Source of the DNA: Methylobacterium durans
GTDB lineage: Bacteria > Pseudomonadota > Alphaproteobacteria > Rhizobiales > Beijerinckiaceae
Length of the DNA: 64,000 nucleotides
NCBI RefSeq assembly: GCF_003173715.1
Contig: NZ_CP029550.1
Coordinates: forward strand, 434,001-498,000
Reading direction: 5' to 3'
A model generated the notes under the pieces. That model saw only the letters and a program-made list of their open reading frames with translations. It made no database searches and was not told where the DNA came from. Of this stretch, positions 1-64,000 are shown piece by piece. A program made the position numbers and the translations under genes. Numbering within the stretch: position 1 is the stretch's first letter; every line of letters begins with the position of its first letter.

Positions 1-560
1 GCGCGGCGATCGGCGGCTTCAACCGCATCCACGCCGTGCTCGGCGCCAGCGAGGCCTGCATCGCCACGAACCCATCCGACATGAACGTCGCGATGCGGGC
101 CCTCGACGCTGTGGTCGAGACGGTCGCGCCGGACGGCGCCGCGCGAAAGATCCCGATCGCCGATTTCCACCGCCTGCCCGGCGAGACGCCGCAGGTCGAG
201 ACGGACCTGCGCGCAGGCGAGCTGATCACGGCGGTGACGCTGCCGAAGCCGGTCAAGGGGGTGCATCTCTACCGGAAGGTCCGTGACCGGGCCTCCTACG
301 CCTTCGCCGTCGTCTCGGTGGCGGCGATCATCGACAGGCAGGGCGACTGGGTTGGGCACGCGCGGCTCGCCTTCGGCGGACTCGCTCACAAGCCCTGGCG
401 GGTCGAGGCCGCGGAGACGGCGCTCACCGCGTCCGGCCGTTCCGACGACGCGGCTGACGCGGCGCTGCAGGGCGCACGCGGCCAGGGCGGCAACGACTTC
501 AAGATCCCGCTTGCGCGGCGGACCCTGCGCGCCGTCGTCGCCGAAGCGATCCGCGCCTGA
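1..560 (+). CDS. Molybdenum hydroxylase FAD-binding subunit (YagS/XdhB-like), 5' partial
   Basis: The reading frame is open from base 3, so the start lies outside the window and about 185 C-terminal residues are seen. The [11 protein letters not shown] stretch followed by a PSDM motif matches the FAD-binding subunit of YagS/CoxM-type xanthine or aldehyde dehydrogenases. The later part ([18 protein letters not shown]) is the typical C-terminal core. This subunit passes electrons from the molybdenum subunit and iron-sulfur subunit to its acceptor through FAD. The molybdopterin subunit follows 19 bases downstream on the same strand, so they form one operon, and the iron-sulfur subunit is expected just upstream of the window. 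The substrate cannot be deduced. Confidence 0.88.
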
Positions 561-579
561 GCCGACAGGGGAAGCCGTC

Positions 580-2805
580 ATGGATATGAGCCAGCCGATC
601 GGGCCGACGCCCCTCGACGCCAAGCCGGACGGCCTTGTCGGCCGCGGGATCGACCGGATCGAGGGCCGCCTCAAGGTGACGGGCGCTGCGCCTTACGCCT
701 ACGAGACCCGCGAGCTGAGGAACCCGGCCTACGGCATGGTCGTCGAGGCCGGCATCGCCAAGGGCCGCATCCGCGCGATCGACGTCGCGGCGGCCCGGCG
801 CGCGCCGGGCGTCATCCACGTGATGACGCACGAGAACGCGCCGCGCCAGGGCCAGAAGAAGGAGCAGGTCGGTCCGGTCCTGAAAGGTCCGGAGATCCTG
901 CATTTCGGCCAGCCGATCGCCTTCGTCGTCGCCGAGACATTCGAGCAGGCCCGGGCCGCAGCGGCCCTCGTGAAGGTCGATTACGAGCGCGCGGAGGGCG
1001 CGTTCGACCTGCGCGCGGCGATGCCGTCGGCGATCGTTCCGAAGCAGGTCGCCAGCCCGCCCGATTCGAGCCTCGGCGATTTCGACGCCGCGTTCGCGAC
1101 CGCGCCGGTCAAGCTCGACGTCGAGTACACGACCCCGGTGCAGACCCACGCGATGATGGAGCCGCACGCGACGATCGCCGGCTGGGAGGGCGACCGGGTC
1201 ACCCTATACACGGCCAACCAGATGCTGAATCGCGGGCAGGTCTCGCTCGCCTCGGTGCTCGACCTGCCGGTGGAGAATGTGCGCCTCGTCAGCAAGTACA
1301 TCGGCGGCGGCTTCGGCGCGAAATTGCAGCCGCAGGCGGATGCCGTCTTCGCGGCCCTCGCCGCCCGCGTCATCGGCCGGCCCGTCAAGGTGGCACTGAC
1401 CCGCCAGCAGGAATTCCACGGCTCGACCCGCCGCACCGACACGATCCAGCGCGTCCGGCTCGGCAGCGACGCCGCGGGCCGGCTGAGCGCGATCGCGCAC
1501 GAATCCTGGTCTGACACGACGACGGGCGACGAGTTCTACGAGACTTCGGCCAACGTCACCCGGTCGCTCTACGCGGCGCCGAACCGCCTGACGCGCCACC
1601 GCCTCGCCCACCTGAATCTGCCGCTCTCCTCGGCCATGCGCGCGCCCGGCGAGGCGGTGGGCCAGCTCGCCTTCGAGTGCGCAATGGACGAGCTCGCCGA
1701 GACGCTCGGGCTCGATCCGATCGAGCTGCGAGTGCGCAATGAGCCGGAAGAGGATCCCGAGAAGAAGGTGCCGTTCTCCACCCGTCAACTCGTTCCCTGC
1801 ATGCGGGAAGGTGCCCGCCGGTTCGGCTGGGACAAGCGCGGCGCGCCGGGCGCGACCCGGGACGGGCCGTGGCTCGTCGGCCTCGGCATGTCGGCGGCCG
1901 CGCGCCTCAACCCGTTGCAACCCTCCTCCGCGAGCTTGCGCCTGGAGGGGGACGGAACGCTCACCGTGCGGATGGCGATGACCGATATCGGCACCGGCAC
2001 CTACACGATCCTGGCGCAGATCGCCGGCGAGATGTTGGGCCTTCCGGTGGAGCGCATCCGGATCGAGCTCGGCGACACGCTCTACCCGAAGGCTGCAGGC
2101 TCTGGCGGCTCCTGGGGGGCGGGCAGCGCCGGCTCCGCCCTCTACGTCGCCTGCGATGCCCTGCGGCGTCAGCTCGCCGAGAGGGCCGGGCTCGACCCGG
2201 CCGCAGCCAGCTTCGCGGAGGGACGGATCTCCGCCGGCGGGCGCTCGCTGACGCTGGCAGACCTCGCCGGAGACGGCATCGACGTCACCGGCGAGATCAA
2301 GCCGGGCGATCTCAACAAGAAGTACTCGCAATATTCCTACGGCGCCCATTTCGCGGAGGTCGGCGTCGACGTCGATACGGGCGAGGTGCGGCTGCGCCGG
2401 ATGCTCGGCGTGTTCACGGGCGGCCGCATCCTCAACGCCAAGACGGCGCGCTCGCAGGCGATCGGCGGCATGATCTTCGGCGTCGGCGCAGCGCTCACGG
2501 AGGAGGTCGTGATCGACGGCCGCTTCGGCACCTTTGTCAATCACGACCTCGCCGAGTACCATGTGCCGGTCCACGCCGACATTCCGGCGATCGACGCGAT
2601 CTTCCTGCCCGAACTCGACGACAAGGCGAACCCGCTGAAGAGCAAGGGGCTCGGGGAGCTCGGGATCTGCGGCGCGGGCGCGGCGGTGGCGAATGCCGTC
2701 CACAACGCCACCGGCCACCGCATCCGCGACTATCCCCTCACCCTCGACAAGGTGCTGAGGGGCCTCGAGGAGCGCGATTCCGGCGACCGGCAGCGCCGGA
2801 CCTGA
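580..2805 (+). CDS. Molybdopterin-binding subunit of xanthine/aldehyde dehydrogenase family (YagR-like)
   Basis: Large catalytic subunit of a molybdenum hydroxylase, 741 residues from the ATG at 580, preceded by a purine-rich AGGGGAAG ribosome site. The frame is open further upstream but that part overlaps the FAD subunit. The N-terminal domain opens with VGRGIDRIEGRLKVTGAAPY, the usual start of this family. Molybdopterin-contact motifs are visible: YIGGGFGAK near residue 245, AMRAPGEA near 350, and GSGGSWGAGSAGSA near 510. The C-terminal KGLGELGICGAGAAVANAV carries the Glu (GELG) expected to be the catalytic base. The enzyme would hydroxylate an aldehyde or N-heterocycle. Pairing with the preceding FAD subunit supports a PaoABC-like three-subunit complex; substrate unknown. 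Confidence 0.92.
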   Translation: MDMSQPIGPTPLDAKPDGLVGRGIDRIEGRLKVTGAAPYAYETRELRNPAYGMVVEAGIAKGRIRAIDVAAARRAPGVIHVMTHENAPRQGQKKEQVGPVLKGPEILHFGQPIAFVVAETFEQARAAAALVKVDYERAEGAFDLRAAMPSAIVPKQVASPPDSSLGDFDAAFATAPVKLDVEYTTPVQTHAMMEPHATIAGWEGDRVTLYTANQMLNRGQVSLASVLDLPVENVRLVSKYIGGGFGAKLQPQADAVFAALAARVIGRPVKVALTRQQEFHGSTRRTDTIQRVRLGSDAAGRLSAIAHESWSDTTTGDEFYETSANVTRSLYAAPNRLTRHRLAHLNLPLSSAMRAPGEAVGQLAFECAMDELAETLGLDPIELRVRNEPEEDPEKKVPFSTRQLVPCMREGARRFGWDKRGAPGATRDGPWLVGLGMSAAARLNPLQPSSASLRLEGDGTLTVRMAMTDIGTGTYTILAQIAGEMLGLPVERIRIELGDTLYPKAAGSGGSWGAGSAGSALYVACDALRRQLAERAGLDPAAASFAEGRISAGGRSLTLADLAGDGIDVTGEIKPGDLNKKYSQYSYGAHFAEVGVDVDTGEVRLRRMLGVFTGGRILNAKTARSQAIGGMIFGVGAALTEEVVIDGRFGTFVNHDLAEYHVPVHADIPAIDAIFLPELDDKANPLKSKGLGELGICGAGAAVANAVHNATGHRIRDYPLTLDKVLRGLEERDSGDRQRRT

Positions 2806-2880
2806 TACGCCCCCCCGCATTGACGGGGGACGACGCTCGGGGAATCACGGGCCCGAGACGACCTGCCCGGACGTGAGCCC

Positions 2881-4422
2881 GTGACCGACGAACGCCGCCC
2901 GCCCGCCCGCTTCAACGCGGCGCGCTACTGCCTTGCCGAGAATGCGCGCCTGCGCCCGGACAAGACCGCCCTCGTCCTGGCGGGGGCGTCGGAGGCCGCG
3001 AGCCTCACCTTCGGGGAGGCAGACCGGGCGGTGCGCGCGATCGCGGCGGGCCTCCTCCGGCTGGGGCTGGCGCCGGGCGACCGTGTGATGATCCGCATGG
3101 GCAACGACGCGGATTACGTCCTGGTCTATTTCGGGGCGCTCGCGGCGGGCCTCGTCGCCCTGCCCTCCTCGCCGCAGCTGACGCCGGCCGAGGCCGCGTT
3201 CCTCATGGACAATTCGGGCGCCCGCGTCGTCGTGGCGAGCGCGGACTGTGCCGTCGACAGGGCGAGCCTCGGGGAGCGCATTCTCCTCGATGCCGAAGCG
3301 ATCACCGCGATGAAGGCCGGTGCGCCGCTGGCGGACTACGCCGACACCGCGGCGGACGACCCCGCGACGCTCGTCTACACCTCGGGCACGACGAGCCGGC
3401 CGAAGGGCGTGCTGCACGCGCACCGGTCGATTTACGGGCGCCGGCCGATGCACGCACACTGGCTCGGCCTCACCGAGGCCGATGTCATGCTCCATGCCGG
3501 CACCATGAACTGGACCTACACCCTCGGCGTCGGCATCACCGACCCCTGGGCTGCGGGCGCCACGACCGTGCTCTACAACGGCCCGCGCGACCCGGCCGTC
3601 TGGCCAGACCTGATCGCGCGGCACCGGGCGACGCTGTTCGCCGCCGTGCCGAGCCTCTACCGGCAGATCCTGAAATACGCCGACCTCGCGGCGACCGACC
3701 TGACGAGCCTGCGCCACGGGGTCACCGCGGGCGAGGCGCTTCCGCCCGACCTCCTCGAAGCCTGGACGCGGGCGACCGGCAAGCCGCTCTACGAGGCGTT
3801 GGGGATGAGCGAGATCTCCACCTACGTCTCGAGCGGCCCGACCGTGCCGGTGCTTCCGGGCTCGCCCGGAAAGCCCCAGCCCGGCCGCCGCATCGCGATC
3901 CTCCCGGTCGACGGCGCGGCGGAGCCCCTGCCCCCCGGAGAGACGGGCCTTCTCGCCGTCCACCGCACGGAGCCCGGCCTCATGCTCGGCTACTGGAACC
4001 GGCCAGACGAGGAAGCGGCGGTCATGCGCGGTGCTTGGTTCGCGGGCGGCGACCTCGCCCGCTTCGACGCGGACGGCTATCTCTGGTTCGAGGGCCGCAA
4101 CGACGACCTGATGAATGCGATGGGCTACCGCGTCTCCCCGAACGAGGTCGAGGGCGTGCTGGCCGAGCATCCGGACGTGGCGGAGGTCGGCGTCGCGGAG
4201 CTGTCCGTGCGCGCCGACATCCGCGTCATTGCCGCCTTCGTCGTCCTGAACCCGGGGGCTGCGGCCGACGCCGAGGCGCTGCTCGATTGGTGCCGGGCGC
4301 GTCTGGCCGCCTACAAATGCCCGCGCGAGATCCGCTTCCTCGAAGCCCTGCCGCGGACCGCCAACGGAAAGGTTCAGCGCAAGCGCCTTGCCGAGGCCGC
4401 GACGCGGGGGGAACCGGGTTGA
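2881..4422 (+). CDS. AMP-binding acyl-CoA ligase (benzoate-CoA ligase-like)
   Basis: ANL-superfamily adenylate-forming enzyme of 513 residues starting at a GTG. The P-loop YTSGTTSRPKG sits near residue 166, the YEALGMSEIS adenine/acyl-pocket motif near 300, GYWNRPDE near 365, and the C-terminal NGKVQRKRL with its catalytic Lys near 494. It would activate a carboxylate with ATP and form the CoA thioester. It lies 75 bases after the molybdenum hydroxylase subunit on the same strand, so a joint pathway in which the hydroxylase oxidises an aldehyde or ring and the ligase activates the acid is plausible. The ligase resembles aryl/benzoate-CoA ligases more than acetyl-CoA synthetase, but the acid is not identifiable from sequence. 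Confidence 0.9.
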   Translation: MTDERRPPARFNAARYCLAENARLRPDKTALVLAGASEAASLTFGEADRAVRAIAAGLLRLGLAPGDRVMIRMGNDADYVLVYFGALAAGLVALPSSPQLTPAEAAFLMDNSGARVVVASADCAVDRASLGERILLDAEAITAMKAGAPLADYADTAADDPATLVYTSGTTSRPKGVLHAHRSIYGRRPMHAHWLGLTEADVMLHAGTMNWTYTLGVGITDPWAAGATTVLYNGPRDPAVWPDLIARHRATLFAAVPSLYRQILKYADLAATDLTSLRHGVTAGEALPPDLLEAWTRATGKPLYEALGMSEISTYVSSGPTVPVLPGSPGKPQPGRRIAILPVDGAAEPLPPGETGLLAVHRTEPGLMLGYWNRPDEEAAVMRGAWFAGGDLARFDADGYLWFEGRNDDLMNAMGYRVSPNEVEGVLAEHPDVAEVGVAELSVRADIRVIAAFVVLNPGAAADAEALLDWCRARLAAYKCPREIRFLEALPRTANGKVQRKRLAEAATRGEPG

Positions 4423-4456
4423 CCGGCCGGACGCGAAATTCTAGAGCCAGAGCCGT

Positions 4457-4548
4457 GGAGACGTGGCCGAGCGGCTGAAGGCACTCGTTTGCTAAATGAG
4501 CATACCCAGAAATGGGTATCGAGGGTTCGAATCCCTCCGTCTCCGCCA
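4457..4548 (+). tRNA. tRNA-Ser (anticodon GCT)
   Basis: A complete class II tRNA. The acceptor stem GGAGACG (4457-4463) pairs with CGTCTCC (4538-4544), followed by discriminator G and an encoded CCA at 4546-4548. The anticodon stem CTCGT/ATGAG frames the loop TTGCTAA with anticodon GCT at 4491-4493, which reads AGC/AGU serine codons. A long variable arm (TACCCAGAAATGGGTA) and the GGTTCGAATCC T-arm are present. An integrase gene starts 183 bases downstream in the same orientation, the arrangement of an element integrated at the 3' end of this tRNA. Confidence 0.97.
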
Positions 4549-4731
4549 CATTGCAGTCTGACACCGTCCAAGGTCGTCCAGATTGCTAAGCGAAATCAGT
4601 GAGATAGCTCTAATTTTCGTCCAGCTCAGTCCAGGATGATGCGCTGACATCCAGCGATCCTGGGGGTAGCCGCGGGGGTACTCACCGCCCGAATGGGGGT
4701 ATAATAGCCGGATCGAACTGGCAGTTACCCC

Positions 4732-5943
4732 ATGGCACGGGATCGACTCACCGACACAAAGGTTCGCCAGGCCAAGCCTGGCCCCAAGCCGTACAAGCTG
4801 TCGGACGGCGCCGGGCTCTTCCTGCTCGTCAATCCGAACGGCGCCCGCTACTGGCGCTTGAAGTACCGGACGGCTGGTAAGGAGAAGCTCTTCGCCGTTG
4901 GGGTCTACCCGGAGGTCAGCCTCGCCGAGGCACGTGACAAAGTGGCTCAGGCCCGCCGCCTACTTCGGGACGGCGGCGATCCGGTCGCTGAACGCAGGCG
5001 CCAGCGCACCGAGATCACTGCCTCGGCGGACACCTTCCAAGCCATTGCTCAGGAGTGGCTCGCAGCTCGAGCGGGTGATTGGTCGCCGAGCTATCGGGAG
5101 ACGGTTCATTCCGCCCTGTCAGCAAACCTGTACCCCCAAATCGGGAGTTACTCGATCCGCTCTATAACTGTGCCGATTCTGCGGGAGAGCTTACTTCTGA
5201 TGGAGCGGCGGGGGGCTCTATCGGCTCTGCGGAAGGTTCGCATGTGGGCCTCGCAGGTTTTTCGTTACGCCGTGGCTACGGGCAGAGCCGATTATGATCC
5301 GGCCGCTCCGCTACGAGGCACCTTTAAGGCTCACAAGCCCAAGAACTTTGCGGCGGTGACGAAGGCGCAGGAGTTCGGGGAACTGATTGCCCGTATGCGG
5401 ACCTACGACGGTAGCTTCGTAACTCGATCGGCGCTGATGTTGATCGCTTACACGTTCGTGCGGACCAGCGAGCTTCGGGAGGCTTGCTGGTCCGAGTTCG
5501 ACCTGGACGGGGCCGTCTGGCGGATCCCGGCCGAGCGCATGAAGATGGGCGAGGAGCACATCGTGCCGCTCTCTCGGCAAGTCCTGGCCGTTCTTTCAGA
5601 GTTGCACCTTTTGAGTGGCCACTCGCATCTCGTGTTCCCGAACGAGCGCACGTTCACCAAGCCGATGTCGGAGAACACCATTTTGTTTGCCTTGTATCGA
5701 CTCGGCTACCACGGCCGAGCCACGGGTCACGGCTTCCGCTCTTCGGCCTCAACGCTGCTCAATGAGATGGGCTTCGACCCAGACGTGGTCGAGCGGCAAC
5801 TTGCCCACCAGGAACGGAACAAGGTCCGTGCCGCTTATCACAGAGCTCAATACATTGATGATCGACGTGTCATGATGCAAAAATGGGCGGATTACATCGA
5901 TGGGCTCGGAGCGGCGCCGCGAGCTCGGGATGCCGCGGCCTGA
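4732..5943 (+). CDS. Phage-type tyrosine integrase (DUF4102 N-terminal arm domain)
   Basis: Site-specific recombinase of 403 residues. The N-terminus (LTDTKVRQAKPGPKPYKLSD, then GLFLLVNPNGARYWRLKYR) is the DUF4102 arm-binding domain of P4-type integrases. The catalytic domain carries the expected tetrad: Arg in TFVRTSELR (about 245), His-x-x-Arg in GHGFRSSAS (about 333), the second His in QLAHQ (about 358) and the nucleophile Tyr in the AAYHRAQY segment (368-373). It would integrate and excise the element by recombination within the adjacent tRNA-Ser gene. Full length and apparently intact. Confidence 0.95.
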   Translation: MARDRLTDTKVRQAKPGPKPYKLSDGAGLFLLVNPNGARYWRLKYRTAGKEKLFAVGVYPEVSLAEARDKVAQARRLLRDGGDPVAERRRQRTEITASADTFQAIAQEWLAARAGDWSPSYRETVHSALSANLYPQIGSYSIRSITVPILRESLLLMERRGALSALRKVRMWASQVFRYAVATGRADYDPAAPLRGTFKAHKPKNFAAVTKAQEFGELIARMRTYDGSFVTRSALMLIAYTFVRTSELREACWSEFDLDGAVWRIPAERMKMGEEHIVPLSRQVLAVLSELHLLSGHSHLVFPNERTFTKPMSENTILFALYRLGYHGRATGHGFRSSASTLLNEMGFDPDVVERQLAHQERNKVRAAYHRAQYIDDRRVMMQKWADYIDGLGAAPRARDAAA

Positions 5944-6105
5944 ACGCGTGTGGATACTTGAGCTTACTCGTGGGCAAAGCTATAGGCGAGGATTTTTACA
6001 GGAAAGTCTTAAATCTATTCGAGAGATGCGTCTGAGAAATACCTGAGTCGCTGCTGCCGTAACATTTGGATGCTGTACTGATCAGAAAGCCGACGGAGGT
6101 GATTT

Positions 6106-6894
6106 GTGAAATACAATAGACCTCTAGGCAATCGCACAAGCGAGGCAGGTTCTATTGACGGGGAGACGTTGCGTGAAAGGTTGATTGATAGAGAATTGAA
6201 TAAATTAGCTCAACTCAGCGCTGAAAAAGTTCTGAACGACTCTGAATGGACGAGGTTGTCGCAGCTCAGTAGGCTCAAAGAAGTAGACCGGTATTTTATC
6301 GATAGGGCTATCATCAAATATAGGTCGGCTAAAACAAATAAGCTTATTAGGGCCAACGTGACCCCGGCAGATGCGAGAAAGGAGCTCGAGAAGCTCGCGA
6401 GAGATGCCGAAAATCTTCATGTTAGAATTGAGCGCGCATTCTTCAATAATGGCACGCGCCCAGTGCTTTTCTTTACGCTAGAATTAGCTCAGCGCGCCGA
6501 TGAGATCCTTTCTTTGCTGAAAGAGCTTGAGAGATTCGCCGAGGTTGCGAGAACAGCCTTCGGGCAATGCAATCCTGGACGTCGTGGTCCCGCTGACAGG
6601 AGTTTGCATGATCTGATCAGCTCGGCAGCCCTGCTTTGGACCCGTAGGACCCGCCTTCCTCTCTCTGTTTCGAACAAACGCCTGGGGCCTGATCCAGAGC
6701 GCCTTCCTCCTGAGAAAATATGCGATAGCTCTGAGAAAAAATGGAACGCTCTGGATTTCATTATTGCAGTCGTTCGCGTCGCTGATCCCGAGGCGTGGCG
6801 TTCAAACCCGAGATTCCCAAACAGGAGCATGGACGACTGCGTAAGAGATATCCTCAAGGCGATAGCGCGTCGCTTGCGGACTCGGGAAAGTTAA
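6106..6894 (+). CDS. Unknown 262-aa charged helical protein of the satellite element
   Basis: Not recognised. The GTG start is well supported by a near-perfect Shine-Dalgarno (GGAGGTGAT) ending a few bases upstream. The protein is soluble with no signal or membrane segment. Its first 150 residues are rich in Leu, Glu, Lys and Arg and look helical (for example LEKLARDAENLHVRIERAF and LLKELERFAEVARTAF), while the C-terminal third holds ALDFIIAVVRVADPEAW and a basic end. Base composition is lower in G+C than the flanking chromosomal-type genes. It lies between the integrase and the AlpA regulator, the place where satellites often carry regulators or phage-defence cargo; no function is claimed. 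Confidence 0.65.
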   Translation: MKYNRPLGNRTSEAGSIDGETLRERLIDRELNKLAQLSAEKVLNDSEWTRLSQLSRLKEVDRYFIDRAIIKYRSAKTNKLIRANVTPADARKELEKLARDAENLHVRIERAFFNNGTRPVLFFTLELAQRADEILSLLKELERFAEVARTAFGQCNPGRRGPADRSLHDLISSAALLWTRRTRLPLSVSNKRLGPDPERLPPEKICDSSEKKWNALDFIIAVVRVADPEAWRSNPRFPNRSMDDCVRDILKAIARRLRTRES

Positions 6895-6988
6895 GGCCTC
6901 CGGCTTGCCACGAACTTCCCGAGCTCCTGCTTTCGAGTTGACGCGCTTTGAGCAAAATTAAGGGCTCCTTGAACGAAGGATCTCTCAA

Positions 6989-7192
6989 ATGAATGAAAGC
7001 GACCTTCTAGATTCCGGCTTCGTCAGGCTCGCATCTATCTTGGCGCCTTTAGGGCCTATTCCAGTCTCCCGCTCTACGTGGTGGGCCGGAGTCAAATCTG
7101 GTCGTTATCCGAGGCCAAAAAAACTTGGGCCGAAGATCACTGTGTGGATGCGTCGCGATATCGTTTTGCTCCTGGAAAAAGGAGCAGTGTAA
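6989..7192 (+). CDS. AlpA-family phage/satellite regulator (MerR-like HTH)
   Basis: A 67-residue protein whose core PVSRSTWWAGVKSGRYPRPKKLGPKITVW is the classic AlpA fold: a helix-turn-helix (SRSTWW.GVKSG.YP) followed by the beta wing (KLG...VW) and a terminal helix (RRDIVLLLEKG). In P4-type elements AlpA proteins act as transcription or excision regulators, often on the integrase promoter. It is followed immediately by the primase gene: its stop at 7190-7192 and the primase GTG at 7194 are separated by one base. Confidence 0.85.
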   Translation: MNESDLLDSGFVRLASILAPLGPIPVSRSTWWAGVKSGRYPRPKKLGPKITVWMRRDIVLLLEKGAV

Positions 7193-7193
7193 G

Positions 7194-8072
7194 GTGAGCA
7201 ATCTGCAATCTATCGCCCTGCAAGCTGCCTCTCGTCTTGAGTTGTCACAGGTCAGGTATAACATGTGGAAGGGGCGTTGCACTGCCTGCAATGACTCCAG
7301 ATACACCTATTCAATGCGTCTGCAGGAGAACGGGGTCGCCGTTTCTTGTTGGTCCTGTGGAGATGGGGTCACTGCTGCAGAGGCTGCTGGCGTGCCGTCG
7401 GACCTTATCGTTCCGAGGGCAGTCGATTCCTGGAACGTCACGCTCGCCGAGGCCATGTGGAAGCGAGCCGTATCTGCTAAAGGTACCTTAGTCGAGGAAT
7501 ATGTCCGCTATCGGGGCTTCACTGGGACGATTCCGCCATCGATTCGGTGCCTGCCGCATTTTTTAGCTGAGGCGGATGGGCGAACTTATACAGCTATGAT
7601 CGCGCTGGTGCAGCGTGGAGGCGGATGCGCCGACACAGCGGGCAGGCAATTACATCACCTTGGAGTACATCTGACACCGCTAGCGGGTCCGGATTCGCAA
7701 GGGCGTGTCCTAAAAGCTAGCATCAAGCGACATAACTCCTTCATCGGGCAGATTCTTGAGGGTGGCGTTTGGCTTCACGCGGTCTACGAAGCAATGTCGG
7801 AGCTTGTAGTCGCCGAGAGTATTGAAGCAGCCCTGTCCGTTCGACAGTTCACGAGCTTGCCGACCGTCTCGGCGCTAAGTCCATCCGGCCTTCAGGCATT
7901 TCGATGGCCTCAAACGGTCCAGCGGATGTGGATCGCGGCCGACAACGACTCTGGTGGTCTCCGTGCTGCAGCCAACTTGCGTGCTCGCGCTCTGCGCGCT
8001 GGTGTTGACGCACGGATCGGGCTTCCAGTCCGTAACCACGGAGATCCGAGCGGTCACGTAGCTTCTTTCTGA
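7194..8072 (+). CDS. Zinc-finger and Toprim-domain primase-like protein
   Basis: 292 residues from the GTG at 7194, chosen because GGAG at 7181-7184 gives good spacing. The N-terminus carries a CTAC...SCWSCG pair of CxxC motifs, a primase-type zinc ribbon. The C-terminal half has a Toprim signature: a conserved Glu in ELVVAESIEAALSV and the acidic WIAADNDSGGLRAA motif. There is no helicase domain, so this is the short primase version found in P4-like elements and phages of Alphaproteobacteria. It would prime replication of the excised element. Confidence 0.8.
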   Translation: MSNLQSIALQAASRLELSQVRYNMWKGRCTACNDSRYTYSMRLQENGVAVSCWSCGDGVTAAEAAGVPSDLIVPRAVDSWNVTLAEAMWKRAVSAKGTLVEEYVRYRGFTGTIPPSIRCLPHFLAEADGRTYTAMIALVQRGGGCADTAGRQLHHLGVHLTPLAGPDSQGRVLKASIKRHNSFIGQILEGGVWLHAVYEAMSELVVAESIEAALSVRQFTSLPTVSALSPSGLQAFRWPQTVQRMWIAADNDSGGLRAAANLRARALRAGVDARIGLPVRNHGDPSGHVASF

Positions 8073-8960
8073 AAATCTCGCTTCGGAGCCGGAGCGCTTC
8101 CACTTGAATGCGCGATGCATCTGTCTGCGGCACACTCAGCTGAGCTGGTCGTAGTGCAGATGCAGCGCCGCTTACCGAACCCGGTGCGCTAAATAGCGTA
8201 ACGGACCTCGCCGTCCGTTCGTTATGAACATAGAATCCAGGTCCAACCCCTGGGGCTGGTGGCGGCTCTACCCAGTCCACCGTCTTCGTCGGCCTTCCCA
8301 TAGAGGCCGGGGAGGTCAGGCTTCCTTCGTTATGGAAGGTCCCACTGGACCAAGACGCTGGCGACGACCAGCACGTCCCCCGAAGTTCCTCGATCAGCTC
8401 GGGTGACCGCCGCCGTTTCAGCCTAACCCGCTGAGTGAACGAGCAATTCGAGGGCAACACGAACGGCCTGCCCTGCCTCTTGGAGGTTTGCTGATCGAGT
8501 GTGTACGACCGGGATAATGCCATCAGGACCCAGGTTGCACGGTTCTCCCTCGGCGGGTGAACTATGCCTCCCGAACAATCCATCAGGATGAAGTTCATCC
8601 AGGTAAATGCACGAGTGACAGAACTGCCGAACGACGTAGTCGTGAGGCGTCGAGCGGAGCGAGACTGGGTTGATGACGATGGAGCGTGGCCAGATGTGAG
8701 TGAATCGTATGCTCGGATCTTCGGTCTCGGTCCAGACTGCCTCGCCTGTAGTACGCAACTGATTTTTGGTCGAAAATGAATTCCATCATGCTCGTCCTTG
8801 CTGTGCTGGCAGTCGATAGATGCTCGCTCTCCGCAAGAAGCTTCGAAGCCATCCTCGTCACGCCTGTCTTACACTTGAGGTTGGTACGGCTGGCGGCATT
8901 CTCCGCCTTGATGACGCCGGAAATGACCGGCGATGATCAGGCTCGTCGGAGGGGAGTGCC
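8073..8960. other. 888-bp region without a supported gene
   Basis: This stretch lies between the primase and the helix-hairpin-helix gene. Several open frames of 60-250 codons exist on both strands, but the longest (minus strand, 7849-8598) overlaps the primase antisense, and none has a recognisable domain together with a good ribosome site. A minus-strand frame at 8423-8758 encodes mixed-composition protein and cannot be excluded as a gene. The right junction of the integrated element may fall in this stretch, but no copy of the tRNA 3' end was seen. Confidence 0.4.
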
Positions 8961-9572
8961 GTGACTATGCGTCGATCCACGCTGTTCATCTCTGCCGCTC
9001 TCGTTGCGGTCTCGGCGATGGGAGCTGGCCTCTGGGTCTCACACGGTTCTCGTCCTCGGCCAGACCGGGACAAGCCGCCGACGACGGTCGCTCAGCTCTC
9101 CACGCAGCAGCGATCTGCCATGGATCCGGGCAGAGATCCCGTACGTACGGTGTACCCGGGCCCATTGGGCGGATCCGTGCAGCACATCAGTCCCGCAGCC
9201 CAGAATGAAGTGGCAGCCGCCGCGCTTCCGTCGGCTGGAACGGCACCCGCTGCTGCAGGCTCAGCCGTTACAGCAGCTGAGCGTGCTGCGTCCGACCTAT
9301 CGCCATCTCAGAAGCCGGATGTCACTGGCCCGACCGACAGCGCAGGTGTGGACACGGCCCCGACGTCGGCAGGCGCTGAGCCAGCAGCCTCTGGAACCGG
9401 TGTCGACCTCAACACAGCCACGGTAGAGGAGCTGAACGCCCTGGGCGCGGGCATGATCGGGCGCAGGATCGTCGCGTTCCGGCCCTACAGCTCGCCGGAG
9501 GATCTCGTGAACAGGCGCGTCCTCAAGAAGTCGGACTTCGAGGTCATCAAGACCGCGATCACCGTCCGGTAG
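8961..9572 (+). CDS. Secreted or membrane-tethered helix-hairpin-helix protein (ComEA-like C-terminus)
   Basis: 203 residues. An N-terminal hydrophobic segment (STLFISAALVAVSAMGAGLWV) acts as signal or anchor, followed by a long Ala/Pro/Ser/Thr-rich linker to about residue 145. The C-terminal 60 residues begin with VDLNTATVEELNALG and continue with RIVAFRPYSSPEDLV, the helix-hairpin-helix repeat of ComEA-type non-specific DNA-binding proteins. The GTG at 8961 follows GGAGGGGAG; an ATG two codons later is equally possible. A lytic transglycosylase follows on the same strand. The role is probably periplasmic; binding of DNA is a family property and was not shown here. Confidence 0.8.
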   Translation: MTMRRSTLFISAALVAVSAMGAGLWVSHGSRPRPDRDKPPTTVAQLSTQQRSAMDPGRDPVRTVYPGPLGGSVQHISPAAQNEVAAAALPSAGTAPAAAGSAVTAAERAASDLSPSQKPDVTGPTDSAGVDTAPTSAGAEPAASGTGVDLNTATVEELNALGAGMIGRRIVAFRPYSSPEDLVNRRVLKKSDFEVIKTAITVR

Positions 9573-9778
9573 GCCGCTCTGGCATGCGCCTCCCGTAGGA
9601 AGCGAGCAGCGACGGACGATCGGTGAAGGACGAGATCACCTCAATGCCGCCATACGGAGATCCTTTAGGATCGCAGGTCGTGTCGCTTGAGACCCTGATC
9701 AACGCGTGCAAGCGTGTTGCACCGTGGCGCTCCAGGCTCCGTTAGTCCACGCCGAGAAGGCTCGTCAGCGGCCTCAAG

Positions 9779-10597
9779 ATGCAGCACCTGCGGCAGAAGA
9801 GCGTGAGCGAGTACCGAGCTGGCATCGGCAGACTCGTGCTGAGGAGAGCGGCCTGCGCCGCTGTCGCCAACCGGACGGTCGCCCTCCTCGCCGCAGCGGC
9901 CACTCTGATCGTGCTCTGCCCCGCAGGTCCACCGCTGGATGAGCCCCTGATTGGCTCGTCACGCGCGTCTGCCTCAGCTTCTCTCGAAGCGCCGACCGCG
10001 GTCGTTCCACGGGTTTTCACCGCGACGATGGCGGGTGGGCCCCTCTACGACTACGCGCAACACGCCCCGTCCGCAGCAGGCAGCAGCGTCCGCCTCGAAC
10101 GTTCCGCCTTCCAGACGATTGAGGATGCTTGGTCTGCGGCCTTCTTCGGCGACCGGCAGAGGATGTCGGAGTTCATCGAACACTCCGCCGTGATCCACGG
10201 TCTCCCGGTCGAGTTCCTGATGCGCCTTCTGCGGCAGGAGAGCGGCCTCAACCATCGGGCCGTCAGTCGCGCGGGCGCTCAAGGGGTGGCCCAGTTCATG
10301 CCCGGAACGGCCAGTGAGCGCGGGCTCACGGATCCATTCAACCCGTTCGAGGCCATACCGAAGTCGGCCGAACTCCTGAAGGAGTACCGGAGCCGCTTCG
10401 GCAATCTCGGCTTTGCGGCGGCAGCCTACAATGCCGGCCCGCAGCGGGTCAGGGATTGGCTCTCTGGTCGCTCAGCTCTGCCCAAAGAGACGCGCGAGTA
10501 CGTCGAGCGGATCACTGGTAGAACGGCCGACGATTGGCGCCAAGGTGGAGACGTCTACGCCGCAGCCGCTCCGGTGTTTGGCTCGTTGCGGAATTGA
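9779..10597 (+). CDS. Lytic transglycosylase, SLT family
   Basis: 272 residues with an N-terminal hydrophobic segment (TVALLAAAATLIVLCPAG), implying export or membrane anchoring. The catalytic SLT domain covers about residues 125-250: FLMRLLRQESGLNHRAVS contains the catalytic Glu (QES), AQGVAQFMPGTA is the second conserved block, and AAAYNAGPQRV the third. It would cleave the MurNAc-GlcNAc bond in peptidoglycan with formation of the 1,6-anhydro end. No clear Shine-Dalgarno precedes the first ATG, so the exact start is uncertain. Confidence 0.87.
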   Translation: MQHLRQKSVSEYRAGIGRLVLRRAACAAVANRTVALLAAAATLIVLCPAGPPLDEPLIGSSRASASASLEAPTAVVPRVFTATMAGGPLYDYAQHAPSAAGSSVRLERSAFQTIEDAWSAAFFGDRQRMSEFIEHSAVIHGLPVEFLMRLLRQESGLNHRAVSRAGAQGVAQFMPGTASERGLTDPFNPFEAIPKSAELLKEYRSRFGNLGFAAAAYNAGPQRVRDWLSGRSALPKETREYVERITGRTADDWRQGGDVYAAAAPVFGSLRN

Positions 10598-10799
10598 ACG
10601 TCGGTTGAAAGCTCCTTCTGCGAGGGGGATCAGAGGTCGAGCAAGCACAAGCCTGGCCAATGAACCCTCGGGAGGTCTGAAGTCGAAAGACACGCTCTCA
10701 GGTCAGCCTCAGGCAATTGGGGCATTCCACTCAGGGTAGCCGGGGATCGTTCCCTCAATCGAGCCCGTTGATGGCTGCGCAACGCGTCCAGGAAGATGC

Positions 10800-11959
10800 A
10801 TGGCGGTCACCCGGGAACAAGATGCGGTTACGCCCTCGTCAGCCAACGAGCGTGCCGCTGAGCGGGACGAGCGCGAAGCCTGGGGTGCCGTCGCAGCCGG
10901 CGAGGCCGTTCCACACGGGGTCCGCTCAGTCGGCATCCTGGTGCTCAGTCTGCTGGCGGCGATCTACACGCTCTACCTGGGTCGAGAGCTGATCCTCCCC
11001 ATCGTCGTCGCCCTCGTCCTGAAGCTTCTGCTCGGGCCTGTCATGCGGATCCTGCATGAACGGCTTCGTTTGCCCCACGCACTCGCTGCGGCGCTGCTGA
11101 TCTTGGTGGTGTTCGGGGCGATCGCAGGTATCGGCTTCACGATCTCCATCCCGGCATCGGGGTGGATCCAGCGCGCTCCCGAAAGCTTGGCGCTGCTGAA
11201 GGAGAAGCTTGCCGTCCTGCACCATCCGCTCGACCTGCTGCAGCAGGGGCTGCACGCCATCGAGAGCCTGACCGCGACTACTGGGCAGGAGGGGCAGAGC
11301 CGGACCATCGCGGCACGGCCGGCCTCTGGTCTGGCGGCTTATCTGGCCACGAGTACTGCGGTGATCCTGTCGCGCTTCTTCACGACCATGATCCTGTTGT
11401 TCTTCTTCCTCGCCTCAGGGGATCGCTTGTTGCGCGGCTTCGTTGAGGTGCTGCCGAGCTTCTCCAACAAGCGTCAGGCCGTCGAGATCGCCCATGAAAT
11501 CGGGACCAACATCTCGGGCTACCTGCTCACCATCACGATGATGAATGCCCTGGTGGGGGTGGCGACAGCTCTTGCCATGTGGGCCTGCGGCCTCGGCACG
11601 CCGCTCCTCTGGGGAGCGGCTGCGTTCCTCCTGAACTACATCCCGATCCTCGGGCCTCTGGCCGGTGTCGGGATCTTCTTCGTCGTGGGCGTGCTCAGCC
11701 TGGACTGGCCCTGGTACGCGCTCACGCCGGCGGGCCTGTATCTGCTGATCCACATCGTCGAGGGTGAGACGATCACCCCATGCTCCTGGCCAAACGCTTC
11801 ACCCTCAATCCTGTCCTCGTGATTGTCTCGCTGTTTTTCTGGCACATGCTCTGGGGTGTGCTTGGCGCCCTGCTGGCTGTGCCGCTGTTGGCCATGCTGA
11901 AGATCGTGGCGGACCGCGTCGAGCCGCTCAAGCCGATCGGGCACATCATCGGCTCCTGA
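10800..11959 (+). pseudogene. AI-2E/PerM-family permease, frameshifted near its 3' end
   Basis: The first 325 residues form a multi-spanning AI-2E transporter family protein, with hydrophobic helices such as SVGILVLSLLAAIYTLYLG and IVVALVLKLLLGPVM, the FFTTMILLFFFLASGD segment, and the family-typical ending AAAFLLNYIPILGPLAGVGIF. The frame then derails after HIVEGETITP and stops at 11822. Reading on in the next frame from the C run at 11776-11779 restores MLLAKRFTLNPVLVIVSLFFWHM and a natural stop at 11957-11959. One C appears to be missing. Either the gene is recently inactivated or the run was miscalled. The substrate of this permease type is not established. Confidence 0.85.
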
Positions 11960-12317
11960 CAGCCAAAACAAGCAGCGTCTGGGGTTCCGAGGTGTGGCTG
12001 CGCAGAGAAAACCCGCTGGCGCAGGGGTGGGCCGAGCGGGGTTAGGAGTTGGAGGTGCCCAGCCGTGCCGTGGGGACCGACCGAGCAGCATCACTCATAC
12101 TCAGAGGCTTGAGCACCGACGATAACATCTGTGTGGTGGCGGACTGCAGCGTGAACTTCCGTCCTGAAACTAGGCGAGACTCCTCGACAGCAGGATCTCC
12201 GCCCGACGAAGGTCAGAGCCGAGCTTCTTGCGCCACCACGGTGAGGATCAGCCGCCGTAGAGCGAATGCTCCGCCCGAGGTCACACAGCACCTTCCATTC
12301 GTTGCCCGTGTGCAGCT

Positions 12318-12395
12318 CTATTGTGAGCGGCGGCTGAATGACACCGCGTAGGCCTGCACGCGCGTCGACCAGCGGTCGTCCGAAATCTCGATCCC
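12318..12395 (-). pseudogene. Remnant of catalase-family peroxidase C-terminus
   Basis: Read on the minus strand, this stretch encodes GIEISDD, then after small indels RVQAYAVSFSRRSQ and a stop. The catalase-like gene at 44365-45354 ends with GIEVSDD...RVQAYAVSFSRRSQ and a stop. About 78 bases are retained and the rest of the gene is absent. Confidence 0.75.
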
Positions 12396-12429
12396 GAAGG
12401 CGGATGAGGGTCAAACAGGCGGAAGGCAG

Positions 12430-12489
12430 AGCTTGGGAGCCGGCGGGCTGAGCGGCTCTGGGGCTACAAAGGACGGCGCGCGGACAGGT
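12430..12489 (+). pseudogene. Remnant of Gly-rich secreted protein gene
   Basis: The plus strand encodes SLGAGGLSGSGATKDGARTG, closely matching SMGAGGMTGTGATKDGARTG of the small secreted protein at 45414-45713. Similarity stops on both sides. It lies 34 bases from the catalase remnant, whose intact relative is also the neighbour of the Gly-rich gene at 45 kb, but the relative orientation differs, so rearrangement accompanied the loss. Confidence 0.65.
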
Positions 12490-12754
12490 AACCTGCCGGC
12501 GGATGGCTCTGATTCGTCCAGCGCGCCCGCCGAAGGGCAAGTCGCCCAGACCCGCATCTGGTTCAAGCCGCTGAGCACTCCTTCCGTGGATGCTGGTGCG
12601 GAGGCATGAGCAAGATCGTCCTCAAGACGCCCAGCCGGCGCTGCTCCTGGTCGCCGGCCGAGGTTATTGCAGTGCGATAGTATTGTTTCGATCTTGATTT
12701 TGGTGCTGGAGGTCGATGTAAATTTCTGCCTCTCCACCTGCGCAGGAGGCATCA

Positions 12755-12952
12755 ATGGCCGCCAGCTTCAGCCCAGGCTTTGCGCGCACCGTGTCGGTCC
12801 AAGAGTTCAACGAACGTGCCCGGCGTCTGCTCTCGCCTGAGGCTGCTATGATGCCGGTAGCCGTCAAGCCGATGCGCAGGCAGAGGTCACTCGTCGCGGC
12901 AGAAGTCGCTCGCGTGAGCGATGGCAACGCTGAACTGCTGGCCGGCTCATGA
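12755..12952 (+). CDS. Small unknown protein, 65 aa
   Basis: An AGGAGG ribosome site precedes the ATG at good spacing. The product is a small basic protein (VSVQEFNERARRLLSPEAAM...KPMRRQRS) with no membrane segment and no recognised domain. Its stop overlaps the start of the next small gene in an ATGA arrangement, so the two are probably co-translated. Confidence 0.5.
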   Translation: MAASFSPGFARTVSVQEFNERARRLLSPEAAMMPVAVKPMRRQRSLVAAEVARVSDGNAELLAGS

Positions 12953-13155
12953 GCAGCGATCAAGCGTCTACGGGAGATCCGGCGGCCTCTGAGCCTCATC
13001 GGTACAGCCTGCGCCGGCAGGATGGTGCCTGGACGGTTTACTGTGCCAGGACGGGCCAGCCGGTGCGCCTGAACGAGGTTCCGCAGGTAGGGCTCACAAG
13101 GGCCGTTGCGGCCGACGTGGCGCGGGCACTGAACTCGCTTGATCCGTGCGACTAA
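12949..13155 (+). CDS. Small unknown protein, 68 aa
   Basis: Starts inside the preceding stop codon (ATGA overlap). The core HRYSLRRQDGAWTVYCARTGQPV reads like a compact beta-rich domain, followed by a helix (GLTRAVAADVARALNSL). It resembles short proteins of unknown function common in this lineage; no function is assigned. Confidence 0.5.
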   Translation: MSSDQASTGDPAASEPHRYSLRRQDGAWTVYCARTGQPVRLNEVPQVGLTRAVAADVARALNSLDPCD

Positions 13156-13267
13156 GGATAGGCGGTCACGTGGAGAAGAGTTGCCTAGCATTTTGTTAAC
13201 GACGTTCAGCAATGATCCAAGCCCGGGCTTCGATGCAACACTGCTCTGCGAGGAGCCTGGGCAACCG

Positions 13268-13387
13268 ATGCGCGTCAAATCTCGCACCGAGCGGTACCCG
13301 CGTGACTACACGGCCCATGTGCTCACGGCCTTGGGTTTCCTGCTGATCATCGTTGCTGGTGCGCTACCGCTCCTTCTGCGTCTCTGA
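13268..13387 (+). CDS. Putative small membrane protein, 39 aa
   Basis: Below the usual size limit for gene callers. From the ATG at 13268 the frame encodes a basic head (MRVKSRTERYPRDY) and a single hydrophobic helix (VLTALGFLLIIVAGALPLLL). Composition and topology fit a single-pass small membrane protein. A longer frame is open upstream to 13139 but overlaps the previous gene and lacks a ribosome site. Confidence 0.35.
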   Translation: MRVKSRTERYPRDYTAHVLTALGFLLIIVAGALPLLLRL

Positions 13388-13473
13388 TGAACACAGCGGA
13401 TTGCCTCGGGCCTGCTGTACGGGTCTTGAGGAGCCTCCTATGCTGCTCAGCATGATGCTCGGCGGGAACGGGG

Positions 13474-13653
13474 ATGATGCCCTACGTTCTGATCTTAGTC
13501 GGAACCATGGTTCTGATCGGCGCTTGGATCGCCGGAGCAGATCTTGAGAACTCGAGTGCTGTTGGTGCGGGCAATGCCAGCCTGCCGATGCAGAGCATAG
13601 GCGCGCTTCGTCGGCAGGCTGGAGCGGACGCGGTCCCACGGGTGTCTCGTTGA
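13474..13653 (+). CDS. Putative small membrane protein, 59 aa
   Basis: ATG-ATG start at 13474 after a GGGAACGGGG stretch. The product begins MMPYVLILVGTMVLIGAWIAG, a signal-like or transmembrane helix, followed by a polar tail. It overlaps an open frame on the minus strand (13495-13962), and at most one of the two is likely real in the overlap. Confidence 0.35.
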   Translation: MMPYVLILVGTMVLIGAWIAGADLENSSAVGAGNASLPMQSIGALRRQAGADAVPRVSR

Positions 13654-13962
13654 GCCCAAGCGGCCGAGCGGTGCTGTCCGAGGCATGGTTTCGATCTGCT
13701 GCCCGCGGCGAGCGACAACTGACAATGTACCTGGAGTGGTCAGGGGTCGATGCTGCAGACGACCAAGCTCAACCTTGTCTGCAATATAACTTCTCTTCAC
13801 CAGCGCCCGCGAGCGGCCGGGCTCGTGCTGGTACATCTTAGCGATAGCGCGCCAGAATGCGGCGCCATCCGCCTCATGGCGTCCGATGCTCCGCTCGATC
13901 ACCTTGCGCACTGAGCGCGCGAAGGCCTCACCATGGGCGGGCTGTACGGCGAGTTCAGCCAT
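13495..13962 (-). CDS. Unknown protein, up to 155 aa, C-terminus doubtful
   Basis: The first 70 residues (ARSVRKVIERSIGRHEADG, AFWRAIAKMYQHEPGRSRALVKRSYIADKV) look like a genuine helical protein and a GAGAGG ribosome site lies upstream of the ATG at 13962. The remaining 85 residues are low-complexity and overlap a putative small membrane protein on the other strand, so the true gene may end earlier through a frameshift. No family recognised. Confidence 0.35.
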   Translation of the reverse strand: MAELAVQPAHGEAFARSVRKVIERSIGRHEADGAAFWRAIAKMYQHEPGRSRALVKRSYIADKVELGRLQHRPLTTPGTLSVVARRGQQIETMPRTAPLGRLGSTRHPWDRVRSSLPTKRAYALHRQAGIARTNSTRVLKICSGDPSADQNHGSD

Positions 13963-14062
13963 GTGGGCCTCTCTCGTTTGCCTTCGTCAACGACTGGCTT
14001 CGCCGTGCGATCCGAACCTGCGGCATCCGCAGCTTGGCGGTACAGGTCCGGTCACCTCTTCA

Positions 14063-14419
14063 CTAGGCGGACGTGTCCTTCCTCAGAAGCCTGAGAAAGC
14101 GCGAGAGACCACGCTCGTCTTGCGGCTTGGCGTCGGAATCTTCGCCCTCGACCCGCTCCTGCCCTGCCGAGGATGCACCTGTCGCCAGGGCACCTTCCGC
14201 CGTCGTGCCCGAGAGCTCGTACAGCGCCTGGGTGAGCAGAGGCGGCCAAGGCTCGCCCTGCTGCTCTAAAAACCTCGCGGCCTTCACCAGGGCCCCAACC
14301 TGCTCGGTGTACACCGCCCGCTCCTCAAGCCGCGCCATGAGCACCTGATCGGCCAGGGCCGTGGTGAGGCGAACAACTTCGCTGACGCGTTCGGTGCTGC
14401 TGGCGCCCGCTGTGTTCAT
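14063..14419 (-). CDS. Unknown protein, 118 aa
   Basis: A plausible soluble helical protein: VVRLTTALADQVLMARLEER, then KAARFLEQQGEPWPPLLTQALYELS, then a Gly/Ser/Glu-rich tail. No recognised domain. The IS256-family element begins about 80 bases upstream of its start, so the native promoter may have been displaced. Confidence 0.5.
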   Translation of the reverse strand: MNTAGASSTERVSEVVRLTTALADQVLMARLEERAVYTEQVGALVKAARFLEQQGEPWPPLLTQALYELSGTTAEGALATGASSAGQERVEGEDSDAKPQDERGLSRFLRLLRKDTSA

Positions 14420-14500
14420 GTCAGGGAACCCCTCACCCTCAAGTGCTCGGTGGGCACTGTTTTGCCTCGTGGTGGGTGACGTCCGTCAATGGGGTGGACT

Positions 14501-15817
14501 TTCGGGGTGGGATTGGAGTGGCCATCGGTCAGGCCGCCTGTGGTGGAAGTGTCGTGACGCTCTCCTCGATCAACGCCGGAGCAAAACCGGCCATGCCCTC
14601 GATCTGCATGTAGCGGTGCTGGAGCTGCCACTCGTCGTTGGCCTCCAGCAGAACCGCACCGATCAGGCGCTGGATCGAGTCCGTGTTGGGGAAGATGCCC
14701 ACCACGTCGGCGCGCCGCTTGATCTCCTTGTTGAGACGCTCGAGCGGGTTCGTGCTGTGAAGCTTGGCTCGATGCTGGAGCGGGAAGGTCAGGTAGGCCA
14801 GCACGTCCTCGCACGTGGCCTCGATGAAGACCTTCAGCTTCGGCCAGCGGTTATGGAGTTGCTCGCCCAAGTGCTGCAGGGCGGCCCGGGCGGCGTCCTG
14901 ATCGGGCTGCTGGAAGGCGTGGCGCAGGCCGGCAGCCACCATGGTCTGCTGGGTGCGCGGCACGTAGGCCAGCGCGTTCCGGGTCCAGTGAACGCGGCAG
15001 CGTTGCCAGGTCGCCTTCAGCACCCGGCGGATGGCCGCCTTGAGCCCCTCGTGAGCATCCGAGATGACGAGCTGCACGCCCGAGAGCCCGCGCTTGACCA
15101 AGCTCCGCAGGAAGTCGGTCCAGAACACCTCGGCCTCGGACGGGCCGATGTGCAGCCCGACGATCTCGCGCCGGCCCTCTGTGTCGACCGCTACGGCGAC
15201 TATGGCAGCGACAGAGACGATGCGACCGCCCTCGCGCACCTTCAGGTAGGTGGCGTCGAGCCAGAGATAGGGCCACGCGCCCGAGAGCGGACGCGTCAGG
15301 AAGGCTCCGACGCGCTCGTCGATCTCCTTGCACAGCTTCGACACCGAGGACTTGGAGATGCCCGACAGGCCCATGGCCTGCACGAGGTCGTCGACGCGCC
15401 GGGTCGAGACGCCGGCGATCCACGCCTCTTGGATCACGGCGACCAGCGCCTTCTCGACCGTGCGACGCGGCTCCAGGAAGCCGGGGAAGTAGCTACCGGT
15501 CCTGAGCTTGGGGATCTTGAGGTTGAGCGAGCCAAGCCGCGTGTCGAGGCTGCGTTCGCGATAGCCGTTGCGGTACGTGCTGCGCTCACCCGTGCGCTCG
15601 TAGCGACCGGCGCCGATCAGGCCCTCCACGTCGGCCTCCATCAGGATCTGCAGGACTGTCTCGGCCAGCGAGCGCAGGAAGTTGCCGTCGTCGGCCTTCT
15701 GCAGCGCCTCGATCAGTGCCACTCTGTCGTCGGTCATCGGGTGCTCCCGGCCCAGGTTGAAGTCCGCAAACTCCACCTTAGCCGCCGGCCCCGATGACCA
15801 CCCCAATCCCCGCCGAA
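14501..15817 (-). mobile_element. IS256-family insertion sequence
   Basis: About 1.3 kb containing one transposase gene on the minus strand, bounded by imperfect inverted repeats. The left end reads TTTCGGGGTGGGATTGGAG followed by TGGCCATCGG (from 14501). The reverse complement of the right end reads CTTCGGCGGGGATTGGGG followed by TGGTCATCGG (from about 15817 inward). The exact outer bases and target duplication could not be fixed by eye. The element is probably recent, since the transposase is full length. Confidence 0.8.
14529..15737 (-). CDS. IS256-family transposase
   Basis: 402 residues from the ATG at 15737. Hallmarks of the IS256/MULE DDE transposases are present: YRNGYRERSLDTRLGSLNLKIPKLR in the N-terminal part, the first Asp in YLWLDATYLKVREGG, the second Asp in VISDAHEGLKAAIR, and the C-terminal STNPLERLNKEIKRRADVVGIFPN with the catalytic Glu. 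The frame is uninterrupted, so the enzyme may be active. Confidence 0.95.
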   Translation of the reverse strand: MTDDRVALIEALQKADDGNFLRSLAETVLQILMEADVEGLIGAGRYERTGERSTYRNGYRERSLDTRLGSLNLKIPKLRTGSYFPGFLEPRRTVEKALVAVIQEAWIAGVSTRRVDDLVQAMGLSGISKSSVSKLCKEIDERVGAFLTRPLSGAWPYLWLDATYLKVREGGRIVSVAAIVAVAVDTEGRREIVGLHIGPSEAEVFWTDFLRSLVKRGLSGVQLVISDAHEGLKAAIRRVLKATWQRCRVHWTRNALAYVPRTQQTMVAAGLRHAFQQPDQDAARAALQHLGEQLHNRWPKLKVFIEATCEDVLAYLTFPLQHRAKLHSTNPLERLNKEIKRRADVVGIFPNTDSIQRLIGAVLLEANDEWQLQHRYMQIEGMAGFAPALIEESVTTLPPQAA

Positions 15818-16011
15818 GCGGCCCAGAAATTACACCTCGTCCGCGGACGCTACCTCGTGGTGCTCCGAGCCTCAGGTCCGGAGCCTCGCCAATTCCTCGG
15901 TGAGGGTGGCGCTGGCTACACCGTAACACGCACGAAAAGCCCGCGAGCCGTGAGTCTGAGCGCGGGGGTGCCACGTTGTGAGGTGGGCAGGGGCAGAGAT
16001 GGAGGTGAGCG

Positions 16012-16464
16012 GTGGCAGGCGTTGCCGGATCGGCCGGTTTGGTTGTCCTCATCGTGGAGGGCGATCCCGTTCAGAGGATGGCAGCCGCGAGCGCGCGCGG
16101 GGACGCCGGCATGCGCGTGCTGGAGGCGGCAACCGTCGAGGCAGCTACGTCCGCGCTCGATGCCCACCCTGATCTGCGCGTGATGGTCGCTGACATTGAT
16201 CTGGTCGGCGAGCCGCTGACCGGGCTGACGCTTGCCAAGGCGGCCGCAGCACGCTGGCCGGACGTCTCGATGCTGATGGTGTCGGGCATCATCGAGCCCG
16301 AGCAGGAGGCGATGCCGCAGGGCGCTCGTTTCCTGCGCAAGCCGTTCGAGGCAGAGACGTTGGTGGGCGCAGTGAGGGCGCTTGCCGCGGCGCGAGCATC
16401 AGGCCGCTTGGAGCCGGACGGCTCCGGGGTCACTGAACAGATTGCGAGCGCAGACAGTCGATGA
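16012..16464 (+). CDS. Single-domain receiver (response regulator) protein
   Basis: 150 residues from a GTG preceded by a strong GGAGGTGAG. The fold is a CheY-like receiver: LVVLIVEGDPVQ at strand 1, MVADIDLVGEPLTGL around the phospho-acceptor Asp, and FLRKPFEAETLVGAV with the conserved Lys-Pro. The strand-1 acidic pair is reduced to EGD. There is no output domain, so it would act by protein contact or as a phosphate sink. No histidine kinase is adjacent; the upstream neighbour is the IS256 element. Confidence 0.8.
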   Translation: MAGVAGSAGLVVLIVEGDPVQRMAAASARGDAGMRVLEAATVEAATSALDAHPDLRVMVADIDLVGEPLTGLTLAKAAAARWPDVSMLMVSGIIEPEQEAMPQGARFLRKPFEAETLVGAVRALAAARASGRLEPDGSGVTEQIASADSR

Positions 16465-16637
16465 CAGGCAAGCCGAGTGTCCTGCCTCATAGGTGTACAC
16501 GGTACAGGAAGACGCGGGCTAGAGTGCCTTTCTGAGCAGCCGGAGCATCGCGCCGGCTGCACTGAGCCCGATGCCATGGCTGAAGGCCCCTATATGCCGT
16601 CCAGATTGGGTTCCCCAGATCGCAGGTGGTCTGCACG

Positions 16638-16895
16638 ATGAAGGTCAAGGTTGAGATCGACTGCACGCCTGAGGAGGCGCGAACCTTCTTCGGTTTGCCC
16701 GACGTCCAGCCGCTGCAGGCGAAGATCCTGGCCGAGATGGAGCGGCGGATGCTGGCCGAGATGGACCGCTTCTCGCCTGAGGCTCTGCTCAGGAGCTGGA
16801 TGGCGCTTGCTCCTCAGGGCCCCGAGCAGATGCAGGATGCATTCAGTCGCTTGTTCCAGCAGAGCTTTGGCGGAGGGACAAAACCACCTGGGTAA
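16638..16895 (+). CDS. DUF6489-family protein, 85 aa
   Basis: From the ATG at 16638 the protein reads MKVKVEIDCTPEEARTFFGLPDV, the characteristic start of DUF6489 proteins, followed by QPLQAKILAEMERRMLAEM and ALLRSWM. Many relatives are annotated near polyhydroxyalkanoate or phasin-like genes, but function is unestablished. An in-frame start four codons upstream is possible but fits the family less well. Confidence 0.75.
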   Translation: MKVKVEIDCTPEEARTFFGLPDVQPLQAKILAEMERRMLAEMDRFSPEALLRSWMALAPQGPEQMQDAFSRLFQQSFGGGTKPPG

Positions 16896-16908
16896 GCTCG
16901 ATTTCCTG

Positions 16909-17175
16909 TTAAGGCTCGGCCAGGGCGGCCGCAAAGGCCTCAGGTGCCCTCAGCCGCTCGCGCGGGGCATCCTCACAGGCCTTGTGCGCCAGGCAGCCCC
17001 TCTGCAGGGCGATGACCCGCCCCTGGGCCATGTAGGCGCGCAGGCGGGCGAGATGCAGCTCAGCTTGGTGCCGGGACGCCTCCCCGGCATTGTCTGGAGG
17101 TCGACTTTCGAGTTGCTGCACGACGCTCTTGGCGCGGTCCCAGGCTCGCCGCGCGTGCTCCAGATCCGAGTGCAT
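16909..17175 (-). CDS. Unknown protein, 88 aa, duplicated at 54 kb
   Basis: Starts ATG after GGGGAGGGCGT. The product (MHSDLEHARRAWDRAKSVVQQLES, then SRHQAELHLARLRAYMAQGR) is a compact helical protein of unknown function. A close relative lies at 54128-54436, also minus strand, with similarity beginning near the stop codon and ending just above the start, so a gene-sized segment was duplicated. In the other copy this ATG is ATC. Confidence 0.6.
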   Translation of the reverse strand: MHSDLEHARRAWDRAKSVVQQLESRPPDNAGEASRHQAELHLARLRAYMAQGRVIALQRGCLAHKACEDAPRERLRAPEAFAAALAEP

Positions 17176-17373
17176 ACGCCCTCCCCTGAAGTCAGTGGAG
17201 TGAATTAACGTGGAGCATGCCCCGCTAGATCCCTGTCGAGCTCACAGGGTCAGCATGCCTCACGCTTGGCTGCCAGGGATCCAGGTCTGACGCTCCGACC
17301 CAAGCTGGCCAGCGATTTAGCGATACGGAGCCTGACCGGTGCGGTTTCCGCGGCTGGCGCGACTGGAGCTGCC

Positions 17374-18474
17374 CTACTCGGCCCAAGCATCCGCAGACCC
17401 AACCTGCCACATGTCGGTCGAGACACGCCGGGCATGAAGAGCACGATCGCGGGTACGCGCGTCGGCCGCCCGGCTGCGCGCAGTTCTCCCTGCCGACCTT
17501 CCGCTCGTGATGGTGACCTTGGTTGTGTCTGCACCCTCGGCCCGCACCAGCTTGAACAGCGCGGCCGCATGGGACGGCGCAAGTCGGACGCAGCCGTGCG
17601 ACGCTGGTCGCCCGAGCTGGCGTGTCGCGGTGCTGCCATGAATGGCGTGGCCGGCAGCCGTGAAGAAGATCGAGTAGGGCATCGGAGCGTCGTCCCACTC
17701 CCTGGAGTAGTGCTCCTTCACGAGACGCAAGGGGCGGAACGTCCCTGCCGGGGTCTTGTAAGGCGCCCGTGCGGTTGAGACCGACCAGGAGTGGCGCAGC
17801 TTTCCGTCGACCGTCACCCGCATCCGCTGTGCGGCCTTGTCGATCGTGATCAGAACGCGCGGAGGAGTCGCGACGACCGGCGCGATGACGTCACGAGCTG
17901 GCGCCTCTGTGGGTTGTGGTTGAGCGGGAGCAGGGGTGCCGGACGTAGCACCGGGCGCTGGGGTTGCTGGGAGTGAGGTCCCCGGAGGAGCAACCTTGGT
18001 CGGGAGTGCGGCGATCTGGTTAGAAGCGGGCGTTCTATCAGTAGTGATGCCCGATGGGCCCGGCGGGAGAGCTGCTTCCGCACGGTCACGAGCTGCCAGT
18101 GCCTCTGTCGCGTTGGGTTCGGATGTTCTGCTTCCATCGCTGCCGGATACCGCCGGCAAGTTGTGGGCTTCGGAGGTGGGCTGATGAGTTCGGGAGGTCG
18201 CAGCCTGTTCCGCTGACGCAGCTGGAGGGAGAACGCCCCCGGCCGCAGGTCTTTGCTCGTCAAGCTTCCGCTGCGCGTCCGCTTTTGCCGCTTGATCCGC
18301 CTTCTCCTTCTGGCGTCGCTCTAAAGCCTCGCGTGCGAGGCGCTTATCGAGCGCGAGACGATCGCGTCTTGCCTCTTCGAGAACCTTGAAGGGATCGACG
18401 AACTGGGCGGAGGCCATGCCGGCGCCGGCAGTGGCGAGCATGCACGATGCGATCAGGAGCTTGGCAACATGCAT
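17374..18474 (-). CDS. L,D-transpeptidase (YkuD) with signal peptide and coiled-coil linker
   Basis: 366 residues from the ATG at 18474, preceded by GGGAGGCGAAGG. An N-terminal signal peptide (KLLIASCMLATAGAGMASA) is followed by a Lys/Glu/Arg-rich coiled coil (about residues 30-75) and a Pro/Ala/Thr linker. The YkuD domain occupies about residues 215-320. Its catalytic block is HAIHGSTATRQLGRPASHGC, with VRL completing the SHGCVRL signature around residue 295 and its active-site Cys. It would form 3-3 cross-links in peptidoglycan or attach proteins to it in the periplasm. The basic Arg-rich C-terminal tail is unusual but may be a read into low-complexity sequence. Confidence 0.88.
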   Translation of the reverse strand: MHVAKLLIASCMLATAGAGMASAQFVDPFKVLEEARRDRLALDKRLAREALERRQKEKADQAAKADAQRKLDEQRPAAGGVLPPAASAEQAATSRTHQPTSEAHNLPAVSGSDGSRTSEPNATEALAARDRAEAALPPGPSGITTDRTPASNQIAALPTKVAPPGTSLPATPAPGATSGTPAPAQPQPTEAPARDVIAPVVATPPRVLITIDKAAQRMRVTVDGKLRHSWSVSTARAPYKTPAGTFRPLRLVKEHYSREWDDAPMPYSIFFTAAGHAIHGSTATRQLGRPASHGCVRLAPSHAAALFKLVRAEGADTTKVTITSGRSAGRTARSRAADARTRDRALHARRVSTDMWQVGSADAWAE

Positions 18475-18967
18475 CCTTCGCCTCCCGCTGCAACACCACC
18501 GCTTGGCCGCATCAAGACAATCACACCCAACAGCCAAGGTTCCGAGATCATGATGTGCGAGCTGATGCCGAGAGCCCCGCGGCACAGTGTTGGCGCGAGT
18601 GGGCTAAGGGCGTGATGCGCAGCAGCCTCGGCAGCATGCGCGAAGAGGTGCTCCAATCCACCTGCCCCAGCGAAGGAGCGTGGACGTCAGCGTCCCAAAG
18701 TGCGCTTCCCGGCAGTCAGACCTCAGGAGAGCGACGCTTCGGCGGCTGGATGGTCACGAGCTTCCCGGTGATCCCCTAGCGAGCAGGCCAAAAGTCCGGT
18801 GGGCAGAGAAAAGCCCCGTCTGCTGGCGAGGCAAACGGGGCCTTGTAGATCATGAGGAAACGCGCAGCCCAACGGAGAAAGGCTGCGCACAGGATCAACC
18901 CGGCACCGGTTTCAGCGTTCCGCGGAGCTGGTCCGCCCGGAGAAGCTCGAGTTCGAGGAACAGCCCA
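18475..18967. other. 493-bp intergenic region with a terminator
   Basis: No gene is supported. Open frames here are short, on both strands, and lack recognisable content. The region contains the factor-independent terminator at 18813-18841 that ends the minus-strand small secreted protein gene. Confidence 0.5.
18813..18841 (-). terminator. Rho-independent terminator (minus strand)
   Basis: GCCCCGT (18813-18819) pairs perfectly with ACGGGGC (18835-18841). On the minus strand the stem is followed by TTTTCTC, a classic intrinsic terminator. It lies 127 bases after the stop of the 55-aa secreted protein gene. Confidence 0.65.
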
Positions 18968-19135
18968 CTACGGGCAGATGCGGAAGGCGCTGCACTGGTC
19001 GTCTGTCACTGCTTCCGCCTGCGCGGGAGCCGGTCCGATTGCAGCCCGTGACGTTGGCGGGCTGGTCAGAATGACAGACCAGAACGCAACCGTCGCAAGC
19101 GCGAACGCGGCTGCGGCCATGGCAAGCTTGGACAT
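18968..19135 (-). CDS. Small secreted or membrane protein, 55 aa (paralogue of next gene)
   Basis: Starts ATG with GGAGG seven bases upstream. It opens with MSKLAMAAAAFALATVAFWS, a hydrophobic signal or anchor, and continues VILTSPPTSRAAIGPAPAQA to end QCSAFRICP with two Cys residues. Its first half parallels the upstream 57-aa protein (ATVAFWSVILTSPP against ATGAFWATMLTDPP), so the two are tandem paralogues. Confidence 0.6.
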   Translation of the reverse strand: MSKLAMAAAAFALATVAFWSVILTSPPTSRAAIGPAPAQAEAVTDDQCSAFRICP

Positions 19136-19200
19136 GGCTTACCTCCGGATCGTCAGAAACACCGGCTTGGTGCGGGCGGACCGCTCACAGGCGGCGTGAG

Positions 19201-19374
19201 CTAGAAGGCGTCGTAGTGGTGATCGCCCTGTGGGTTCGCCTTGAGGGTCAGTTCTTGGATGTCGATGCGGGGCTGAACGGACGCCGTGGATTGCGGCGGG
19301 TCGGTCAGCATGGTGGCCCAGAAGGCGCCGGTCGCCAGCACGAAGGCTGCCGCGAACAAGCTCGTCGCGCGCAT
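19201..19374 (-). CDS. Small secreted or membrane protein, 57 aa
   Basis: From the ATG at 19374 the product is MRATSLFAAAFVLATGAFWA, then TMLTDPPQSTASVQPRIDIQ, ending in HHYDAF. A hydrophobic N-terminus plus a conserved-looking RIDIQELTL segment and acidic/aromatic end suggest a short exported protein. An in-frame extension to 19443 exists but is AT-rich and unlikely. It may share a transcript with the 55-aa paralogue downstream. Confidence 0.6.
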   Translation of the reverse strand: MRATSLFAAAFVLATGAFWATMLTDPPQSTASVQPRIDIQELTLKANPQGDHHYDAF

Positions 19375-19980
19375 CTGCCGCTTCTCTTGAAAAAGAGTAC
19401 GTAGTCTATACTGATTCGAGAGAAATATTATTCTAAATTTCAAGCTTGTCGCTTTTAGGTTTTTTACAAAAGATCATCATGGGCATTTAGTCATTGACGT
19501 GTTGCGCCCTATATTTTAGTACAGCCTAGATTTCTGCTGTGTAAACACACCTCTGCCAGGCTGATTTAGGTTTGCTGGCCTAGGCAACTTTGCCCAAGGG
19601 CGGATTTTAAATTTGCAATCTCTAAGGTCTGCTCATTTCTGTACGCTGACGACCGTGGACAGGCTCGGCTTGCAGGCGCACGCTGGGGCATACGCGCGGC
19701 TCCTTTCCCCCTCACAGCACCCGCGAGTACAGAACCACTCGCACGCGCCCCGTGCGGGCGGTTTCTTCTGTGCCTCTGCGGTTACGCGGCCTCTGCGCTT
19801 CCTTGCGCACACACAGGGAGCATCATGCCTGCCCGGCACACATCCTCAAGCGCTGCGAAACACCGCTCGGTGCAGGGGTGCATCCAACTTTAGGAGGGCG
19901 ATTTTCCGGGGCAGCCGATCTGCGCGTGCTATCGTCAGCCTCAGCCCGCTTCTCCTGCCGAGCTGATGGAGGGCGCCCCT
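19375..19980. other. 606-bp AT-rich intergenic region
   Basis: Bases 19380-19620 are markedly richer in A+T than the surroundings and lie upstream of the minus-strand small secreted proteins, so they probably hold their promoter. A plus-strand frame at 19613-19966 is open for 117 codons but has repetitive Arg/Ser/His content and is likely non-coding. Confidence 0.45.
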
Positions 19981-20256
19981 ATGCGCTTCGATCGCGATAC
20001 ACGCGGCGAGTGGATCGTTGATCCGAACGAGCTTGCGGCCAAGCTCGGCATCACACTCCGGCTACTGCAAGACGAGAAAAATCTCGGTCTCGTCCACACG
20101 CGGGTCGAGGCAGGGCATGATGGGAACGAAGGACGGTCTCGCGTGACGGTTCGATGCCGCGAAGCTGCTTGGCAGGGCGTATTCGACGCGCAAGGGCGCC
20201 TGATCAACGAGTGTCGCCTTTTGTCGGACCAATCACCCAATGAAGTGATCCGGTAA
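19981..20256 (+). CDS. DUF6522-family protein, copy 1
   Basis: 91 residues from the ATG at 19981, which has GGAGGG seven bases upstream; an earlier ATG at 19966 overlaps that ribosome site. MRFDRDTRGEWIVDPNELAA followed by a small winged-helix-like middle and TVRCREAAWQGVFD match DUF6522, a small Methylobacteriaceae/Rhizobiales family of unknown role. It is the first gene of a tandem A-B-A'-B' arrangement. Confidence 0.75.
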   Translation: MRFDRDTRGEWIVDPNELAAKLGITLRLLQDEKNLGLVHTRVEAGHDGNEGRSRVTVRCREAAWQGVFDAQGRLINECRLLSDQSPNEVIR

Positions 20257-20280
20257 GTTGAGCCTCCGAGGAGCTTGCCC

Positions 20281-20505
20281 ATGATCGTAGAAGTCAGCCG
20301 CACGAAGCTCGCGCAGACCGCTCTCGATGCCTGCCTCTCTGCCGAGGGCGCAGAGCGGCGCTTGGAGGATGGTGTGCCCTCCTGCGCGATCGTGGATCTG
20401 ATTACAGATCTGCTCCTGCTGGCTGATCAACGAGGACGCGATCCGCTCTCCATAGTTCGCAAGGCCGAGAGGCACGTGTTGGCCGAGACTGCGCTGCGGG
20501 AGTGA
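20281..20505 (+). CDS. Small helical partner protein, copy 1 (74 aa)
   Basis: ATG at 20281 with GAGGAG upstream. The product reads TKLAQTALDACLSAEGAERR, then CAIVDLITDLLLLADQRGRD, and is predicted helical and soluble. It follows DUF6522 copy 1 by 24 bases. A clear paralogue (AQRALDLYLREHG... CDIVDLMMGLLLLARASGHD) follows DUF6522 copy 2, so the pair is a duplicated unit. Function unknown. Confidence 0.65.
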   Translation: MIVEVSRTKLAQTALDACLSAEGAERRLEDGVPSCAIVDLITDLLLLADQRGRDPLSIVRKAERHVLAETALRE

Positions 20506-20547
20506 GCTCAGCCTGCAATGACTCTTGGCTCCATGGAGGACCATGGC

Positions 20548-20796
20548 ATGCACTTCGAGCGAGACGCGCGGGGCGACTGGGTCGTCGATCCCGAGCATCT
20601 TGCCGCCAGGCCGGGGATCAATCCCGGACACCTTCGGCATGAGATGCGCCTTGGCCTTGTGACCAGCCGCATCGAGGCTGGACAGGGCATCGACGGCGGC
20701 TGTTGGCGTGTGGCGGTTCGGACGCGAAAGACGGCTTGGCAGGGCATCATCGGTAGCGACGGCAACGTGCTGAGCGAGCGTCGGATCTGCTCTTGA
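20548..20796 (+). CDS. DUF6522-family protein, copy 2
   Basis: 82 residues from the ATG at 20548, with GGAGGACC upstream. MHFERDARGDWVVDPEHLAA and AVRTRKTAWQGIIGSDGN align along their length with the DUF6522 protein at 19981, with moderate divergence, implying an older tandem duplication. Confidence 0.75.
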   Translation: MHFERDARGDWVVDPEHLAARPGINPGHLRHEMRLGLVTSRIEAGQGIDGGCWRVAVRTRKTAWQGIIGSDGNVLSERRICS

Positions 20797-20952
20797 TCCA
20801 AAATGCTGACCCGGCCCATCCTGCGGCTGACTGCAGGGCAGCGGCGTATCCTCGAACCGCAGCACCTGCTCGACCGTTGGCTCAAGCGCAGCACGCGCGG
20901 GGCCGAACCGGGCCGAGCGAGCCACAGGGCCGGGTGGCCGAGGAGAACGCCC

Positions 20953-21192
20953 ATGCCCACGGAAGCTGCGAGGATTGATCTCGCTCAGAGGGCTCTCGAC
21001 CTCTACCTGCGGGAGCACGGCGACGAGCGAAGATGGCGCTATCCGCTTGCCGGCAGTGACGTGGCCGAGTGCGATATCGTCGACCTGATGATGGGCCTGC
21101 TGCTTCTGGCACGGGCCAGCGGCCACGACCCCTGCACCGTCCTGCGCAAAACGCAGGTTCACCTTGATGCAGAGACCGGACAGCGCTGCTGA
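20953..21192 (+). CDS. Small helical partner protein, copy 2 (79 aa)
   Basis: ATG at 20953 with GAGGAGAAC upstream. The protein has the same pattern as the 74-aa partner: a first helix AQRALDLYLREHGDERRW, then CDIVDLMMGLLLLARASGHD and a terminal helix. The frame is open upstream to 20803, but that part is Arg-rich and lacks a ribosome site. Completes the second DUF6522/partner module. Confidence 0.65.
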   Translation: MPTEAARIDLAQRALDLYLREHGDERRWRYPLAGSDVAECDIVDLMMGLLLLARASGHDPCTVLRKTQVHLDAETGQRC

Positions 21193-21243
21193 AGCGCCTC
21201 GCCGCAGAATTTGACGCCGGACCGCAGCTGGGCAGCGCCCAAG

Positions 21244-21687
21244 CTACTGCGCAGCCGTACGATCCTCAGAGGTTTTGGCCAGTCGCTCTCTCAGGACTTT
21301 CATCTCGGCAAAACGTATCGTCACGTCGCGCATGACCGCGACAATGCCGGTCATGGAGCCCTGCTCATCCTTGAGCGGCACGATCGTGAACTCGACCGAG
21401 ATCTGTCGCCCATCCTTGCAGATGGCAGGAACCGACAGAAGTGCGCCCTCGCCGTAGCGGCTCTCGCCCGTCGCCATGGTCTTGCGGTAGCCGTCCCAGT
21501 GACGCCGGCGCAGCCGCTCGGGTGTGATGATGTCGAGCGATTGCCCCAGGGCCTCGCTGGCTGGGTAGCCGAAGATGCGCTCGGCACCGGGGTTCCAGAT
21601 ACGAATAATGCCCTCGCTGTCCGAAGCAATCACCGCGTCAGCGGACGCGGCCAGAATGGCGTCGGCGACAAGGTGAGCAAATTCCAT
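21244..21687 (-). CDS. PAS-domain sensor protein, 147 aa
   Basis: A stand-alone PAS domain: ILAASADAVIASDSEGIIRI, then WNPGAERIFGYPASEALGQS, the RHWDGYRKTMATGESRYG loop, and PAC-type FTIVPLKDEQGSMTGIVAVM. It ends in a short helix and has no kinase or cyclase output domain. It lies 53 bases downstream of hmp on the same strand, so it probably shares the NsrR-controlled transcript and may sense a small ligand or redox state linked to nitric-oxide stress. Cofactor unknown. Confidence 0.8.
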   Translation of the reverse strand: MEFAHLVADAILAASADAVIASDSEGIIRIWNPGAERIFGYPASEALGQSLDIITPERLRRRHWDGYRKTMATGESRYGEGALLSVPAICKDGRQISVEFTIVPLKDEQGSMTGIVAVMRDVTIRFAEMKVLRERLAKTSEDRTAAQ

Positions 21688-21740
21688 CCAGGGCTCCTCC
21701 GGAAAGGGCGCCGCTCCGCAGGAGAGCGGCGCCGTCGGAC

Positions 21741-22982
21741 CTAGGCGGCTTGCCGCTGCTCCTCTAGCAGGTCGTCGGCAGGACCGAAGAACTCGAAGCG
21801 GATGCGCACTGCCGGAATACCCTGGCGCTGTAGCCCGTTCACCAGGGCACGCAGGAAGGGCTTCGGCCCGCAGAGATAGTAGGTGGCTGCATCGTGAGGC
21901 GTCTGCCGCACGAGCCAGTCCGCGCTGATCAGGCCGGCTGCGTCGTAGTGCTCACCCGGCCGGTCCTGCGCCTCCGGCTCGGCATAGAAGGTGCGCAGAC
22001 GGAGGTTTTCGTTGCCAGCGGTCAGAGCCTTGGCATGGTCGCGCATTGCATGCACACGGCCGTTCAGGGCACCGTGCACGTACCATGTCGGGCGCTCTGG
22101 CGCTGCTGCCGCAATCGTCTCCAGCATGCTCATCATGGGCGTCAGGCCGACGCCGCCGCTGACCAGCACGACGGGATCATGCGATTCCTGATCGAGGAAG
22201 AAGTCGCCGGCCGGTGGCGCCGCGCGTAGCACCGTTCCGGGCTGGGCATGATCATGCAGCCAGTTCGAGACGATGCCGGCGGGCTCATCCGCCTTGCCCT
22301 CGCGCTTGACGGTGATGCGGTAAGCGCGGTCGTTCGGCGCGCAGGAGATCGAGTAGTTTCGCTTGAGGACGCCGTGCCCCGGCAGGTCCAAGAGGAAGCC
22401 GAGATACTGGCCCGGCTCGTGGCGCAGGACCGGGCGGCCGTCTTCGGGCATGAGGACGAAGGAGCGGATCGTCTCGCTCTCCTGCCGGACGCTCTCCACC
22501 ACGAAGTCGCGCCAGCCGTTCCAGCCGCCGGGCTTGGCGGCGAGGTCGCGGTAGATCGCGGCCTCGCGCCCGATCAGCAGCTCGGCCAGGAACCAGTACG
22601 CCTCGCCCCAGGCGGCGCAGATCTCGGCCGTGGCAGCCGTCCCGAGCACGTCCTGGATCGCGCCGAGGAGCGCGTCGGCCACGTGCGGGTAGTGCTCAGG
22701 CAGGATGTTGAGCGCGACGTGCTTCTGCGCGATCCGCTCGACGGCACCGCCCAGCACCCCGAGATTGTCGATGTTGCGGGCGTAGGCCAGCACGGCCTGG
22801 GCGAGCGCCTTCGGCTGCGAGCCGGTCTCGCCGTGATGCGACTGGTTGAAGAGGTCGCGGATCTCGGCGTTCTCGAACAGGCGCTCGTACATGCGCCGGG
22901 TGATGTCGAGGCCGTGCGCCTCCAGAGCGGGGACGGTCGCCTTGACGAGGGCGATGGTGGGGGCGGACAACGGGGTCGGCAT
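21741..22982 (-). CDS. hmp: Flavohaemoglobin, nitric oxide dioxygenase
   Basis: 413 residues, the usual length. The globin domain (1-140) has Tyr in RRMYERLFENAEIRDLF and proximal His in AQKHVALNILPEHY. The FAD domain has RNYSIS in HGVLKRNYSISCAPNDRAY, and the NAD(P)H domain has VLVSGGVGLTPMMSMLE and YYLCGPKPFLRAL. It converts NO and O2 to nitrate using NAD(P)H. A 23-bp palindromic NsrR-type operator lies about 50 bases upstream of the start, and nsrR itself is 0.6 kb further on, so derepression by NO is expected. A PAS protein follows in the probable operon. Confidence 0.95.
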   Translation of the reverse strand: MPTPLSAPTIALVKATVPALEAHGLDITRRMYERLFENAEIRDLFNQSHHGETGSQPKALAQAVLAYARNIDNLGVLGGAVERIAQKHVALNILPEHYPHVADALLGAIQDVLGTAATAEICAAWGEAYWFLAELLIGREAAIYRDLAAKPGGWNGWRDFVVESVRQESETIRSFVLMPEDGRPVLRHEPGQYLGFLLDLPGHGVLKRNYSISCAPNDRAYRITVKREGKADEPAGIVSNWLHDHAQPGTVLRAAPPAGDFFLDQESHDPVVLVSGGVGLTPMMSMLETIAAAAPERPTWYVHGALNGRVHAMRDHAKALTAGNENLRLRTFYAEPEAQDRPGEHYDAAGLISADWLVRQTPHDAATYYLCGPKPFLRALVNGLQRQGIPAVRIRFEFFGPADDLLEEQRQAA

Positions 22983-23034
22983 GGGCGGCTCTCAAAGGTG
23001 CATCGAACGCACGTCTTTTATGGTTTGGCCGGAA

Positions 23035-23057
23035 AAGGTGCAACAGGAATGTACCTT
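23035..23057. promoter_or_regulatory. NsrR-type operator upstream of hmp
   Basis: The half sites AAGGTGCA and TGTACCTT are separated by seven bases (ACAGGAA), an 8-7-8 palindrome with one mismatch and the length of known NsrR sites. It sits 53-75 bases upstream of the hmp start. A second copy at 24097-24119 is identical at 18 of 23 positions. Confidence 0.75.
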
Positions 23058-23290
23058 AAGGGCTATTCCGGAGTTGACATGTGTCTGACCCGCTACCGGC
23101 TCCGCGCTGCGCAGGGCTCCACGTTGCGCACGCGGGAGAAAACAGGCTGCTCGATAAATGTTTTGTCAGCGTCGACGCGCTAGCTTGAGGTTGCTCCAAG
23201 GTAGGTAAGCACCAGGAGGATACCAATCCACGGTGAGAACCTATCGAAGAGCGGTAATTTGTTTATGCACCTTGCTAGATCATAGAGGAG

Positions 23291-23485
23291 TCAGCTCAGC
23301 AGCAGGAACAACAGGCTGATCAGTATTCCTTTATGCTGAAAGGCAAGCGTGAGAGCCGGCAAGAACGCGGTCATGCCTACGGTCACGCTGACCTTGTCCC
23401 ATACGCCTGCTATCCGGTCGCCAGCAACCGCAGCCATGAAACTGAAGAAACCGAGAATGGAGGCCGCCATCAGGAGTATGACCAC
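23291..23485 (-). CDS. Small two-helix membrane protein, 64 aa (HPP-cassette partner, copy 1)
   Basis: MVILLMAASILGFFSFMAAV forms the first membrane helix, then VWDKVSVTVGMTAFLPALTL, then a C-terminal hydrophobic helix. It is paralogous with the 104-aa protein at 50400-50714 (WDKVSVTVGMTAFL against WDQVSTTVGVTAFL). Both copies lie head-to-head with an HPP-family gene; here nsrR is between them. The C-terminal third of the longer paralogue is absent. Confidence 0.6.
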   Translation of the reverse strand: MVILLMAASILGFFSFMAAVAGDRIAGVWDKVSVTVGMTAFLPALTLAFQHKGILISLLFLLLS

Positions 23486-23562
23486 AACGGCACTCCGACC
23501 CGTTTTTCATCTAACGCGTGCCTGGAGCATGTTCAGGCAGGCACGATGAAGTCGGCCCCCGT

Positions 23563-24036
23563 TTACCTTCCAAGCTCCACCGCCGGGTCACTCGGCATCG
23601 GAACTGTAAGTCCGAGCAGCGCCGCGATCTCAGCGCCCGCATCGTCGGCCAGCAGGTCAGCCAGCGTGTAGCGGTCGAGCACGGCCAAGAATGCGGCGAG
23701 AGCCTCGCCGAACACGCGGCGGAGCCGGCAGGGTGCTGTGATGGCGCAGCCGCCACCTGCGAAGCACTCCACCAACGCCAGATCCTCCTCGGTCTGTCGA
23801 ACGACAGCACCCACGGTGATCTCCGACGGCGGTTGTCCAAGCCGGATGCCACCGCCCCGTCCTCGCGTTGTTCGGATCAACCCAAGGCGCCCGAGCTGAT
23901 GCACAACCTTCACGAGGTGGCTCTCCGAAATGCCGTAGGCACGCGCGATCTCGGCAATCGAGCTCTGCCGTGGCTCATGGGAGGCCACGTAGATCAACGT
24001 GCGCAGGGCATAGTCGGTGAAGAGGGTCAGGCGCAT
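23563..24036 (-). CDS. nsrR: Rrf2-family repressor NsrR
   Basis: 157 residues. The Rrf2 fold begins MRLTLFTDYALRTLIYVASH, with the helix-turn-helix SIAEIARAYGISESHLVKVV and the wing TTRGRGGGIRLG. Three Cys residues in ECFAGGGCAITAPC match the cluster-ligand spacing of NsrR, which holds an iron-sulfur cluster that NO destroys. It lies near hmp, and palindromic 23-bp operators stand upstream of hmp and of nsrR itself. This combination makes NsrR much more likely than IscR or another Rrf2 protein. Confidence 0.9.
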   Translation of the reverse strand: MRLTLFTDYALRTLIYVASHEPRQSSIAEIARAYGISESHLVKVVHQLGRLGLIRTTRGRGGGIRLGQPPSEITVGAVVRQTEEDLALVECFAGGGCAITAPCRLRRVFGEALAAFLAVLDRYTLADLLADDAGAEIAALLGLTVPMPSDPAVELGR

Positions 24037-24096
24037 GGTGCCTCGCTTCTAGGCATATTGCATACCAGAGTTGCAAAACCCGCGTTTGAGCGGTAC

Positions 24097-24119
24097 AAGG
24101 TTTATCAGCAATCTACCTT
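24097..24119. promoter_or_regulatory. NsrR-type operator between nsrR and HPP gene
   Basis: AAGGTTTA and TCTACCTT flank TCAGCAA, giving the same 8-7-8 pattern as the hmp operator and 18 of 23 identical bases. It is 61 bases upstream of nsrR and 167 bases upstream of the HPP gene on the other strand, so it could autoregulate nsrR, control the HPP gene, or both. Confidence 0.7.
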
Positions 24120-24285
24120 TGTGGGCCGCTGATGCCAACCTTGCGCGTTCCTGACACCGACCTTTAGTTCAGTGTTCCCGGCGGCAGGCATGCCATGTCC
24201 GAAGCATCGGTCGCCTAGCTACGAGCCGGATTGCCCATCCGGTTAATCGATAAAGTCCTTCTTCAGCACTGAGGCGAGCTCTCGT

Positions 24286-25424
24286 ATGCCCGAGTCCACC
24301 GGCCCTTCACGGCACGGCGAACCCGCTCCTGGGTTCCGTTTTTTTAGGCCGATCCTGGCGGGTGCGACCCTACGAGAGCGACTCATCGCCTGCCTGGGAG
24401 CCCTGGCCGGCATCACGCTTACGGGGTTGATCTGCGGCTGGTTCTTCGGCGAGGGCCCGCACATCCCGCTGATTGTCGCGCCCATGGGTGCCTCGGCGGT
24501 CCTGCTGTTCGCCGTACCGGCAAGTCCGCTCGCCCAGCCCTGGCCGATCATCGGCGGCAACACGATCTCGGCGTTCATGGGCGTCTTTGCCGCCCATATG
24601 ATCTCGGATCCCATCATCGCCATCGGTGTCGGCGTCTCGCTGGCGATCGCGGCGATGTCGTTCACCCGCTCGCTCCATCCGCCCGGGGCGCGGCGGCACT
24701 GACGGCACTCATCGGCGGACCGGCCGTGACCTCGGCGGGCTACTGGTTCCCGCTGTTCCCGGTCTGCCTCAACTCGGTGATCTTGGTCGCGCTCGGCATC
24801 GCGTTCCACAAGATCTCACGCCGCAAATACCCGCACATTCCTGTCGCGGCGCCAGCGAATACGCATGGCACGGCTGACGTGCCCGCATCGATCCGCGTTG
24901 GATTCAAGCCGGAAGATGTGGACGCCGCTCTGGTCGCGCTCGACGAGACGCTGGACATCGACCGCTCCGACCTCGACCGGCTCCTGCGGCAGGTCGAGTT
25001 GAACGCCCTCGCCCGTGCGCAGGGCGATCTCACCTGTGGCGAGGTCATGTCGCGCGATGTGGTGACCATTGGGTCGGACAGCAGCGCTGCACAGGCCCGC
25101 GAGCTTCTTCTAGCGCACAACATCCGGACGCTGCCCGTCGTCGATGTGGCTGGCCAGCTGGTGGGTACGGTGGGCTTGCGGGAACTGGCGCTGCGAGAGG
25201 CCAGCGGCCTCGCTGAGGCAATGTCAGAGGCCAGGACGGCAGCGCTCGAGGACCCGGCCGTCGGCTTGGTCCCGACGCTGACCGACGGCCGCACGCACGC
25301 GATCGTCGTCACGGCCGCGGACCAGACGGTTCTCGGCATCATCACGCAAACGGATCTTTTGGCGACGCTGGCCCGCTCTGCTTCGGCGAAGGCCTTCGGG
25401 CTTCCGACGAAAATAGCGGCGTGA
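24286..25424 (+). pseudogene. HPP-family membrane protein with CBS pair, copy 1, frameshifted
   Basis: The first part (24286 to 24702) encodes the HPP membrane domain: FRPILAGATLRERLIACLGA, then IPLIVAPMGASAVLLFAVPA, up to RSLHPPG. The frame then breaks in the G run at 24685-24688, where one G appears missing, and continues in the next frame from about 24726 with AGYWFPLFPVCLNSVILVAL and two CBS motifs to 25424. The intact relative at 50903-52042 reads CLHPPGGAAALTALIGGPAV through the same site. HPP proteins have been linked to nitrite transport, which would fit the neighbouring nsrR/hmp. Confidence 0.88.
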
Positions 25425-25509
25425 GATTGGCCGCTCACAGGTCTGAGGTCTGAGCAAGGGGTCAACCGCTACGAGCTCAGGCACGTAGAAAGCTTCGAGG
25501 GAGCCAAAG

Positions 25510-25833
25510 ATGGGCACCATCGATCGCACAACACAAGGCGGCGCTCACGGTGAGCTCGGCGGAGTAATTCGCAACGAGGGTTCGCCGCCGCTGACCCATG
25601 CACATCGCGTGCTCGCCCAGTTCCAGAAGCTCGCTCCCGAAATGCGCTCGCGCCGGTGGGCGATTACCCTGGCTCGGACCGAAGGCGGGCTGTCATTCTA
25701 TGGTGCCGGCGTAACGTTCTTCGTATTCGAAGACCTTTCCACACTGTTCCTTCACGATGAAGGGCCTTGCTTTGGTGGCATGCAGAAGGGGAACTTCTTC
25801 GAGCATCCCTATGGCGAGCGTGTTTATCTCTGA
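25510..25833 (+). CDS. Unknown protein, 107 aa
   Basis: ATG with GGGAGCC upstream. The product is soluble with a likely mixed alpha/beta C-terminus (WAITLARTEGGLSFYGAGVT, FFVFEDLSTLFLHDEGPCFG, then an aromatic end). No recognised domain. It lies 75 bases before the formyl-CoA transferase on the same strand. Confidence 0.5.
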   Translation: MGTIDRTTQGGAHGELGGVIRNEGSPPLTHAHRVLAQFQKLAPEMRSRRWAITLARTEGGLSFYGAGVTFFVFEDLSTLFLHDEGPCFGGMQKGNFFEHPYGERVYL

Positions 25834-25908
25834 GATTATTCCGAATAGCATTTTCAGTGGAGTGTTCGAGCGTATCATTCTCTGATCATTGCAACCAGGG
25901 AGTATCCC

Positions 25909-27186
25909 ATGAGCAAGGCTCTCGAAGGCGTGAAGATCCTCGATTTCACGCACGTGCAATCCGGCCCCACCTGCACGCAGCTCCTGGCATGGTTCGGCGC
26001 TGACGTGATCAAGGTCGAGCGGCCCGGCGCCGGCGACGCGACCCGCCAGCAGCTCCAGGATATCCCGGACGTGGACAGCCTCTATTTCACGATGCTGAAC
26101 CACAACAAGCGGTCGATCACCCTGGATTCGAAGAACCCCAAGGGCAAGGAGGTGCTCTGGCGCCTCGTGAAGGAGTGCGACGTCCTCGTCGAGAACTTCG
26201 CCCCCGGCGCGCTCGCCCGCATGGGCCTGACCTGGGAAAAGATCCAGGAGGTGAATCCGCGCATGATCCTCGCCTCGGTGAAGGGGTTCGGCCCCGGGCG
26301 CTACGAGGATTGCAAGGTCTACGAGAACGTCGCCCAGTGCGCCGGCGGCTCGGCCTCGACCACCGGCTTCCGCGACGGGCTGCCGATGGTGACGGGCGCG
26401 CAGATCGGCGATTCGGGCACCGGCCTGCACCTCGCGCTCGGCATCGTCACCGCCCTCTACCACCGGACGCATTCGGGCGTCGGCCAGCGGGTCGACTGCG
26501 CCATGCAGGACGGCGTGCTCAACCTTTGCCGCGTGAAGTTGCGCGACCAGCAGCGTCTCGGCCACGGCCCCCTCAAGGAGTACAGCCAGTTCGGCGAGGG
26601 CGTCCCGTTCGGTGACGCGGTGCCGCGCGCGGGCAACGATTCCGGCGGTGGCCAGCCCGGCCGTATCCTGAAGTGCAAGGGCCACGAGAACGACCCGAAC
26701 GCCTACCTGTACTTCATCACCCAGGCGGCGGTCTGGGAGCCGATCTGCGACATCATCGGCGAGCCCGGCTGGAAGACGGATCCGGCCTACGCCACGCCGA
26801 AGGCCCGCCTGCCGCACCTCAACGAGATCTTCACGCGCATCGAAGCCTGGACGATGACGAAGACCAAGTTCGAGGCGATGGACATCCTCAACAAGTACGA
26901 TATCCCCTGCGGGCCCATCCTGTCGATGAAGGAGATCGCCGAGGACGAGGCGCTCCGCAAGACGGGCACCATCGTCGAGGTCGATCACCCGACCCGCGGC
27001 AAGTACCTGACCGTCGGCAACCCCATCAAGCTGTCGGCAAGCCCCGCCGACGTTACCCGCGCGCCGCTGCTCGGAGAGCACACGGACGAGATCCTGCGCG
27101 ACGTCCTGAAGTACACGGACGAAGAGATCGTGGAGATCGGCGGCTCCGGAGCCATCAAAGCGCCTACTCGGGCTGCTGCCGAGTAG
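25909..27186 (+). CDS. frc: Formyl-CoA:oxalate CoA-transferase
   Basis: 425 residues, close to the usual 428 of Frc. It begins [20 protein letters not shown], with the class III CoA-transferase core [20 protein letters not shown], and the catalytic Asp in [10 protein letters not shown] near residue 167. It swaps CoA from formyl-CoA to oxalate, giving oxalyl-CoA and formate. The partner oxalyl-CoA decarboxylase is not in the window. An ADP-forming acyl-CoA synthetase follows in the same orientation. Protein ORF composition and the clean GGGAG ribosome site suggest a functional gene. Confidence 0.93.
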
Positions 27187-27316
27187 AGCGTTTAGAATGA
27201 GGCGCGAATAATTCCCGTGCCGAAAGCAACCCTACGTTACGCCATAACAGGCTGACTTTGCAGAAATTGTATTAATCTGAGCTGCAATCAGACCGAGCGT
27301 CGACAACCCGGCGCTG

Positions 27317-29506
27317 ATGAAGATCAGGAGGAACGACGATGACCCGTTCGGCCCTCGGAACTCAGTTCAACAGACTCGTGCGAATAGCAAGGTGCAGGTT
27401 CAGCAGGTCCTCGATCGCGTCAAGGCTGATGGTCGCGACTCGCTGACCGCTCCTGAGGGGCGGCTGGTCTGTGACGCCTATGGCGTCCCGGTGCCCAAAG
27501 AAGCCGTTGCAACATCGGCCCAAGACGCCGTGCAGAAGGCCGAGAGCATGGGCTTCCCGGTCGTCCTCAAGATCGTCTCTCCAGACATCCTGCACAAGAC
27601 AGAAGCTGGTGGCGTCATCGTAGGTGTCTCGTCTGGCCAAGCTGTAGCTGACGGCTACGAACAGATCTTAGCCAACGCCAAGAGCTACAAGGCCGATGCC
27701 CGCATCGACGGCGTCCAGGTCCAGCAGATGCTGAAGGGGGGCACCGAGGTCATCATCGGCGCGGTTACTGATGGCTCCTTCGGCAAGCTTGTCGCATTCG
27801 GGCTTGGCGGCGTGCTGGTGGAGGTGCTGAAGGACATCACCTTCCGGCTCGCTCCTGCCAATCGCGAGGACGCGCTCTCAATGCTCGACGGCATTCAGGC
27901 CGCCGAGATGCTGAAGGGCGTGCGCGGATCGGAGCCGGTCGATCGGGAGGCACTGGCCGACATCATCGCCAAGGTCTCGCAGCTCGTCACCGACTTCCCA
28001 GAGATCTCGGAGCTCGACCTCAACCCAGTCTTCGCTACGGCGCGTGATGCAACGGCTGCGGACGTGCGCATCGTGGTGGATTTCAACGCGAAGCCTGCTT
28101 CGCAGACGCGATCGCAGGAGGAGATCGTCGCGGGCATGAACCGCATCATGCGCCCCGACACGGTGGCGGTGATTGGCGCCTCGGCCGAAGAGGGCAAGAT
28201 CGGCAACTCCGTGATGAAGAACCTCATCAACGGCGGCTACAAGGGCACGATCCACCCGATCCACCCGAAGGCCGACACCATCCTGGGTCTGAAGACCTAT
28301 CGGTCGGTCAAAGACGTCCCGGGTCCCGTAGACGTCGCCGTGTTCGCGATCCCTGCCCAGTTCGTGGCAGCGGCGCTCACGGAATGCGGCGAGAAGGGTG
28401 TGGCGGGAGCGGTCCTGATCCCGTCCGGCTTTGCCGAGACTGGGAACGACGCGGGTCAGCTGGAACTGCAGGAGATCGGACGGCGCTACAACATCCGCCT
28501 GATGGGGCCAAACATCTACGGCTTCTACTACATGGCCAAGAACCTGTGCGCGACGTTCTGCACACCCTTTGACGTGCAGGGTCAGGCTGCCCTGTCCTCT
28601 CAGTCGGGCGGCATCGGCATGGCCATCATCGGCTTCTCGCGCTCGACCAAGATGGGCGTCTCGGCCATCGTCGGCCTCGGCAACAAGTCCGATATCGACG
28701 AGGACGATCTGCTGGCGTTCTTCGAGCAGGACGACTCGACCAAGGTCATCGCCCAACACTGCGAGGACCTGAAGGACGGGCGCAGCTTCGCTGAAGCCGC
28801 GCGGCGCGTCTCGAAGAAGAAGCCTGTCATCGTGCTAAAGGCCGGCCGCACCTCGGCGGGCGCGAAGGCGGCGAGCTCCCACACGGGCGCGCTCGCCGGC
28901 AACGACAGGATCTACGAGGATGTGTTCAAGCAGTGCGGGGTGATCCGCGCGCGCTCGCTCCGCCAGCTTCTTGAGTTCGCCCGCGGCGTGCCAATCCTGC
29001 CGACCCCGAAGGGCGAGAACGTGGTCATTATCACGGGCGCCGGTGGCTCCGGTGTGCTGCTCTCCGATTCCGTCGTCGACAACGGCCTTTCGCTGATGGC
29101 CATGCCCGACGATCTCGATGCGGCCTTCCGCAAGTTCATCCCGCCCTTCGGTGCGGCGGGCAATCCTGTCGACATCACGGGCGGCGAGCCACCTGTCACC
29201 TACCAGAACACCATCCGGCTCGGGCTGGAGGACGAGCGGATCCACGCGCTCATCCTGGGCTACTGGCACACCATCATCACACCCCCGATGGTGTTCGCGA
29301 GGAATGTGGTGGAAGTTCGCGACGAGATGCGCGCGAAGGGCTTCGAGAAGCCGATCGTTGCCTCGCTCGCGGGCGACGTGGAAGTCGAGGAGGCCTCACA
29401 GTACCTCTACGACCACGGCATCCCGGCCTATGCCTACTCGACGGAGCTGCCTGTCGAGGTGCTCGGTGCGAAGTATCGGTGGGCACGCGGCGCAGGTCTC
29501 CTCTAA
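27317..29506 (+). CDS. ADP-forming acyl-CoA synthetase (acetate-CoA ligase type), fused ATP-grasp and CoA-binding halves
   Basis: 729 residues. The N-terminal half (about 35-265) is an ATP-grasp domain (GFPVVLKIVSPDILHKTEAG, FGLGGVLVEVLKDITFRLAP, SELDLNPVFA). The C-terminal half is the CoA-binding and ligase domain (TVAVIGASAEEGKIGNSVMK, the phosphohistidine site ASSHTGALAGND near residue 520). It makes an acyl-CoA with ATP, giving ADP and phosphate. Next to frc it could activate formate, acetate or oxalate; the substrate is inferred only. The start is odd: a strong AGGAGG at 27326 serves an ATG at 27339 in another frame (MTRSALGT...), and one missing base near 27363 would join that start to the long frame. 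Confidence 0.9.
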   Translation: MKIRRNDDDPFGPRNSVQQTRANSKVQVQQVLDRVKADGRDSLTAPEGRLVCDAYGVPVPKEAVATSAQDAVQKAESMGFPVVLKIVSPDILHKTEAGGVIVGVSSGQAVADGYEQILANAKSYKADARIDGVQVQQMLKGGTEVIIGAVTDGSFGKLVAFGLGGVLVEVLKDITFRLAPANREDALSMLDGIQAAEMLKGVRGSEPVDREALADIIAKVSQLVTDFPEISELDLNPVFATARDATAADVRIVVDFNAKPASQTRSQEEIVAGMNRIMRPDTVAVIGASAEEGKIGNSVMKNLINGGYKGTIHPIHPKADTILGLKTYRSVKDVPGPVDVAVFAIPAQFVAAALTECGEKGVAGAVLIPSGFAETGNDAGQLELQEIGRRYNIRLMGPNIYGFYYMAKNLCATFCTPFDVQGQAALSSQSGGIGMAIIGFSRSTKMGVSAIVGLGNKSDIDEDDLLAFFEQDDSTKVIAQHCEDLKDGRSFAEAARRVSKKKPVIVLKAGRTSAGAKAASSHTGALAGNDRIYEDVFKQCGVIRARSLRQLLEFARGVPILPTPKGENVVIITGAGGSGVLLSDSVVDNGLSLMAMPDDLDAAFRKFIPPFGAAGNPVDITGGEPPVTYQNTIRLGLEDERIHALILGYWHTIITPPMVFARNVVEVRDEMRAKGFEKPIVASLAGDVEVEEASQYLYDHGIPAYAYSTELPVEVLGAKYRWARGAGLL

Positions 29507-29712
29507 CCAAATCGGCTCCAGTCTCCTCGAGGCCCAACTCACCCGCCGGCGTAATCTCTTGTCAGGGCATGAGGGCGGCCGGACAATCGGGCTACGTCAC
29601 CGGTTGTCGGCCGGAGCCGCCGGCAAAGCGGCAAGGATCGCGGAAAGCCGGACGGCAGCGCTTGGACCGTGAGAACGTTGCTGCCCTCCGATACGCCGCG
29701 GCAACGGAGGGT
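29507..29712. other. Short intergenic region before an IS3 remnant
   Basis: No gene is supported. The stretch separates the acyl-CoA synthetase from the deleted IS element; nothing recognisable was seen in it. Confidence 0.4.
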
Positions 29713-29996
29713 TGGACTTGCGTCGCTTTAGTGGAGAGCGGTTTGGTGGGCCGTGCGCTTCTCAAACCGGGTGGGGCTGGTGAAGCCGAGCGCTGAATGG
29801 CGCCGGCGGGGATTGTAGAACCCATCGATGTAGCGGGCCAGAGCCTCGACGGCCTCGGCGCGTCGGCTGCGCCCGCTCGTCTGCGCAAGGCGAACCGCCT
29901 CGGCGCGAAACTCCGGCGTGAACGTCTGCTTGCGGTCTGGCATCGGAGACCTCCTCCTTCACGGGAAGAGCTCTCCACTTTCTCGAAGCAAGTCCA
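29713..29996 (-). mobile_element. Internally deleted IS3-family element, 284 bp
   Basis: Terminal inverted repeats are retained: TGGACTTGCGTCGCTTTAG with TGGAGAGC on the left, and the reverse complement TGGACTTGCTTCGAGAAAG with TGGAGAGC on the right. Between them lies one fused frame (29728-29943, minus strand) joining the OrfA N-terminus to the OrfB C-terminus. The element cannot transpose alone but could be mobilised by a full-length relative. Confidence 0.75.
29728..29943 (-). pseudogene. Fused IS3 OrfA-N/OrfB-C transposase remnant
   Basis: 71 codons: MPDRKQTFTPEFRAEAVRLA is the start of an IS3 OrfA helix-turn-helix, and EALARYIDGFYNPRRRHSAL followed by GFTSPTRFE is the end of the OrfB integrase domain. 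About 1 kb between them is missing in an in-frame deletion, removing the DDE residues. Confidence 0.85.
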
Positions 29997-30014
29997 GGAG
30001 CAGCTTGCTTCGAG
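29982..30014. repeat. 11-bp perfect inverted repeat at IS3-remnant edge
   Basis: CTCGAAGCAAG (29982-29992) and CTTGCTTCGAG (30004-30014) are exact inverses around an 11-base loop. The left arm lies inside the IS3 remnant and the right arm outside its presumed end. No T run follows on either strand, so it is not an obvious terminator. Confidence 0.6.
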
Positions 30015-30062
30015 GCTGGGAATCGCTCCCACTGCCTTCCGCAACAATGCCTGATGGCGCGT

Positions 30063-32222
30063 TCAGAGGTGCTCGACCGCGGTGCCGAAGCGCTGCCGCA
30101 CCAGATTCACCCCCGCGCCGCGCAGGATCCCGATCCAGGTCTCTCCGCCGTCGCGAAACACCCGCAGATCAACCATCTGCTTCCCGACGCTGAAATCCAC
30201 CAACGTGAGCGCCGGTAGCCAGTCCGGCAGGTGCGGGTCAGCCAGGATCGTCGAGCATCTAGTGTCGACCCGGATGCCCAGAAGAGCATGCAGTAGGCTG
30301 AACACCGAGCCCGCCGCCCAAGCCTGGGGGACGTTCGCTCCGAGATACTGCACTGGGAAAGGCGAGTCGGACCGGCTCGTTCCGGCGAACACCTCCGGCA
30401 GACGATGCAGCATGAAGCGATCGGCCGCCGCGATCAGGCCGGCCGCGATGCGGGCCGCCTCGGTGCGGAAGCCGTACTGGGCCAGCCCAATCGCGATCAG
30501 GCCGTTGTCATGCGGCCAGACTGCGCCGAGCTGGTAGTCGTGCGGGTTGTAGGCTGGATGATCCGCCGACAGCGTGCGCACGCCCCAGCCGCTGAACATG
30601 TCCTCGGCCATCAGCCGCCGCGCCACGGCCTCGGCCCGCTCGGGTGGCACGATCCCCGACCACAGCAGGTGACCGGGGTTCGAGCAGACGCTCATCACCC
30701 GCCGCTTCTTGGAGTCGAGGCACAAGGCATAGAACTGTGCGCTCTCATCCCAGAACACGGCGTTGAAGTGCCGGTGGAGATCGCGCGCCTTGTCCCTGAG
30801 CGCACGTGCCTGATCGGGCCGATCGAGTGCGTCGTAGATTTCGGCCATACGGCGCCAAGCGTCGTAGACGTAGCCCTGCAATTCGCACAGCGCCTTCGGC
30901 GCGGGCACATCGTCGCCGTTCTCGTCAAGGACAGCGTTTCCTGCGTCCTTCCAGCCCTGGTTCTCGGCCCCGTCCGGCGCGCGGCGCTGGTACTCCTGGA
31001 AGCCGTCCCCGTCCATGTCGCCGTAGTCGTCGATCCAGGCGAGGCAGCGCTCGGCCGCAGTGAGGTGGCGCTCGATCAAGTCGCGGTCGCCCGTGAACTG
31101 CCAGGCGTGGTGCAACAGGATGAGGTAGAGCGGTGTGGCGTCGGCGGTGCCGTAGTAGGGCCAGTACGGGTTCAGGTGCAGGGTGGCCATCTCGCCGTGA
31201 CGCAGCTCGTGGGGGATCTTGCCCGGCTGCATGTCGCGTGTGTCGTCGGTCTCGCCGGCCTGGTAGCGAGCTAACATCTCCAGCGCGCCTCGAGCGAAGT
31301 CCGGGTAGATCGGCACGGTCTGGATCGCGCTGATCAGGCTGTCGCGTCCGAACAGGGCGGCAAACCACGGGATGCCGGCGGCTGGCACGAAGGTCTTGAA
31401 GTCCGTGCTCTCGAACGGAAGGCGCAGGGCGGAGAGGTCGTCGAAGGACTGGTCGTAGAGTTGCTGTAAACCGGCATGGGGCGTGCGCAGGCGCGTGGCC
31501 CCATCGCGCCAGTCGCGCAGGGCAGCAGCCGGCCTGGACTGCTCGCGCTCGGCGAAGGTGACGCTTGGCCCGTCGAGCGTGCCGTCACCGTCGATCCAAC
31601 GATAGGCGAGGTCGGTGCTCCAGGACTGCTGAGGATCGAGTTCGACCAGAAAGCGTAGCGCGCCGTCCCGCAGGACCGGCCTGGGCGCGCCGTCCGCCGG
31701 ACCGACCGAGAGCCCGCGACGAAAGCTGCCGTTGGTGTGGACCGACGCGAGGCAGCGCTCCTCGGGAGACCAATGGGTGAAGGTCTCGCCACGCGCGACG
31801 ATGCGGTGGGACTTCACGTCGAAGATGTCGGCGAAGTCGCAGGACAAGTGCACGGCGAGGGAGAGACGCACGCGGATACGGTTGTGGTTACACAGCTTGA
31901 GTGTCTCGCGCATGCCGCCCTGGTCGAGCAGGCGCGAGAGGGCGAGGCTGACGCTGCCGGCGGGCACTTCGCCGTCGTCTTTGGGCAAGGCCGGGTTCAC
32001 CAGCACGATCTGGGCTGCGAAGTGGTCGGTGGCGGCGGAATTGAGCACCTGCCAAGGCCGATCATCGACCGTCACGGTCCAGGCGCTGACGAGGCGGGTG
32101 TCCCGGAAAAACAGGCCGCGTTCGCTCGGTTGATGGATCTGGCCATCAACCTCAGTGATGAGCACGCTCTCGCCTACGTTGATAGTGAGCTGAGCCGGAC
32201 CGACGCCGATCTCGTAGGCCAT
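30063..32222 (-). CDS. Amylo-alpha-1,6-glucosidase / glycogen-debranching-like glycosidase
   Basis: 719 residues from the ATG at 32222, with GGAGAGG upstream. The N-terminal domain (VLITEVDGQIHQPSERGLFF, RDTRLVSAWTVTVDDRPW) is that of glycogen-debranching N-terminal proteins. The C-terminal two thirds form an (alpha/alpha)6 glycosidase barrel (FAALFGRDSLISAIQTVPIY, HGEMATLHLNPYWPYYGTAD, NPGHLLWSGIVPPERAEAVA, NPHDYQLGAVWPHDNGLIAI). Such proteins act on oligosaccharides or glycosylated compounds in the cytoplasm; no signal peptide is present. It ends the minus-strand carbohydrate cluster. Confidence 0.88.
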   Translation of the reverse strand: MAYEIGVGPAQLTINVGESVLITEVDGQIHQPSERGLFFRDTRLVSAWTVTVDDRPWQVLNSAATDHFAAQIVLVNPALPKDDGEVPAGSVSLALSRLLDQGGMRETLKLCNHNRIRVRLSLAVHLSCDFADIFDVKSHRIVARGETFTHWSPEERCLASVHTNGSFRRGLSVGPADGAPRPVLRDGALRFLVELDPQQSWSTDLAYRWIDGDGTLDGPSVTFAEREQSRPAAALRDWRDGATRLRTPHAGLQQLYDQSFDDLSALRLPFESTDFKTFVPAAGIPWFAALFGRDSLISAIQTVPIYPDFARGALEMLARYQAGETDDTRDMQPGKIPHELRHGEMATLHLNPYWPYYGTADATPLYLILLHHAWQFTGDRDLIERHLTAAERCLAWIDDYGDMDGDGFQEYQRRAPDGAENQGWKDAGNAVLDENGDDVPAPKALCELQGYVYDAWRRMAEIYDALDRPDQARALRDKARDLHRHFNAVFWDESAQFYALCLDSKKRRVMSVCSNPGHLLWSGIVPPERAEAVARRLMAEDMFSGWGVRTLSADHPAYNPHDYQLGAVWPHDNGLIAIGLAQYGFRTEAARIAAGLIAAADRFMLHRLPEVFAGTSRSDSPFPVQYLGANVPQAWAAGSVFSLLHALLGIRVDTRCSTILADPHLPDWLPALTLVDFSVGKQMVDLRVFRDGGETWIGILRGAGVNLVRQRFGTAVEHL

Positions 32223-32310
32223 GCACGCGCCTCTCCGCGATGCCCAGTGACACCGGAGTGCAGCTGCGTGCTTCCGGCGTGATCCAAACGCACAGCCCAA
32301 GGCTCAGCCG

Positions 32311-33348
32311 TCAGCGGTCGCTGAGCCGCCGGCGCGCATGAGCACTTCCGCTTGCCTCTGCCGCGAGCAGAGTTGCTCCCGCCACTGCCCCGAGGACGAG
32401 CGCGAGGCCGATCTTGAGCCAGCGCGGGTTGGCGGCGGCAACGGCGTCGCGTGAGCGCCCATCGAAGCGGCCATGTGCGCCGGGATCGGTATCGACTGCC
32501 CCGTAGAGGTTGTCCGGGCGATCGCGATCGGCCGGCACACTCGTCATCTCGCCTCTGTACCCCTGCCGTGCGAGGTATCGGTCGATCCAGCCTGGGACTA
32601 TTGCATTGCCTAGGATCGCCTTCCAGGCAGAAGCGCCGATCCAGAGCTCACGCGGCGCGTCTTGCGCTGCCGCGTAAACGTGTCGAGCAATTGCCTCCGG
32701 CTGGTAGATCGGCGGCACCGGTTCAAGCTCGCGCGGCAGCCGTGAGCGCGCCCAGTCGAACTGCGGCGTGTTGACGGCGGGCAGCTGCACCATGGTGAGC
32801 CGCACCCGACTGCCGTCGTGGAGAAGCTCGCTCCTCAGAGAATCGACGAAGCCCCGCACCGCGGCCTTTGCCGCGCAGTAGCTCGCCTGCAGCGGGATCG
32901 ACCGGTAAACCAGCGCCGATCCCACATGCACGATGGTGCCGCGATCCGCTGGGACCATGTGCTTCAGGGCTGCCAGCGTGCCGTGAACCTGGCCGAGATA
33001 GGTGACGGCGGTCGCCTGCCGGAACTCCTCGGGGCTCGTTTCCTGCACCGGCGCGTAGATGGTCACCATGGCGTTGTTGACCCAGACGTCGAGGCTACCG
33101 AATGCGGCGGTAATCTCGTCGGCAGACCGCATCAGCGCATCGGCATCCGCCACATCGGCCTGAATAGCGAGTGCTCGCCCTCCCATCCGCCTGATCTGTG
33201 TGACCGTACTGTCGAGGCCTTTGCGACCGCGCGCGATGACGCCAACACTCCAGCCGTGGCGAGCAAACTCGACCGCCACGGCTCGGCCAACGCCGGCCGT
33301 TCCCCCAGTTACTACAACTGTGCGGTTTGCGTTGTTCGGCATAGCCAT
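32311..33348 (-). CDS. Short-chain dehydrogenase with C-terminal membrane segment
   Basis: 345 residues. The Rossmann motif TVVVTGGTAGVGRAVAVEFA and the NNAMVT stretch mark an SDR. The catalytic Ser-Tyr-Lys lie in VHVGSALVYRSIPLQASYCA followed by AKAA (SxnYxxxK). After the SDR domain (about 250 residues) there is a linker and a hydrophobic segment (WLKIGLALVLGAVAGATLLA) near the C-terminus, suggesting a membrane tether. The neighbouring sugar-oxidising genes suggest an alcohol or sugar substrate, but none can be named. Confidence 0.88.
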   Translation of the reverse strand: MAMPNNANRTVVVTGGTAGVGRAVAVEFARHGWSVGVIARGRKGLDSTVTQIRRMGGRALAIQADVADADALMRSADEITAAFGSLDVWVNNAMVTIYAPVQETSPEEFRQATAVTYLGQVHGTLAALKHMVPADRGTIVHVGSALVYRSIPLQASYCAAKAAVRGFVDSLRSELLHDGSRVRLTMVQLPAVNTPQFDWARSRLPRELEPVPPIYQPEAIARHVYAAAQDAPRELWIGASAWKAILGNAIVPGWIDRYLARQGYRGEMTSVPADRDRPDNLYGAVDTDPGAHGRFDGRSRDAVAAANPRWLKIGLALVLGAVAGATLLAAEASGSAHARRRLSDR

Positions 33349-33438
33349 TCCCGAGCACTGGCATTTTACAAAATCTGCACATGAACTTGGAGGGGCATAC
33401 CGCTAGACCGCCCTGGTGAGCCGCTCATTCGCATCTCG

Positions 33439-34341
33439 TCAGATGGGCGAATGCAGTGGAGCCTCTCCGAACAGTGGACGCGCCAAGCCTGGCACTCCTG
33501 GACGGCAGCGAAACAGACCGCCCTCATGCGGCTGCCCGGGCTGCCCATGGGTCGCGCTGGTCACATAAAGAGTCTCAAGGTCGTCTCCGCCGAACGCGAC
33601 CATGGTTGGGTTCTGAACGGGTAGCAGCACCTCGCGGTCCAACCGGCCGTCCGGGGCGTAGCGGTGCAGGCGGCCGCCACGATGAATGGCACTCCAGTAG
33701 AAACCGTCCCGATCGACCGCACCACCATCCGGAACACCGACCTGATGAGGAATGGTCACAAGGTTTCGCCGAGCGCCAAGCCGGCCCTGCTCAGCATCAA
33801 AGGCGATCGCCTCGATCCGGCCGTCCTTCGTATGCGCCATGTAGAAGGTGCGCCCGTCCGGGCTCCAAGCGAAGCCGTTTGCTGTTAGCGCCACCTCGTC
33901 GTGCCGGACGAGACCGTCCGCGACGGTGAACGAGTAGATGTGCCCAGCCTCAGGCGATGCCTCGACGCCTGGTTCCGGCTCGAACATCGTTCCAAGCCAG
34001 AGCCGACCGGCGGGATCGCAGTCACTCTCGTTGAAGCGATGCGTCCTGGGATTGAATGGCGGCTCCGCCAAGTGGGTCAGGTTCCCGCGGGCGAAGCCGA
34101 GTGCGAACACGCCCGAGCGGAGAGCAAGGATCGCACCCGAGCCGTCTGCCTGCAGTCCGAAACCCCCGATCTCCGAGGGCAGCCTCCAGTGCTCGGTCTC
34201 ACCGGAAGCCGTGTCGGTTCGATATAAGGCTGGAGCCTTTACATCGACCCAGTAGAGAGCTCCTTCGCGCGCCGCCCAGACCGGCGCCTCGCCAATGGTA
34301 GCTTGTGCATCCACGACAAGCTCAATATTCGGATCCAACAT
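33439..34341 (-). CDS. SMP-30/gluconolactonase-type lactonase
   Basis: 300 residues from the ATG at 34341, preceded by GGAGAGC. The six-bladed propeller of the family is recognised by TIGEAPVWAAREGALYWVDV (metal-binding Glu in GEAPVW), RFNESDCDPAGRLWLGTMFE, NGFAWSPDGRTFYMAHTKDG and GVPDGGAVDRDGFYWSAIHR with its conserved Asp. It would hydrolyse a sugar lactone to the acid, a natural step after GMC or glucose-dehydrogenase-type oxidation by the gene upstream. A small hydrophilic, cytosolic enzyme. Confidence 0.9.
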   Translation of the reverse strand: MLDPNIELVVDAQATIGEAPVWAAREGALYWVDVKAPALYRTDTASGETEHWRLPSEIGGFGLQADGSGAILALRSGVFALGFARGNLTHLAEPPFNPRTHRFNESDCDPAGRLWLGTMFEPEPGVEASPEAGHIYSFTVADGLVRHDEVALTANGFAWSPDGRTFYMAHTKDGRIEAIAFDAEQGRLGARRNLVTIPHQVGVPDGGAVDRDGFYWSAIHRGGRLHRYAPDGRLDREVLLPVQNPTMVAFGGDDLETLYVTSATHGQPGQPHEGGLFRCRPGVPGLARPLFGEAPLHSPI

Positions 34342-34414
34342 GGCGCGCTCTCCGCAGTGTTTTCTCAAGTTTCACGCGATTAACTCAGGACTACATCTAC
34401 CCTCTGCAAGAGCT

Positions 34415-34558
34415 TCACCGACTGTGCGATGGATGAGCAATCGTCCGCCCGGATTTGTTTGGACCTGCTGAGTGCCAGGCAGCCGATCCGTCATAGGCGA
34501 CCAGTGCTGCGGTCTCGCCGTCGCCGATCAGGCCATAATCCTCGATCAGCTTGCCCAT
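34415..34558 (-). pseudogene. Truncated N-terminus of a GH15 (glucoamylase/trehalase-like) gene
   Basis: From the ATG at 34558 the frame reads MGKLIEDYGLIGDGETAALV, then AYDGSAAW, the typical start of GH15 proteins, and then loses similarity and stops at 34415. About 28 family residues remain of an expected 600. The start overlaps the end of the GMC oxidoreductase gene, so the glycosidase was once the next gene of the operon. Confidence 0.65.
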
Positions 34559-36288
34559 GCGAGGGCTCGCTTGGGCGAGGCCGACGCCGCGCCGGAGAGG
34601 TCTCCGCACGCGGCCAAAGCCTTGATCCGGTCAGCCGTGCGGCAGGCGATCGCCTGGATCGTCAGGGACGGGTTCACCCCGCCCACGGTCGGGAAGACCG
34701 AGCCGTCGCAGATCCAGAGGTTTGGGATATCCCAGGAGCGGCAATCGGCATTCACGACGGAGGTCCGCGGGTCGTCGCCCATGCGCGCCGTGCCGTTGAG
34801 GTGGCAGGTGTCGTTCTCCTGGTCCCAGATCTCGCGCCCGCCCGCCGCTTCCAGGGCTTGGCGCATGAACGCCAAAGCGTGCCGGTTCATCGCTCGGTCG
34901 TTGTCGCACCAGGAGTACGTCACACGTGCAATCGGCAGCCGGTACTGGTCCGTCTCCTCGGCAAGCGTGACGCGGTTGCGTGCCTGCGGCATGTACTCGG
35001 AGACGACCTTCAGCCCTGCTACGTGATTGTAGCGCTGCATCTCGGCGACAAGCGCCTCGCCCCACAGCCCACGGGCAGTCGCCTGCGTCTTGCCCCAAAG
35101 GGTCGGCAGCGGGCCCTGGCTCATGTAGCAGTAGCCGCCGGAGAAGTCCTTGCCGCGATCCTCGTAGTTCCAGTGCTCGGTGATCGCGAGCGAAGGCGGG
35201 CCCTTGTAGGAGCGGATCTCCTCGTCGAACACGCCCCAGACCGCCTGGTTGCCCTGCACCGTGAGGTAGCGGCCGACGAGGCCCGAGGAATTGGCGAGAC
35301 CGTCCGGAAATTCGGAGCTGGCCGACATCAGCAGGAGGCGGGGCGTCTCGATGGCGTAGCCAGCCACCACGACGTTGCGCGCCCGCTGAAAGCGCCAGCG
35401 GCCCTCCCGGTGGTAGTGCACGCCGGTGGCGCGGCCGTGCTTCGTCTCGATCCGCCCGACCATAGCGAGGTCGCGGATCTCCGCGCCGGCTTTCAGGGCA
35501 CGCGGCAGCCAGGTGTTGAGCACGCTCTGCTTGGCATTCGTGGAGCAGCCCAGCGTACAGAAGCCGCGGTAGACACAGGGCGGCGCGTCCCCCCGGGGCG
35601 CCGAGAGCGTCGCAATCGGGGTTGGCGTCCAGGCAATCCCTAACGCTTCAGCCCCGCGCGCCAGCACCTTTGCGGAGGCGCTCAGTTCATGAGCGCGGTA
35701 AGGGTAACGTGAGCGCTTTGGCCCCCACGGGTAGGTCACCGGGCCCGCAATCTTCAGGGTCTGCTCGACTTCCCCGTAGTAGTCCCACATCTCACGCCAA
35801 TCGAGCGGCCAGTCGGCGCCGTAGCCGAGGAGGCTGCGCGCCTTGAACCAGTCCGGCCTGAAGCGCAGCGAGACCATGGCGAAATGCACGGTCGAGCCGC
35901 CCACTGACTTGCCGGAATTGTTCGAGCCCAACTGCAGCGGGTTCTCGCCGTCGACGATGCGCTCGTCCGTCCAGTAGAGCTTCGACTGATGCATCTCGTC
36001 GGAGGCAAAATCCTCCAGGGGGCGCCAGTACGGCCCAGCATCGAGCGCGGCCACCGTGAAACCGTGCTCGGCGAGCTTGGCCGCGAGGGTGCCGCCGCCC
36101 GCACCCGTGCCGACAATCACGAAGTCGACCTCATCGTCGTCGACGTACTGGCGCATCGGCACCCACGCGCCGATCCGCATCACGTTCGGAGCGCGACCAT
36201 TGCCGGCGCGCGGAACCTGCCTCGGATCGTCGCCCGGCGTGCGTTCCTGCGGATTGTCGGCGGCGTTGCCGGTTCCCGGTAGTCTCAT
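34546..36288 (-). CDS. GMC-family FAD oxidoreductase (gluconate/sugar dehydrogenase large subunit)
   Basis: 580 residues from the ATG at 36288. The dinucleotide motif FVIVGTGAGGGTLAAKLAEH binds FAD. QLGSNNSGKSVGGSTVHFAM and YRGFCTLGCSTNAKQSVLNT are typical of gluconate 2-dehydrogenase large subunits, and the C-terminal HLNGTARMGDDP and GGVNPSLTIQAIACRTADRI hold the catalytic His/Asn pair region. There is no Tat signal within the N-terminus. The small subunit lies directly upstream (stop at 36305, 16 bases away), so the two form one complex. Substrate is probably a sugar or sugar acid. Confidence 0.9.
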   Translation of the reverse strand: MRLPGTGNAADNPQERTPGDDPRQVPRAGNGRAPNVMRIGAWVPMRQYVDDDEVDFVIVGTGAGGGTLAAKLAEHGFTVAALDAGPYWRPLEDFASDEMHQSKLYWTDERIVDGENPLQLGSNNSGKSVGGSTVHFAMVSLRFRPDWFKARSLLGYGADWPLDWREMWDYYGEVEQTLKIAGPVTYPWGPKRSRYPYRAHELSASAKVLARGAEALGIAWTPTPIATLSAPRGDAPPCVYRGFCTLGCSTNAKQSVLNTWLPRALKAGAEIRDLAMVGRIETKHGRATGVHYHREGRWRFQRARNVVVAGYAIETPRLLLMSASSEFPDGLANSSGLVGRYLTVQGNQAVWGVFDEEIRSYKGPPSLAITEHWNYEDRGKDFSGGYCYMSQGPLPTLWGKTQATARGLWGEALVAEMQRYNHVAGLKVVSEYMPQARNRVTLAEETDQYRLPIARVTYSWCDNDRAMNRHALAFMRQALEAAGGREIWDQENDTCHLNGTARMGDDPRTSVVNADCRSWDIPNLWICDGSVFPTVGGVNPSLTIQAIACRTADRIKALAACGDLSGAASASPKRALAWAS

Positions 36289-36304
36289 CCGCGTGCCTCT
36301 GATC

Positions 36305-37018
36305 TCACCAGCGGCTGACCCGCAGGTTGGCTCGACGAGCCTCTTCCTCGTGGCCAGGCTTGGCTTCGGCGGCCTCCCAAGGATCCCGGCGGCCGAAATC
36401 CATGCGCACGTAGCCGCGCGGGCTCGCGGGCCCGCCCCAGCCAATCTCGTTCCAAGCGGTGGGATGCGCGTAGTAGGCTTTCACCACGTCGGGCAGTACC
36501 CGCTGCTTGAAGAACAGGTCGCTCGCCATGTCCTCCCAGGCGGGATCCGTCAGCGCACCGGCCTCCGCGGCGCGCAAGAGCTTGTCCTGCGCCCAATCGC
36601 CGAGTTCGTGGAAGTGCGCGCCGAAGGCGCGCTGTGCCTCCGCGTCGAGGGCCTGCAGACCGCGCCGCCACGCTTCGCCCTGCTCGGGCAGACCGGCATA
36701 GCGGTAGCCGTCCCTCTCGCCCGCGTGCAGCTTGTGGTCGACGAGGGCGGCCACTGGGATCCAGCCGGGACGGCCGGGCGGTTGCGGCACGATGCGCTCG
36801 CAGATCGCCTTCAGCGTCGGCCATTCGTCGTCGGTGAAGAAGTGGTGCGTCTCTGGCCCGATGCTCAGCCGCTCCGCGATGACCTCGCGGGTCATCGCAT
36901 TCCAGGAGGGGCCGTCGCGCTTCGAGAGGACATCGTAGCCGGGGTAGAGATCACGTCGCGGATCATTCTCCCGGGCTGTCTTCAGCGGATCAGATGCTGG
37001 GATGCGGTGCTCAGGCAT
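36305..37018 (-). CDS. Gluconate 2-dehydrogenase subunit 3 family protein
   Basis: 237 residues matching the small subunit of membrane-bound gluconate 2-dehydrogenases: FFTDDEWPTLKAICERIVPQ near the N-terminus, HKLHAGERDGYRYAGLPEQG, and FFKQRVLPDVVKAYYAHPTA near the end. In known complexes this subunit carries the Tat signal for export; here the N-terminus has no evident twin-Arg signal, which is unusual. It overlaps the unknown membrane protein gene upstream by 8 bases and precedes the GMC subunit by 16 bases. The third, cytochrome c, subunit is absent from the cluster. Confidence 0.85.
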   Translation of the reverse strand: MPEHRIPASDPLKTARENDPRRDLYPGYDVLSKRDGPSWNAMTREVIAERLSIGPETHHFFTDDEWPTLKAICERIVPQPPGRPGWIPVAALVDHKLHAGERDGYRYAGLPEQGEAWRRGLQALDAEAQRAFGAHFHELGDWAQDKLLRAAEAGALTDPAWEDMASDLFFKQRVLPDVVKAYYAHPTAWNEIGWGGPASPRGYVRMDFGRRDPWEAAEAKPGHEEEARRANLRVSRW

Positions 37019-38057
37019 GCTCGCGCCTCTCCAGAAGATCGAGGGCAGCCAGGCCGGCGAGCGCCAGGCCCGTGAAGGCGGGTGGCGCCGGGAGCGGAGG
37101 CCCGCTGAGCAGGTTCTGGCTCCAGTTGCGCCAACCGCCCATTTTGCGGCTGATCCCGTAGGTGTGAAAGCCGACGCCGCCCAGACCGAGCGCGGCCGTT
37201 GCCCAGAGCCAACCTCGTGTGAGTGGCCGACGTCCGCTCCCTCTCACTGCGGCCCAAGCCAGCAGCGCGCCCGCGAGAGGGGGAACGCTCACGGGAAGGA
37301 ACATCGCAGGATTGTGGTAGGCGCCTCGGAAGTGCAGAAGCCCTGCCTCGCCGACAGTTCCGGCAAGGCCGAGGGCCGTCCCAGCCGCGAGCAGCGGTCC
37401 GGCCGGCAATCCAAGCAGAAGCGCATCCCTCGGATCGGCATCGCGCACGCGCTCGGCCGCGCCTCCGAGCACGCCGGCGAGCGTCAGGGCGAAGGGCGCA
37501 CCGATGGGGGCTGCGTAGAACAGGTTCTCCCAGCGGTAGCCACCTTCGCGTTTGCCGACGTTGTAGGCGTGAAAGCCAAGCCCCACGACACCGGTCAGGC
37601 CAGCCAGCGCCTGCACGGCATGACGTACGCGCGAGGACCTCGCTCCAGCATCGCCGGCCCCGTGCAACGAGGAGGCGAGCACGGCGCTCGACACCAGGAC
37701 AGGTGTGTACATCGCTCGGTTGAAGTACTGCCCCCGATAGTGCTCCAGACCGCTGTCGAGCAGCACTGAGGCGGCAAGCAGAGTTGAGCCATGATTGAGC
37801 CGCTGCGCAGCGTTCGTGTTGGCGACGTCCGACCTCGGGTGGAAGTGGCGCCTCGGGCCCGAGCCGCTGTGCTGAGGGCGGCCGGCAGCGAACCACGTCA
37901 ACAAACCGACTCCCGCGGCAGCGAGTGCGAGGGTTGCAAGCGGGTGGACGTTGACCGAGGTCAGCCCGCGTTCTCTCACTCGGAGTTTGGCGCGCTCCCG
38001 ATTGCCTCCTGCCTGCAGCTCATCCTGGCCCGCCTCAGGCAGCATAGCGCTCCGCAT
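37011..38057 (-). CDS. Unknown polytopic membrane protein with internal duplication
   Basis: Up to 348 residues; the start is uncertain, since the first ATGs overlap the end of the upstream gene by 23 bases. It has many hydrophobic helices (LATLALAAAGVGLLTWFA and others). Two repeats are visible: GLEHYRGQYFNRAMYTPV followed later by GLGFHAYNVGKREGGY, and GLLHFRGAYHNPAMFLPV followed by GVGFHTYGISRKMGGW. The conserved His residues in each repeat could ligate haem or a metal, or bind quinone. It overlaps the small subunit gene by 8 bases and so may be the membrane or electron-transfer partner of the flavoprotein complex. No family was recognised. Confidence 0.7.
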   Translation of the reverse strand: MRSAMLPEAGQDELQAGGNRERAKLRVRERGLTSVNVHPLATLALAAAGVGLLTWFAAGRPQHSGSGPRRHFHPRSDVANTNAAQRLNHGSTLLAASVLLDSGLEHYRGQYFNRAMYTPVLVSSAVLASSLHGAGDAGARSSRVRHAVQALAGLTGVVGLGFHAYNVGKREGGYRWENLFYAAPIGAPFALTLAGVLGGAAERVRDADPRDALLLGLPAGPLLAAGTALGLAGTVGEAGLLHFRGAYHNPAMFLPVSVPPLAGALLAWAAVRGSGRRPLTRGWLWATAALGLGGVGFHTYGISRKMGGWRNWSQNLLSGPPLPAPPAFTGLALAGLAALDLLERREHA

Positions 38058-39144
38058 CCTTGTGCTTGAAGGTCAGGCCATGGCCAGGACAGCTCAGGTC
38101 GGGCTTTATCCGCCCGTTACACGGGACCGGTGCGCCCTCGAACAGCATCTGCTCGATGCGCACATGGTCGTGGAACCACTCGAGGTGCCGGAAGCGTGGG
38201 AGCGAGCAGGCGGCATGAAGATGAAGCGCCGGCGCACAGTGGCCGGAAAGGTCGATGTGGTGGGCGGCACAGAGTGTGCCGACAGCCAGGAAACCGGTGA
38301 CGCCGCCGCAGCGGGTGATGTCGGCCTGCTGCACGTCGACGGCCCCGGACGCCAGCATGCAGCGAACGTCATCGAGATTATAGGCGTACTCGCCCGCCGC
38401 GATCTCCATTCCGGCTGGCGCCCGCTGACGCACGAAACGCAGGCCGTCAAGGTCGTCGCTGCTCACTGGCTCCTCAAACCAGCGCACCCCAAACTCCGCT
38501 GCGGCCTTAGCAAACTGCAGGGCGCGTTTTGGGGTCAGGGCGCCATTCGCGTCGATGAACAGGGCCGCCTCGCCAATGGCCGAGCGGGCTACCTTCATGC
38601 GCGCTGGGTCACGGGCTGGATCGCTGCCGACCTTCATCTTCACGGCCGTGCAGCCGTCGCGGTCGACCCAGCCTCCGAGTTGCTCCCGCAGCTGCGCGTC
38701 AGAGTAACTCGTGAAGCCCCCGCTGCCGTAGATCGGAGTGGCAGACCGCGTCGCGCCGAGAAGGCGCACCAGCGGCAGATCGAGGAGCCGCGCCTTCAGA
38801 TCCCAGAGCGCCACATCGAGCGCGGAGATCGCGGTCGCGGCCAGACCGGCGCGTCCGATGTTGCGCACCTGCCGCCAGAGCTTTGCGTTGAGGCTTGGAA
38901 TGTCGAAGGCATTGCCGCCCTCGAGCAGTGGCCCCAGCGTCTCGTTGATGAGACTGGCGTCACTTACGTGAGAGTAGGTGTAGCCGAGGCCTGAGCAGTT
39001 CGCGGCCTCGACTATGACCACCACCAGGGTGGTGTTCTGCCACGAGAAGGTGCCGTCGGCCCCGGGGGCGTCGGTCGGGATCGTATAGGCCCGTGCCCTG
39101 ATCGCCGCGATCTGTGCGTCTGGCGGCATCGCCAAGCCTCTCAC
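38035..39144 (-). CDS. Mandelate racemase/muconate lactonizing enzyme family (enolase superfamily) protein
   Basis: 369 residues; the second Met (39129) is an equal start candidate. The C-terminal barrel has KMKVG (catalytic Lys), the metal ligands FIDANGALT (Asp), WFEEPVSSDD (Glu) and AAGEYAYN (Glu), then QADITRCGGVTGFLAVGTLC and a His in SGHCAPALHLHAACSLPRFR. These are the marks of acid-sugar dehydratases or cycloisomerases. In an operon with a sugar dehydrogenase and lactonase it could dehydrate the acid product. The substrate is not determined. Confidence 0.88.
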   Translation of the reverse strand: MRGLAMPPDAQIAAIRARAYTIPTDAPGADGTFSWQNTTLVVVIVEAANCSGLGYTYSHVSDASLINETLGPLLEGGNAFDIPSLNAKLWRQVRNIGRAGLAATAISALDVALWDLKARLLDLPLVRLLGATRSATPIYGSGGFTSYSDAQLREQLGGWVDRDGCTAVKMKVGSDPARDPARMKVARSAIGEAALFIDANGALTPKRALQFAKAAAEFGVRWFEEPVSSDDLDGLRFVRQRAPAGMEIAAGEYAYNLDDVRCMLASGAVDVQQADITRCGGVTGFLAVGTLCAAHHIDLSGHCAPALHLHAACSLPRFRHLEWFHDHVRIEQMLFEGAPVPCNGRIKPDLSCPGHGLTFKHKDAERYAA

Positions 39145-39162
39145 GCAATCACCTGGCGTCCC

Positions 39163-40953
39163 TCACTTGTGGCCCCCGGGCAGCACGGAGGCGAGCACCT
39201 GACGTGCCGTGTCGGCGAGGAGATGACTCTCCTTCGGGTCGCCCTTCCAGAGCATCGCCATGAAATCCTTGGCCTGCTCGAAGGTGATGTGCGGCGGCAG
39301 CGGCGGCACCTCGGGATCGGTCTTCACCTCCAGCACCACCGGGCGGTCGCTGGCCAGCGCCTCATCCCAGGCGGCCGCCATCCGCTCCGGATCGTCCACG
39401 TAGATGCCCCGGAGGCCGATCAGCTCGGCGAACTTGTGGTAGGGCACGTTGGGGATGACTTGAGTCGCCTCGAACTTCGGGTCGCCCTCCTGTACGCGCT
39501 GCTCCCAGGTGACTTGGTTCAAATCCTCGTTGTTGAACACGCAGCAGATCCAGGTCTTGTTGGACCAGCGCTGCCAGTATTTCTTGACCGTAATCAGCTC
39601 GGCCATATTGTTCATCTGCATGGCGCCGTCGCCCACGAGCGCGATCACCGGCCGGTCGGGATGGGCGAACTTGGCGGCGATCGCGTAGGGCACGGCTGCC
39701 CCCATCGAGGCGAGCCCGCCCGAGAGCGAGCACATCATGCCGCGCCGGATCTTCAGGTCGCGGGCGTACCAGTTGGCGCACGAGCCGGAATCGGAGGTGA
39801 TGATCGCTCCCTCGGGCAGGCGCGGCGAGAGCTCCCAGGCGACGCGCTGCGGGTTCACCGGATTGGCCTTGGCCAGGGCGCGGTTCTCCGCATCCTTCCA
39901 CCAGTCAGCGACCCCCTGCTCAATGGTCTTGCGCCAGGAGGTGTCGGACTTCTGCTCCAAGAGCGGCAGGAGCGCCCGCAGCGTCTCGGCGGCGTCGCCC
40001 ATGAGCGGCACCTCCATGGGATAGCGGATCGAGAGCATCCCGGGCTTGATGTCGATCTGCACCCCCCGTGCCTGGCCGGGTTTTGGCAGGAACTCGGAAT
40101 AGGGGAAGCCTGAGCCGATCATCAGGAGCGTGTCGCACTCCATCATGAGGTCCCAGCTCGGCTTGGTGCCGAGTAGCCCGATCGAGCCGGTGACCCAGGG
40201 CAAATCATCCGGCAGGGCGGCCTTGCCGAGCAGCGCCTTGGCGCAACCCGCCTGCAGCTTGTTGGCGACCGCGATGACCTCGTCCGTAGCGTGGAGCGCG
40301 CCGGCTCCGACCAGGATCGCGACCTTACTGCCGGCATTAAGTACATCGGCGGCGCGCCGCAGGTCAGCGTCGAAGGGCACCATCTTGGGATCGGTGTAGC
40401 CGACACCCGACTGCAGGGTTCCATGTTTGCGCGGCGGCTCCTCGTAGGGCACGTCCTGCAGGTCGTTTGGGAAAATGAGGGCGGTCACGGCCCGCTCGCC
40501 TTTGGCGATGCGGATGGCGCGATCCACCAAATGGCGTGTCTGAGCAGGTGCGCTGGCCTGCTGGACGAAGGCGCCGGCCACATCCTTGAACATGGATTGC
40601 AGGTCGAGTTCCTGCTGGTAATGCCCGCCGACGGCAGTGCGTGCCTGCTGACCCGTGATTGCGAGCACCGGCATGTGATCGAGCCGCGCATCATAGAGGC
40701 CTGTGATCAGGTGGCTGGCTCCAGGGCCAGAGGTGGCCATGCAGACGCCGAGTTCTCCTGTAAACTTGGCGTAGGCGGAGGCCATGAAGGCGGCCATCTC
40801 CTCGTGGCGCACCTGGACGAACTCGATCGGTTCTTCAGTGCGATTAAGGGCTCCGAGGAGGCCGTTGATGCCATCGCCCGGGTAGCCGAACACGATCCGT
40901 ACTCCCCATTCCGACAGCCGCTTCCAGAAGAAATCACCGACGGTGTCAGCCAT
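39163..40953 (-). CDS. Thiamine-pyrophosphate enzyme (pyruvate oxidase/acetolactate-synthase-like)
   Basis: 596 residues from the ATG at 40953, with AAGGAAGG upstream. The catalytic Glu lies in VRHEEMAAFMASAYAKFTG. The TPP motif begins LVGDGAMQMNNMAELITVKK and continues to CCVFNNEDLNQVTWEQ, and the middle FAD/regulatory domain holds VAILVGAGAL. It closely follows POXB-like proteins annotated as thiamine-pyrophosphate-requiring proteins. It would decarboxylate a 2-oxo acid. It is the first gene of the tight minus-strand operon. Confidence 0.9.
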   Translation of the reverse strand: MADTVGDFFWKRLSEWGVRIVFGYPGDGINGLLGALNRTEEPIEFVQVRHEEMAAFMASAYAKFTGELGVCMATSGPGASHLITGLYDARLDHMPVLAITGQQARTAVGGHYQQELDLQSMFKDVAGAFVQQASAPAQTRHLVDRAIRIAKGERAVTALIFPNDLQDVPYEEPPRKHGTLQSGVGYTDPKMVPFDADLRRAADVLNAGSKVAILVGAGALHATDEVIAVANKLQAGCAKALLGKAALPDDLPWVTGSIGLLGTKPSWDLMMECDTLLMIGSGFPYSEFLPKPGQARGVQIDIKPGMLSIRYPMEVPLMGDAAETLRALLPLLEQKSDTSWRKTIEQGVADWWKDAENRALAKANPVNPQRVAWELSPRLPEGAIITSDSGSCANWYARDLKIRRGMMCSLSGGLASMGAAVPYAIAAKFAHPDRPVIALVGDGAMQMNNMAELITVKKYWQRWSNKTWICCVFNNEDLNQVTWEQRVQEGDPKFEATQVIPNVPYHKFAELIGLRGIYVDDPERMAAAWDEALASDRPVVLEVKTDPEVPPLPPHITFEQAKDFMAMLWKGDPKESHLLADTARQVLASVLPGGHK

Positions 40954-41439
40954 GGGAGGATCCTTCCTTGTCATCAAAGGAGGCTAACCAGCTGCACAGG
41001 CATTCGCGTCATAGCGAAGCTCAGGCGGCCGACATGGGTCAACGGAATGCTTGAATCGTGTGTTCCGAGGATGGGATGCACAGGCCGCATGGCAGTTGTG
41101 TCTGCCTTCGCTGGCAGATTTACTTGGCTTGGCCGCTGGATTAAGTCGCCGGGCTGGACCCGCAGCCGTGGTATTGAGCGCCGGCTGCGTCCTCACATCT
41201 GACCCACACGCCACCATCGCGTTTTCTCGGCAACGCCTCGGGGCGGATCAACAAACCACAGCGTAGCCGAGCATCCCCTCGTGAGCTGCAGGCGAGGCAT
41301 CCGGAATACTTCACGCCAATAGAAAAGCTTTTCGAAGCATGTCGATCTTGCAACCCTGAGTTGCGTTAAAGTACGCACAAAGCAGCCCGCGATCGAAGAG
41401 AATATAACCCAATGAGGTTGCATCAGAGGCAATATAGTT
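40954..41439. other. 486-bp divergent intergenic region
   Basis: It separates the minus-strand sugar-acid operon from the plus-strand Crp/Fnr gene and probably holds both promoters. No gene is supported; open frames here are antisense or low-complexity. No clear FNR-type box was seen by eye. Confidence 0.5.
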
Positions 41440-42198
41440 GTGGCGTATGCCTTCCTGCGGAAGCTCGAACGCGCGGGTCCGCTGACCGATGAGGAACGGA
41501 TTGAGCTGCAGAACCTGACGCTCAATCCCCGGCCGGTGTCGGCTCGTCAGGATATCGTCACGGGTGACGCTGTCGATCGCGTCCCCCTCATCCTGAGCGG
41601 CTTTGCCTGCCGCTACAAGGTGCTCCAAGCCGGCAATCGCCGGCTCGTCTCCTTCGCTCTGCCGGGGGACCTCTGCTCGATGCACGACGCCGGCACGTTC
41701 GGACGCGATCTGCGCCTTGGCGCGCTCACGTCCTGCTCGGTCGTTGACATTCCCCGCTCCAGACTGATGGAGTTGATCAGCACCTATCCGGGCATCAGCC
41801 GCGCACTCTGGTGGGTCACCCTGCGCGAGCTGAGCCGGGCTCGCGAGTGGATCGTCAACGACACGCGTCCGGCCGAGAAGCGTCTGGCGCACCTTCTCTG
41901 CGAGTTGCTGACCTGCCTACAGCTGATCGATCTCGCCAATGAGAACAGCTTCAAGTTTCCTGTGTCCCAGAGCGACGTGGCCGATGCGCTCGGCATCTCG
42001 CCGGTTCACGTGAACCGCGTCCTGCGGGCGCTGCGTACGAGCGGGCTCGCCACTTGGAGCAACCAGCGGATCACGATCCTGGATGTTCAGGGGCTGAAAG
42101 CGTTCGGCGAGTTCGACCCGGGCTACCTCTGCTTTGAGGGCTGCGGAGCGGACATGCCCATGCCCAGCACGCAACGGCCTTTGGCCTGCGCGTCATGA
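41440..42198 (+). CDS. Crp/Fnr-family transcriptional regulator
   Basis: 252 residues from a GTG. The cyclic-nucleotide-like domain (ARQDIVTGDAVDRVPLILSG, FALPGDLCSMHDAGTF) is followed by a winged helix (SQSDVADALGISPVHVNRVL, RALRTSGLATWSNQRITIL). There are no N-terminal Cys residues that would hold an iron-sulfur cluster, so oxygen sensing by cluster is unlikely. Together with the ECF sigma and peroxidase genes downstream it may serve general stress control, but no target is known. It stands divergent to the sugar-acid operon. Confidence 0.9.
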   Translation: MAYAFLRKLERAGPLTDEERIELQNLTLNPRPVSARQDIVTGDAVDRVPLILSGFACRYKVLQAGNRRLVSFALPGDLCSMHDAGTFGRDLRLGALTSCSVVDIPRSRLMELISTYPGISRALWWVTLRELSRAREWIVNDTRPAEKRLAHLLCELLTCLQLIDLANENSFKFPVSQSDVADALGISPVHVNRVLRALRTSGLATWSNQRITILDVQGLKAFGEFDPGYLCFEGCGADMPMPSTQRPLACAS

Positions 42199-42266
42199 AA
42201 CTTGCTTCAGGCTAATGCGGTTACGAGGTACGAGCTTGGCGGTAAGCCTCTCGCACGGGGGAGTGG

Positions 42267-42536
42267 ATGGTCAACATCACGCTGCAACAGGTGGTGATCG
42301 GAACGCAGTCGCCGGATGCCGAGGGGCGTCTCGCATATGCGGACGGCAAGCTTGTGGCTGTGCTGGTGCGTCTCAGCGACGAGTTGCACGCCGCAGACGG
42401 GCTGGCCGGGCAGTGGTGTGTTGAGGCTGGCTTTGGCGCCTGCGATGTTGGCGTGCTGTCGGTTCAGTTCCCCGGCCTTGAGGCTGCGCGGAATTGGATC
42501 GCCGAGCGGGTCTCGATGACGTCGCTGGCTGCATGA
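42267..42536 (+). CDS. Unknown protein, 89 aa
   Basis: ATG after GGGGGAG. MVNITLQQVVIGTQSPDAEG, then GKLVAVLVRLSDELHAADGL and a C-terminal helix (GLEAARNWIAERV), suggest a small soluble alpha/beta protein. No domain recognised, but the frame is clean and a strong hairpin follows the stop. Confidence 0.6.
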   Translation: MVNITLQQVVIGTQSPDAEGRLAYADGKLVAVLVRLSDELHAADGLAGQWCVEAGFGACDVGVLSVQFPGLEAARNWIAERVSMTSLAA

Positions 42537-42538
42537 CA

Positions 42539-42583
42539 CCATAGCGCCCAATCCGCGAGGGCTTCGCAGGTTGGGCGTTATGG
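42539..42583 (+). terminator. Hairpin downstream of the 89-aa gene
   Basis: CCATAGCGCCCAA (42539-42551) pairs with TTGGGCGTTATGG (42571-42583) over 13 positions, one of them G-T. The stem starts three bases after the stop codon. No run of T follows, so it may be a Rho-assisted or RNA-stability element. Confidence 0.5.
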
Positions 42584-42711
42584 AGCCAGTGAAGTAGCAG
42601 GATCAGCTTCTTTGGTCGGCTGCCTTCACTTCGCCGGGCCGGCTCCTGGCTCGGGAACGTTTCGGCAGCGGCTGCATCTACCGCCTGTTTGCAGCAGCAG
42701 GCAGTCGCGCC

Positions 42712-43392
42712 ATGACCGAGCGCACCCATCATCAGCCCCCGGCCGACGAGATCGAACTCCTCGAACAAGCACGCTGCCACGATCCTTCGGCCATCCGGCT
42801 GATCCTCCAGCAACATAACCGCCGCCTGTACCGGATCGCGCGCAGCATCGTCCGGAATGACAGCGAGGCGGAGGACGTGCTGCAAGAGGCCTACGTGCGA
42901 GCCTTCACCCGCCTGAATACCTTCCGGGGCGAGGCGCGCTTCAGCACCTGGCTGACCCGCATCGTCATCAACGAAGCACTCGGCCGCCTCCGGCACCAGC
43001 GCTCAAGCTTAGGTCTCAGTTCCAGCCCGGCGCACAGGACCAGCGCCGAGATCATCCCGTTTCCGCACCCCAGCGTTCCGCTCGACCCGGAAGCTCTCAT
43101 GGCACAACACCAGATCCGCGCTCTGCTCGAGCAGGCCATCGACCGGCTGCCAGACGGGTTCCGCTCGGTGCTCATCGCGCGCCTGGTCGAAGGCCTGAGC
43201 ACCGAGGAAACCGCGGAGCTGCTCGGCCTCAGGCTGGAGACCGTCAAGACCCGCCTCCACCGGGCCCGGCAGCTGCTGAGGCGCGACTTGGAGGAGCAGA
43301 TCGGTCCGGTGCTGACGGACGCCTTCCCGTTTGCTGGCTCTCGCTGCAGGCGCCTGACCGACGCGGTGTTGGAGCGGCTCGGCCTCGCGTAA
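42712..43392 (+). CDS. ECF-type RNA polymerase sigma factor
   Basis: 226 residues. Region 2 (IRLILQQHNRRLYRIARSIV, NDSEAEDVLQEAYVRAFTRL, FRGEARFSTWLTRIVINEAL) and region 4 (LPDGFRSVLIARLVEGLSTE, ETAELLGLRLETVKTRLHRA) are both complete. It has a C-terminal extension after the region 4 helix-turn-helix. No anti-sigma gene is adjacent. The DUF4142 protein, cupredoxin and catalase-like peroxidase genes follow on the same strand, which suggests a stress regulon. Confidence 0.92.
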   Translation: MTERTHHQPPADEIELLEQARCHDPSAIRLILQQHNRRLYRIARSIVRNDSEAEDVLQEAYVRAFTRLNTFRGEARFSTWLTRIVINEALGRLRHQRSSLGLSSSPAHRTSAEIIPFPHPSVPLDPEALMAQHQIRALLEQAIDRLPDGFRSVLIARLVEGLSTEETAELLGLRLETVKTRLHRARQLLRRDLEEQIGPVLTDAFPFAGSRCRRLTDAVLERLGLA

Positions 43393-43427
43393 GTGGCGGG
43401 AACCTTTTTACGCATCTCGCATCCAAG

Positions 43428-43456
43428 TGCGCTCAGAAGGGCATCTTCTGAGCGCA
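43428..43456. repeat. Perfect 12-bp stem hairpin between sigma factor and DUF4142 gene
   Basis: TGCGCTCAGAAG (43428-43439) and CTTCTGAGCGCA (43445-43456) are exact inverses with a 5-base loop. The stem ends 16 bases before the DUF4142 start, so it could be a terminator, an operator or an element in the leader of the next gene. Confidence 0.65.
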
Positions 43457-43472
43457 GTGATGGAGAGACGCG

Positions 43473-43994
43473 ATGCTCATGAGAGGAACTGCCGCTTTAG
43501 CCGCGTTGGTGATGAGCACCATCACAGCTGGCGCACAAGGCACCAAGCCGAACGACGCGCAGATCGCCCACATCGCCTACACGGCCGGGCAGATCGACAT
43601 CAAGGCTGCCGAACTTGCGCTGCAGAAGTCCCAGAACAAGGAGGTGCGCTCCTTCGCCGAGGACATGGTGCGCGACCACAAGGCTGTGAACGACAAGGCT
43701 CTCGCGTTGGTCAAGAAGCTCAACGTTACCCCGCAGGACAATGACACCAGCAAGGGGCTGGTGAAGCAAGCCGACGAGAAGGAAGCGTCGCTGAGAAAGC
43801 TCAACGGTGCCGCCTTCGACAAGGCCTATGCCGAGAACGAGGTCGGCTTCCACAAGACCGTCAACGGAGCCCTTGAGAGCACGTTGATCCCATCGGCGAG
43901 CAATCCTGAGCTGAAGGACCTGCTGCGCACAGGGCTCAAGATATTCCAGGGGCACGAGCAGCATGCCGAGCATGTCGTGCAGGCGCTGAGGTGA
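43473..43994 (+). CDS. DUF4142-domain exported protein
   Basis: 173 residues. A signal peptide (LMRGTAALAALVMSTITAGA) is followed by the DUF4142 helical bundle: QIAHIAYTAGQIDIKAAELA, KEVRSFAEDMVRDHKAVNDK, and a terminal helix (LLRTGLKIFQGHEQHAEHVV). These ferritin-like periplasmic proteins are common and poorly characterised. The stop overlaps the GTG of the cupredoxin gene by four bases, so the two are co-translated. Confidence 0.9.
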   Translation: MLMRGTAALAALVMSTITAGAQGTKPNDAQIAHIAYTAGQIDIKAAELALQKSQNKEVRSFAEDMVRDHKAVNDKALALVKKLNVTPQDNDTSKGLVKQADEKEASLRKLNGAAFDKAYAENEVGFHKTVNGALESTLIPSASNPELKDLLRTGLKIFQGHEQHAEHVVQALR

Positions 43995-44329
43995 GGTGGT
44001 TGTGCAGGGGGCGGCCACTTCGCCTGGCTTGGCTTCTCGGTTTAGCGGCCTGCCCCATTTCCTCAGCGGTGGCGGAGACGATCCAGATCCGAGTTAAGGA
44101 TCTCGGGTTTGTTCCAGCGCAGGTTTCTGCCCGCGTGGGTGACACTGTCGAGTGGGTCAGCCGCGACTTCGTCGCGCATACGGCCACAGAACGCGACGGG
44201 AGGTGGGATGTAGCCATCCCAGCAGAAGGGAAGGGCCGCATCACCCTCACGCGAGCAGGCGCGGTGGCGTACTATTGTCGGTATCATCCGGGCATGATCG
44301 GCAGCATCTCGATCACTGCGCCACCTTAG
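43991..44329 (+). CDS. Exported cupredoxin (plastocyanin/amicyanin-like)
   Basis: 112 residues from a GTG that overlaps the previous stop. A signal peptide (LAWLLGLAACPISSAVAE) precedes a single cupredoxin domain. The copper ligands are visible: His in FVAHTATERD, then Cys-x-x-His-x-x-Met in YYCRYHPGM. It could move electrons in the periplasm. Paired with DUF4142 and a catalase-like peroxidase, an oxidative-stress role is plausible but unproven. Confidence 0.88.
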   Translation: MRWLCRGRPLRLAWLLGLAACPISSAVAETIQIRVKDLGFVPAQVSARVGDTVEWVSRDFVAHTATERDGRWDVAIPAEGKGRITLTRAGAVAYYCRYHPGMIGSISITAPP

Positions 44330-44364
44330 GCATAATGAGAACCAAAGGCGCTGGGAGGACCCTC

Positions 44365-45354
44365 ATGCGGCAGACAAAAATCGGGCTCGCCTTCGTGGCG
44401 AGCCTCCTGGCTCTGACGACCGGCATCCCCGCCTTCGCCGAGGAGCCCTCGACCGCCGAGCAGACCATCGACGCGATGAACAAGCTGTTCGGCAAGCATC
44501 CGGGCTTGCGGGCCAACCACGCCAAGGGCGTCGTGGCGGAAGGGAGCTTCACGCCCTCGCCCGAGGCCGCCAAGATCAGCAAGGCATCTCTGTTCCAGGG
44601 CCCGCCCGTACCCGTGACGATCCGCTTCTCGGATGCGACGGGCGTGCCCACCATCGCGGACGGGGCCGCCAACGCGAACCCGCACGGCATGGCCCTGAAG
44701 TGCAAGCTCGCCGACGGCTCGGAGATGGACGTCGTCGTGAACGCGCTGAAGTTCTTCCCCGTCGCCACGGGCGAGGAGTTCCGCGACCTTCTGAGAGCGG
44801 CCGCTGAGAGCGGTCCGGATGCTGCCCATCCGACGGCGCTGGAGCGCTTCGCCGCCAGCCACCCGGCTGCCGCCACAGCCGGCAAGACCGCCAAGACCCC
44901 GTCGAGCTTCGCCCGCCAGACCTACAACGGCGTCAACGCCTTCATCTTCGTGGACAAGGATGGCAAGCGTCAGCCGTTCCGCTACCGCTTTGTACCGGCA
45001 GAGGGCGAGGAGATCCTCACGCCTGAGGAGGCGGCCAAGCGCGGACCGAACTATCTCATGGACGAGATCGGTCCGCGCCTCGCGCGTGAGCCCGCGAGGT
45101 TCCGAGTGCTGGCACAGCTTGCAGAGCCGGGCGACCCGACGAACGATGCCACCAAGCCCTGGCCGGACGACCGCCGCACGGTTGATCTCGGCACCCTGAC
45201 GGTGACGAAGGCTGTGGCCGACAGCGCGAACGCCGAGAAGGCACTGCTGTTCATGCCGAACGCGCTGACCGACGGAATCGAGGTCTCCGACGATCCGCTG
45301 ATCGATGCCCGCGTCCAGGCCTACGCGGTCTCATTCAGCCGTCGCTCGCAGTGA
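44365..45354 (+). CDS. Exported catalase-family peroxidase
   Basis: 329 residues from the ATG at 44365, which has GGGAGGA at good spacing. A signal peptide (IGLAFVASLLALTTGIPAFA) is followed by a small catalase-like domain: NHAKGVVAEGSFTPSPEAAK with the distal His, VTIRFSDATGVPTIADGAAN, ANPHGMALKCKL, NALKFFPV, and YRFVPAEGEEILTPEEAAKR. It is about two thirds of a true catalase and lies in the periplasm, so peroxidase activity against organic or hydrogen peroxide is likely. A fragment of a similar gene lies at 12318-12395. Confidence 0.9.
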   Translation: MRQTKIGLAFVASLLALTTGIPAFAEEPSTAEQTIDAMNKLFGKHPGLRANHAKGVVAEGSFTPSPEAAKISKASLFQGPPVPVTIRFSDATGVPTIADGAANANPHGMALKCKLADGSEMDVVVNALKFFPVATGEEFRDLLRAAAESGPDAAHPTALERFAASHPAAATAGKTAKTPSSFARQTYNGVNAFIFVDKDGKRQPFRYRFVPAEGEEILTPEEAAKRGPNYLMDEIGPRLAREPARFRVLAQLAEPGDPTNDATKPWPDDRRTVDLGTLTVTKAVADSANAEKALLFMPNALTDGIEVSDDPLIDARVQAYAVSFSRRSQ

Positions 45355-45413
45355 GGTGAGGCGCCTGAGCGAACCGCGAACTGGGTGACGAGGCCGGCAG
45401 GTTCACGCGTCGC

Positions 45414-45713
45414 TTAGCGGGTCGTACCAGGGGCAGGAGCGGTCGGGCTGCTGCCATGAGATGTGCCTGAGGCTCCGGCGCTACCCGTCGTTGAATTGCC
45501 AACGCCGGTACCCGTGCGGGCACCATCCTTCGTGGCTCCGGTGCCGGTCATTCCGCCGGCCCCCATGCTTCCGCTGGGAGTGCCGACATCGCTGCGGTCA
45601 CCGGCCTGCCCAGCTCCGGTGCCCTTGTTTGCCGCTCCTTCAGCGAGGGCGATCCCTGCGATGCTCGTGAGGATCGCGGTTGCGAGCAGTGGCGCGCGAA
45701 TGTCCGCTCTCAT
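45414..45713 (-). CDS. Small exported Gly/Ser/Thr-rich protein, 99 aa
   Basis: ATG at 45713 with GGAGG six bases upstream. The signal peptide (LLATAILTSIAGIALAEG) is followed by a low-complexity Gly/Ser/Thr tail (MGAGGMTGTGATKDGARTG and similar). It faces the catalase-like gene convergently. A fragment of a paralogue lies at 12430-12489. Function unknown. Confidence 0.6.
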   Translation of the reverse strand: MRADIRAPLLATAILTSIAGIALAEGAANKGTGAGQAGDRSDVGTPSGSMGAGGMTGTGATKDGARTGTGVGNSTTGSAGASGTSHGSSPTAPAPGTTR

Positions 45714-45882
45714 GGTGCCTCCGGTGCTGCCCTGCCAAACCAACACTCTCTCGGAGGAAAAGGTGCGATCTTTCGTTCAGAGTGCGATCTGGAATGCGCC
45801 TTCCAGTGACCGAGTAGAGGAGTGAATGGTCGCGGCCTCACGTGCGCAACTTGGCTGGAACATTCCGGCGAGGATTACTGAG

Positions 45883-46294
45883 TGACCTGACCGGCATTTT
45901 GGACCGAGCCAATTGCGAGGCTACTGCATGGTCGTTGCCATGGGTAGGCGGAAGGCCAGATCCGGGAAGCTGACGGGCGCGGCTGGTAGCCCCAAGGACG
46001 AGTGCGGCCGGACGCGATTGTCGGTGTTTTGCCAGAGTCCAATCACAGTCTGCGCTTCTTTCAGCGAGGAGAAGATCTCTTGGCGCAGGCACTCGTCCTT
46101 CAGCTCTGCTCGCAGATGCCCGCCTCTTTGCAGGCAACCGCGATGCTCTTGCCCTGGGCTGTCTGTACCTCGATCTGGCGCAACGTCAGCACCACCTGCT
46201 CGGCACTCGGCCTCTGCCCTCGCCTCATCTCCAGCTCCTCCGGTCCTGGCTGATCCTCGCAATCAGCCCGGTCCAAAGCCAGCCGGTCAGGTCA
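45883..46294 (-). mobile_element. Internally deleted IS3-family element, 412 bp
   Basis: Near-perfect terminal inverted repeats are preserved: TGACCTGACCGGC at both ends, followed inward on each side by TTTGGACCG and ATTGCGAGG. The interior holds the OrfA N-terminus and the OrfB C-terminus with the middle deleted. It is unrelated in sequence to the IS3 remnant at 29.7 kb but has the same deletion architecture. Confidence 0.8.
45921..46228 (-). pseudogene. IS3 OrfA-N/OrfB-C transposase remnant
   Basis: From the ATG at 46228 the minus strand reads MRRGQRPSAEQVVLTLRQIE, then VQTAQGKSIAVACKEAGI, the start of an IS3 OrfA, then stops soon after. A different frame continues with ELKDECLRQEIFSSLKEAQT and NTDNRVRPHSSLGLPAAPV, the end of OrfB. 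The deletion joined the two parts out of frame. Confidence 0.85.
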
Positions 46295-47022
46295 GTGGCG
46301 GCAAACGGCCACGTTAACGCCCGAGCTAGACTTGCCCACGCCTGCATTGCTTCCCGTGAATTCTACGTCTGAACCCAGGTAGTAGGTGCTGTATTATCAA
46401 GCGGGCGCCGAGAGGGGGCACGAACGCTGATGATCCTTGCGGTGCGAGCTTTGGTATAGACGAGGCTAAATTGGTTGTACGCGGTCTCGAGCAAGCAGGA
46501 CAGGCGATAGTTAAAACAAAGATAATGATACAGCGGATCCAGCAATCACAAGTATGGGTTTTCCGCTGCGAAGGCATGCAGCTTTATCAACTTGCTGTCG
46601 GCACGTTTATTGCCTCCTGTATCGGCCTTATCCCAGTTTAAATCTAGTAAATTGTGAGCTTTCTTAACAAATGCAGGCGCGGTGGCGGCGACTAGCCCAT
46701 ACCCTCCGGCCCTAAATCGACTATTATAGTTTTCCTAAATTAGGCTTTGAGTTCAGCGTCGATTTGGCTTGGCCAAAATCGGCGAACAGAAGAGGCGCGC
46801 CAAGAGGATTGTTGTCTACTCGGCGCCGCATTGCACGGGCCCCTGCTGCCGAGATCAACGTCGTCACAATATCGCGGCTGCAAGCCATGGTGGCGTGACG
46901 CCGGCTCGTCTTGGAGGTTTGAGGCCAGACACCGGGCGCCAGCTATTTCGTGAGAGCCGGGTGGCAGCACCAGGGGCTGCCTCCTGCTCGTCCGTGGTCA
47001 GGACTGCGAAGGAGGCGAGAGG
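46295..47022. other. 728-bp AT-rich region upstream of the RTX peroxidase
   Basis: Bases 46320-46760 are much richer in A+T than their surroundings. No gene is supported; frames of 60-100 codons have no recognisable content. The stretch lies next to an IS3 remnant and directly upstream of the large peroxidase gene, and so probably holds its promoter and acquired sequence. Confidence 0.45.
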
Positions 47023-50000
47023 ATGGGAGCGCAAGCAGACCGGCGTTCGACGCAGCAACCGCCCCCGGCAGGCGTGAAACATATCGAGCTCCGTCCGCAG
47101 GATCTGGATCTGCTTCTGACCCAAGCGAGCGACCCAGCCCTGCACCGCAACGTCAGCGGGTTCGAGAACAACCTCACGCCCGGTCGTGAACTCTGGGGAG
47201 CGGCCAGTCAGCCCTTCCTGCGCCTGTCGCCCGCTCAGTTCGAGCAGACAGAAACTCAGACCAGCCCGAACGCAGCGCGCGTCACCTCCGTCGACGGGAC
47301 GTCTCTCCTCCCGAACCCTCGGCTGGTCAGTGACCTGATCGGCCAGCAACCTCTCGATGCCGGCGGCAACACGATCAGCCTGCCGAACAGCTTCGGCGGC
47401 AACCTTCTCCTGATGTCCTTCGGGCAGTTCTTCGATCACGGCCTCGATTTCTACGCCCGCGGCGGCGGCCCCGATCTCGTCCCCATCAGCGACGTGGACG
47501 ATCGGCTGGCGACCGCCCAGCTCCGCCTCGACGCAATTCGCGCGGCGCAGGGACTTCCCTCCGTCCAGATCGACGCGACCGACAACCTCCTCAAGCAATT
47601 GGGGGATCACCCTCCGCCAGGGTTCGAATTCCTGACCGGCAGCCGCGCCGGACGCTTCGACCTTGTGAACGGGCGTGTCGTGCTTGGTGCCGATGGCGCG
47701 CCCGTGATGAACAACAGCACCGGGACGGCGCATCTCAACAAGACGGCACCGTTCGTCGACCAGAGCCAAACCTACGGCTCCGAGCCGAAGATGGCGGACC
47801 TGTTGCGCGAGAGTGCGCGCACCGCAGCCGGCGACCTGATCCCGGACGGCAACGGCGGCTGGGTGAAGACCCATCGCCTGCTCGACGGAGCCCAGGAAGT
47901 GGGCCCGGACGGGATCACCCGGGGCAATCTGCCGAGCTATGCCGATGTCTTGGTCAACAATGGCGTGCCCCGAGACGTCATCGATCGGCTGTTGGCCGAC
48001 GTCGCGGACAAGACGATCACGAACATCGACGCTTGGGCCCGCCTCACGACAGCTCCGGGCTTCGTGAACTTCAGTGACATCGGCGACGCCAAGCACACGA
48101 TCATGCTGGGCGACAAGAATGATGCGCTCGCATCGCCGTTCGGGCCGGACGGTGTCACGCCGAACCCGACATTCGATTTGCAGAGCCTTCTATCCTACCA
48201 CATTGCCGGGGATCACCGTGCCGACGAGAACGTCGCGCTGACCGCGGTCCACACGGTCTGGTACCGCGAGCACAATTTCGAAGCTGAGCAGATCCGGGCG
48301 CTGCATCCGGACTGGAGTGCCGAACAGGTGTTCCAGGCCGCCAAGATCGTCACCTCGGCCGAGTACCAGCGCACCGTCTTCACCGAATTCGCCGACGGGA
48401 TGTCCGGCGGCATCCCCGGCCCATCGCACGGCTTCGGCGGGTACAACCCAAACGTCAATCCCGGCATCTCGGAGGAGTTCGCGGGCGCCATGTATCGCGT
48501 CGGCCACTCCATGATCAACGAGACCATTCCGTACGTGGATAGCGACGGCGCGATGCGGGAGGTGCCGCTGTTCTCGGCCTTCCTGAACCCGGCCATGTTC
48601 GATGGCCGGGATCCGCTCACGGACGGGGTCGGTGGTGCGGCTTCCATCATTGCAGGCGAGGTTCAGGTCGCGCACCAGCGGATCGACGAGCAGATCGTCG
48701 AGGTGATCCGCAGCAAGCTGCTCGGGCTGCCGCTCGACCTCTACGCAGCCAATATCGAGCGGGGCCGCGAGGCCGGGGTGCCGACCCTCGATACCTTCCG
48801 GCGCTACGTGAGCGAGAACACCAGCCTCATCGATCAGGCTGGTCAGGCATCGAACTACACGGCGACCCAGCCCGAGAAGGTCCCCGGCCTCATGCCCTAC
48901 GAGACCTGGGCCGAGTTCGGGGCCAACCTGCGCGGCACACCGGAGGAGCAGGCCGAGCTCCTAGCGCTGTTCAAGGCCGCCTACGGCGAGGCGGATATCC
49001 ATGTCGGCGATGTCGACCTGTTCGTCGGCGGCCTCGCGGAGAAGCCGTTCGGTGCGAGCCAGATGGGCTCGACCTTCACCTGGATCTTCCAGGAGCAACT
49101 CGACCGGCTGCAGGAGGGGGACCGCTTCTACTACTTCAACCAGCTCAAGGATGCGCCGCTGCTTCTCGCCGATATCGGCTCCCAGCATTTCTCCGACATC
49201 GTCATGCGGAACACCGGGCTCGAGCATCTCCACTTCGCGGCCTTCAAGGTTGCGGAGACGATCGAGCTTGGCCCAGAGGATCGAACCTACGAGCAAGATG
49301 GCCTTCCGACCACGCCCGGTGCGGCCTTGGTGCTCGTCGGCAACGCGCATGACAACACGATCGTGGTAACGGCTGGCGACCACACGCTCTACGGCGAGGC
49401 GGGAGACGACACCCTGCAGGGCGGCTCGGGGCTTGATGCCCTGCACGGCGGCACCGGCGACGACGTCCTGATGGCCGGAGCGGGCCCGCTCGGCGCCTTC
49501 GCCTACGGCGAGGATGGCGACGACGAGCTCCGCGGCAACAGCGGCGACGACAACCTGATCGGCGGCGCGGGCGACGATGTCATCGAGGGTGGCGCCGGCA
49601 AGGACTTCCTTTCCGGCGGCTCCGGCGACGATCGGATCATGCCGGGCGCCGATCCGACCATGATCGATGGCGGAGAGGGCAACGACACCATCGTGTTCAG
49701 TGCCGCCTCGGAGGGCGTGACCGTCGATCTCGGCATCGCGCTGCAGCCCATCGTGGGTCTCGGCGGCTACGCGCAGGGTGACGTGATCAGCGGGATCGAG
49801 AACATCATCGGCTCACGCGCGGCCGATACCTTGACCGGGGACCAAGCCGACAATCGGATCTCAGGCGGTCGTGGGGACGATCACCTCGATGGTGCAGCCG
49901 GCGACGACCTGGTGATCGGTGGCACCGGAGCAGACGTCCTGCGTGGTGGCTCGGGAGATGACACGCTCCGGGGCGGCAAAGGCGCGGACACGTTTGTGTT

Positions 50001-50223
50001 CCACCCCGAGGACATAGGCCAAGACACGATCACCGACTTCGATCCGGAAGCGGACCACCTCGATCTACGCGAGCTCGGACTGTTCGACGTTGCGGATGTT
50101 CTTTCCGTCACGAGCGAGGATCGGTGCGGAGACGCCGTGATCGCCGTCAAGGGTATCTCGATCGCGCTTGAAGGCGTCAGCGAGGCGCAACTTCAGGCGG
50201 CATGCAGCACGTTTGTCGTGTAG
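47023..50223 (+). CDS. Haem peroxidase with C-terminal RTX calcium-binding repeats
   Basis: 1066 residues, starting after a strong AAGGAGG. The N-terminal 720 residues are an animal-type haem peroxidase: MSFGQFFDHGLDFYARGGG (distal Asp-His near 138), DENVALTAVHTVWYREHNFE, and GAMYRVGHSMINETIPYVDS with the proximal His near 495. The C-terminus holds glycine-rich GGxGxDxL repeats (about 785-1005: EAGDDTLQGGSGLDALHGG, GNSGDDNLIGGAGDDVIEGG, GAAGDDLVIGGTGADVLRGG) that bind Ca2+ and serve as type I secretion signals. No signal peptide and no secretion genes are nearby. It would be secreted and oxidise halides or organic substrates with peroxide. Confidence 0.92.
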   Translation: MGAQADRRSTQQPPPAGVKHIELRPQDLDLLLTQASDPALHRNVSGFENNLTPGRELWGAASQPFLRLSPAQFEQTETQTSPNAARVTSVDGTSLLPNPRLVSDLIGQQPLDAGGNTISLPNSFGGNLLLMSFGQFFDHGLDFYARGGGPDLVPISDVDDRLATAQLRLDAIRAAQGLPSVQIDATDNLLKQLGDHPPPGFEFLTGSRAGRFDLVNGRVVLGADGAPVMNNSTGTAHLNKTAPFVDQSQTYGSEPKMADLLRESARTAAGDLIPDGNGGWVKTHRLLDGAQEVGPDGITRGNLPSYADVLVNNGVPRDVIDRLLADVADKTITNIDAWARLTTAPGFVNFSDIGDAKHTIMLGDKNDALASPFGPDGVTPNPTFDLQSLLSYHIAGDHRADENVALTAVHTVWYREHNFEAEQIRALHPDWSAEQVFQAAKIVTSAEYQRTVFTEFADGMSGGIPGPSHGFGGYNPNVNPGISEEFAGAMYRVGHSMINETIPYVDSDGAMREVPLFSAFLNPAMFDGRDPLTDGVGGAASIIAGEVQVAHQRIDEQIVEVIRSKLLGLPLDLYAANIERGREAGVPTLDTFRRYVSENTSLIDQAGQASNYTATQPEKVPGLMPYETWAEFGANLRGTPEEQAELLALFKAAYGEADIHVGDVDLFVGGLAEKPFGASQMGSTFTWIFQEQLDRLQEGDRFYYFNQLKDAPLLLADIGSQHFSDIVMRNTGLEHLHFAAFKVAETIELGPEDRTYEQDGLPTTPGAALVLVGNAHDNTIVVTAGDHTLYGEAGDDTLQGGSGLDALHGGTGDDVLMAGAGPLGAFAYGEDGDDELRGNSGDDNLIGGAGDDVIEGGAGKDFLSGGSGDDRIMPGADPTMIDGGEGNDTIVFSAASEGVTVDLGIALQPIVGLGGYAQGDVISGIENIIGSRAADTLTGDQADNRISGGRGDDHLDGAAGDDLVIGGTGADVLRGGSGDDTLRGGKGADTFVFHPEDIGQDTITDFDPEADHLDLRELGLFDVADVLSVTSEDRCGDAVIAVKGISIALEGVSEAQLQAACSTFVV

Positions 50224-50399
50224 GTGAACATCGAGGGCTCCAATCGGCGATGGTGCCCGACCGTGCCGGTACGCCGCCGCGGGTCCGGACGGCAAGCTAT
50301 CTAAGACCTGAACCGGCGCTTGCCCCAGACCGTTGGGATGCTCCTCATGTCTGGTCTGATGCTGCTCGACTGGCGACATCTGGGACAGGGCTGTCAGTT

Positions 50400-50714
50400 T
50401 CAGTCCAGGGCGATGTAGACGAGCAGCGACGCCATGCTGAGCCATGTGCAGGCCGCGAAGGTCCGCTTGGATGGGCTGTGACGTCGCACCATGTCATGAA
50501 CCAGCCATGCGAGCAGCAGCAGCAGCGCGGCGGCCGCGATCCCGCCGCGTTCGAGTGTCAGCCCGCTCGCGGTCAGGAATGCCGTCACCCCGACGGTGGT
50601 GCTGACCTGATCCCAGGTGGTCACGTTCCGCCTGTCCGCGAACATCTCCACGAAGCGAACGCAGCCGAGCACCGCAGCGACAGTGAGCAGCGCGGTGGCG
50701 ACGATGTCCCTCAT
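50400..50714 (-). CDS. Small multi-helix membrane protein, 104 aa (HPP-cassette partner, copy 2)
   Basis: From the ATG at 50714 it reads MRDIVATALLTVAAVLGCVR, then WDQVSTTVGVTAFLTASGLT, GGIAAAALLLLLAWLVHDMV, and a last helix to the stop (FAACTWLSMASLLVYIALD). Four hydrophobic segments are visible. It is paralogous to the 64-aa protein at 23291, and like it stands head-to-head with an HPP gene. The longer frame upstream to 50885 is an unlikely extension. Confidence 0.6.
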   Translation of the reverse strand: MRDIVATALLTVAAVLGCVRFVEMFADRRNVTTWDQVSTTVGVTAFLTASGLTLERGGIAAAALLLLLAWLVHDMVRRHSPSKRTFAACTWLSMASLLVYIALD

Positions 50715-50902
50715 GGTCTTCGGCTGAGTGCCCGAGCCTAGGTTGCCTCGCCGACAGGCAGCGTGCCTCGCCACGTTGCAATTTCGGCCGCGGCTCGTAA
50801 ACGGAGGCTTGGTATACCAGTGTCCCGCGCCGGCCGTCGGAGCATCTGCCTGTTGATCGGGCACCTCGGACGGCGGTTCGGGCAAGCGAGGGACGCGCGA
50901 AG

Positions 50903-52042
50903 ATGTCCAACTCCGTCAGCCCAAAGCAGCAGAGCGGCAAGTCAGCCGGGTTTCGCCTGTTCAGGCCGATCTTGGCAGGCGCAACCCTGCGCGAGCGCCT
51001 CATCGCCTGCCTGGGTGCGCTCGCGGGCATCACGCTCACCGGCCTGATCTGCGGCTTGGTCTTCGGCCAGGGACCCGACATCCCGCTGATCGTCGCCCCG
51101 ATGGGCGCCTCGGCCGTTCTGCTGTTTGCCGTGCCGGCAAGTCCCCTCGCCCAGCCCTGGCCCATCATCGGCGGCAACACGATCTCGGCCTTCGTGGGCG
51201 TGCTGGCTGCCCGCTTCATCCCGGATCCGGTGGTGGCGATCGGCGTCGGCGTCTCGCTAGCAATCGCCGCGATGTCGTTCACCCGGTGCCTTCACCCGCC
51301 CGGTGGTGCGGCCGCCTTGACGGCATTGATCGGCGGCCCAGCCGTCACGTCCGCCGGCTTCCTGTTCCCGCTGTTTCCGGTCTGCGTGAACTCGGTCATC
51401 CTGGTCGCTCTTGGTATCACCTTCCACAAAATCGCGCGGCGCAACTACCCGCACGTCCCAGTTGCGGTGCCGGTCAACACCCATGGCACCGCTGACCTGC
51501 CCGCGCCGCTCCGCGTCGGCTTCAAGCCGGAGGACGTCGATGCTGCCCTTGTCGCGTTGCACGAGACGCTGGACATCGATCGGGCCGACCTTGACCGGCT
51601 CCTGCAGCAGGTCGAACACCACGCGCTCGTGCGCTCGCAGGGCGACCTCACCTGCGGCGAGATCATGTCGCGCGATGTGGTCACCATCGGGCTGGACGGC
51701 AGCGCTGAGCGGGCGCGAGAGCTCCTGATCGCGCATAACATCCGGACGTTGCCCGTGGTGGACGGGGCCGGTCAGCTAGCGGGCACGCTCGGCCTGCGAG
51801 AGCTGACACTGCATGGCGAGGTGGGCATCGCGCAGGTGATGTCGGAGGCGCAAACGGCCGGACCTCATGAGCCGGTGGTCGCGTTGGCGTCCTCGCTGAC
51901 CGACGGCCACACCCATGCGGTGGTCGTCGTGGACGAGGAGCGGCGCATCTTGGGGATCATCACCCAGACCGACCTCCTCGCGACCGTCACGCGCCTGCTC
52001 TCGGCGAAGGCTTTCGCGCTTTCCGAGCCTGGCCCGGCGTAG
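50903..52042 (+). CDS. HPP-family membrane protein with CBS pair, copy 2 (intact)
   Basis: 379 residues. The membrane domain (IPLIVAPMGASAVLLFAVPA, GVGVSLAIAAMSFTRCLHPP, GGAAALTALIGGPAVTSAGF) is the HPP fold with several helices. Two CBS motifs fill the C-terminal 140 residues (LTCGEIMSRDVVTIGLDGSA, NIRTLPVVDGAGQLAGTLGL, HTHAVVVVDEERRILGIITQ). HPP proteins have been linked to nitrite transport in plants and cyanobacteria; CBS pairs usually bind adenosine nucleotides. It is the uninterrupted relative of the frameshifted gene at 24286. Confidence 0.88.
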   Translation: MSNSVSPKQQSGKSAGFRLFRPILAGATLRERLIACLGALAGITLTGLICGLVFGQGPDIPLIVAPMGASAVLLFAVPASPLAQPWPIIGGNTISAFVGVLAARFIPDPVVAIGVGVSLAIAAMSFTRCLHPPGGAAALTALIGGPAVTSAGFLFPLFPVCVNSVILVALGITFHKIARRNYPHVPVAVPVNTHGTADLPAPLRVGFKPEDVDAALVALHETLDIDRADLDRLLQQVEHHALVRSQGDLTCGEIMSRDVVTIGLDGSAERARELLIAHNIRTLPVVDGAGQLAGTLGLRELTLHGEVGIAQVMSEAQTAGPHEPVVALASSLTDGHTHAVVVVDEERRILGIITQTDLLATVTRLLSAKAFALSEPGPA

Positions 52043-52204
52043 GCAACCGCCACGGCCCGATCTTGTCAGCCGACCCGAAGGCTCGGACGCTCGGCGTTAC
52101 CGCTGGATGTGGGAGGTTCGCGCGGCACGTCACCGTGGGTGTTGGCCCGGTTGTTGCCAGAGCTCTGGCTTTCCTGGCGCCGCCACGCCCGCAGGATCAA
52201 GCCG

Positions 52205-52312
52205 ATGCAAGATGGACCATTTCTACTTCACCTGCTGCACGCAGCCTTGATGGCGTCGAGCATGATGCTGACGTGGCAGGTCTACCTTCTCCGCAAGCCG
52301 AAGTCGGAGTAG
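52205..52312 (+). CDS. Putative 35-aa single-pass membrane peptide
   Basis: From an ATG in an otherwise non-coding stretch: MQDGPFLLHLLHAALMASSM, then MLTWQVYLLRKPKSE. It is hydrophobic with a basic C-terminus, as in small membrane proteins. The ribosome site is weak (AGGA), so this is a suggestion only. Confidence 0.25.
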   Translation: MQDGPFLLHLLHAALMASSMMLTWQVYLLRKPKSE

Positions 52313-52740
52313 GCCGGCTCCCGCTGGAGTACCCGTCGCTGCTGGCCGCCTTTCGGGAGAGGGCCAGTCCATACAAATCTGAAAGACCTTCGACTGCCGA
52401 TGGCTGCATGTGTTGATGCTGGCATCAACCGCAGCAGGCCAAGCCGGTTAAGGCCGCCGGACTTCAGCCCGTCTGTGCGCTTGGTGCGGATGTGGTGGCC
52501 TCCGCACGCCGTCCGCTTCCCGCGTTGAAGCGGACATATTCGGCACGCGCACCTTGAGTCCGCTCAGGGTCAATCGGAGGCATTCAGCAAAACCGCGCCA
52601 GATGTCCGCTCACCCACAGTTCGAACCCCACGAGCAGACGGACTGCACCCGGGCGAGGTTAGCCGTTCGTCATTGCGGGCAATGCCGGAGTTCAGCCGAT
52701 CCTGATCGCGTCTCCGAAGTGGAGGTTCGCAGATGGAGCG
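52313..52740. other. 428-bp region without a supported gene
   Basis: Nothing recognisable was seen between the putative small peptide and the 5-formyltetrahydrofolate cyclo-ligase gene; the open frames are short and lack coding character. Confidence 0.45.
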
Positions 52741-53484
52741 TTACGGAGCTGAGGCTCGTTCAGTGATGATGAGGTCCATCCGCATATCGTGCGGCTGCGG
52801 ATGAATGGTGTCCAGGCGCGACAGTTCAAAGCCGACGCCGATCGTCTGTGGCTTCGATGGCATCGCCGCGATGGTCCGGTCATAGAAGCCCCCGCCGTAG
52901 CCTAGCCGGAAGCCGGAGACGTCAAAGCCGACGAGTGGCGCGAGCAGGATATCAGGGAGTAGCGGCTCGCCCTCGGCTGGGATCGGGATGTTCCAGACGC
53001 CCCGGGACATCGCCACACCCGGCCACCATTCACGAAACTGGAGTGGCTGCGCCTTTGCCACCACCACGGGAAGCGCGAGGCGCACCCCGCGCGTGCGCAG
53101 ACCGGTGAGGAGCGTGCGTGCATCGTACTCCCCTCTGAAGGGCCAGTAGAAGCCGACGAGGTTTCCCGAGGCCGAGGAGAGCGCCTCCGCCAGCGCCGTG
53201 TCGATCCGCCCGCTCCAGTCCGCGCGCTCTGCGGACCCGATCTGAAGCCGACGCTCGATCAACTGAGTGCGCATCTCCTTCCGCCACTGCCGGATCGCTG
53301 GCCAATCCAGGCTGCCGGCAGGTAGCGGAGGGCTCCCTGCCCGCTCCGATCCGCTGGTCAGGCCGACGAAGCTCGGATCGAGTTCGTGCATGAAACAGGG
53401 CGTCGAGCTGTAGGTGCCGAACGCCGCCGGATCCTCGACAGGCTGGTGAGGATCGTTCTCAGGTTTCCTCGTCTGAGTGCCCAT
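52741..53484 (-). CDS. 5-formyltetrahydrofolate cyclo-ligase family protein
   Basis: 247 residues from the ATG at 53484. The core (WPAIRQWRKEMRTQLIERRL, LVGFYWPFRGEYDARTLLTG, ILLAPLVGFDVSGFRLGYGG followed by GFYDR, then IGVGFELSRLDTIHPQPHD) matches the 5-FCL family that converts 5-formyl-THF to 5,10-methenyl-THF with ATP. The first 65 residues are an extra N-terminal segment (PCFMHELDPSFVGLTSGS) not found in the standard enzyme, suggesting a lineage-specific variant. In methylotrophs this family also has paralogues of folate or C1 metabolism. Confidence 0.88.
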   Translation of the reverse strand: MGTQTRKPENDPHQPVEDPAAFGTYSSTPCFMHELDPSFVGLTSGSERAGSPPLPAGSLDWPAIRQWRKEMRTQLIERRLQIGSAERADWSGRIDTALAEALSSASGNLVGFYWPFRGEYDARTLLTGLRTRGVRLALPVVVAKAQPLQFREWWPGVAMSRGVWNIPIPAEGEPLLPDILLAPLVGFDVSGFRLGYGGGFYDRTIAAMPSKPQTIGVGFELSRLDTIHPQPHDMRMDLIITERASAP

Positions 53485-53858
53485 GACCCCACTCCCCTCG
53501 AACAAGGTCCTCTAGCGGCAGCAACAACCCAGGCATCGCCCAGGTTGGGCTGCCGGGCCACTCCACGCCTCTGAGTTCGACCACTACCGGAGAAGCACGC
53601 TCGTCCCAGCAGAGCATGCCGCAACATCCCGCGTCACCGCTCCAAGGTCCGTCACCTGCGCCACCTGCTCAAGGACGGCCTGCTCGTCACGTCGAGGTAG
53701 ATTTCGCCAAGCAGAGGAAGGTTCCGCATAGCAGGGCTGAGGCGGTCACCTACCTGCTGATGAGTTTCTGCGGGCAATGTAGGCGGGCGCGGCTTTCAGG
53801 CTGCGGGCAACTCTGAGAGCCTGCCCCACGACCGCCCAGCATCGAGGAAGGAGCGGCC
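53485..53858. other. 374-bp region without a supported gene
   Basis: No frame with recognisable content was found; a short plus-strand frame near 53616 is Arg/Pro-rich and likely non-coding. Confidence 0.45.
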
Positions 53859-54130
53859 ATGTCGTTGGACAGAAGCTTGCAAACCATCGCCGCAGCGAAC
53901 GGCATCGGAACGGACACGAACTTCGGCGCTGTCACGCCGCCTCTCTACCTGACCACCACTTTCACCTTCGCAGGCTACGAGCAGGCCCGTGCCTATGACT
54001 ACACGCGGGCCGGCATCCCAGCCGCGCGCTGCTCGCCGATACGATCGCGCAACTGGAGGGTGGCGCGGGATCTACCGTCACAGCCAGCGGCAGGGCGGCG
54101 ATCGATCTCATCCTCGGGACCATGCACCTA
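53859..54130 (+). pseudogene. Truncated, frameshifted Cys/Met-metabolism PLP enzyme
   Basis: The start MSLDRSLQTIAAANGIGTDT, then TPPLYLTTTFTFAGYEQARA and YDYTRAG, are the N-terminus of a cystathionine gamma-synthase/methionine gamma-lyase-type enzyme. One A appears to be missing near 54015; in the next frame the sequence continues PSRALLADTIAQLEGGAGST, then TASGRAAIDLILGTMH. The gene is then cut at about 54126-54130, where the duplicated unknown gene begins, so the lysine-containing PLP domain is gone. Confidence 0.85.
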
Positions 54131-54436
54131 GGGCTCGGCCAGGGCGGCCGCGAAAACTTCCGAGGCCCTCAGCCGCTCCCGCGGAGCTTCCTCGCACGCC
54201 CGGTGCGCTGGGCAGCCCCTCTGCAGGGCAATGACGCGGCCTTGAGCCATGTAGGCACGTAGGCGAGCGAGATGCAGCTCGGCTTGGTGGCGGGATTCCT
54301 CCTCAGGGTTGTCTGGAGGTCGACTCTCGAGTTGCTGCACCATGTCCTTGGCGCGGTCCCAGGCTTGCCGCGCGAGCTCCAGATCTGAGTAGATACGTCC
54401 TCCCCTGAGCCCGTGGCGCGTTTTAACGCCGGGCAT
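54128..54436 (-). CDS. Unknown protein, duplicated copy (up to 102 aa, start codon altered)
   Basis: Paralogue of the gene at 16909-17175: LELARQAWDRAKDMVQQLES and RHQAELHLARLRAYMAQGRV align without gaps. The codon matching the other copy's ATG is ATC here, so either translation starts at the upstream in-frame ATG at 54436 or the copy is inactive. Its stop abuts the truncated PLP-enzyme pseudogene, so the duplicated segment replaced the enzyme's C-terminal part. Confidence 0.5.
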   Translation of the reverse strand: MPGVKTRHGLRGGRIYSDLELARQAWDRAKDMVQQLESRPPDNPEEESRHQAELHLARLRAYMAQGRVIALQRGCPAHRACEEAPRERLRASEVFAAALAEP

Positions 54437-54683
54437 GCCGAACTGGATCCCGCCCCATCGAGGCTCGTGCACCGATAAGATGACAGCCCGGCAGCTGGAT
54501 CGAGCATGTGTCTGGGTCGCGGCCGACTCGTGTTGCAACGGACGAGCTACGGACGATAACAAGCTTCTGTAATCGGGTCGGTCAATGACCGGCATTGATG
54601 CCACATCGCGGGGGCCGCTCTTCTGTTCGTGGTCGGCGTGAGGCCGCCACAGGATACGGCCAGGTCGGCAGGACGGACCAATC
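54437..54683 (+). other. Region containing the displaced 5' end of phaC
   Basis: If the IS630 element and one TA are removed, the phaC frame continues left from the insertion site through TARSAGRTN and RPPQD to a GTG at 54629 and is closed by TGA at 54596. This suggests that the native PHA synthase start lies here, about 25 codons before the insertion point. No other gene is supported. Confidence 0.5.
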
Positions 54684-54685
54684 TA

Positions 54686-55726
54686 GAGCTGTTCCCGGTC
54701 AGGTAGCGACGGCCAAGTCGTCTTCGTAGCCGGCTGCGGCGAGGTAGTTGCGGCACTCCTGCGGGGTGAAGCACGAGAGGGCCTGCCGGATCGCTGCCCA
54801 GAGATCCGGGATGGTGCGGGCTGCTGCGCTGCGCAACAGGGCCTTGAGCTTGGCGAAGGCCTGCTCGATCGGGTTGAGATCGGGGCTGTAGGACGGCAGG
54901 TACATGAGCCTGGCCCCTGTGGCCTCGATCGCGGCCTGCACGCCGGCGACCTTGTGGGCTGGCAGGTTGTCCATGACGACGATGTCGCCCGGCTGCAGCA
55001 CCGGGATTAGGGTCTCGGTGACGTAGCTGCGAAAGCGCCTGCCGTTGGTGGGACCGTCAAGAAGCGCGGTGGCGCACAGCCCACTCGTGCGCAGGGCGGC
55101 GGTGATGGTGGTGGTTTTGTAATGCCCCCACGGCGCTGCGAGCCGGCAGCGCTCGCCGCGCGGGGCCCAACCGTAGCGTCGCGCCATGTTGGTGGCAGCC
55201 GCGGTCTCGTCCAAGAACACCAGCCGGTCCGGGTCGAGCTCGGGCTGGGCCTCGAACCACGCCTCGCGGGCCGCTCTTACGTCCGCGCGCTCCTGCTCAG
55301 CTGCGTGCGTCGCCCCTTTTTCCAGCTGATCCCGTGCCGCTGGAAGAAGCGTGACAACCCGCTCGTGCTGGTCTGCACGCCCTGCTCGGCCAGTCGGTCG
55401 CGCAGCTCACGCAGGAAGAGGCGCGGCTCCTGCTTCGAGGTCGCCAGGATGAGCGCGGCATGCGCCTCAATCCGCTTCGAGGTGTGATCGCCGCCCATCG
55501 GCTTGGAGGCGAGTTGGCCCTCATTGCGGAAGCGCTCCGACCAGCGGCTGGCGCTCGACACGCTGACCCCGAAGCGAGCGGCGACGCGACGGCAGGAGGC
55601 ACCCGCCGCCACGGCAGCCACGACACGCTCGCGCAGGTCCACAGACAACGGTGAAGGCATGGGCAAGCTCCTTCACCCGTCAACGTGCCAGCCGCCAACC
55701 CGTCTCAAGCGGCGCGGGATCTGCTC
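54686..55726 (-). mobile_element. IS630-family insertion sequence in phaC
   Basis: The element is framed by inverted repeats GAGCTGTTCCCG (54686-54697) and CGGGATCTGCTC (55715-55726), matching at 10 of 12 positions, and by TA dinucleotides at 54684-54685 and 55727-55728, the target duplication of this family. It carries two minus-strand transposase frames. It is inserted within the 5' part of the PHA synthase gene. Confidence 0.85.
54699..55666 (-). CDS. IS630-family transposase in two frames (probable frameshift)
   Basis: Frame one (55666 to 55277) encodes the N-terminal HTH part: MPMPSPLSVDLRERVVAAVA, SCRRVAARFGVSVSSASRWS, ending WKKGRRTQ. Frame two (about 55220 to 54699) encodes the DDE part: MFLDETAAATNMARRYGWAP (first Asp), GDIVVMDNLPAHKVAGVQAA (second Asp), YLPSYSPDLNPIEQAFAKLK (Glu). 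On the minus strand the switch lies at AAAAAGGGG (55313-55321), a run where a -1 slip would join the frames to give KKGATHAAEQERADVRAA. Programmed frameshifting or a lost base are both possible. Confidence 0.88.
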
Positions 55727-57687
55727 TAGCTCAGGCGGGTCAGAGCAAAAACACGCAGACGACTGCAGCTGGTGATGATGGCACCAGCAAAGGCTTACAG
55801 AGCCCAGACCAAATGCTGGGCTTCTGGGCTGCTTGGATGGAGCAACTCTCCGCTTCGCCTCAGGCCGCGCCGAGTATCGCCTGGCCACAATGGCAGGACG
55901 CGCCCACCACGCTCGGCCTTCCGGTCCTTCCAAGCAGCCCCGAACAGCTGAGCAAGAGCCTTTCGGACGGTCCGCTGCTTCGCTCCATCGATCAGATCTG
56001 GAACGCGAATCCGCTGCGCGAGGTCGTGCCCGTGGACTGGGCCGAGATCGCCCGAGCCTTGCGCATCGTCTGGCTGCGCTCCGCCGGAAAGCCGAACGCT
56101 ACCCTGTCGCTCATCGACTTCAACCAAGCGCTCTGGGGCTCGCTCCTCAGTGTCTGGCAGGAGGCGGGACAGAGTTGGCTCGGCCTGTTCGGCTTGGCGA
56201 AGGATGAGGAACCGGGGGCGTCCTCGGGCGACAAGCGGTTCGCCGCACCCGAGTGGCGCACGAACCCGGCCTACCTGGCGCTGAAGGAGCTGTATCTGCT
56301 CGCCTCCGATTGGCTGCTGGAGCAGAGCGAGGCAGCCGACATGGAGGAAGGGGAGCGGCAGCGCGTCAACTTCCATCTGCGTCAGTTCGTGGACGCGATG
56401 AGCCCCAGCCTGATGCTGATGTCCAATCCGGTTGCTCTGCGCAAAGCGGTCGAGACGGGCGGCGCCAGCCTGGCGGACGGCACTCGAAACCTCCTCGCCG
56501 ACCTTGCAGCGGGTCGCCTCAGCATGGTCGACGCGAGCGCGTTTGCACCCGGACGCAACCTGGCTCTCACGCCGGGCAAAGTGGTCCACCGCAACAAGCT
56601 GATGGAGCTAATCCAGTACACGCCGACGACGGAGCAGGTTCACCGCACGCCGCTGCTGATCCTGCCGCCATGGATCAACAAGTACTACATTCTCGACATG
56701 CGGCCGAAGAACAGCATGATCCGCTACCTGGTCGAGCAGGGCTTCACAGTCTTCGTGGTCTCTTGGAAGAACCCTGACGCGTCGATGGATGCCATCGGCA
56801 TCGAGGACTACATCGACCTGGGGCCGCTGGAAGCCAGCGATGTGGCCTGCGCGATCACCGGCAGCCCGAGTGTCAACGCCATGGGCTATTGCATCGGTGG
56901 CGTTCTCCTGACGCTGACCCTGGCCGTTCTTGCGGCCAAGGGAGACAAGCGCTTCAACGCGGCAAGCTTCATGGTCTCGCCGCAGGATTTCTCGCACATC
57001 GGCGATACGGCTGTGTTCATGGGCGAGCCGACGCTCGATCTCATCGAGCAGCAGATGATGGAGCGGGGCTACCTCGACAGCCGCGAGATGAGCAACATGT
57101 TCAGCCTGTTGCGGTCGAACGACCTGATCTGGGCGAATGTGGTCAACAACTACCTGCTCGGCAACAAGCCGCCCGCCTTTGATCTTCTGTACTGGAACAG
57201 CGACGGCACGCGCATGACGCGAGCTGCGCACAGCTGGTACCTGCGCAACACCTATGTCGAGAACAACCTGATCAAGCCCGGCAAGATCCGGCTGAAGGGC
57301 GAAGCGATCGATCTCGGCCGCATCCACCAGGATGCTTACGCGGTGGGGTGCGAGAAGGACCACATCGTGCCGTGGGACTCGGCTTGGCGCATCACGCAGT
57401 TGTTCGGCGGGTCGGTCCGATACGTGCTCGCCTCCAGCGGGCACGTTGCCGGGATCATCAACCCGCCGGGCGGCAAGGGCGCCTACCGCACGCGTGAGGA
57501 CGGTGCTGCCGCAAGCAGCCCCGAGGAGTGGCTGCAGGGCGCCGCGCGCCACGCGGGCAGCTGGTGGCCGGATTGGGTGTCGTGGCTGTCCGCCCGTTCC
57601 GGCAGGAAGGGCAAACCGCCACCTCTAGGCAGCGCGCAGCACCCACCGCTGGTGGATGCACCGGGAACCTACGTTCTCGAGAATTAG
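55651..57687 (+). CDS. phaC: Class I poly(3-hydroxyalkanoate) synthase, 5' end altered by IS630
   Basis: The frame is open from a GTG at 55651 within the IS630 end, giving 678 residues of which the first 25 are IS-derived. The genuine protein starts no later than about 55729 and is about 650 residues. The alpha/beta hydrolase core has the lipase-box GYCIGG with the catalytic Cys (about 412), the catalytic Asp in EKDHIVPWDSAW (about 570) and His in SSGHVAGIINPPGG (about 595). It polymerises hydroxyacyl-CoA to PHA on granules. Because the native start and promoter were separated by 1 kb of IS, expression may depend on the IS or be lost. Confidence 0.88.
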   Translation: MKAWASSFTRQRASRQPVSSGAGSALAQAGQSKNTQTTAAGDDGTSKGLQSPDQMLGFWAAWMEQLSASPQAAPSIAWPQWQDAPTTLGLPVLPSSPEQLSKSLSDGPLLRSIDQIWNANPLREVVPVDWAEIARALRIVWLRSAGKPNATLSLIDFNQALWGSLLSVWQEAGQSWLGLFGLAKDEEPGASSGDKRFAAPEWRTNPAYLALKELYLLASDWLLEQSEAADMEEGERQRVNFHLRQFVDAMSPSLMLMSNPVALRKAVETGGASLADGTRNLLADLAAGRLSMVDASAFAPGRNLALTPGKVVHRNKLMELIQYTPTTEQVHRTPLLILPPWINKYYILDMRPKNSMIRYLVEQGFTVFVVSWKNPDASMDAIGIEDYIDLGPLEASDVACAITGSPSVNAMGYCIGGVLLTLTLAVLAAKGDKRFNAASFMVSPQDFSHIGDTAVFMGEPTLDLIEQQMMERGYLDSREMSNMFSLLRSNDLIWANVVNNYLLGNKPPAFDLLYWNSDGTRMTRAAHSWYLRNTYVENNLIKPGKIRLKGEAIDLGRIHQDAYAVGCEKDHIVPWDSAWRITQLFGGSVRYVLASSGHVAGIINPPGGKGAYRTREDGAAASSPEEWLQGAARHAGSWWPDWVSWLSARSGRKGKPPPLGSAQHPPLVDAPGTYVLEN

Positions 57688-57738
57688 GATCAAGCTACAG
57701 ACCCTCGACAATTTCCTTGGGGATGTTGGGAGGCCAAC

Positions 57739-57924
57739 ATGGCAGAGCGCACCGCCCACACCGATGCCGAGAAGCTGGCCGACGAGGTCAAACGGGCGAT
57801 CGGTGGCCGCCTGCCAAGCGCCGAGGCAACGGCCCTCGGCAACGTGCTCGACCTGTACGTCGCGACCATCAAGAACCTTGAGGAGCGGCTTCACGCGCTC
57901 GAGCAGCGGGCCGGCCAGGGATAG
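57739..57924 (+). CDS. Small unknown protein, 61 aa
   Basis: ATG with GGGAGG upstream. The product (AEKLADEVKRAIGGRLPSAE, ATALGNVLDLYVATIKNLEE, RLHALEQ) is amphipathic helical and might form a short coiled coil. It lies 51 bases after phaC, where phasin-like or regulator genes are often found, but it is not recognised as such. Confidence 0.55.
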   Translation: MAERTAHTDAEKLADEVKRAIGGRLPSAEATALGNVLDLYVATIKNLEERLHALEQRAGQG

Positions 57925-57930
57925 GACCCC

Positions 57931-58389
57931 ATGGTTCGTACTGTCTCACTCAGTCTTGCAGCCAGCCTCAGCCTGATGGGTCTGTCCGCCTCAGCGCAGC
58001 CCGAGAAGCCTATTGCCGTCCCACCCGTTCAAGGTGTTGTGCCCCATGATCTCCAGCCTCCGAAACCTGACCCAGCAACCGAAGCCAAGGCGAAAGCGGA
58101 TGCCAAGACGGAGGCGAGAGCCCGCGCGGTAGAAGCCGAGAGGCGCTTCAACGAGCGGATCAAGGCCAACGACGTGAAGCCAATCGACATCACCAAGGCC
58201 GAGATCGCGAAGGCGAAGGACGAGGCTGCGGCGAAGAAGAAGGCCAAAGCCGAGGCTGAGCGGAAGGCTCAGGAAGAAGCGGCCGCCAGAGCGAGAATCG
58301 CCGAGACCGAGAAGAAGGCTGCGGAGCGCGACAGGGCCTGGGACGCGCAGATGAGGCGGGGCATGGGCGGCATCTGCAAAGGCTGCTAA
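57931..58389 (+). CDS. Exported Lys/Ala/Glu-rich protein, 152 aa
   Basis: A signal peptide (MVRTVSLSLAASLSLMGLSA) is followed by a Pro-rich stretch and a long charged helix (AKAEAERKAQEEAAARARIA and similar) predicted to form a coiled coil. It ends with GGICKGC, two Cys residues that could ligate a metal or form a disulfide. Function unknown. Confidence 0.6.
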   Translation: MVRTVSLSLAASLSLMGLSASAQPEKPIAVPPVQGVVPHDLQPPKPDPATEAKAKADAKTEARARAVEAERRFNERIKANDVKPIDITKAEIAKAKDEAAAKKKAKAEAERKAQEEAAARARIAETEKKAAERDRAWDAQMRRGMGGICKGC

Positions 58390-58565
58390 CGAAGGTGACC
58401 GGGCTCCTCGAGCGGCTCGTCGATGCCGCTCCGCTGACGCTCAGAATCACCCTCACTGCGGCCCGCGGCACCGCAGAGCAGCGTGCCTCCGCCTCGATGC
58501 GCAGTTTCGCACGCCACACGGTGCGCAGCGGGTCAGGGAGCTCTCCTCGGCCCGCTTGCTGAGTA

Positions 58566-58847
58566 TCAGGCGACTTGCAGGATGACCTGAGTGGGTGGGA
58601 CCTTGGCGGGAATCTGAACTCGGGTGCCGGTCAGGTTCAGCGTGGACGCGTAGACTACGTGTCCAGCTTCGTCCCGCACGCTTGCAAGAAGCGTCTTCTG
58701 GCCGGCGATGATCGGCTCGTGGGCTGCGACCTCTGCCAGCAGCCTGTTGGCCATGACGCCGACCGCATCCCCATCAGCGCACTCGATGCCAACCGTGTCG
58801 CGCGTGGTGGACTGCTCGTCGTGAAGGTCCAGGTAGTAGCGGGGCAC
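58566..58847 (-). CDS. DUF6894-family protein, 93 aa
   Basis: From the GTG at 58847 (GGAGATAG upstream) the product begins PRYYLDLHDEQSTTRDTVGI, the signature of DUF6894, followed by a helix with AEVAAHEPI and VYASTLNLT. Family members are common in Methylobacteriaceae and of unknown function. A longer in-frame extension to 59114 is less likely. Its ribosome site overlaps the end of the 74-aa gene upstream. Confidence 0.75.
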   Translation of the reverse strand: MPRYYLDLHDEQSTTRDTVGIECADGDAVGVMANRLLAEVAAHEPIIAGQKTLLASVRDEAGHVVYASTLNLTGTRVQIPAKVPPTQVILQVA

Positions 58848-58851
58848 TGAT

Positions 58852-59076
58852 CTATCTCCGTTCTGCTCGTCCGCGGACGGGGCGTGCGAGCCCAGCAGCA
58901 CACGCCCGCAGGCAAATGGCTTCGACCCGATGCCAGCGGGCATGCTCACGAAGGGTTTGCACGGCGGCGACATCACTTCGGAGTTCGAGGTGGGCCGCCG
59001 CGGCGGCCAGCTCCGTCGCAGCAGAGTCGCAGAGGTCAGCACTGCTACGCAGCCGCAGGCACTCGGTCCGTTGCAT
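58852..59076 (-). CDS. Unknown protein, 74 aa
   Basis: SADLCDSAATELAAAAAHLE followed by LRSDVAAVQTLREHARWHRV suggests a small helical protein. Its stop lies four bases upstream of the DUF6894 start, on the same strand, so the two could form a pair. No clear domain. Confidence 0.4.
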   Translation of the reverse strand: MQRTECLRLRSSADLCDSAATELAAAAAHLELRSDVAAVQTLREHARWHRVEAICLRACAAGLARPVRGRAERR

Positions 59077-59745
59077 CGCAGTAAATTACGCCGCCAGTTT
59101 TTGCGCTGCAACAAATTCAGCGAGTGCGCAGTCTACCGTACCGACCGGGAGCTGCAGCCGTGTCACCACTGGTCACCAAGGCGAAGGGCGCGGCAGTGGA
59201 GAGGGACGGTGCGCGACGTCAACCAAGCTGCGGCGGGTACGGGTGAGGTGACGCACAACATCGCGGGGTGGCGGGAGCGGCTGGAGAGACGAGGGCAGCG
59301 GCTTCTCAGGTGCAGGCCTCTGCCTCCGCGCCATCGCGCCAGTCCGAGAGCCTCAGCACCGAAATGACCTGTTTCCTCGCGAGTGTACGAGCTACTTGAG
59401 TTCACTCAGATCCGATCTACTCCTGCGCGGCCCTGCCCGTCTCGGGTGGGTTTGCGCGTGTGTGCAGCCTGGAGCTGGCTGCGGGCGCCAGAGCGGCAGT
59501 CCCGCAACGCTTAAGCCGCACGTACCGTGATGCTGCACGCCGGAAGCGGAACATCCGCTGGGCCCCCAAATGACCGGGGCGTCAGTCAGCAGATCAACAA
59601 CACTTCGCTGCTGTAGGACCGAGGCAAGCTGGGCAGGAGTCGGAGGTGCCCAGCGATGCCGATGCTCCGCACAAGGATGTCCTTGAGCTGCATCAACGAC
59701 ACTCGGGCTGAGGTGACCCAAGCCGTATCCATCGAGGAGGCGGCT
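59077..59745. other. 669-bp region without a supported gene
   Basis: Open frames on both strands lack recognisable content. The plus-strand frame at 58930-59367 overlaps the 74-aa gene antisense. The stretch just before 59746 should include the DUF6455 gene promoter, but no box was seen. Confidence 0.4.
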
Positions 59746-60159
59746 ATGACGTCACGTTCCGGCAAACCAGTTCCTGGCACCTTGTTCGATGGGCTCTTCA
59801 TCCCCCTGGGTGATTGGGGCCATTTGCTGGACGTCGCTCAGGAGCTGAGGAGCATCGACAGCGAGTTCATGGATACGATGCTGGAGGCGTACGCCTCCGG
59901 GCCTCGCGCACTCTCCCCGTACGAGATCACCAAGGTTCGCAGCCTCGTGCAGCTGCTCAAGCAGCTTGATCTCGACCCAGCGGCCATTTGCCGTGAGTTG
60001 CCCGAGACCATGCACGAGCTTGAGACTACGTGTGTTGGTTGTACTCAGCGCACCCGGTGCGACCATGAACTCGCAGCCGGAACTGCTGCGGTGACCTACC
60101 AGCGCTTCTGCCCGAACGCGCAACGTCTCATGCACCTTGTGGAAAAAGTTGGACCCTAG
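59746..60159 (+). CDS. DUF6455-family protein with conserved Cys cluster
   Basis: 137 residues from the ATG at 59746, with GAGGAGG upstream; an earlier in-frame start exists at 59656. The body (HLLDVAQELRSIDSEFMDTM, SPYEITKVRSLVQLLKQLDL) is helical. The C-terminus carries CVGCTQRTRCDHEL and QRFCPNAQRL, a cluster of four Cys residues that probably binds zinc or an iron-sulfur cluster. It lies close to an FnrN-like regulator, so a redox-sensing role is possible. Confidence 0.75.
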   Translation: MTSRSGKPVPGTLFDGLFIPLGDWGHLLDVAQELRSIDSEFMDTMLEAYASGPRALSPYEITKVRSLVQLLKQLDLDPAAICRELPETMHELETTCVGCTQRTRCDHELAAGTAAVTYQRFCPNAQRLMHLVEKVGP

Positions 60160-60231
60160 CGGTGCATGTCCGATCGCTCGTCCGGCAATCGGCCACCGGG
60201 TGGTCGGGCCTGCGTTGCTGGTCCAGGACCC

Positions 60232-60245
60232 ATGACCTAGATCAA
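60232..60245. promoter_or_regulatory. FNR/FixK-type box upstream of 121-aa gene
   Basis: ATGACCTAGATCAA matches the TTGAT-N4-ATCAA anaerobox at 8 of 10 positions with a perfect right half. It is about 75 bases before the ATG at 60320, consistent with class II spacing, so the downstream gene may be expressed at low oxygen. Confidence 0.45.
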
Positions 60246-60319
60246 AGCCGCTCATGCGTGACCCGGGAATGCTGACGCCAATCGAAGGCTACTCAGCATT
60301 CCCGCCGGCTGAATCAGGG

Positions 60320-60619
60320 ATGAGCGTTTTCACGTCAGAATCGGTATCGCATGCCATGATGACCGAAATCCCGATTTACCGAACTGTAGATCCTCTGCAC
60401 TTCCACCCGTCCACAACGGAGACCTACCGTGCGTTCTTCGTTGCCCGAAACGGGCGCATACTTGGGATGATTCCACTTGAGGCCGCGACCGAGGAGGAGG
60501 CTTGGATGATGGCGCGCGGACTAGCCGACGAAGACGAAGACGAAATTGTCGAGCTTTGGGCTGGCCTTCGCACCGTGGCCCGTTTCCAACGCATCGGCGG
60601 GACAGTGGGGACGTTCTGA
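60320..60619 (+). CDS. Unknown protein, 99-121 aa
   Basis: The frame is open from 60254; the ATG at 60320 is preferred because the FNR-type box ends at 60245 and transcription would start near 60280. The product contains YRAFFVARNGRILGMIPLEA and WMMARGLADEDEDEIVELWA, a compact alpha/beta soluble protein with an acidic cluster. No family recognised. Confidence 0.5.
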   Translation: MSVFTSESVSHAMMTEIPIYRTVDPLHFHPSTTETYRAFFVARNGRILGMIPLEAATEEEAWMMARGLADEDEDEIVELWAGLRTVARFQRIGGTVGTF

Positions 60620-60937
60620 ATCCTCTGTCCGACGCACAAGGGTGAGGAGTCAGCTTCGCGTCCCCGGGCGTGGGACCGGCGCAGATCGAGGGTCGGCCGG
60701 CGGCAAAGCTGAAGGGCTTCCGCCTGCTCTTCGCTGTTCCGTTTTTTCGCAAGCTTGGTCGGACACAGCTTGGTCCAGCGCGGATCGTCAAGGTCGGTGG
60801 CGAGCTGGCGTTCGTCCCTGACGCACGTCGATTGCGCTGGATCAATGTATGTGGGTCGCCAACCTCCATCTTGGCCACTGTCGCAAAATGCCGGCTGCGG
60901 TTCCGAGACGCTGCCGGCTCGTCGCGGGAGGCTTGGT
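60620..60937. other. 318-bp region without a clear gene
   Basis: A plus-strand frame at 60670-61020 is open and reads as protein in its first 80 codons (KLKGFRLLFAVPFFRKLGRT) but overlaps the start of the FnrN-like gene and lacks a ribosome site. The promoter of the FnrN-like gene should lie here. Confidence 0.4.
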
Positions 60938-61678
60938 ATGCTGGTCGACACAGGTTTGCAGGAAAGTCCCCGACACGTCTGTCACCACCGGCAATCCGAG
61001 GGCGGCTGCGCCGATTGTAAGGTCCGCCCGATCAGCGTCTGCAGCGTCCTGACACTACCCGAGCTGGAGGAACTCGAGTCGCTCAGTCAGCACCTCGTTC
61101 TCGAAAAGGGGCACGCCCTCTTCGGACAGGACGAACCAGCAGGCTATGTCTACAACGTGATCGAGGGCGCCTTGCGCCTCACTCGGCTGTTGCCGGACGG
61201 GCGCCGGCAAGTGATGGGCTTCGCGCTTCCCGGCGATTTTCTTGGGCTTGCCCTCCAGGACCGCTTCTCGGTTTCCGCCGAGGCACTGACTTCGTTGAAG
61301 ACCTGCCGTTTCGAGCGCAGAGCATTTACGGGGCTCGTCCAAGCGAAGCCACATCTTCTCAGGAGTCTGCACGATCGGGCCGGATACGAGCTTACGCTGG
61401 CGCAGGATCAGATGCTGCTGCTCGGGCGCCGTACGGCCGAGGAGAAGGTTGCGAGCTTCTTGCTTTCCCTGCGCGAGCGCTACGCCCGCACGGGGCGCAC
61501 GTCGGTCACCTTGGAACTGCCGATGGGCCGGCAGGACATGGCGGACCATCTCGGTCTCACCATCGAGACGGTCAGCCGCATGCTGACGCGTCTCGACAGG
61601 CAGCATGCCGTTCTCCTCGTCCCCGGTGGCGTCCGGCTCCTCGATTTGGCGAAGCTTGAGAGTCTTTCCGCGAACTGA
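60938..61678 (+). CDS. FnrN/FnrL-like oxygen-sensing Crp/Fnr regulator
   Basis: 246 residues from the ATG at 60938, with GGGAGG upstream. Four N-terminal Cys (CHHRQSEGGCADCKVRPISVC region: one Cys, then CxxC, then Cys) match the ligand pattern for an oxygen-labile [4Fe-4S] cluster. The cyclic-nucleotide-like domain (GFALPGDFLGLALQDRFSVS) leads to a winged helix (GRQDMADHLGLTIETVSRML). It would activate genes at low oxygen from FNR boxes. A FixK-like regulator without Cys lies 0.8 kb away. Confidence 0.9.
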   Translation: MLVDTGLQESPRHVCHHRQSEGGCADCKVRPISVCSVLTLPELEELESLSQHLVLEKGHALFGQDEPAGYVYNVIEGALRLTRLLPDGRRQVMGFALPGDFLGLALQDRFSVSAEALTSLKTCRFERRAFTGLVQAKPHLLRSLHDRAGYELTLAQDQMLLLGRRTAEEKVASFLLSLRERYARTGRTSVTLELPMGRQDMADHLGLTIETVSRMLTRLDRQHAVLLVPGGVRLLDLAKLESLSAN

Positions 61679-61952
61679 GAGACTTCCGGGCCTTCGCCGC
61701 AAGCAGGCGTGCCGCCGAAGGCAACGCCTGAGGGCGGCCGGCGTGAGAAGGCAGGCGCGACTCTCAGCCAAGCTCGGATATCGCGCGTTTCTCGCCGGCC
61801 CGTGCCGACGTGAGAACGCCAGCAATCAATTTCTTGAAACATCCTGCGGCCGCCACGCCGCACCGCTGGGCCAAGCATCATGCTGCGCTTCGGTCGGGCC
61901 GCGACCTGCATCTTCGCAGTCTCGGCTTCCGCCCCGTCTAAGCTATCCTGGA
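61679..61952. other. 274-bp intergenic region
   Basis: It lies between the FnrN-like gene and the broken BON gene, whose 3' ends face each other. No coding content and no clear terminator hairpin was identified. Confidence 0.4.
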
Positions 61953-62392
61953 TCAGACGAGCGTGAGATGGTCCTCTACGGTGCGCACTCCCGGAACGCC
62001 TCCCGCAGCACGTTCGACGACCTCGCGTTCATTCCAAAGATCGACGCAGCCGTCGAGCGTCACCGTATCACCGCTCACACGGACGCGGACGTTACCTGTA
62101 TTGCCAACGGAGCGCTTCAGAGCACCGAGGATGGCCGATCTGACCTCCTCGCAAGCCAGGGGCCGGATGCCGAGCAGATTTACGATCCCACGTACGCCAG
62201 GTAATCGAATAACTGCACGATCCAGGACTGCCTTCTGGTGTTCACTGGGCACGCTGCCGTTAGAAACACCCAGCCGTCCTCGACCACGATCCCGACTGAT
62301 GCATGCGGGATCCGCTCGTCCATTTCGGCAACTTCAGCAGTGCGGTGGGCAAGCTCCTCGTCGCTCGCTCTCGAGGCCTCCCTACAACACAC
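61953..62392 (-). pseudogene. BON-domain protein, frameshifted (two BON domains)
   Basis: Frame one (62392 to about 62257) reads SDEELAHRTAEVAEMDERIP, then VGIVVEDGWVFLT. The frame then breaks where ACGGCAGC probably should be ACGGGCAGC (near 62256-62259), and frame two continues SVPSEHQKAVLDRAVIRLPG and a second BON domain (SVGNTGNVRVRVSGDTVTLD, ending VPGVRTVEDHLTLV). The gene also lacks an obvious ATG, so it is probably inactive, though a base-call error would explain the frameshift. Confidence 0.8.
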
Positions 62393-62480
62393 CTTGAGGC
62401 GGCTGGCGACTGTGCAGGGGACCCTCCCCGTCTCGCGACGGCGTCAGACGGTCCTGTGTCGGAAGGCCACAGCTGGAACT

Positions 62481-63164
62481 TCAGGCGTCGAGGCGACGGA
62501 GGGCAGCCGGGTTGCGTAGGATGACCGAGCGGCGGTTGGTTGGCAACGCGATGACACCCTCGCGCTCGAGTTGCGTCAGCGAGCGAGACACGCTCTCGAT
62601 GGTGAGGCCGAGATGGTCGGCGATGTCGGCCCGCGACATCGGCAGGTTGATGCTTTCCTCTCCCGTCATCCGTTCGGACAGGCCGATCAGGAAGCTTGCG
62701 ATCCTCTCCCTGGCCGACTTCCGCCCAAGAAGCATCATGTGGTCCTGAGCGCGCTCGAGCCCGCGCAATAGTGCGCCGACAACCTCACGGGCGAGGCAAC
62801 CCCCGTCACCCGCTAACGTGCTCCGGTCGCTCGCACGGTAGATGATCAGTTTCGTGTCGGTCACGGCTTCGGCACTGAACCGGTGCTCCTCCCCCGCTTC
62901 GACCCCGAAGATATCCCCGGGCAGGTGGAAGGCGTCGATCTGCCGACGTCCGTCGCTCAGAAGCTTGTAGGTCCGGACCGCGCCCGACGCGACCTTGTAG
63001 AAGAAGGCGATCCGGTCGCCTTCGGCGAAGATCTCTTCGTCCGCTGTGAACGCGCGCCGCGATCCCGCCTTCGGCTCCGGCGTCTGCCGCGGAGAGAACG
63101 CGGCGTCCGGAAGAGCGCCTCCAAGAGCGGGAAGAAGGCCGGCGGTGGCAAGGACGGTCTGCAT
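62481..63164 (-). CDS. FixK-like Crp/Fnr regulator
   Basis: 227 residues. The domain FAEGDRIAFFYKVASGAVRT, DAFHLPGDIFGVEAGEEHRF and the winged helix SRADIADHLGLTIESVSRSL match FixK-type proteins, which act without an iron-sulfur cluster (no Cys cluster is present). Its first 35 residues include a hydrophobic stretch and may start downstream. FixK proteins are usually induced by FixLJ at low oxygen and act on FNR/FixK boxes; one such box lies upstream of the neighbouring receiver gene. No FixL or full FixJ is in the window. Confidence 0.85.
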   Translation of the reverse strand: MQTVLATAGLLPALGGALPDAAFSPRQTPEPKAGSRRAFTADEEIFAEGDRIAFFYKVASGAVRTYKLLSDGRRQIDAFHLPGDIFGVEAGEEHRFSAEAVTDTKLIIYRASDRSTLAGDGGCLAREVVGALLRGLERAQDHMMLLGRKSARERIASFLIGLSERMTGEESINLPMSRADIADHLGLTIESVSRSLTQLEREGVIALPTNRRSVILRNPAALRRLDA

Positions 63165-63247
63165 GGGAGCCTCGGCGTCGGTGACGTGGGCTCTTCGATA
63201 CGTCCTACTTGGGACCCAAGAAATTCAGATGATCCCCCTAAGGGATT

Positions 63248-63649
63248 CTACGTAGGCGTGAGACCGCCCATTCGACTTCCGGACCTCAAGGCATCCCGAA
63301 TGCCTTCCAGAAGCGATCCGTCCTCGAAAGGCTTTTCGACGACAAGGCGGAAGCCGGCATCGGTCGCACGCGCGCGAAGCGCCCGCGAGCCCTTGCCAGT
63401 GATGAGGATGGCGGGAAGCTCCACGTGCCGACTGCGCAACCTGTCGATCAGCTCGACACCGTCCATGCCTGGCATCTGATAGTCGACGACGAGACAGCCA
63501 CTCCCTGGCAGCACCGGCTCGTCGAGCAACTTCGCGCCGTTCTCGTAGAGACGTACATCGAGCCCCTCTAGCTCTAACACGAACCTCAGCGAGTCGCGCA
63601 CCGCCTCGTCGTCGTCGACGACGAGGACCGGTCCCTTGAAGGTGGTCAT
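63248..63649 (-). CDS. FixJ-type receiver protein without output domain
   Basis: 133 residues. A receiver fold: PVLVVDDDEAVRDSLRFVLE with the acidic pair, CLVVDYQMPGMDGVELIDRL around the phospho-acceptor Asp, LITGKGSRALRARA with Thr, and VEKPFEDGSLLEGI with Lys. It lacks the LuxR-type DNA-binding domain of FixJ. The FNR/FixK box 56 bases upstream of its start suggests control by the neighbouring FixK/FnrN proteins. It may titrate phosphate from a FixL-like kinase, as FixT does. Confidence 0.88.
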   Translation of the reverse strand: MTTFKGPVLVVDDDEAVRDSLRFVLELEGLDVRLYENGAKLLDEPVLPGSGCLVVDYQMPGMDGVELIDRLRSRHVELPAILITGKGSRALRARATDAGFRLVVEKPFEDGSLLEGIRDALRSGSRMGGLTPT

Positions 63650-63704
63650 GGCAACGATGGATCCTCGGTTGCCCTTCGTCTACGCGGAACCCGGGGAGGA
63701 TACC

Positions 63705-63718
63705 TTGATCTGCCTCAA
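63705..63718. promoter_or_regulatory. FNR/FixK-type box (anaerobox)
   Basis: TTGATCTGCCTCAA matches TTGAT-N4-ATCAA at 9 of 10 positions. It lies 56 bases upstream of the minus-strand receiver gene start and just beyond the 3' end of the broken CBS gene. Confidence 0.65.
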
Positions 63719-63747
63719 GTGGCCTGAAGCGCGTCCGCCGAGGAGTA

Positions 63748-63988
63748 TCACCCCAAAGCCGGAGTGATGCGCTCGTTCAGGGCATCATCGACTGGCTCGC
63801 GTCTACCGAGCGGAAGGTCGCGGATCGAGAGCATGCCGACTACTTCCTCGCCGTCCTTCACAGGCAGATGGCACAGGCAGATGGCGGCAGTGGCCCTGCA
63901 GCATCCGCGCGAAGGCATCCTGCGCATCGGCGGTAGCAGGAATGGTTGCCGGGTTCCGGGTCATCACGTCGCGGACGAGGGTAAGCAT
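63748..63988 (-). pseudogene. CBS-domain protein disrupted by a 13-bp tandem duplication
   Basis: From the ATG at 63988 the frame encodes MLTLVRDVMTRNPATIPATA, then DAFARMLQGHCRHLPV, the first half of a CBS motif, and then derails. Two exact copies of CACAGGCAGATGG stand at 63859-63871 and 63872-63884. Removing one copy restores VKDGEEVVGMLSIRDLPLGR and REPVDDALNERITPALG to a stop at 63748. Without it the gene is inactive. Low-oxygen regulators nearby suggest the intact protein served in the same response. Confidence 0.85.
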
Positions 63989-64000
63989 CGGATCGCGATG

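Follow-up and report, generated by a model that had tools for sequence, protein, structure and literature searches.

A duplicated membrane protein linked to GMC/subunit 3 dehydrogenase genes and its possible role as their membrane subunit

The dehydrogenase operon of the window

We analyzed a stretch of 64,000 nt from Methylobacterium durans (contig NZ_CP029550.1), referred to here as the window. In strand order, its operon encodes a TPP enzyme, a mandelate racemase/enolase superfamily enzyme (MR_MLE), a membrane protein of an unnamed family (MEM), a gluconate 2-dehydrogenase subunit 3 family protein (SUB3), a GMC flavoprotein, an SGL lactonase, an SDR oxidoreductase and a glycogen-debranching-type hydrolase (Table 1).

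Table 1. Features of the operon and of MEM, in window coordinates
Feature	Coordinates	Strand	Basis
TPP enzyme	39163..40977	-	Pfam, solved-chain search
MR_MLE, mandelate racemase/enolase superfamily enzyme, probable sugar-acid dehydratase	38035..39144	-	Pfam, solved-chain search
MEM, unnamed-family membrane protein, 348 aa, two four-helix repeats	37011..38057	-	ORF, Pfam/NCBIfam scan, AlphaFold, alignment
MEM repeat 1, residues 80-214	37416..37820	-	Repeat comparison, alignment
MEM repeat 2, residues 215-348	37014..37415	-	Repeat comparison, alignment, AlphaFold
SUB3, gluconate 2-dehydrogenase subunit 3 family (PF13618)	36305..37018	-	Pfam profile
GMC flavoprotein, start inferred at ATG 36288	34546..36288	-	Pfam, solved-chain search, alignment
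SGL, SMP-30/gluconolactonase-like lactonase	33439..34368	-	Pfam
SDR oxidoreductase	32311..33348	-	Pfam
Glycogen-debranching-type glycoside hydrolase (GDE_N_bis, GDE_C), downstream on the same strand	30066..32303 (stop-to-stop limits)	-	Pfam

MEM opens with an ATG in the list of window open reading frames. As stated in the original prediction, its frame shares 8 bases (37011-37018) with that of SUB3, and GMC is the next gene. SUB3 matches PF13618 with an E value of 5.2e-25 (88.8 bits, cut-off 23.4) and is the only gene of this family in the host genome, while the GMC protein matches GMC_oxred_N (E 5.8e-21) and GMC_oxred_C (E 5e-30), both above cut-off. The true GMC start is probably the ATG at 36288 rather than the mechanically assigned TTG at 36444, because the same Met-Arg-Ile/Leu-Pro-Gly stretch is found there in Methylobacterium homologues. 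On the other side, MR_MLE overlaps the start of MEM by 23 bases. Its best solved match is 3cyj (E 2.2e-109), which we take to be a Rubrobacter protein with no assigned function, and several sugar-acid dehydratases match more weakly. The top-scoring solved relative of the TPP enzyme is the pyruvate dehydrogenase [cytochrome] 3ey9 (E 5.2e-86), presumably PoxB.

Family, duplication and predicted fold of MEM

MEM matches no Pfam family at E 10 and no NCBIfam family at E 1. Scanning 121 aligned members against Pfam gave a best E value of 0.0015, with no family found in more than 8 members and none convincing. The family itself is large, as a protein search scored 7999 candidates and found 3942 homologues at E 0.001, 120 of which are listed.

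The repeated motifs from which MEM was first noticed are present in the protein, as HYRGQYFNRAMYTPV and HFRGAYHNPAMFLPV, then GFHAYNVGKREGG and GFHTYGISRKMGG. The internal duplication is not due to chance; direct BLASTP aligns repeat 1 to repeat 2 with 36% identity over 121 columns (61 bits, E 7e-18), and hhalign gives a probability of 99% (E 4.9e-18).

For conservation, we used an alignment of 345 rows (344 distinct as aligned) made up of 240 database proteins, 101 full-length locus stretches, three further loci and the window itself, but excluding three partial stretches from loci; some rows represent one protein with differing ends. Conservation of the duplicated histidines, on which the original prediction depended, holds throughout, with H106 kept in 343 of the 344 rows and H163, H242 and H298 in all of them. 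H132, which is without a counterpart in repeat 2, serves as an internal control and is kept in only 202 of 344. Other residues found in every row are M116, M252, G159, G291, G294, E237, G245 and Q314, with D101 in 342. Viewed by repeat, the invariant or nearly invariant positions are D101, H106, M116, G156, G159 and H163 in the first, and the invariant ones G233, E237, H242, G245, M252, G291, G294 and H298 in the second. In both repeats, the helix-3 His is preceded by Gly at positions -4 and -7.

AlphaFold predicts MEM with a pLDDT of 88.7 (121 sequences) as two N-terminal helices followed by eight core helices, four per repeat, in a parallel arrangement; repeat 2 folded by itself reaches 90.6. 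In this model, H106, H163, H242 and H298 lie on core helices 1, 3, 5 and 7, near the same helix end and thus at approximately one face of the membrane, a face that also bears conserved polar loops such as GGWxNWxQN and GPPxPAPP. Measured on a helical wheel, the agreement between each His and the conserved face of its helix is mixed (13 degrees for helix 7, 44 for helix 3, 66 for helix 1 and 100 for helix 5). MEM has no sequence match among solved chains, and fold searches returned no convincing match in the PDB, with no cytochrome b standing out in their lists.

Many shorter database models of MEM lack H106 because they begin only at the conserved Met of repeat 1 (e.g. P0242, P0278). They seem to have been annotated with too late a start rather than to represent a short form of the protein. 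P0242 also places a MEM homologue in Nitrosococcus oceani.

Linkage of MEM to SUB3 and GMC

We examined wide flanks around MEM at 102 loci (97 distinct), every one picked for having MEM; the set does not include small remnants (e.g. L022 and L034-L036) or a number of other full-length places. The original prediction placed MEM homologues next to GMC/subunit 3 pairs, and the three genes occur together at 92 of the 97 distinct loci. SUB3 is present at 94 and GMC at 92, followed by the TPP enzyme at 75, MR_MLE at 71, SDR at 43 and SGL at 22, making the TPP enzyme a frequent member of the cassette and MR_MLE an optional one. GMC is absent from five loci. Contig ends truncate four of them (L005, L006, L205 and L236), of which L205 and L236 retain SUB3. 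The fifth belongs to a draft genome, G727, in which MEM and SUB3 are on separate contigs and the 4.2 kb downstream of MEM contain neither partner.

Co-occurrence across genomes gave the same picture. Among 299 genomes of the family of genome G400, a sample apparently identical for the MEM and SUB3 searches, MEM has some match in 38 and a full-length match in 33. At a threshold of E 0.001, 87 genomes have a SUB3 match. Scores of at least 200 bits are confined to 33 of them, the next score being 80 bits, and these are the same 33 that carry full-length MEM. A SUB3 gene scoring at least 200 bits lies within 4 kb of MEM at 35 of 41 places (44 match rows, with pieces of one copy merged). Of the six exceptions, one is again G727 and the other five are fragmentary or broken copies. 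In genome G810, MEM and SUB3 are both broken in pieces, side by side. Elsewhere MEM is patchy, found in 6 of 61 relatives, in 4 of 349 across the phylum, and in 9 of 298 and 40 of 249 in other samples, counts that include the source genome itself and fragments.

The same arrangement is found on plasmids. A plasmid search returned 22 records with a MEM match, and in all nine that we opened (Deinococcus peraridilitoris, Nitrobacter, Komagataeibacter, Croceicoccus, Methylocystis, Rhizobium, Burkholderia multivorans, Bradyrhizobium and Lichenicola) the gene order is MEM-SUB3-GMC. Eight of these are annotated as a hypothetical protein followed by subunit 3 and GMC; at the same places, the Komagataeibacter plasmid has a putative membrane protein, a hypothetical protein and a putative oxidoreductase. 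Surrounding genes vary: the B. multivorans record has its TPP gene in the opposite orientation, and those of Croceicoccus and Methylocystis have no enolase-type gene. With one of the nine records coming from Deinococcota, the cassette ranges over Alpha- and Betaproteobacteria and, on a plasmid, Deinococcota. MEM is a near-obligate partner of the subunit 3/GMC genes.

Two minor observations concern individual loci. L022, in genome G025, is a remnant copy of MEM, with a 74-aa open frame matching part of the protein and neither SUB3 nor GMC; a complete cassette is found elsewhere in that genome (L018). In two different records, sensory rhodopsin transducer genes adjoin the cassette (L118:4190-4567 and L120:5676-6053).

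Type of dehydrogenase and possible role of MEM

Membrane gluconate dehydrogenases have a cytochrome c as their third subunit, and known GMC/subunit 3 complexes combine a triheme cytochrome c with an export signal on the small subunit. To our knowledge, the known GMC/subunit 3 dehydrogenases all depend on a periplasmic cytochrome c. Among solved chains, the window GMC scores best against a glucose dehydrogenase (6a2u, E 4.4e-51), to which it is related over query residues 102-608, and a fructose dehydrogenase (7w2j, E 6.1e-46). According to a report on the Burkholderia cepacia glucose dehydrogenase (PMC6719666), in which the Cys numbering agrees with 6a2u, Cys212, 218 and 222 bind a 3Fe-4S cluster, and Cys213 takes part in a disulfide. 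C290, C296 and C300 of the window GMC (mechanical open reading frame numbering) align with these ligands and share the spacing given there; the disulfide Cys is not kept. The resulting C-x5-C-x3-C motif is found in 105 of 122 GMC alignment rows, several loci being counted twice, and the 17 rows without it are pieces (13 of 23-37 residues and 4 of 198-238). Because GMC would thus carry a 3Fe-4S exit cluster, its electrons are expected to go to another protein.

The window shares with the FAD glucose dehydrogenase of B. cepacia (GMC alpha, hitchhiker gamma and triheme cytochrome c beta subunits) and with fructose dehydrogenase a related GMC protein and a small partner subunit, here of family PF13618. 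Unlike in those enzymes, however, SUB3 shows no Tat signal and the operon lacks a multihaem cytochrome c, having the duplicated MEM instead. The window SUB3 does contain RRDLY, but no hydrophobic stretch follows and no Tat signal was recognized. Tat-like strings occur in 1 of 103 SUB3 and 5 of 105 GMC stretches, upstream bases included, and at least two of the GMC cases sit ahead of the aligned start. No CxxCH motif is present in the stop-to-stop open reading frames of at least 90 aa in the 64-kb window. Across loci, an open reading frame with at least two CxxCH motifs lies within 6 kb of GMC, as far as the flanks reach, at 8 of 92, a count of multihaem candidates only; a monohaem cytochrome is annotated near the cassette at L120. 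As the best-scoring relatives are glucose and fructose dehydrogenases and the pair is missing the export signal of known complexes, the label 'sugar-acid dehydrogenase' first given to this enzyme is doubtful.

Other architectures are found within the same genus. Three relatives (L157-L159) carry sets built from the same two soluble subunit families, in which a SUB3 with Tat-like RRQIL and a GMC protein are accompanied by an open reading frame with three CxxCH motifs; to the window proteins, their SUB3 scores just ~20 bits and their GMC 80-84 bits. With such sets present, the cytochrome c and MEM architectures are alternatives that coexist in the genus. In a third architecture, read from sequence at L160 (3070-4524) and by Pfam at L161 (3897-5459), a subunit 3 domain follows an alpha/beta hydrolase in one fused protein, encoded next to GMC. 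These GMC proteins score 351 and 370 bits to that of the window and have a similar Cys motif, with no Tat motif seen, and MEM is absent from ~9 kb around the pair. GMC proteins of this kind therefore do not strictly need MEM.

On balance, we lean towards MEM being the third, membrane-embedded subunit of a cytoplasmic 3Fe-4S GMC/SUB3 dehydrogenase, delivering electrons towards quinone. The flavin of GMC would oxidize a sugar to its lactone, and electrons would pass from the 3Fe-4S cluster to MEM, which would both anchor the GMC/SUB3 pair and hand them to quinone. MEM would thereby probably take over from cytochrome c the job of passing electrons to the membrane. As genetics, this replacement, proposed in the original prediction, is well supported, because linkage is kept from locus to locus, MEM and SUB3 co-occur in the same genomes, the histidines are conserved and little multihaem cytochrome lies nearby; it gains further weight from the retained 3Fe-4S ligand cysteines.

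The part of the proposal that does not fit is the position of the histidines, and topology is its main difficulty. MEM loops on the non-His side carry on average 10.4 K/R in 54 residues, compared with 7.5 in 77 on the His side. In 343 of 344 rows, K/R density is greater on the non-His side; by absolute count, that side has more K/R in 280 rows, the same number in 36 and fewer in 28. By the positive-inside rule, this denser charge would make the His face periplasmic and therefore separate it from a cytoplasmic GMC, arguing against direct docking at that face. With all four histidines near one face in the model, no obvious electron path would cross the membrane. Either the positive-inside rule fails here, the loops on the His side being functional, or the conserved residues form a site for quinone, or one of another kind, at the outer face.

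As to the cofactor, the residue pattern favors, perhaps, a bis-His haem b, since the helix-1 and helix-3 histidines together with the Gly residues at -4 and -7 would suit one such haem in each four-helix unit. SdhC/D and NarI are haem b membrane anchors, and MEM would share with them the idea of a membrane subunit that receives electrons from an Fe-S cluster, though it matches no solved chain in sequence and none convincingly in fold. A more far-reaching version, which we offer tentatively and hold to be somewhat short of probable, is that MEM is the founding member of a new family of subunits that transfer electrons in the membrane, with two parallel four-helix units that each hold a bis-His haem b or a comparable redox centre and link a cytoplasmic 3Fe-4S GMC sugar dehydrogenase to the quinone pool without cytochrome c. 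If this is true, sugars inside these bacteria are respired ahead of phosphorylation by a complex free of cytochrome c.

The same residues could be read in other ways. MEM might instead combine an anchor with a haem-free quinone site, with His, Arg, Asn and Trp lining a pocket that receives electrons straight from the 3Fe-4S cluster, as the conserved polar loops of the His face would allow. PoxB reduces quinone, so the PoxB-like enzyme of the operon would feed the same pool. We nonetheless consider this unlikely, as strictly duplicated histidines with Gly at -4 and -7 resemble a prosthetic group site in each repeat more than one pocket, and this reading meets the same difficulty with topology. 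A transporter or channel for substrate, lactone or protons, carrying no electrons, would have its conserved face open to the periplasm, where the positive-inside count sets it, and an import or export step would also account for the operon linkage. However, MEM is linked most tightly to SUB3 and GMC and more loosely to the other enzymes, a parallel 4+4 duplication with strict His, Met and Gly is unusual in carriers, and Foldseek matches to transporters are insignificant (E 0.37 or worse), making this reading less likely still. That each repeat instead holds a metal such as copper or iron, through its two His and an invariant Met or Asp/Glu, seems to us very unlikely.

The operon around MEM may be read as one sugar oxidation route, running from glycosidase through GMC dehydrogenase, lactonase and sugar-acid dehydratase to the PoxB-like TPP enzyme. 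With a lactonase and a glycosidase nearby, this gene set suggests that glucose-like sugars are oxidized to lactone, acid and 2-keto-3-deoxy acid; a GH15 enzyme or beta-glucosidase is also annotated near the cassette in several plasmid records. A widespread cytoplasmic version of the enzyme, tied to the membrane by another partner, would mean a further point of entry into respiration and, if true, define a conserved sugar oxidation cassette. The proposed role of MEM, if true, would assign a function to a family of thousands of unnamed membrane proteins. GMC/subunit 3 dehydrogenases also serve as direct electron transfer enzymes in glucose sensors. Since MR_MLE is very close to 3cyj, named just mandelate racemase-like, the cassette provides functional context for that structure as well.

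Further along the window, an animal-type haem peroxidase with RTX calcium-binding repeats is encoded on the plus strand (46954-50220), near a catalase-family gene (44143-45351). The two may form an oxidative stress island adjoining the operon.
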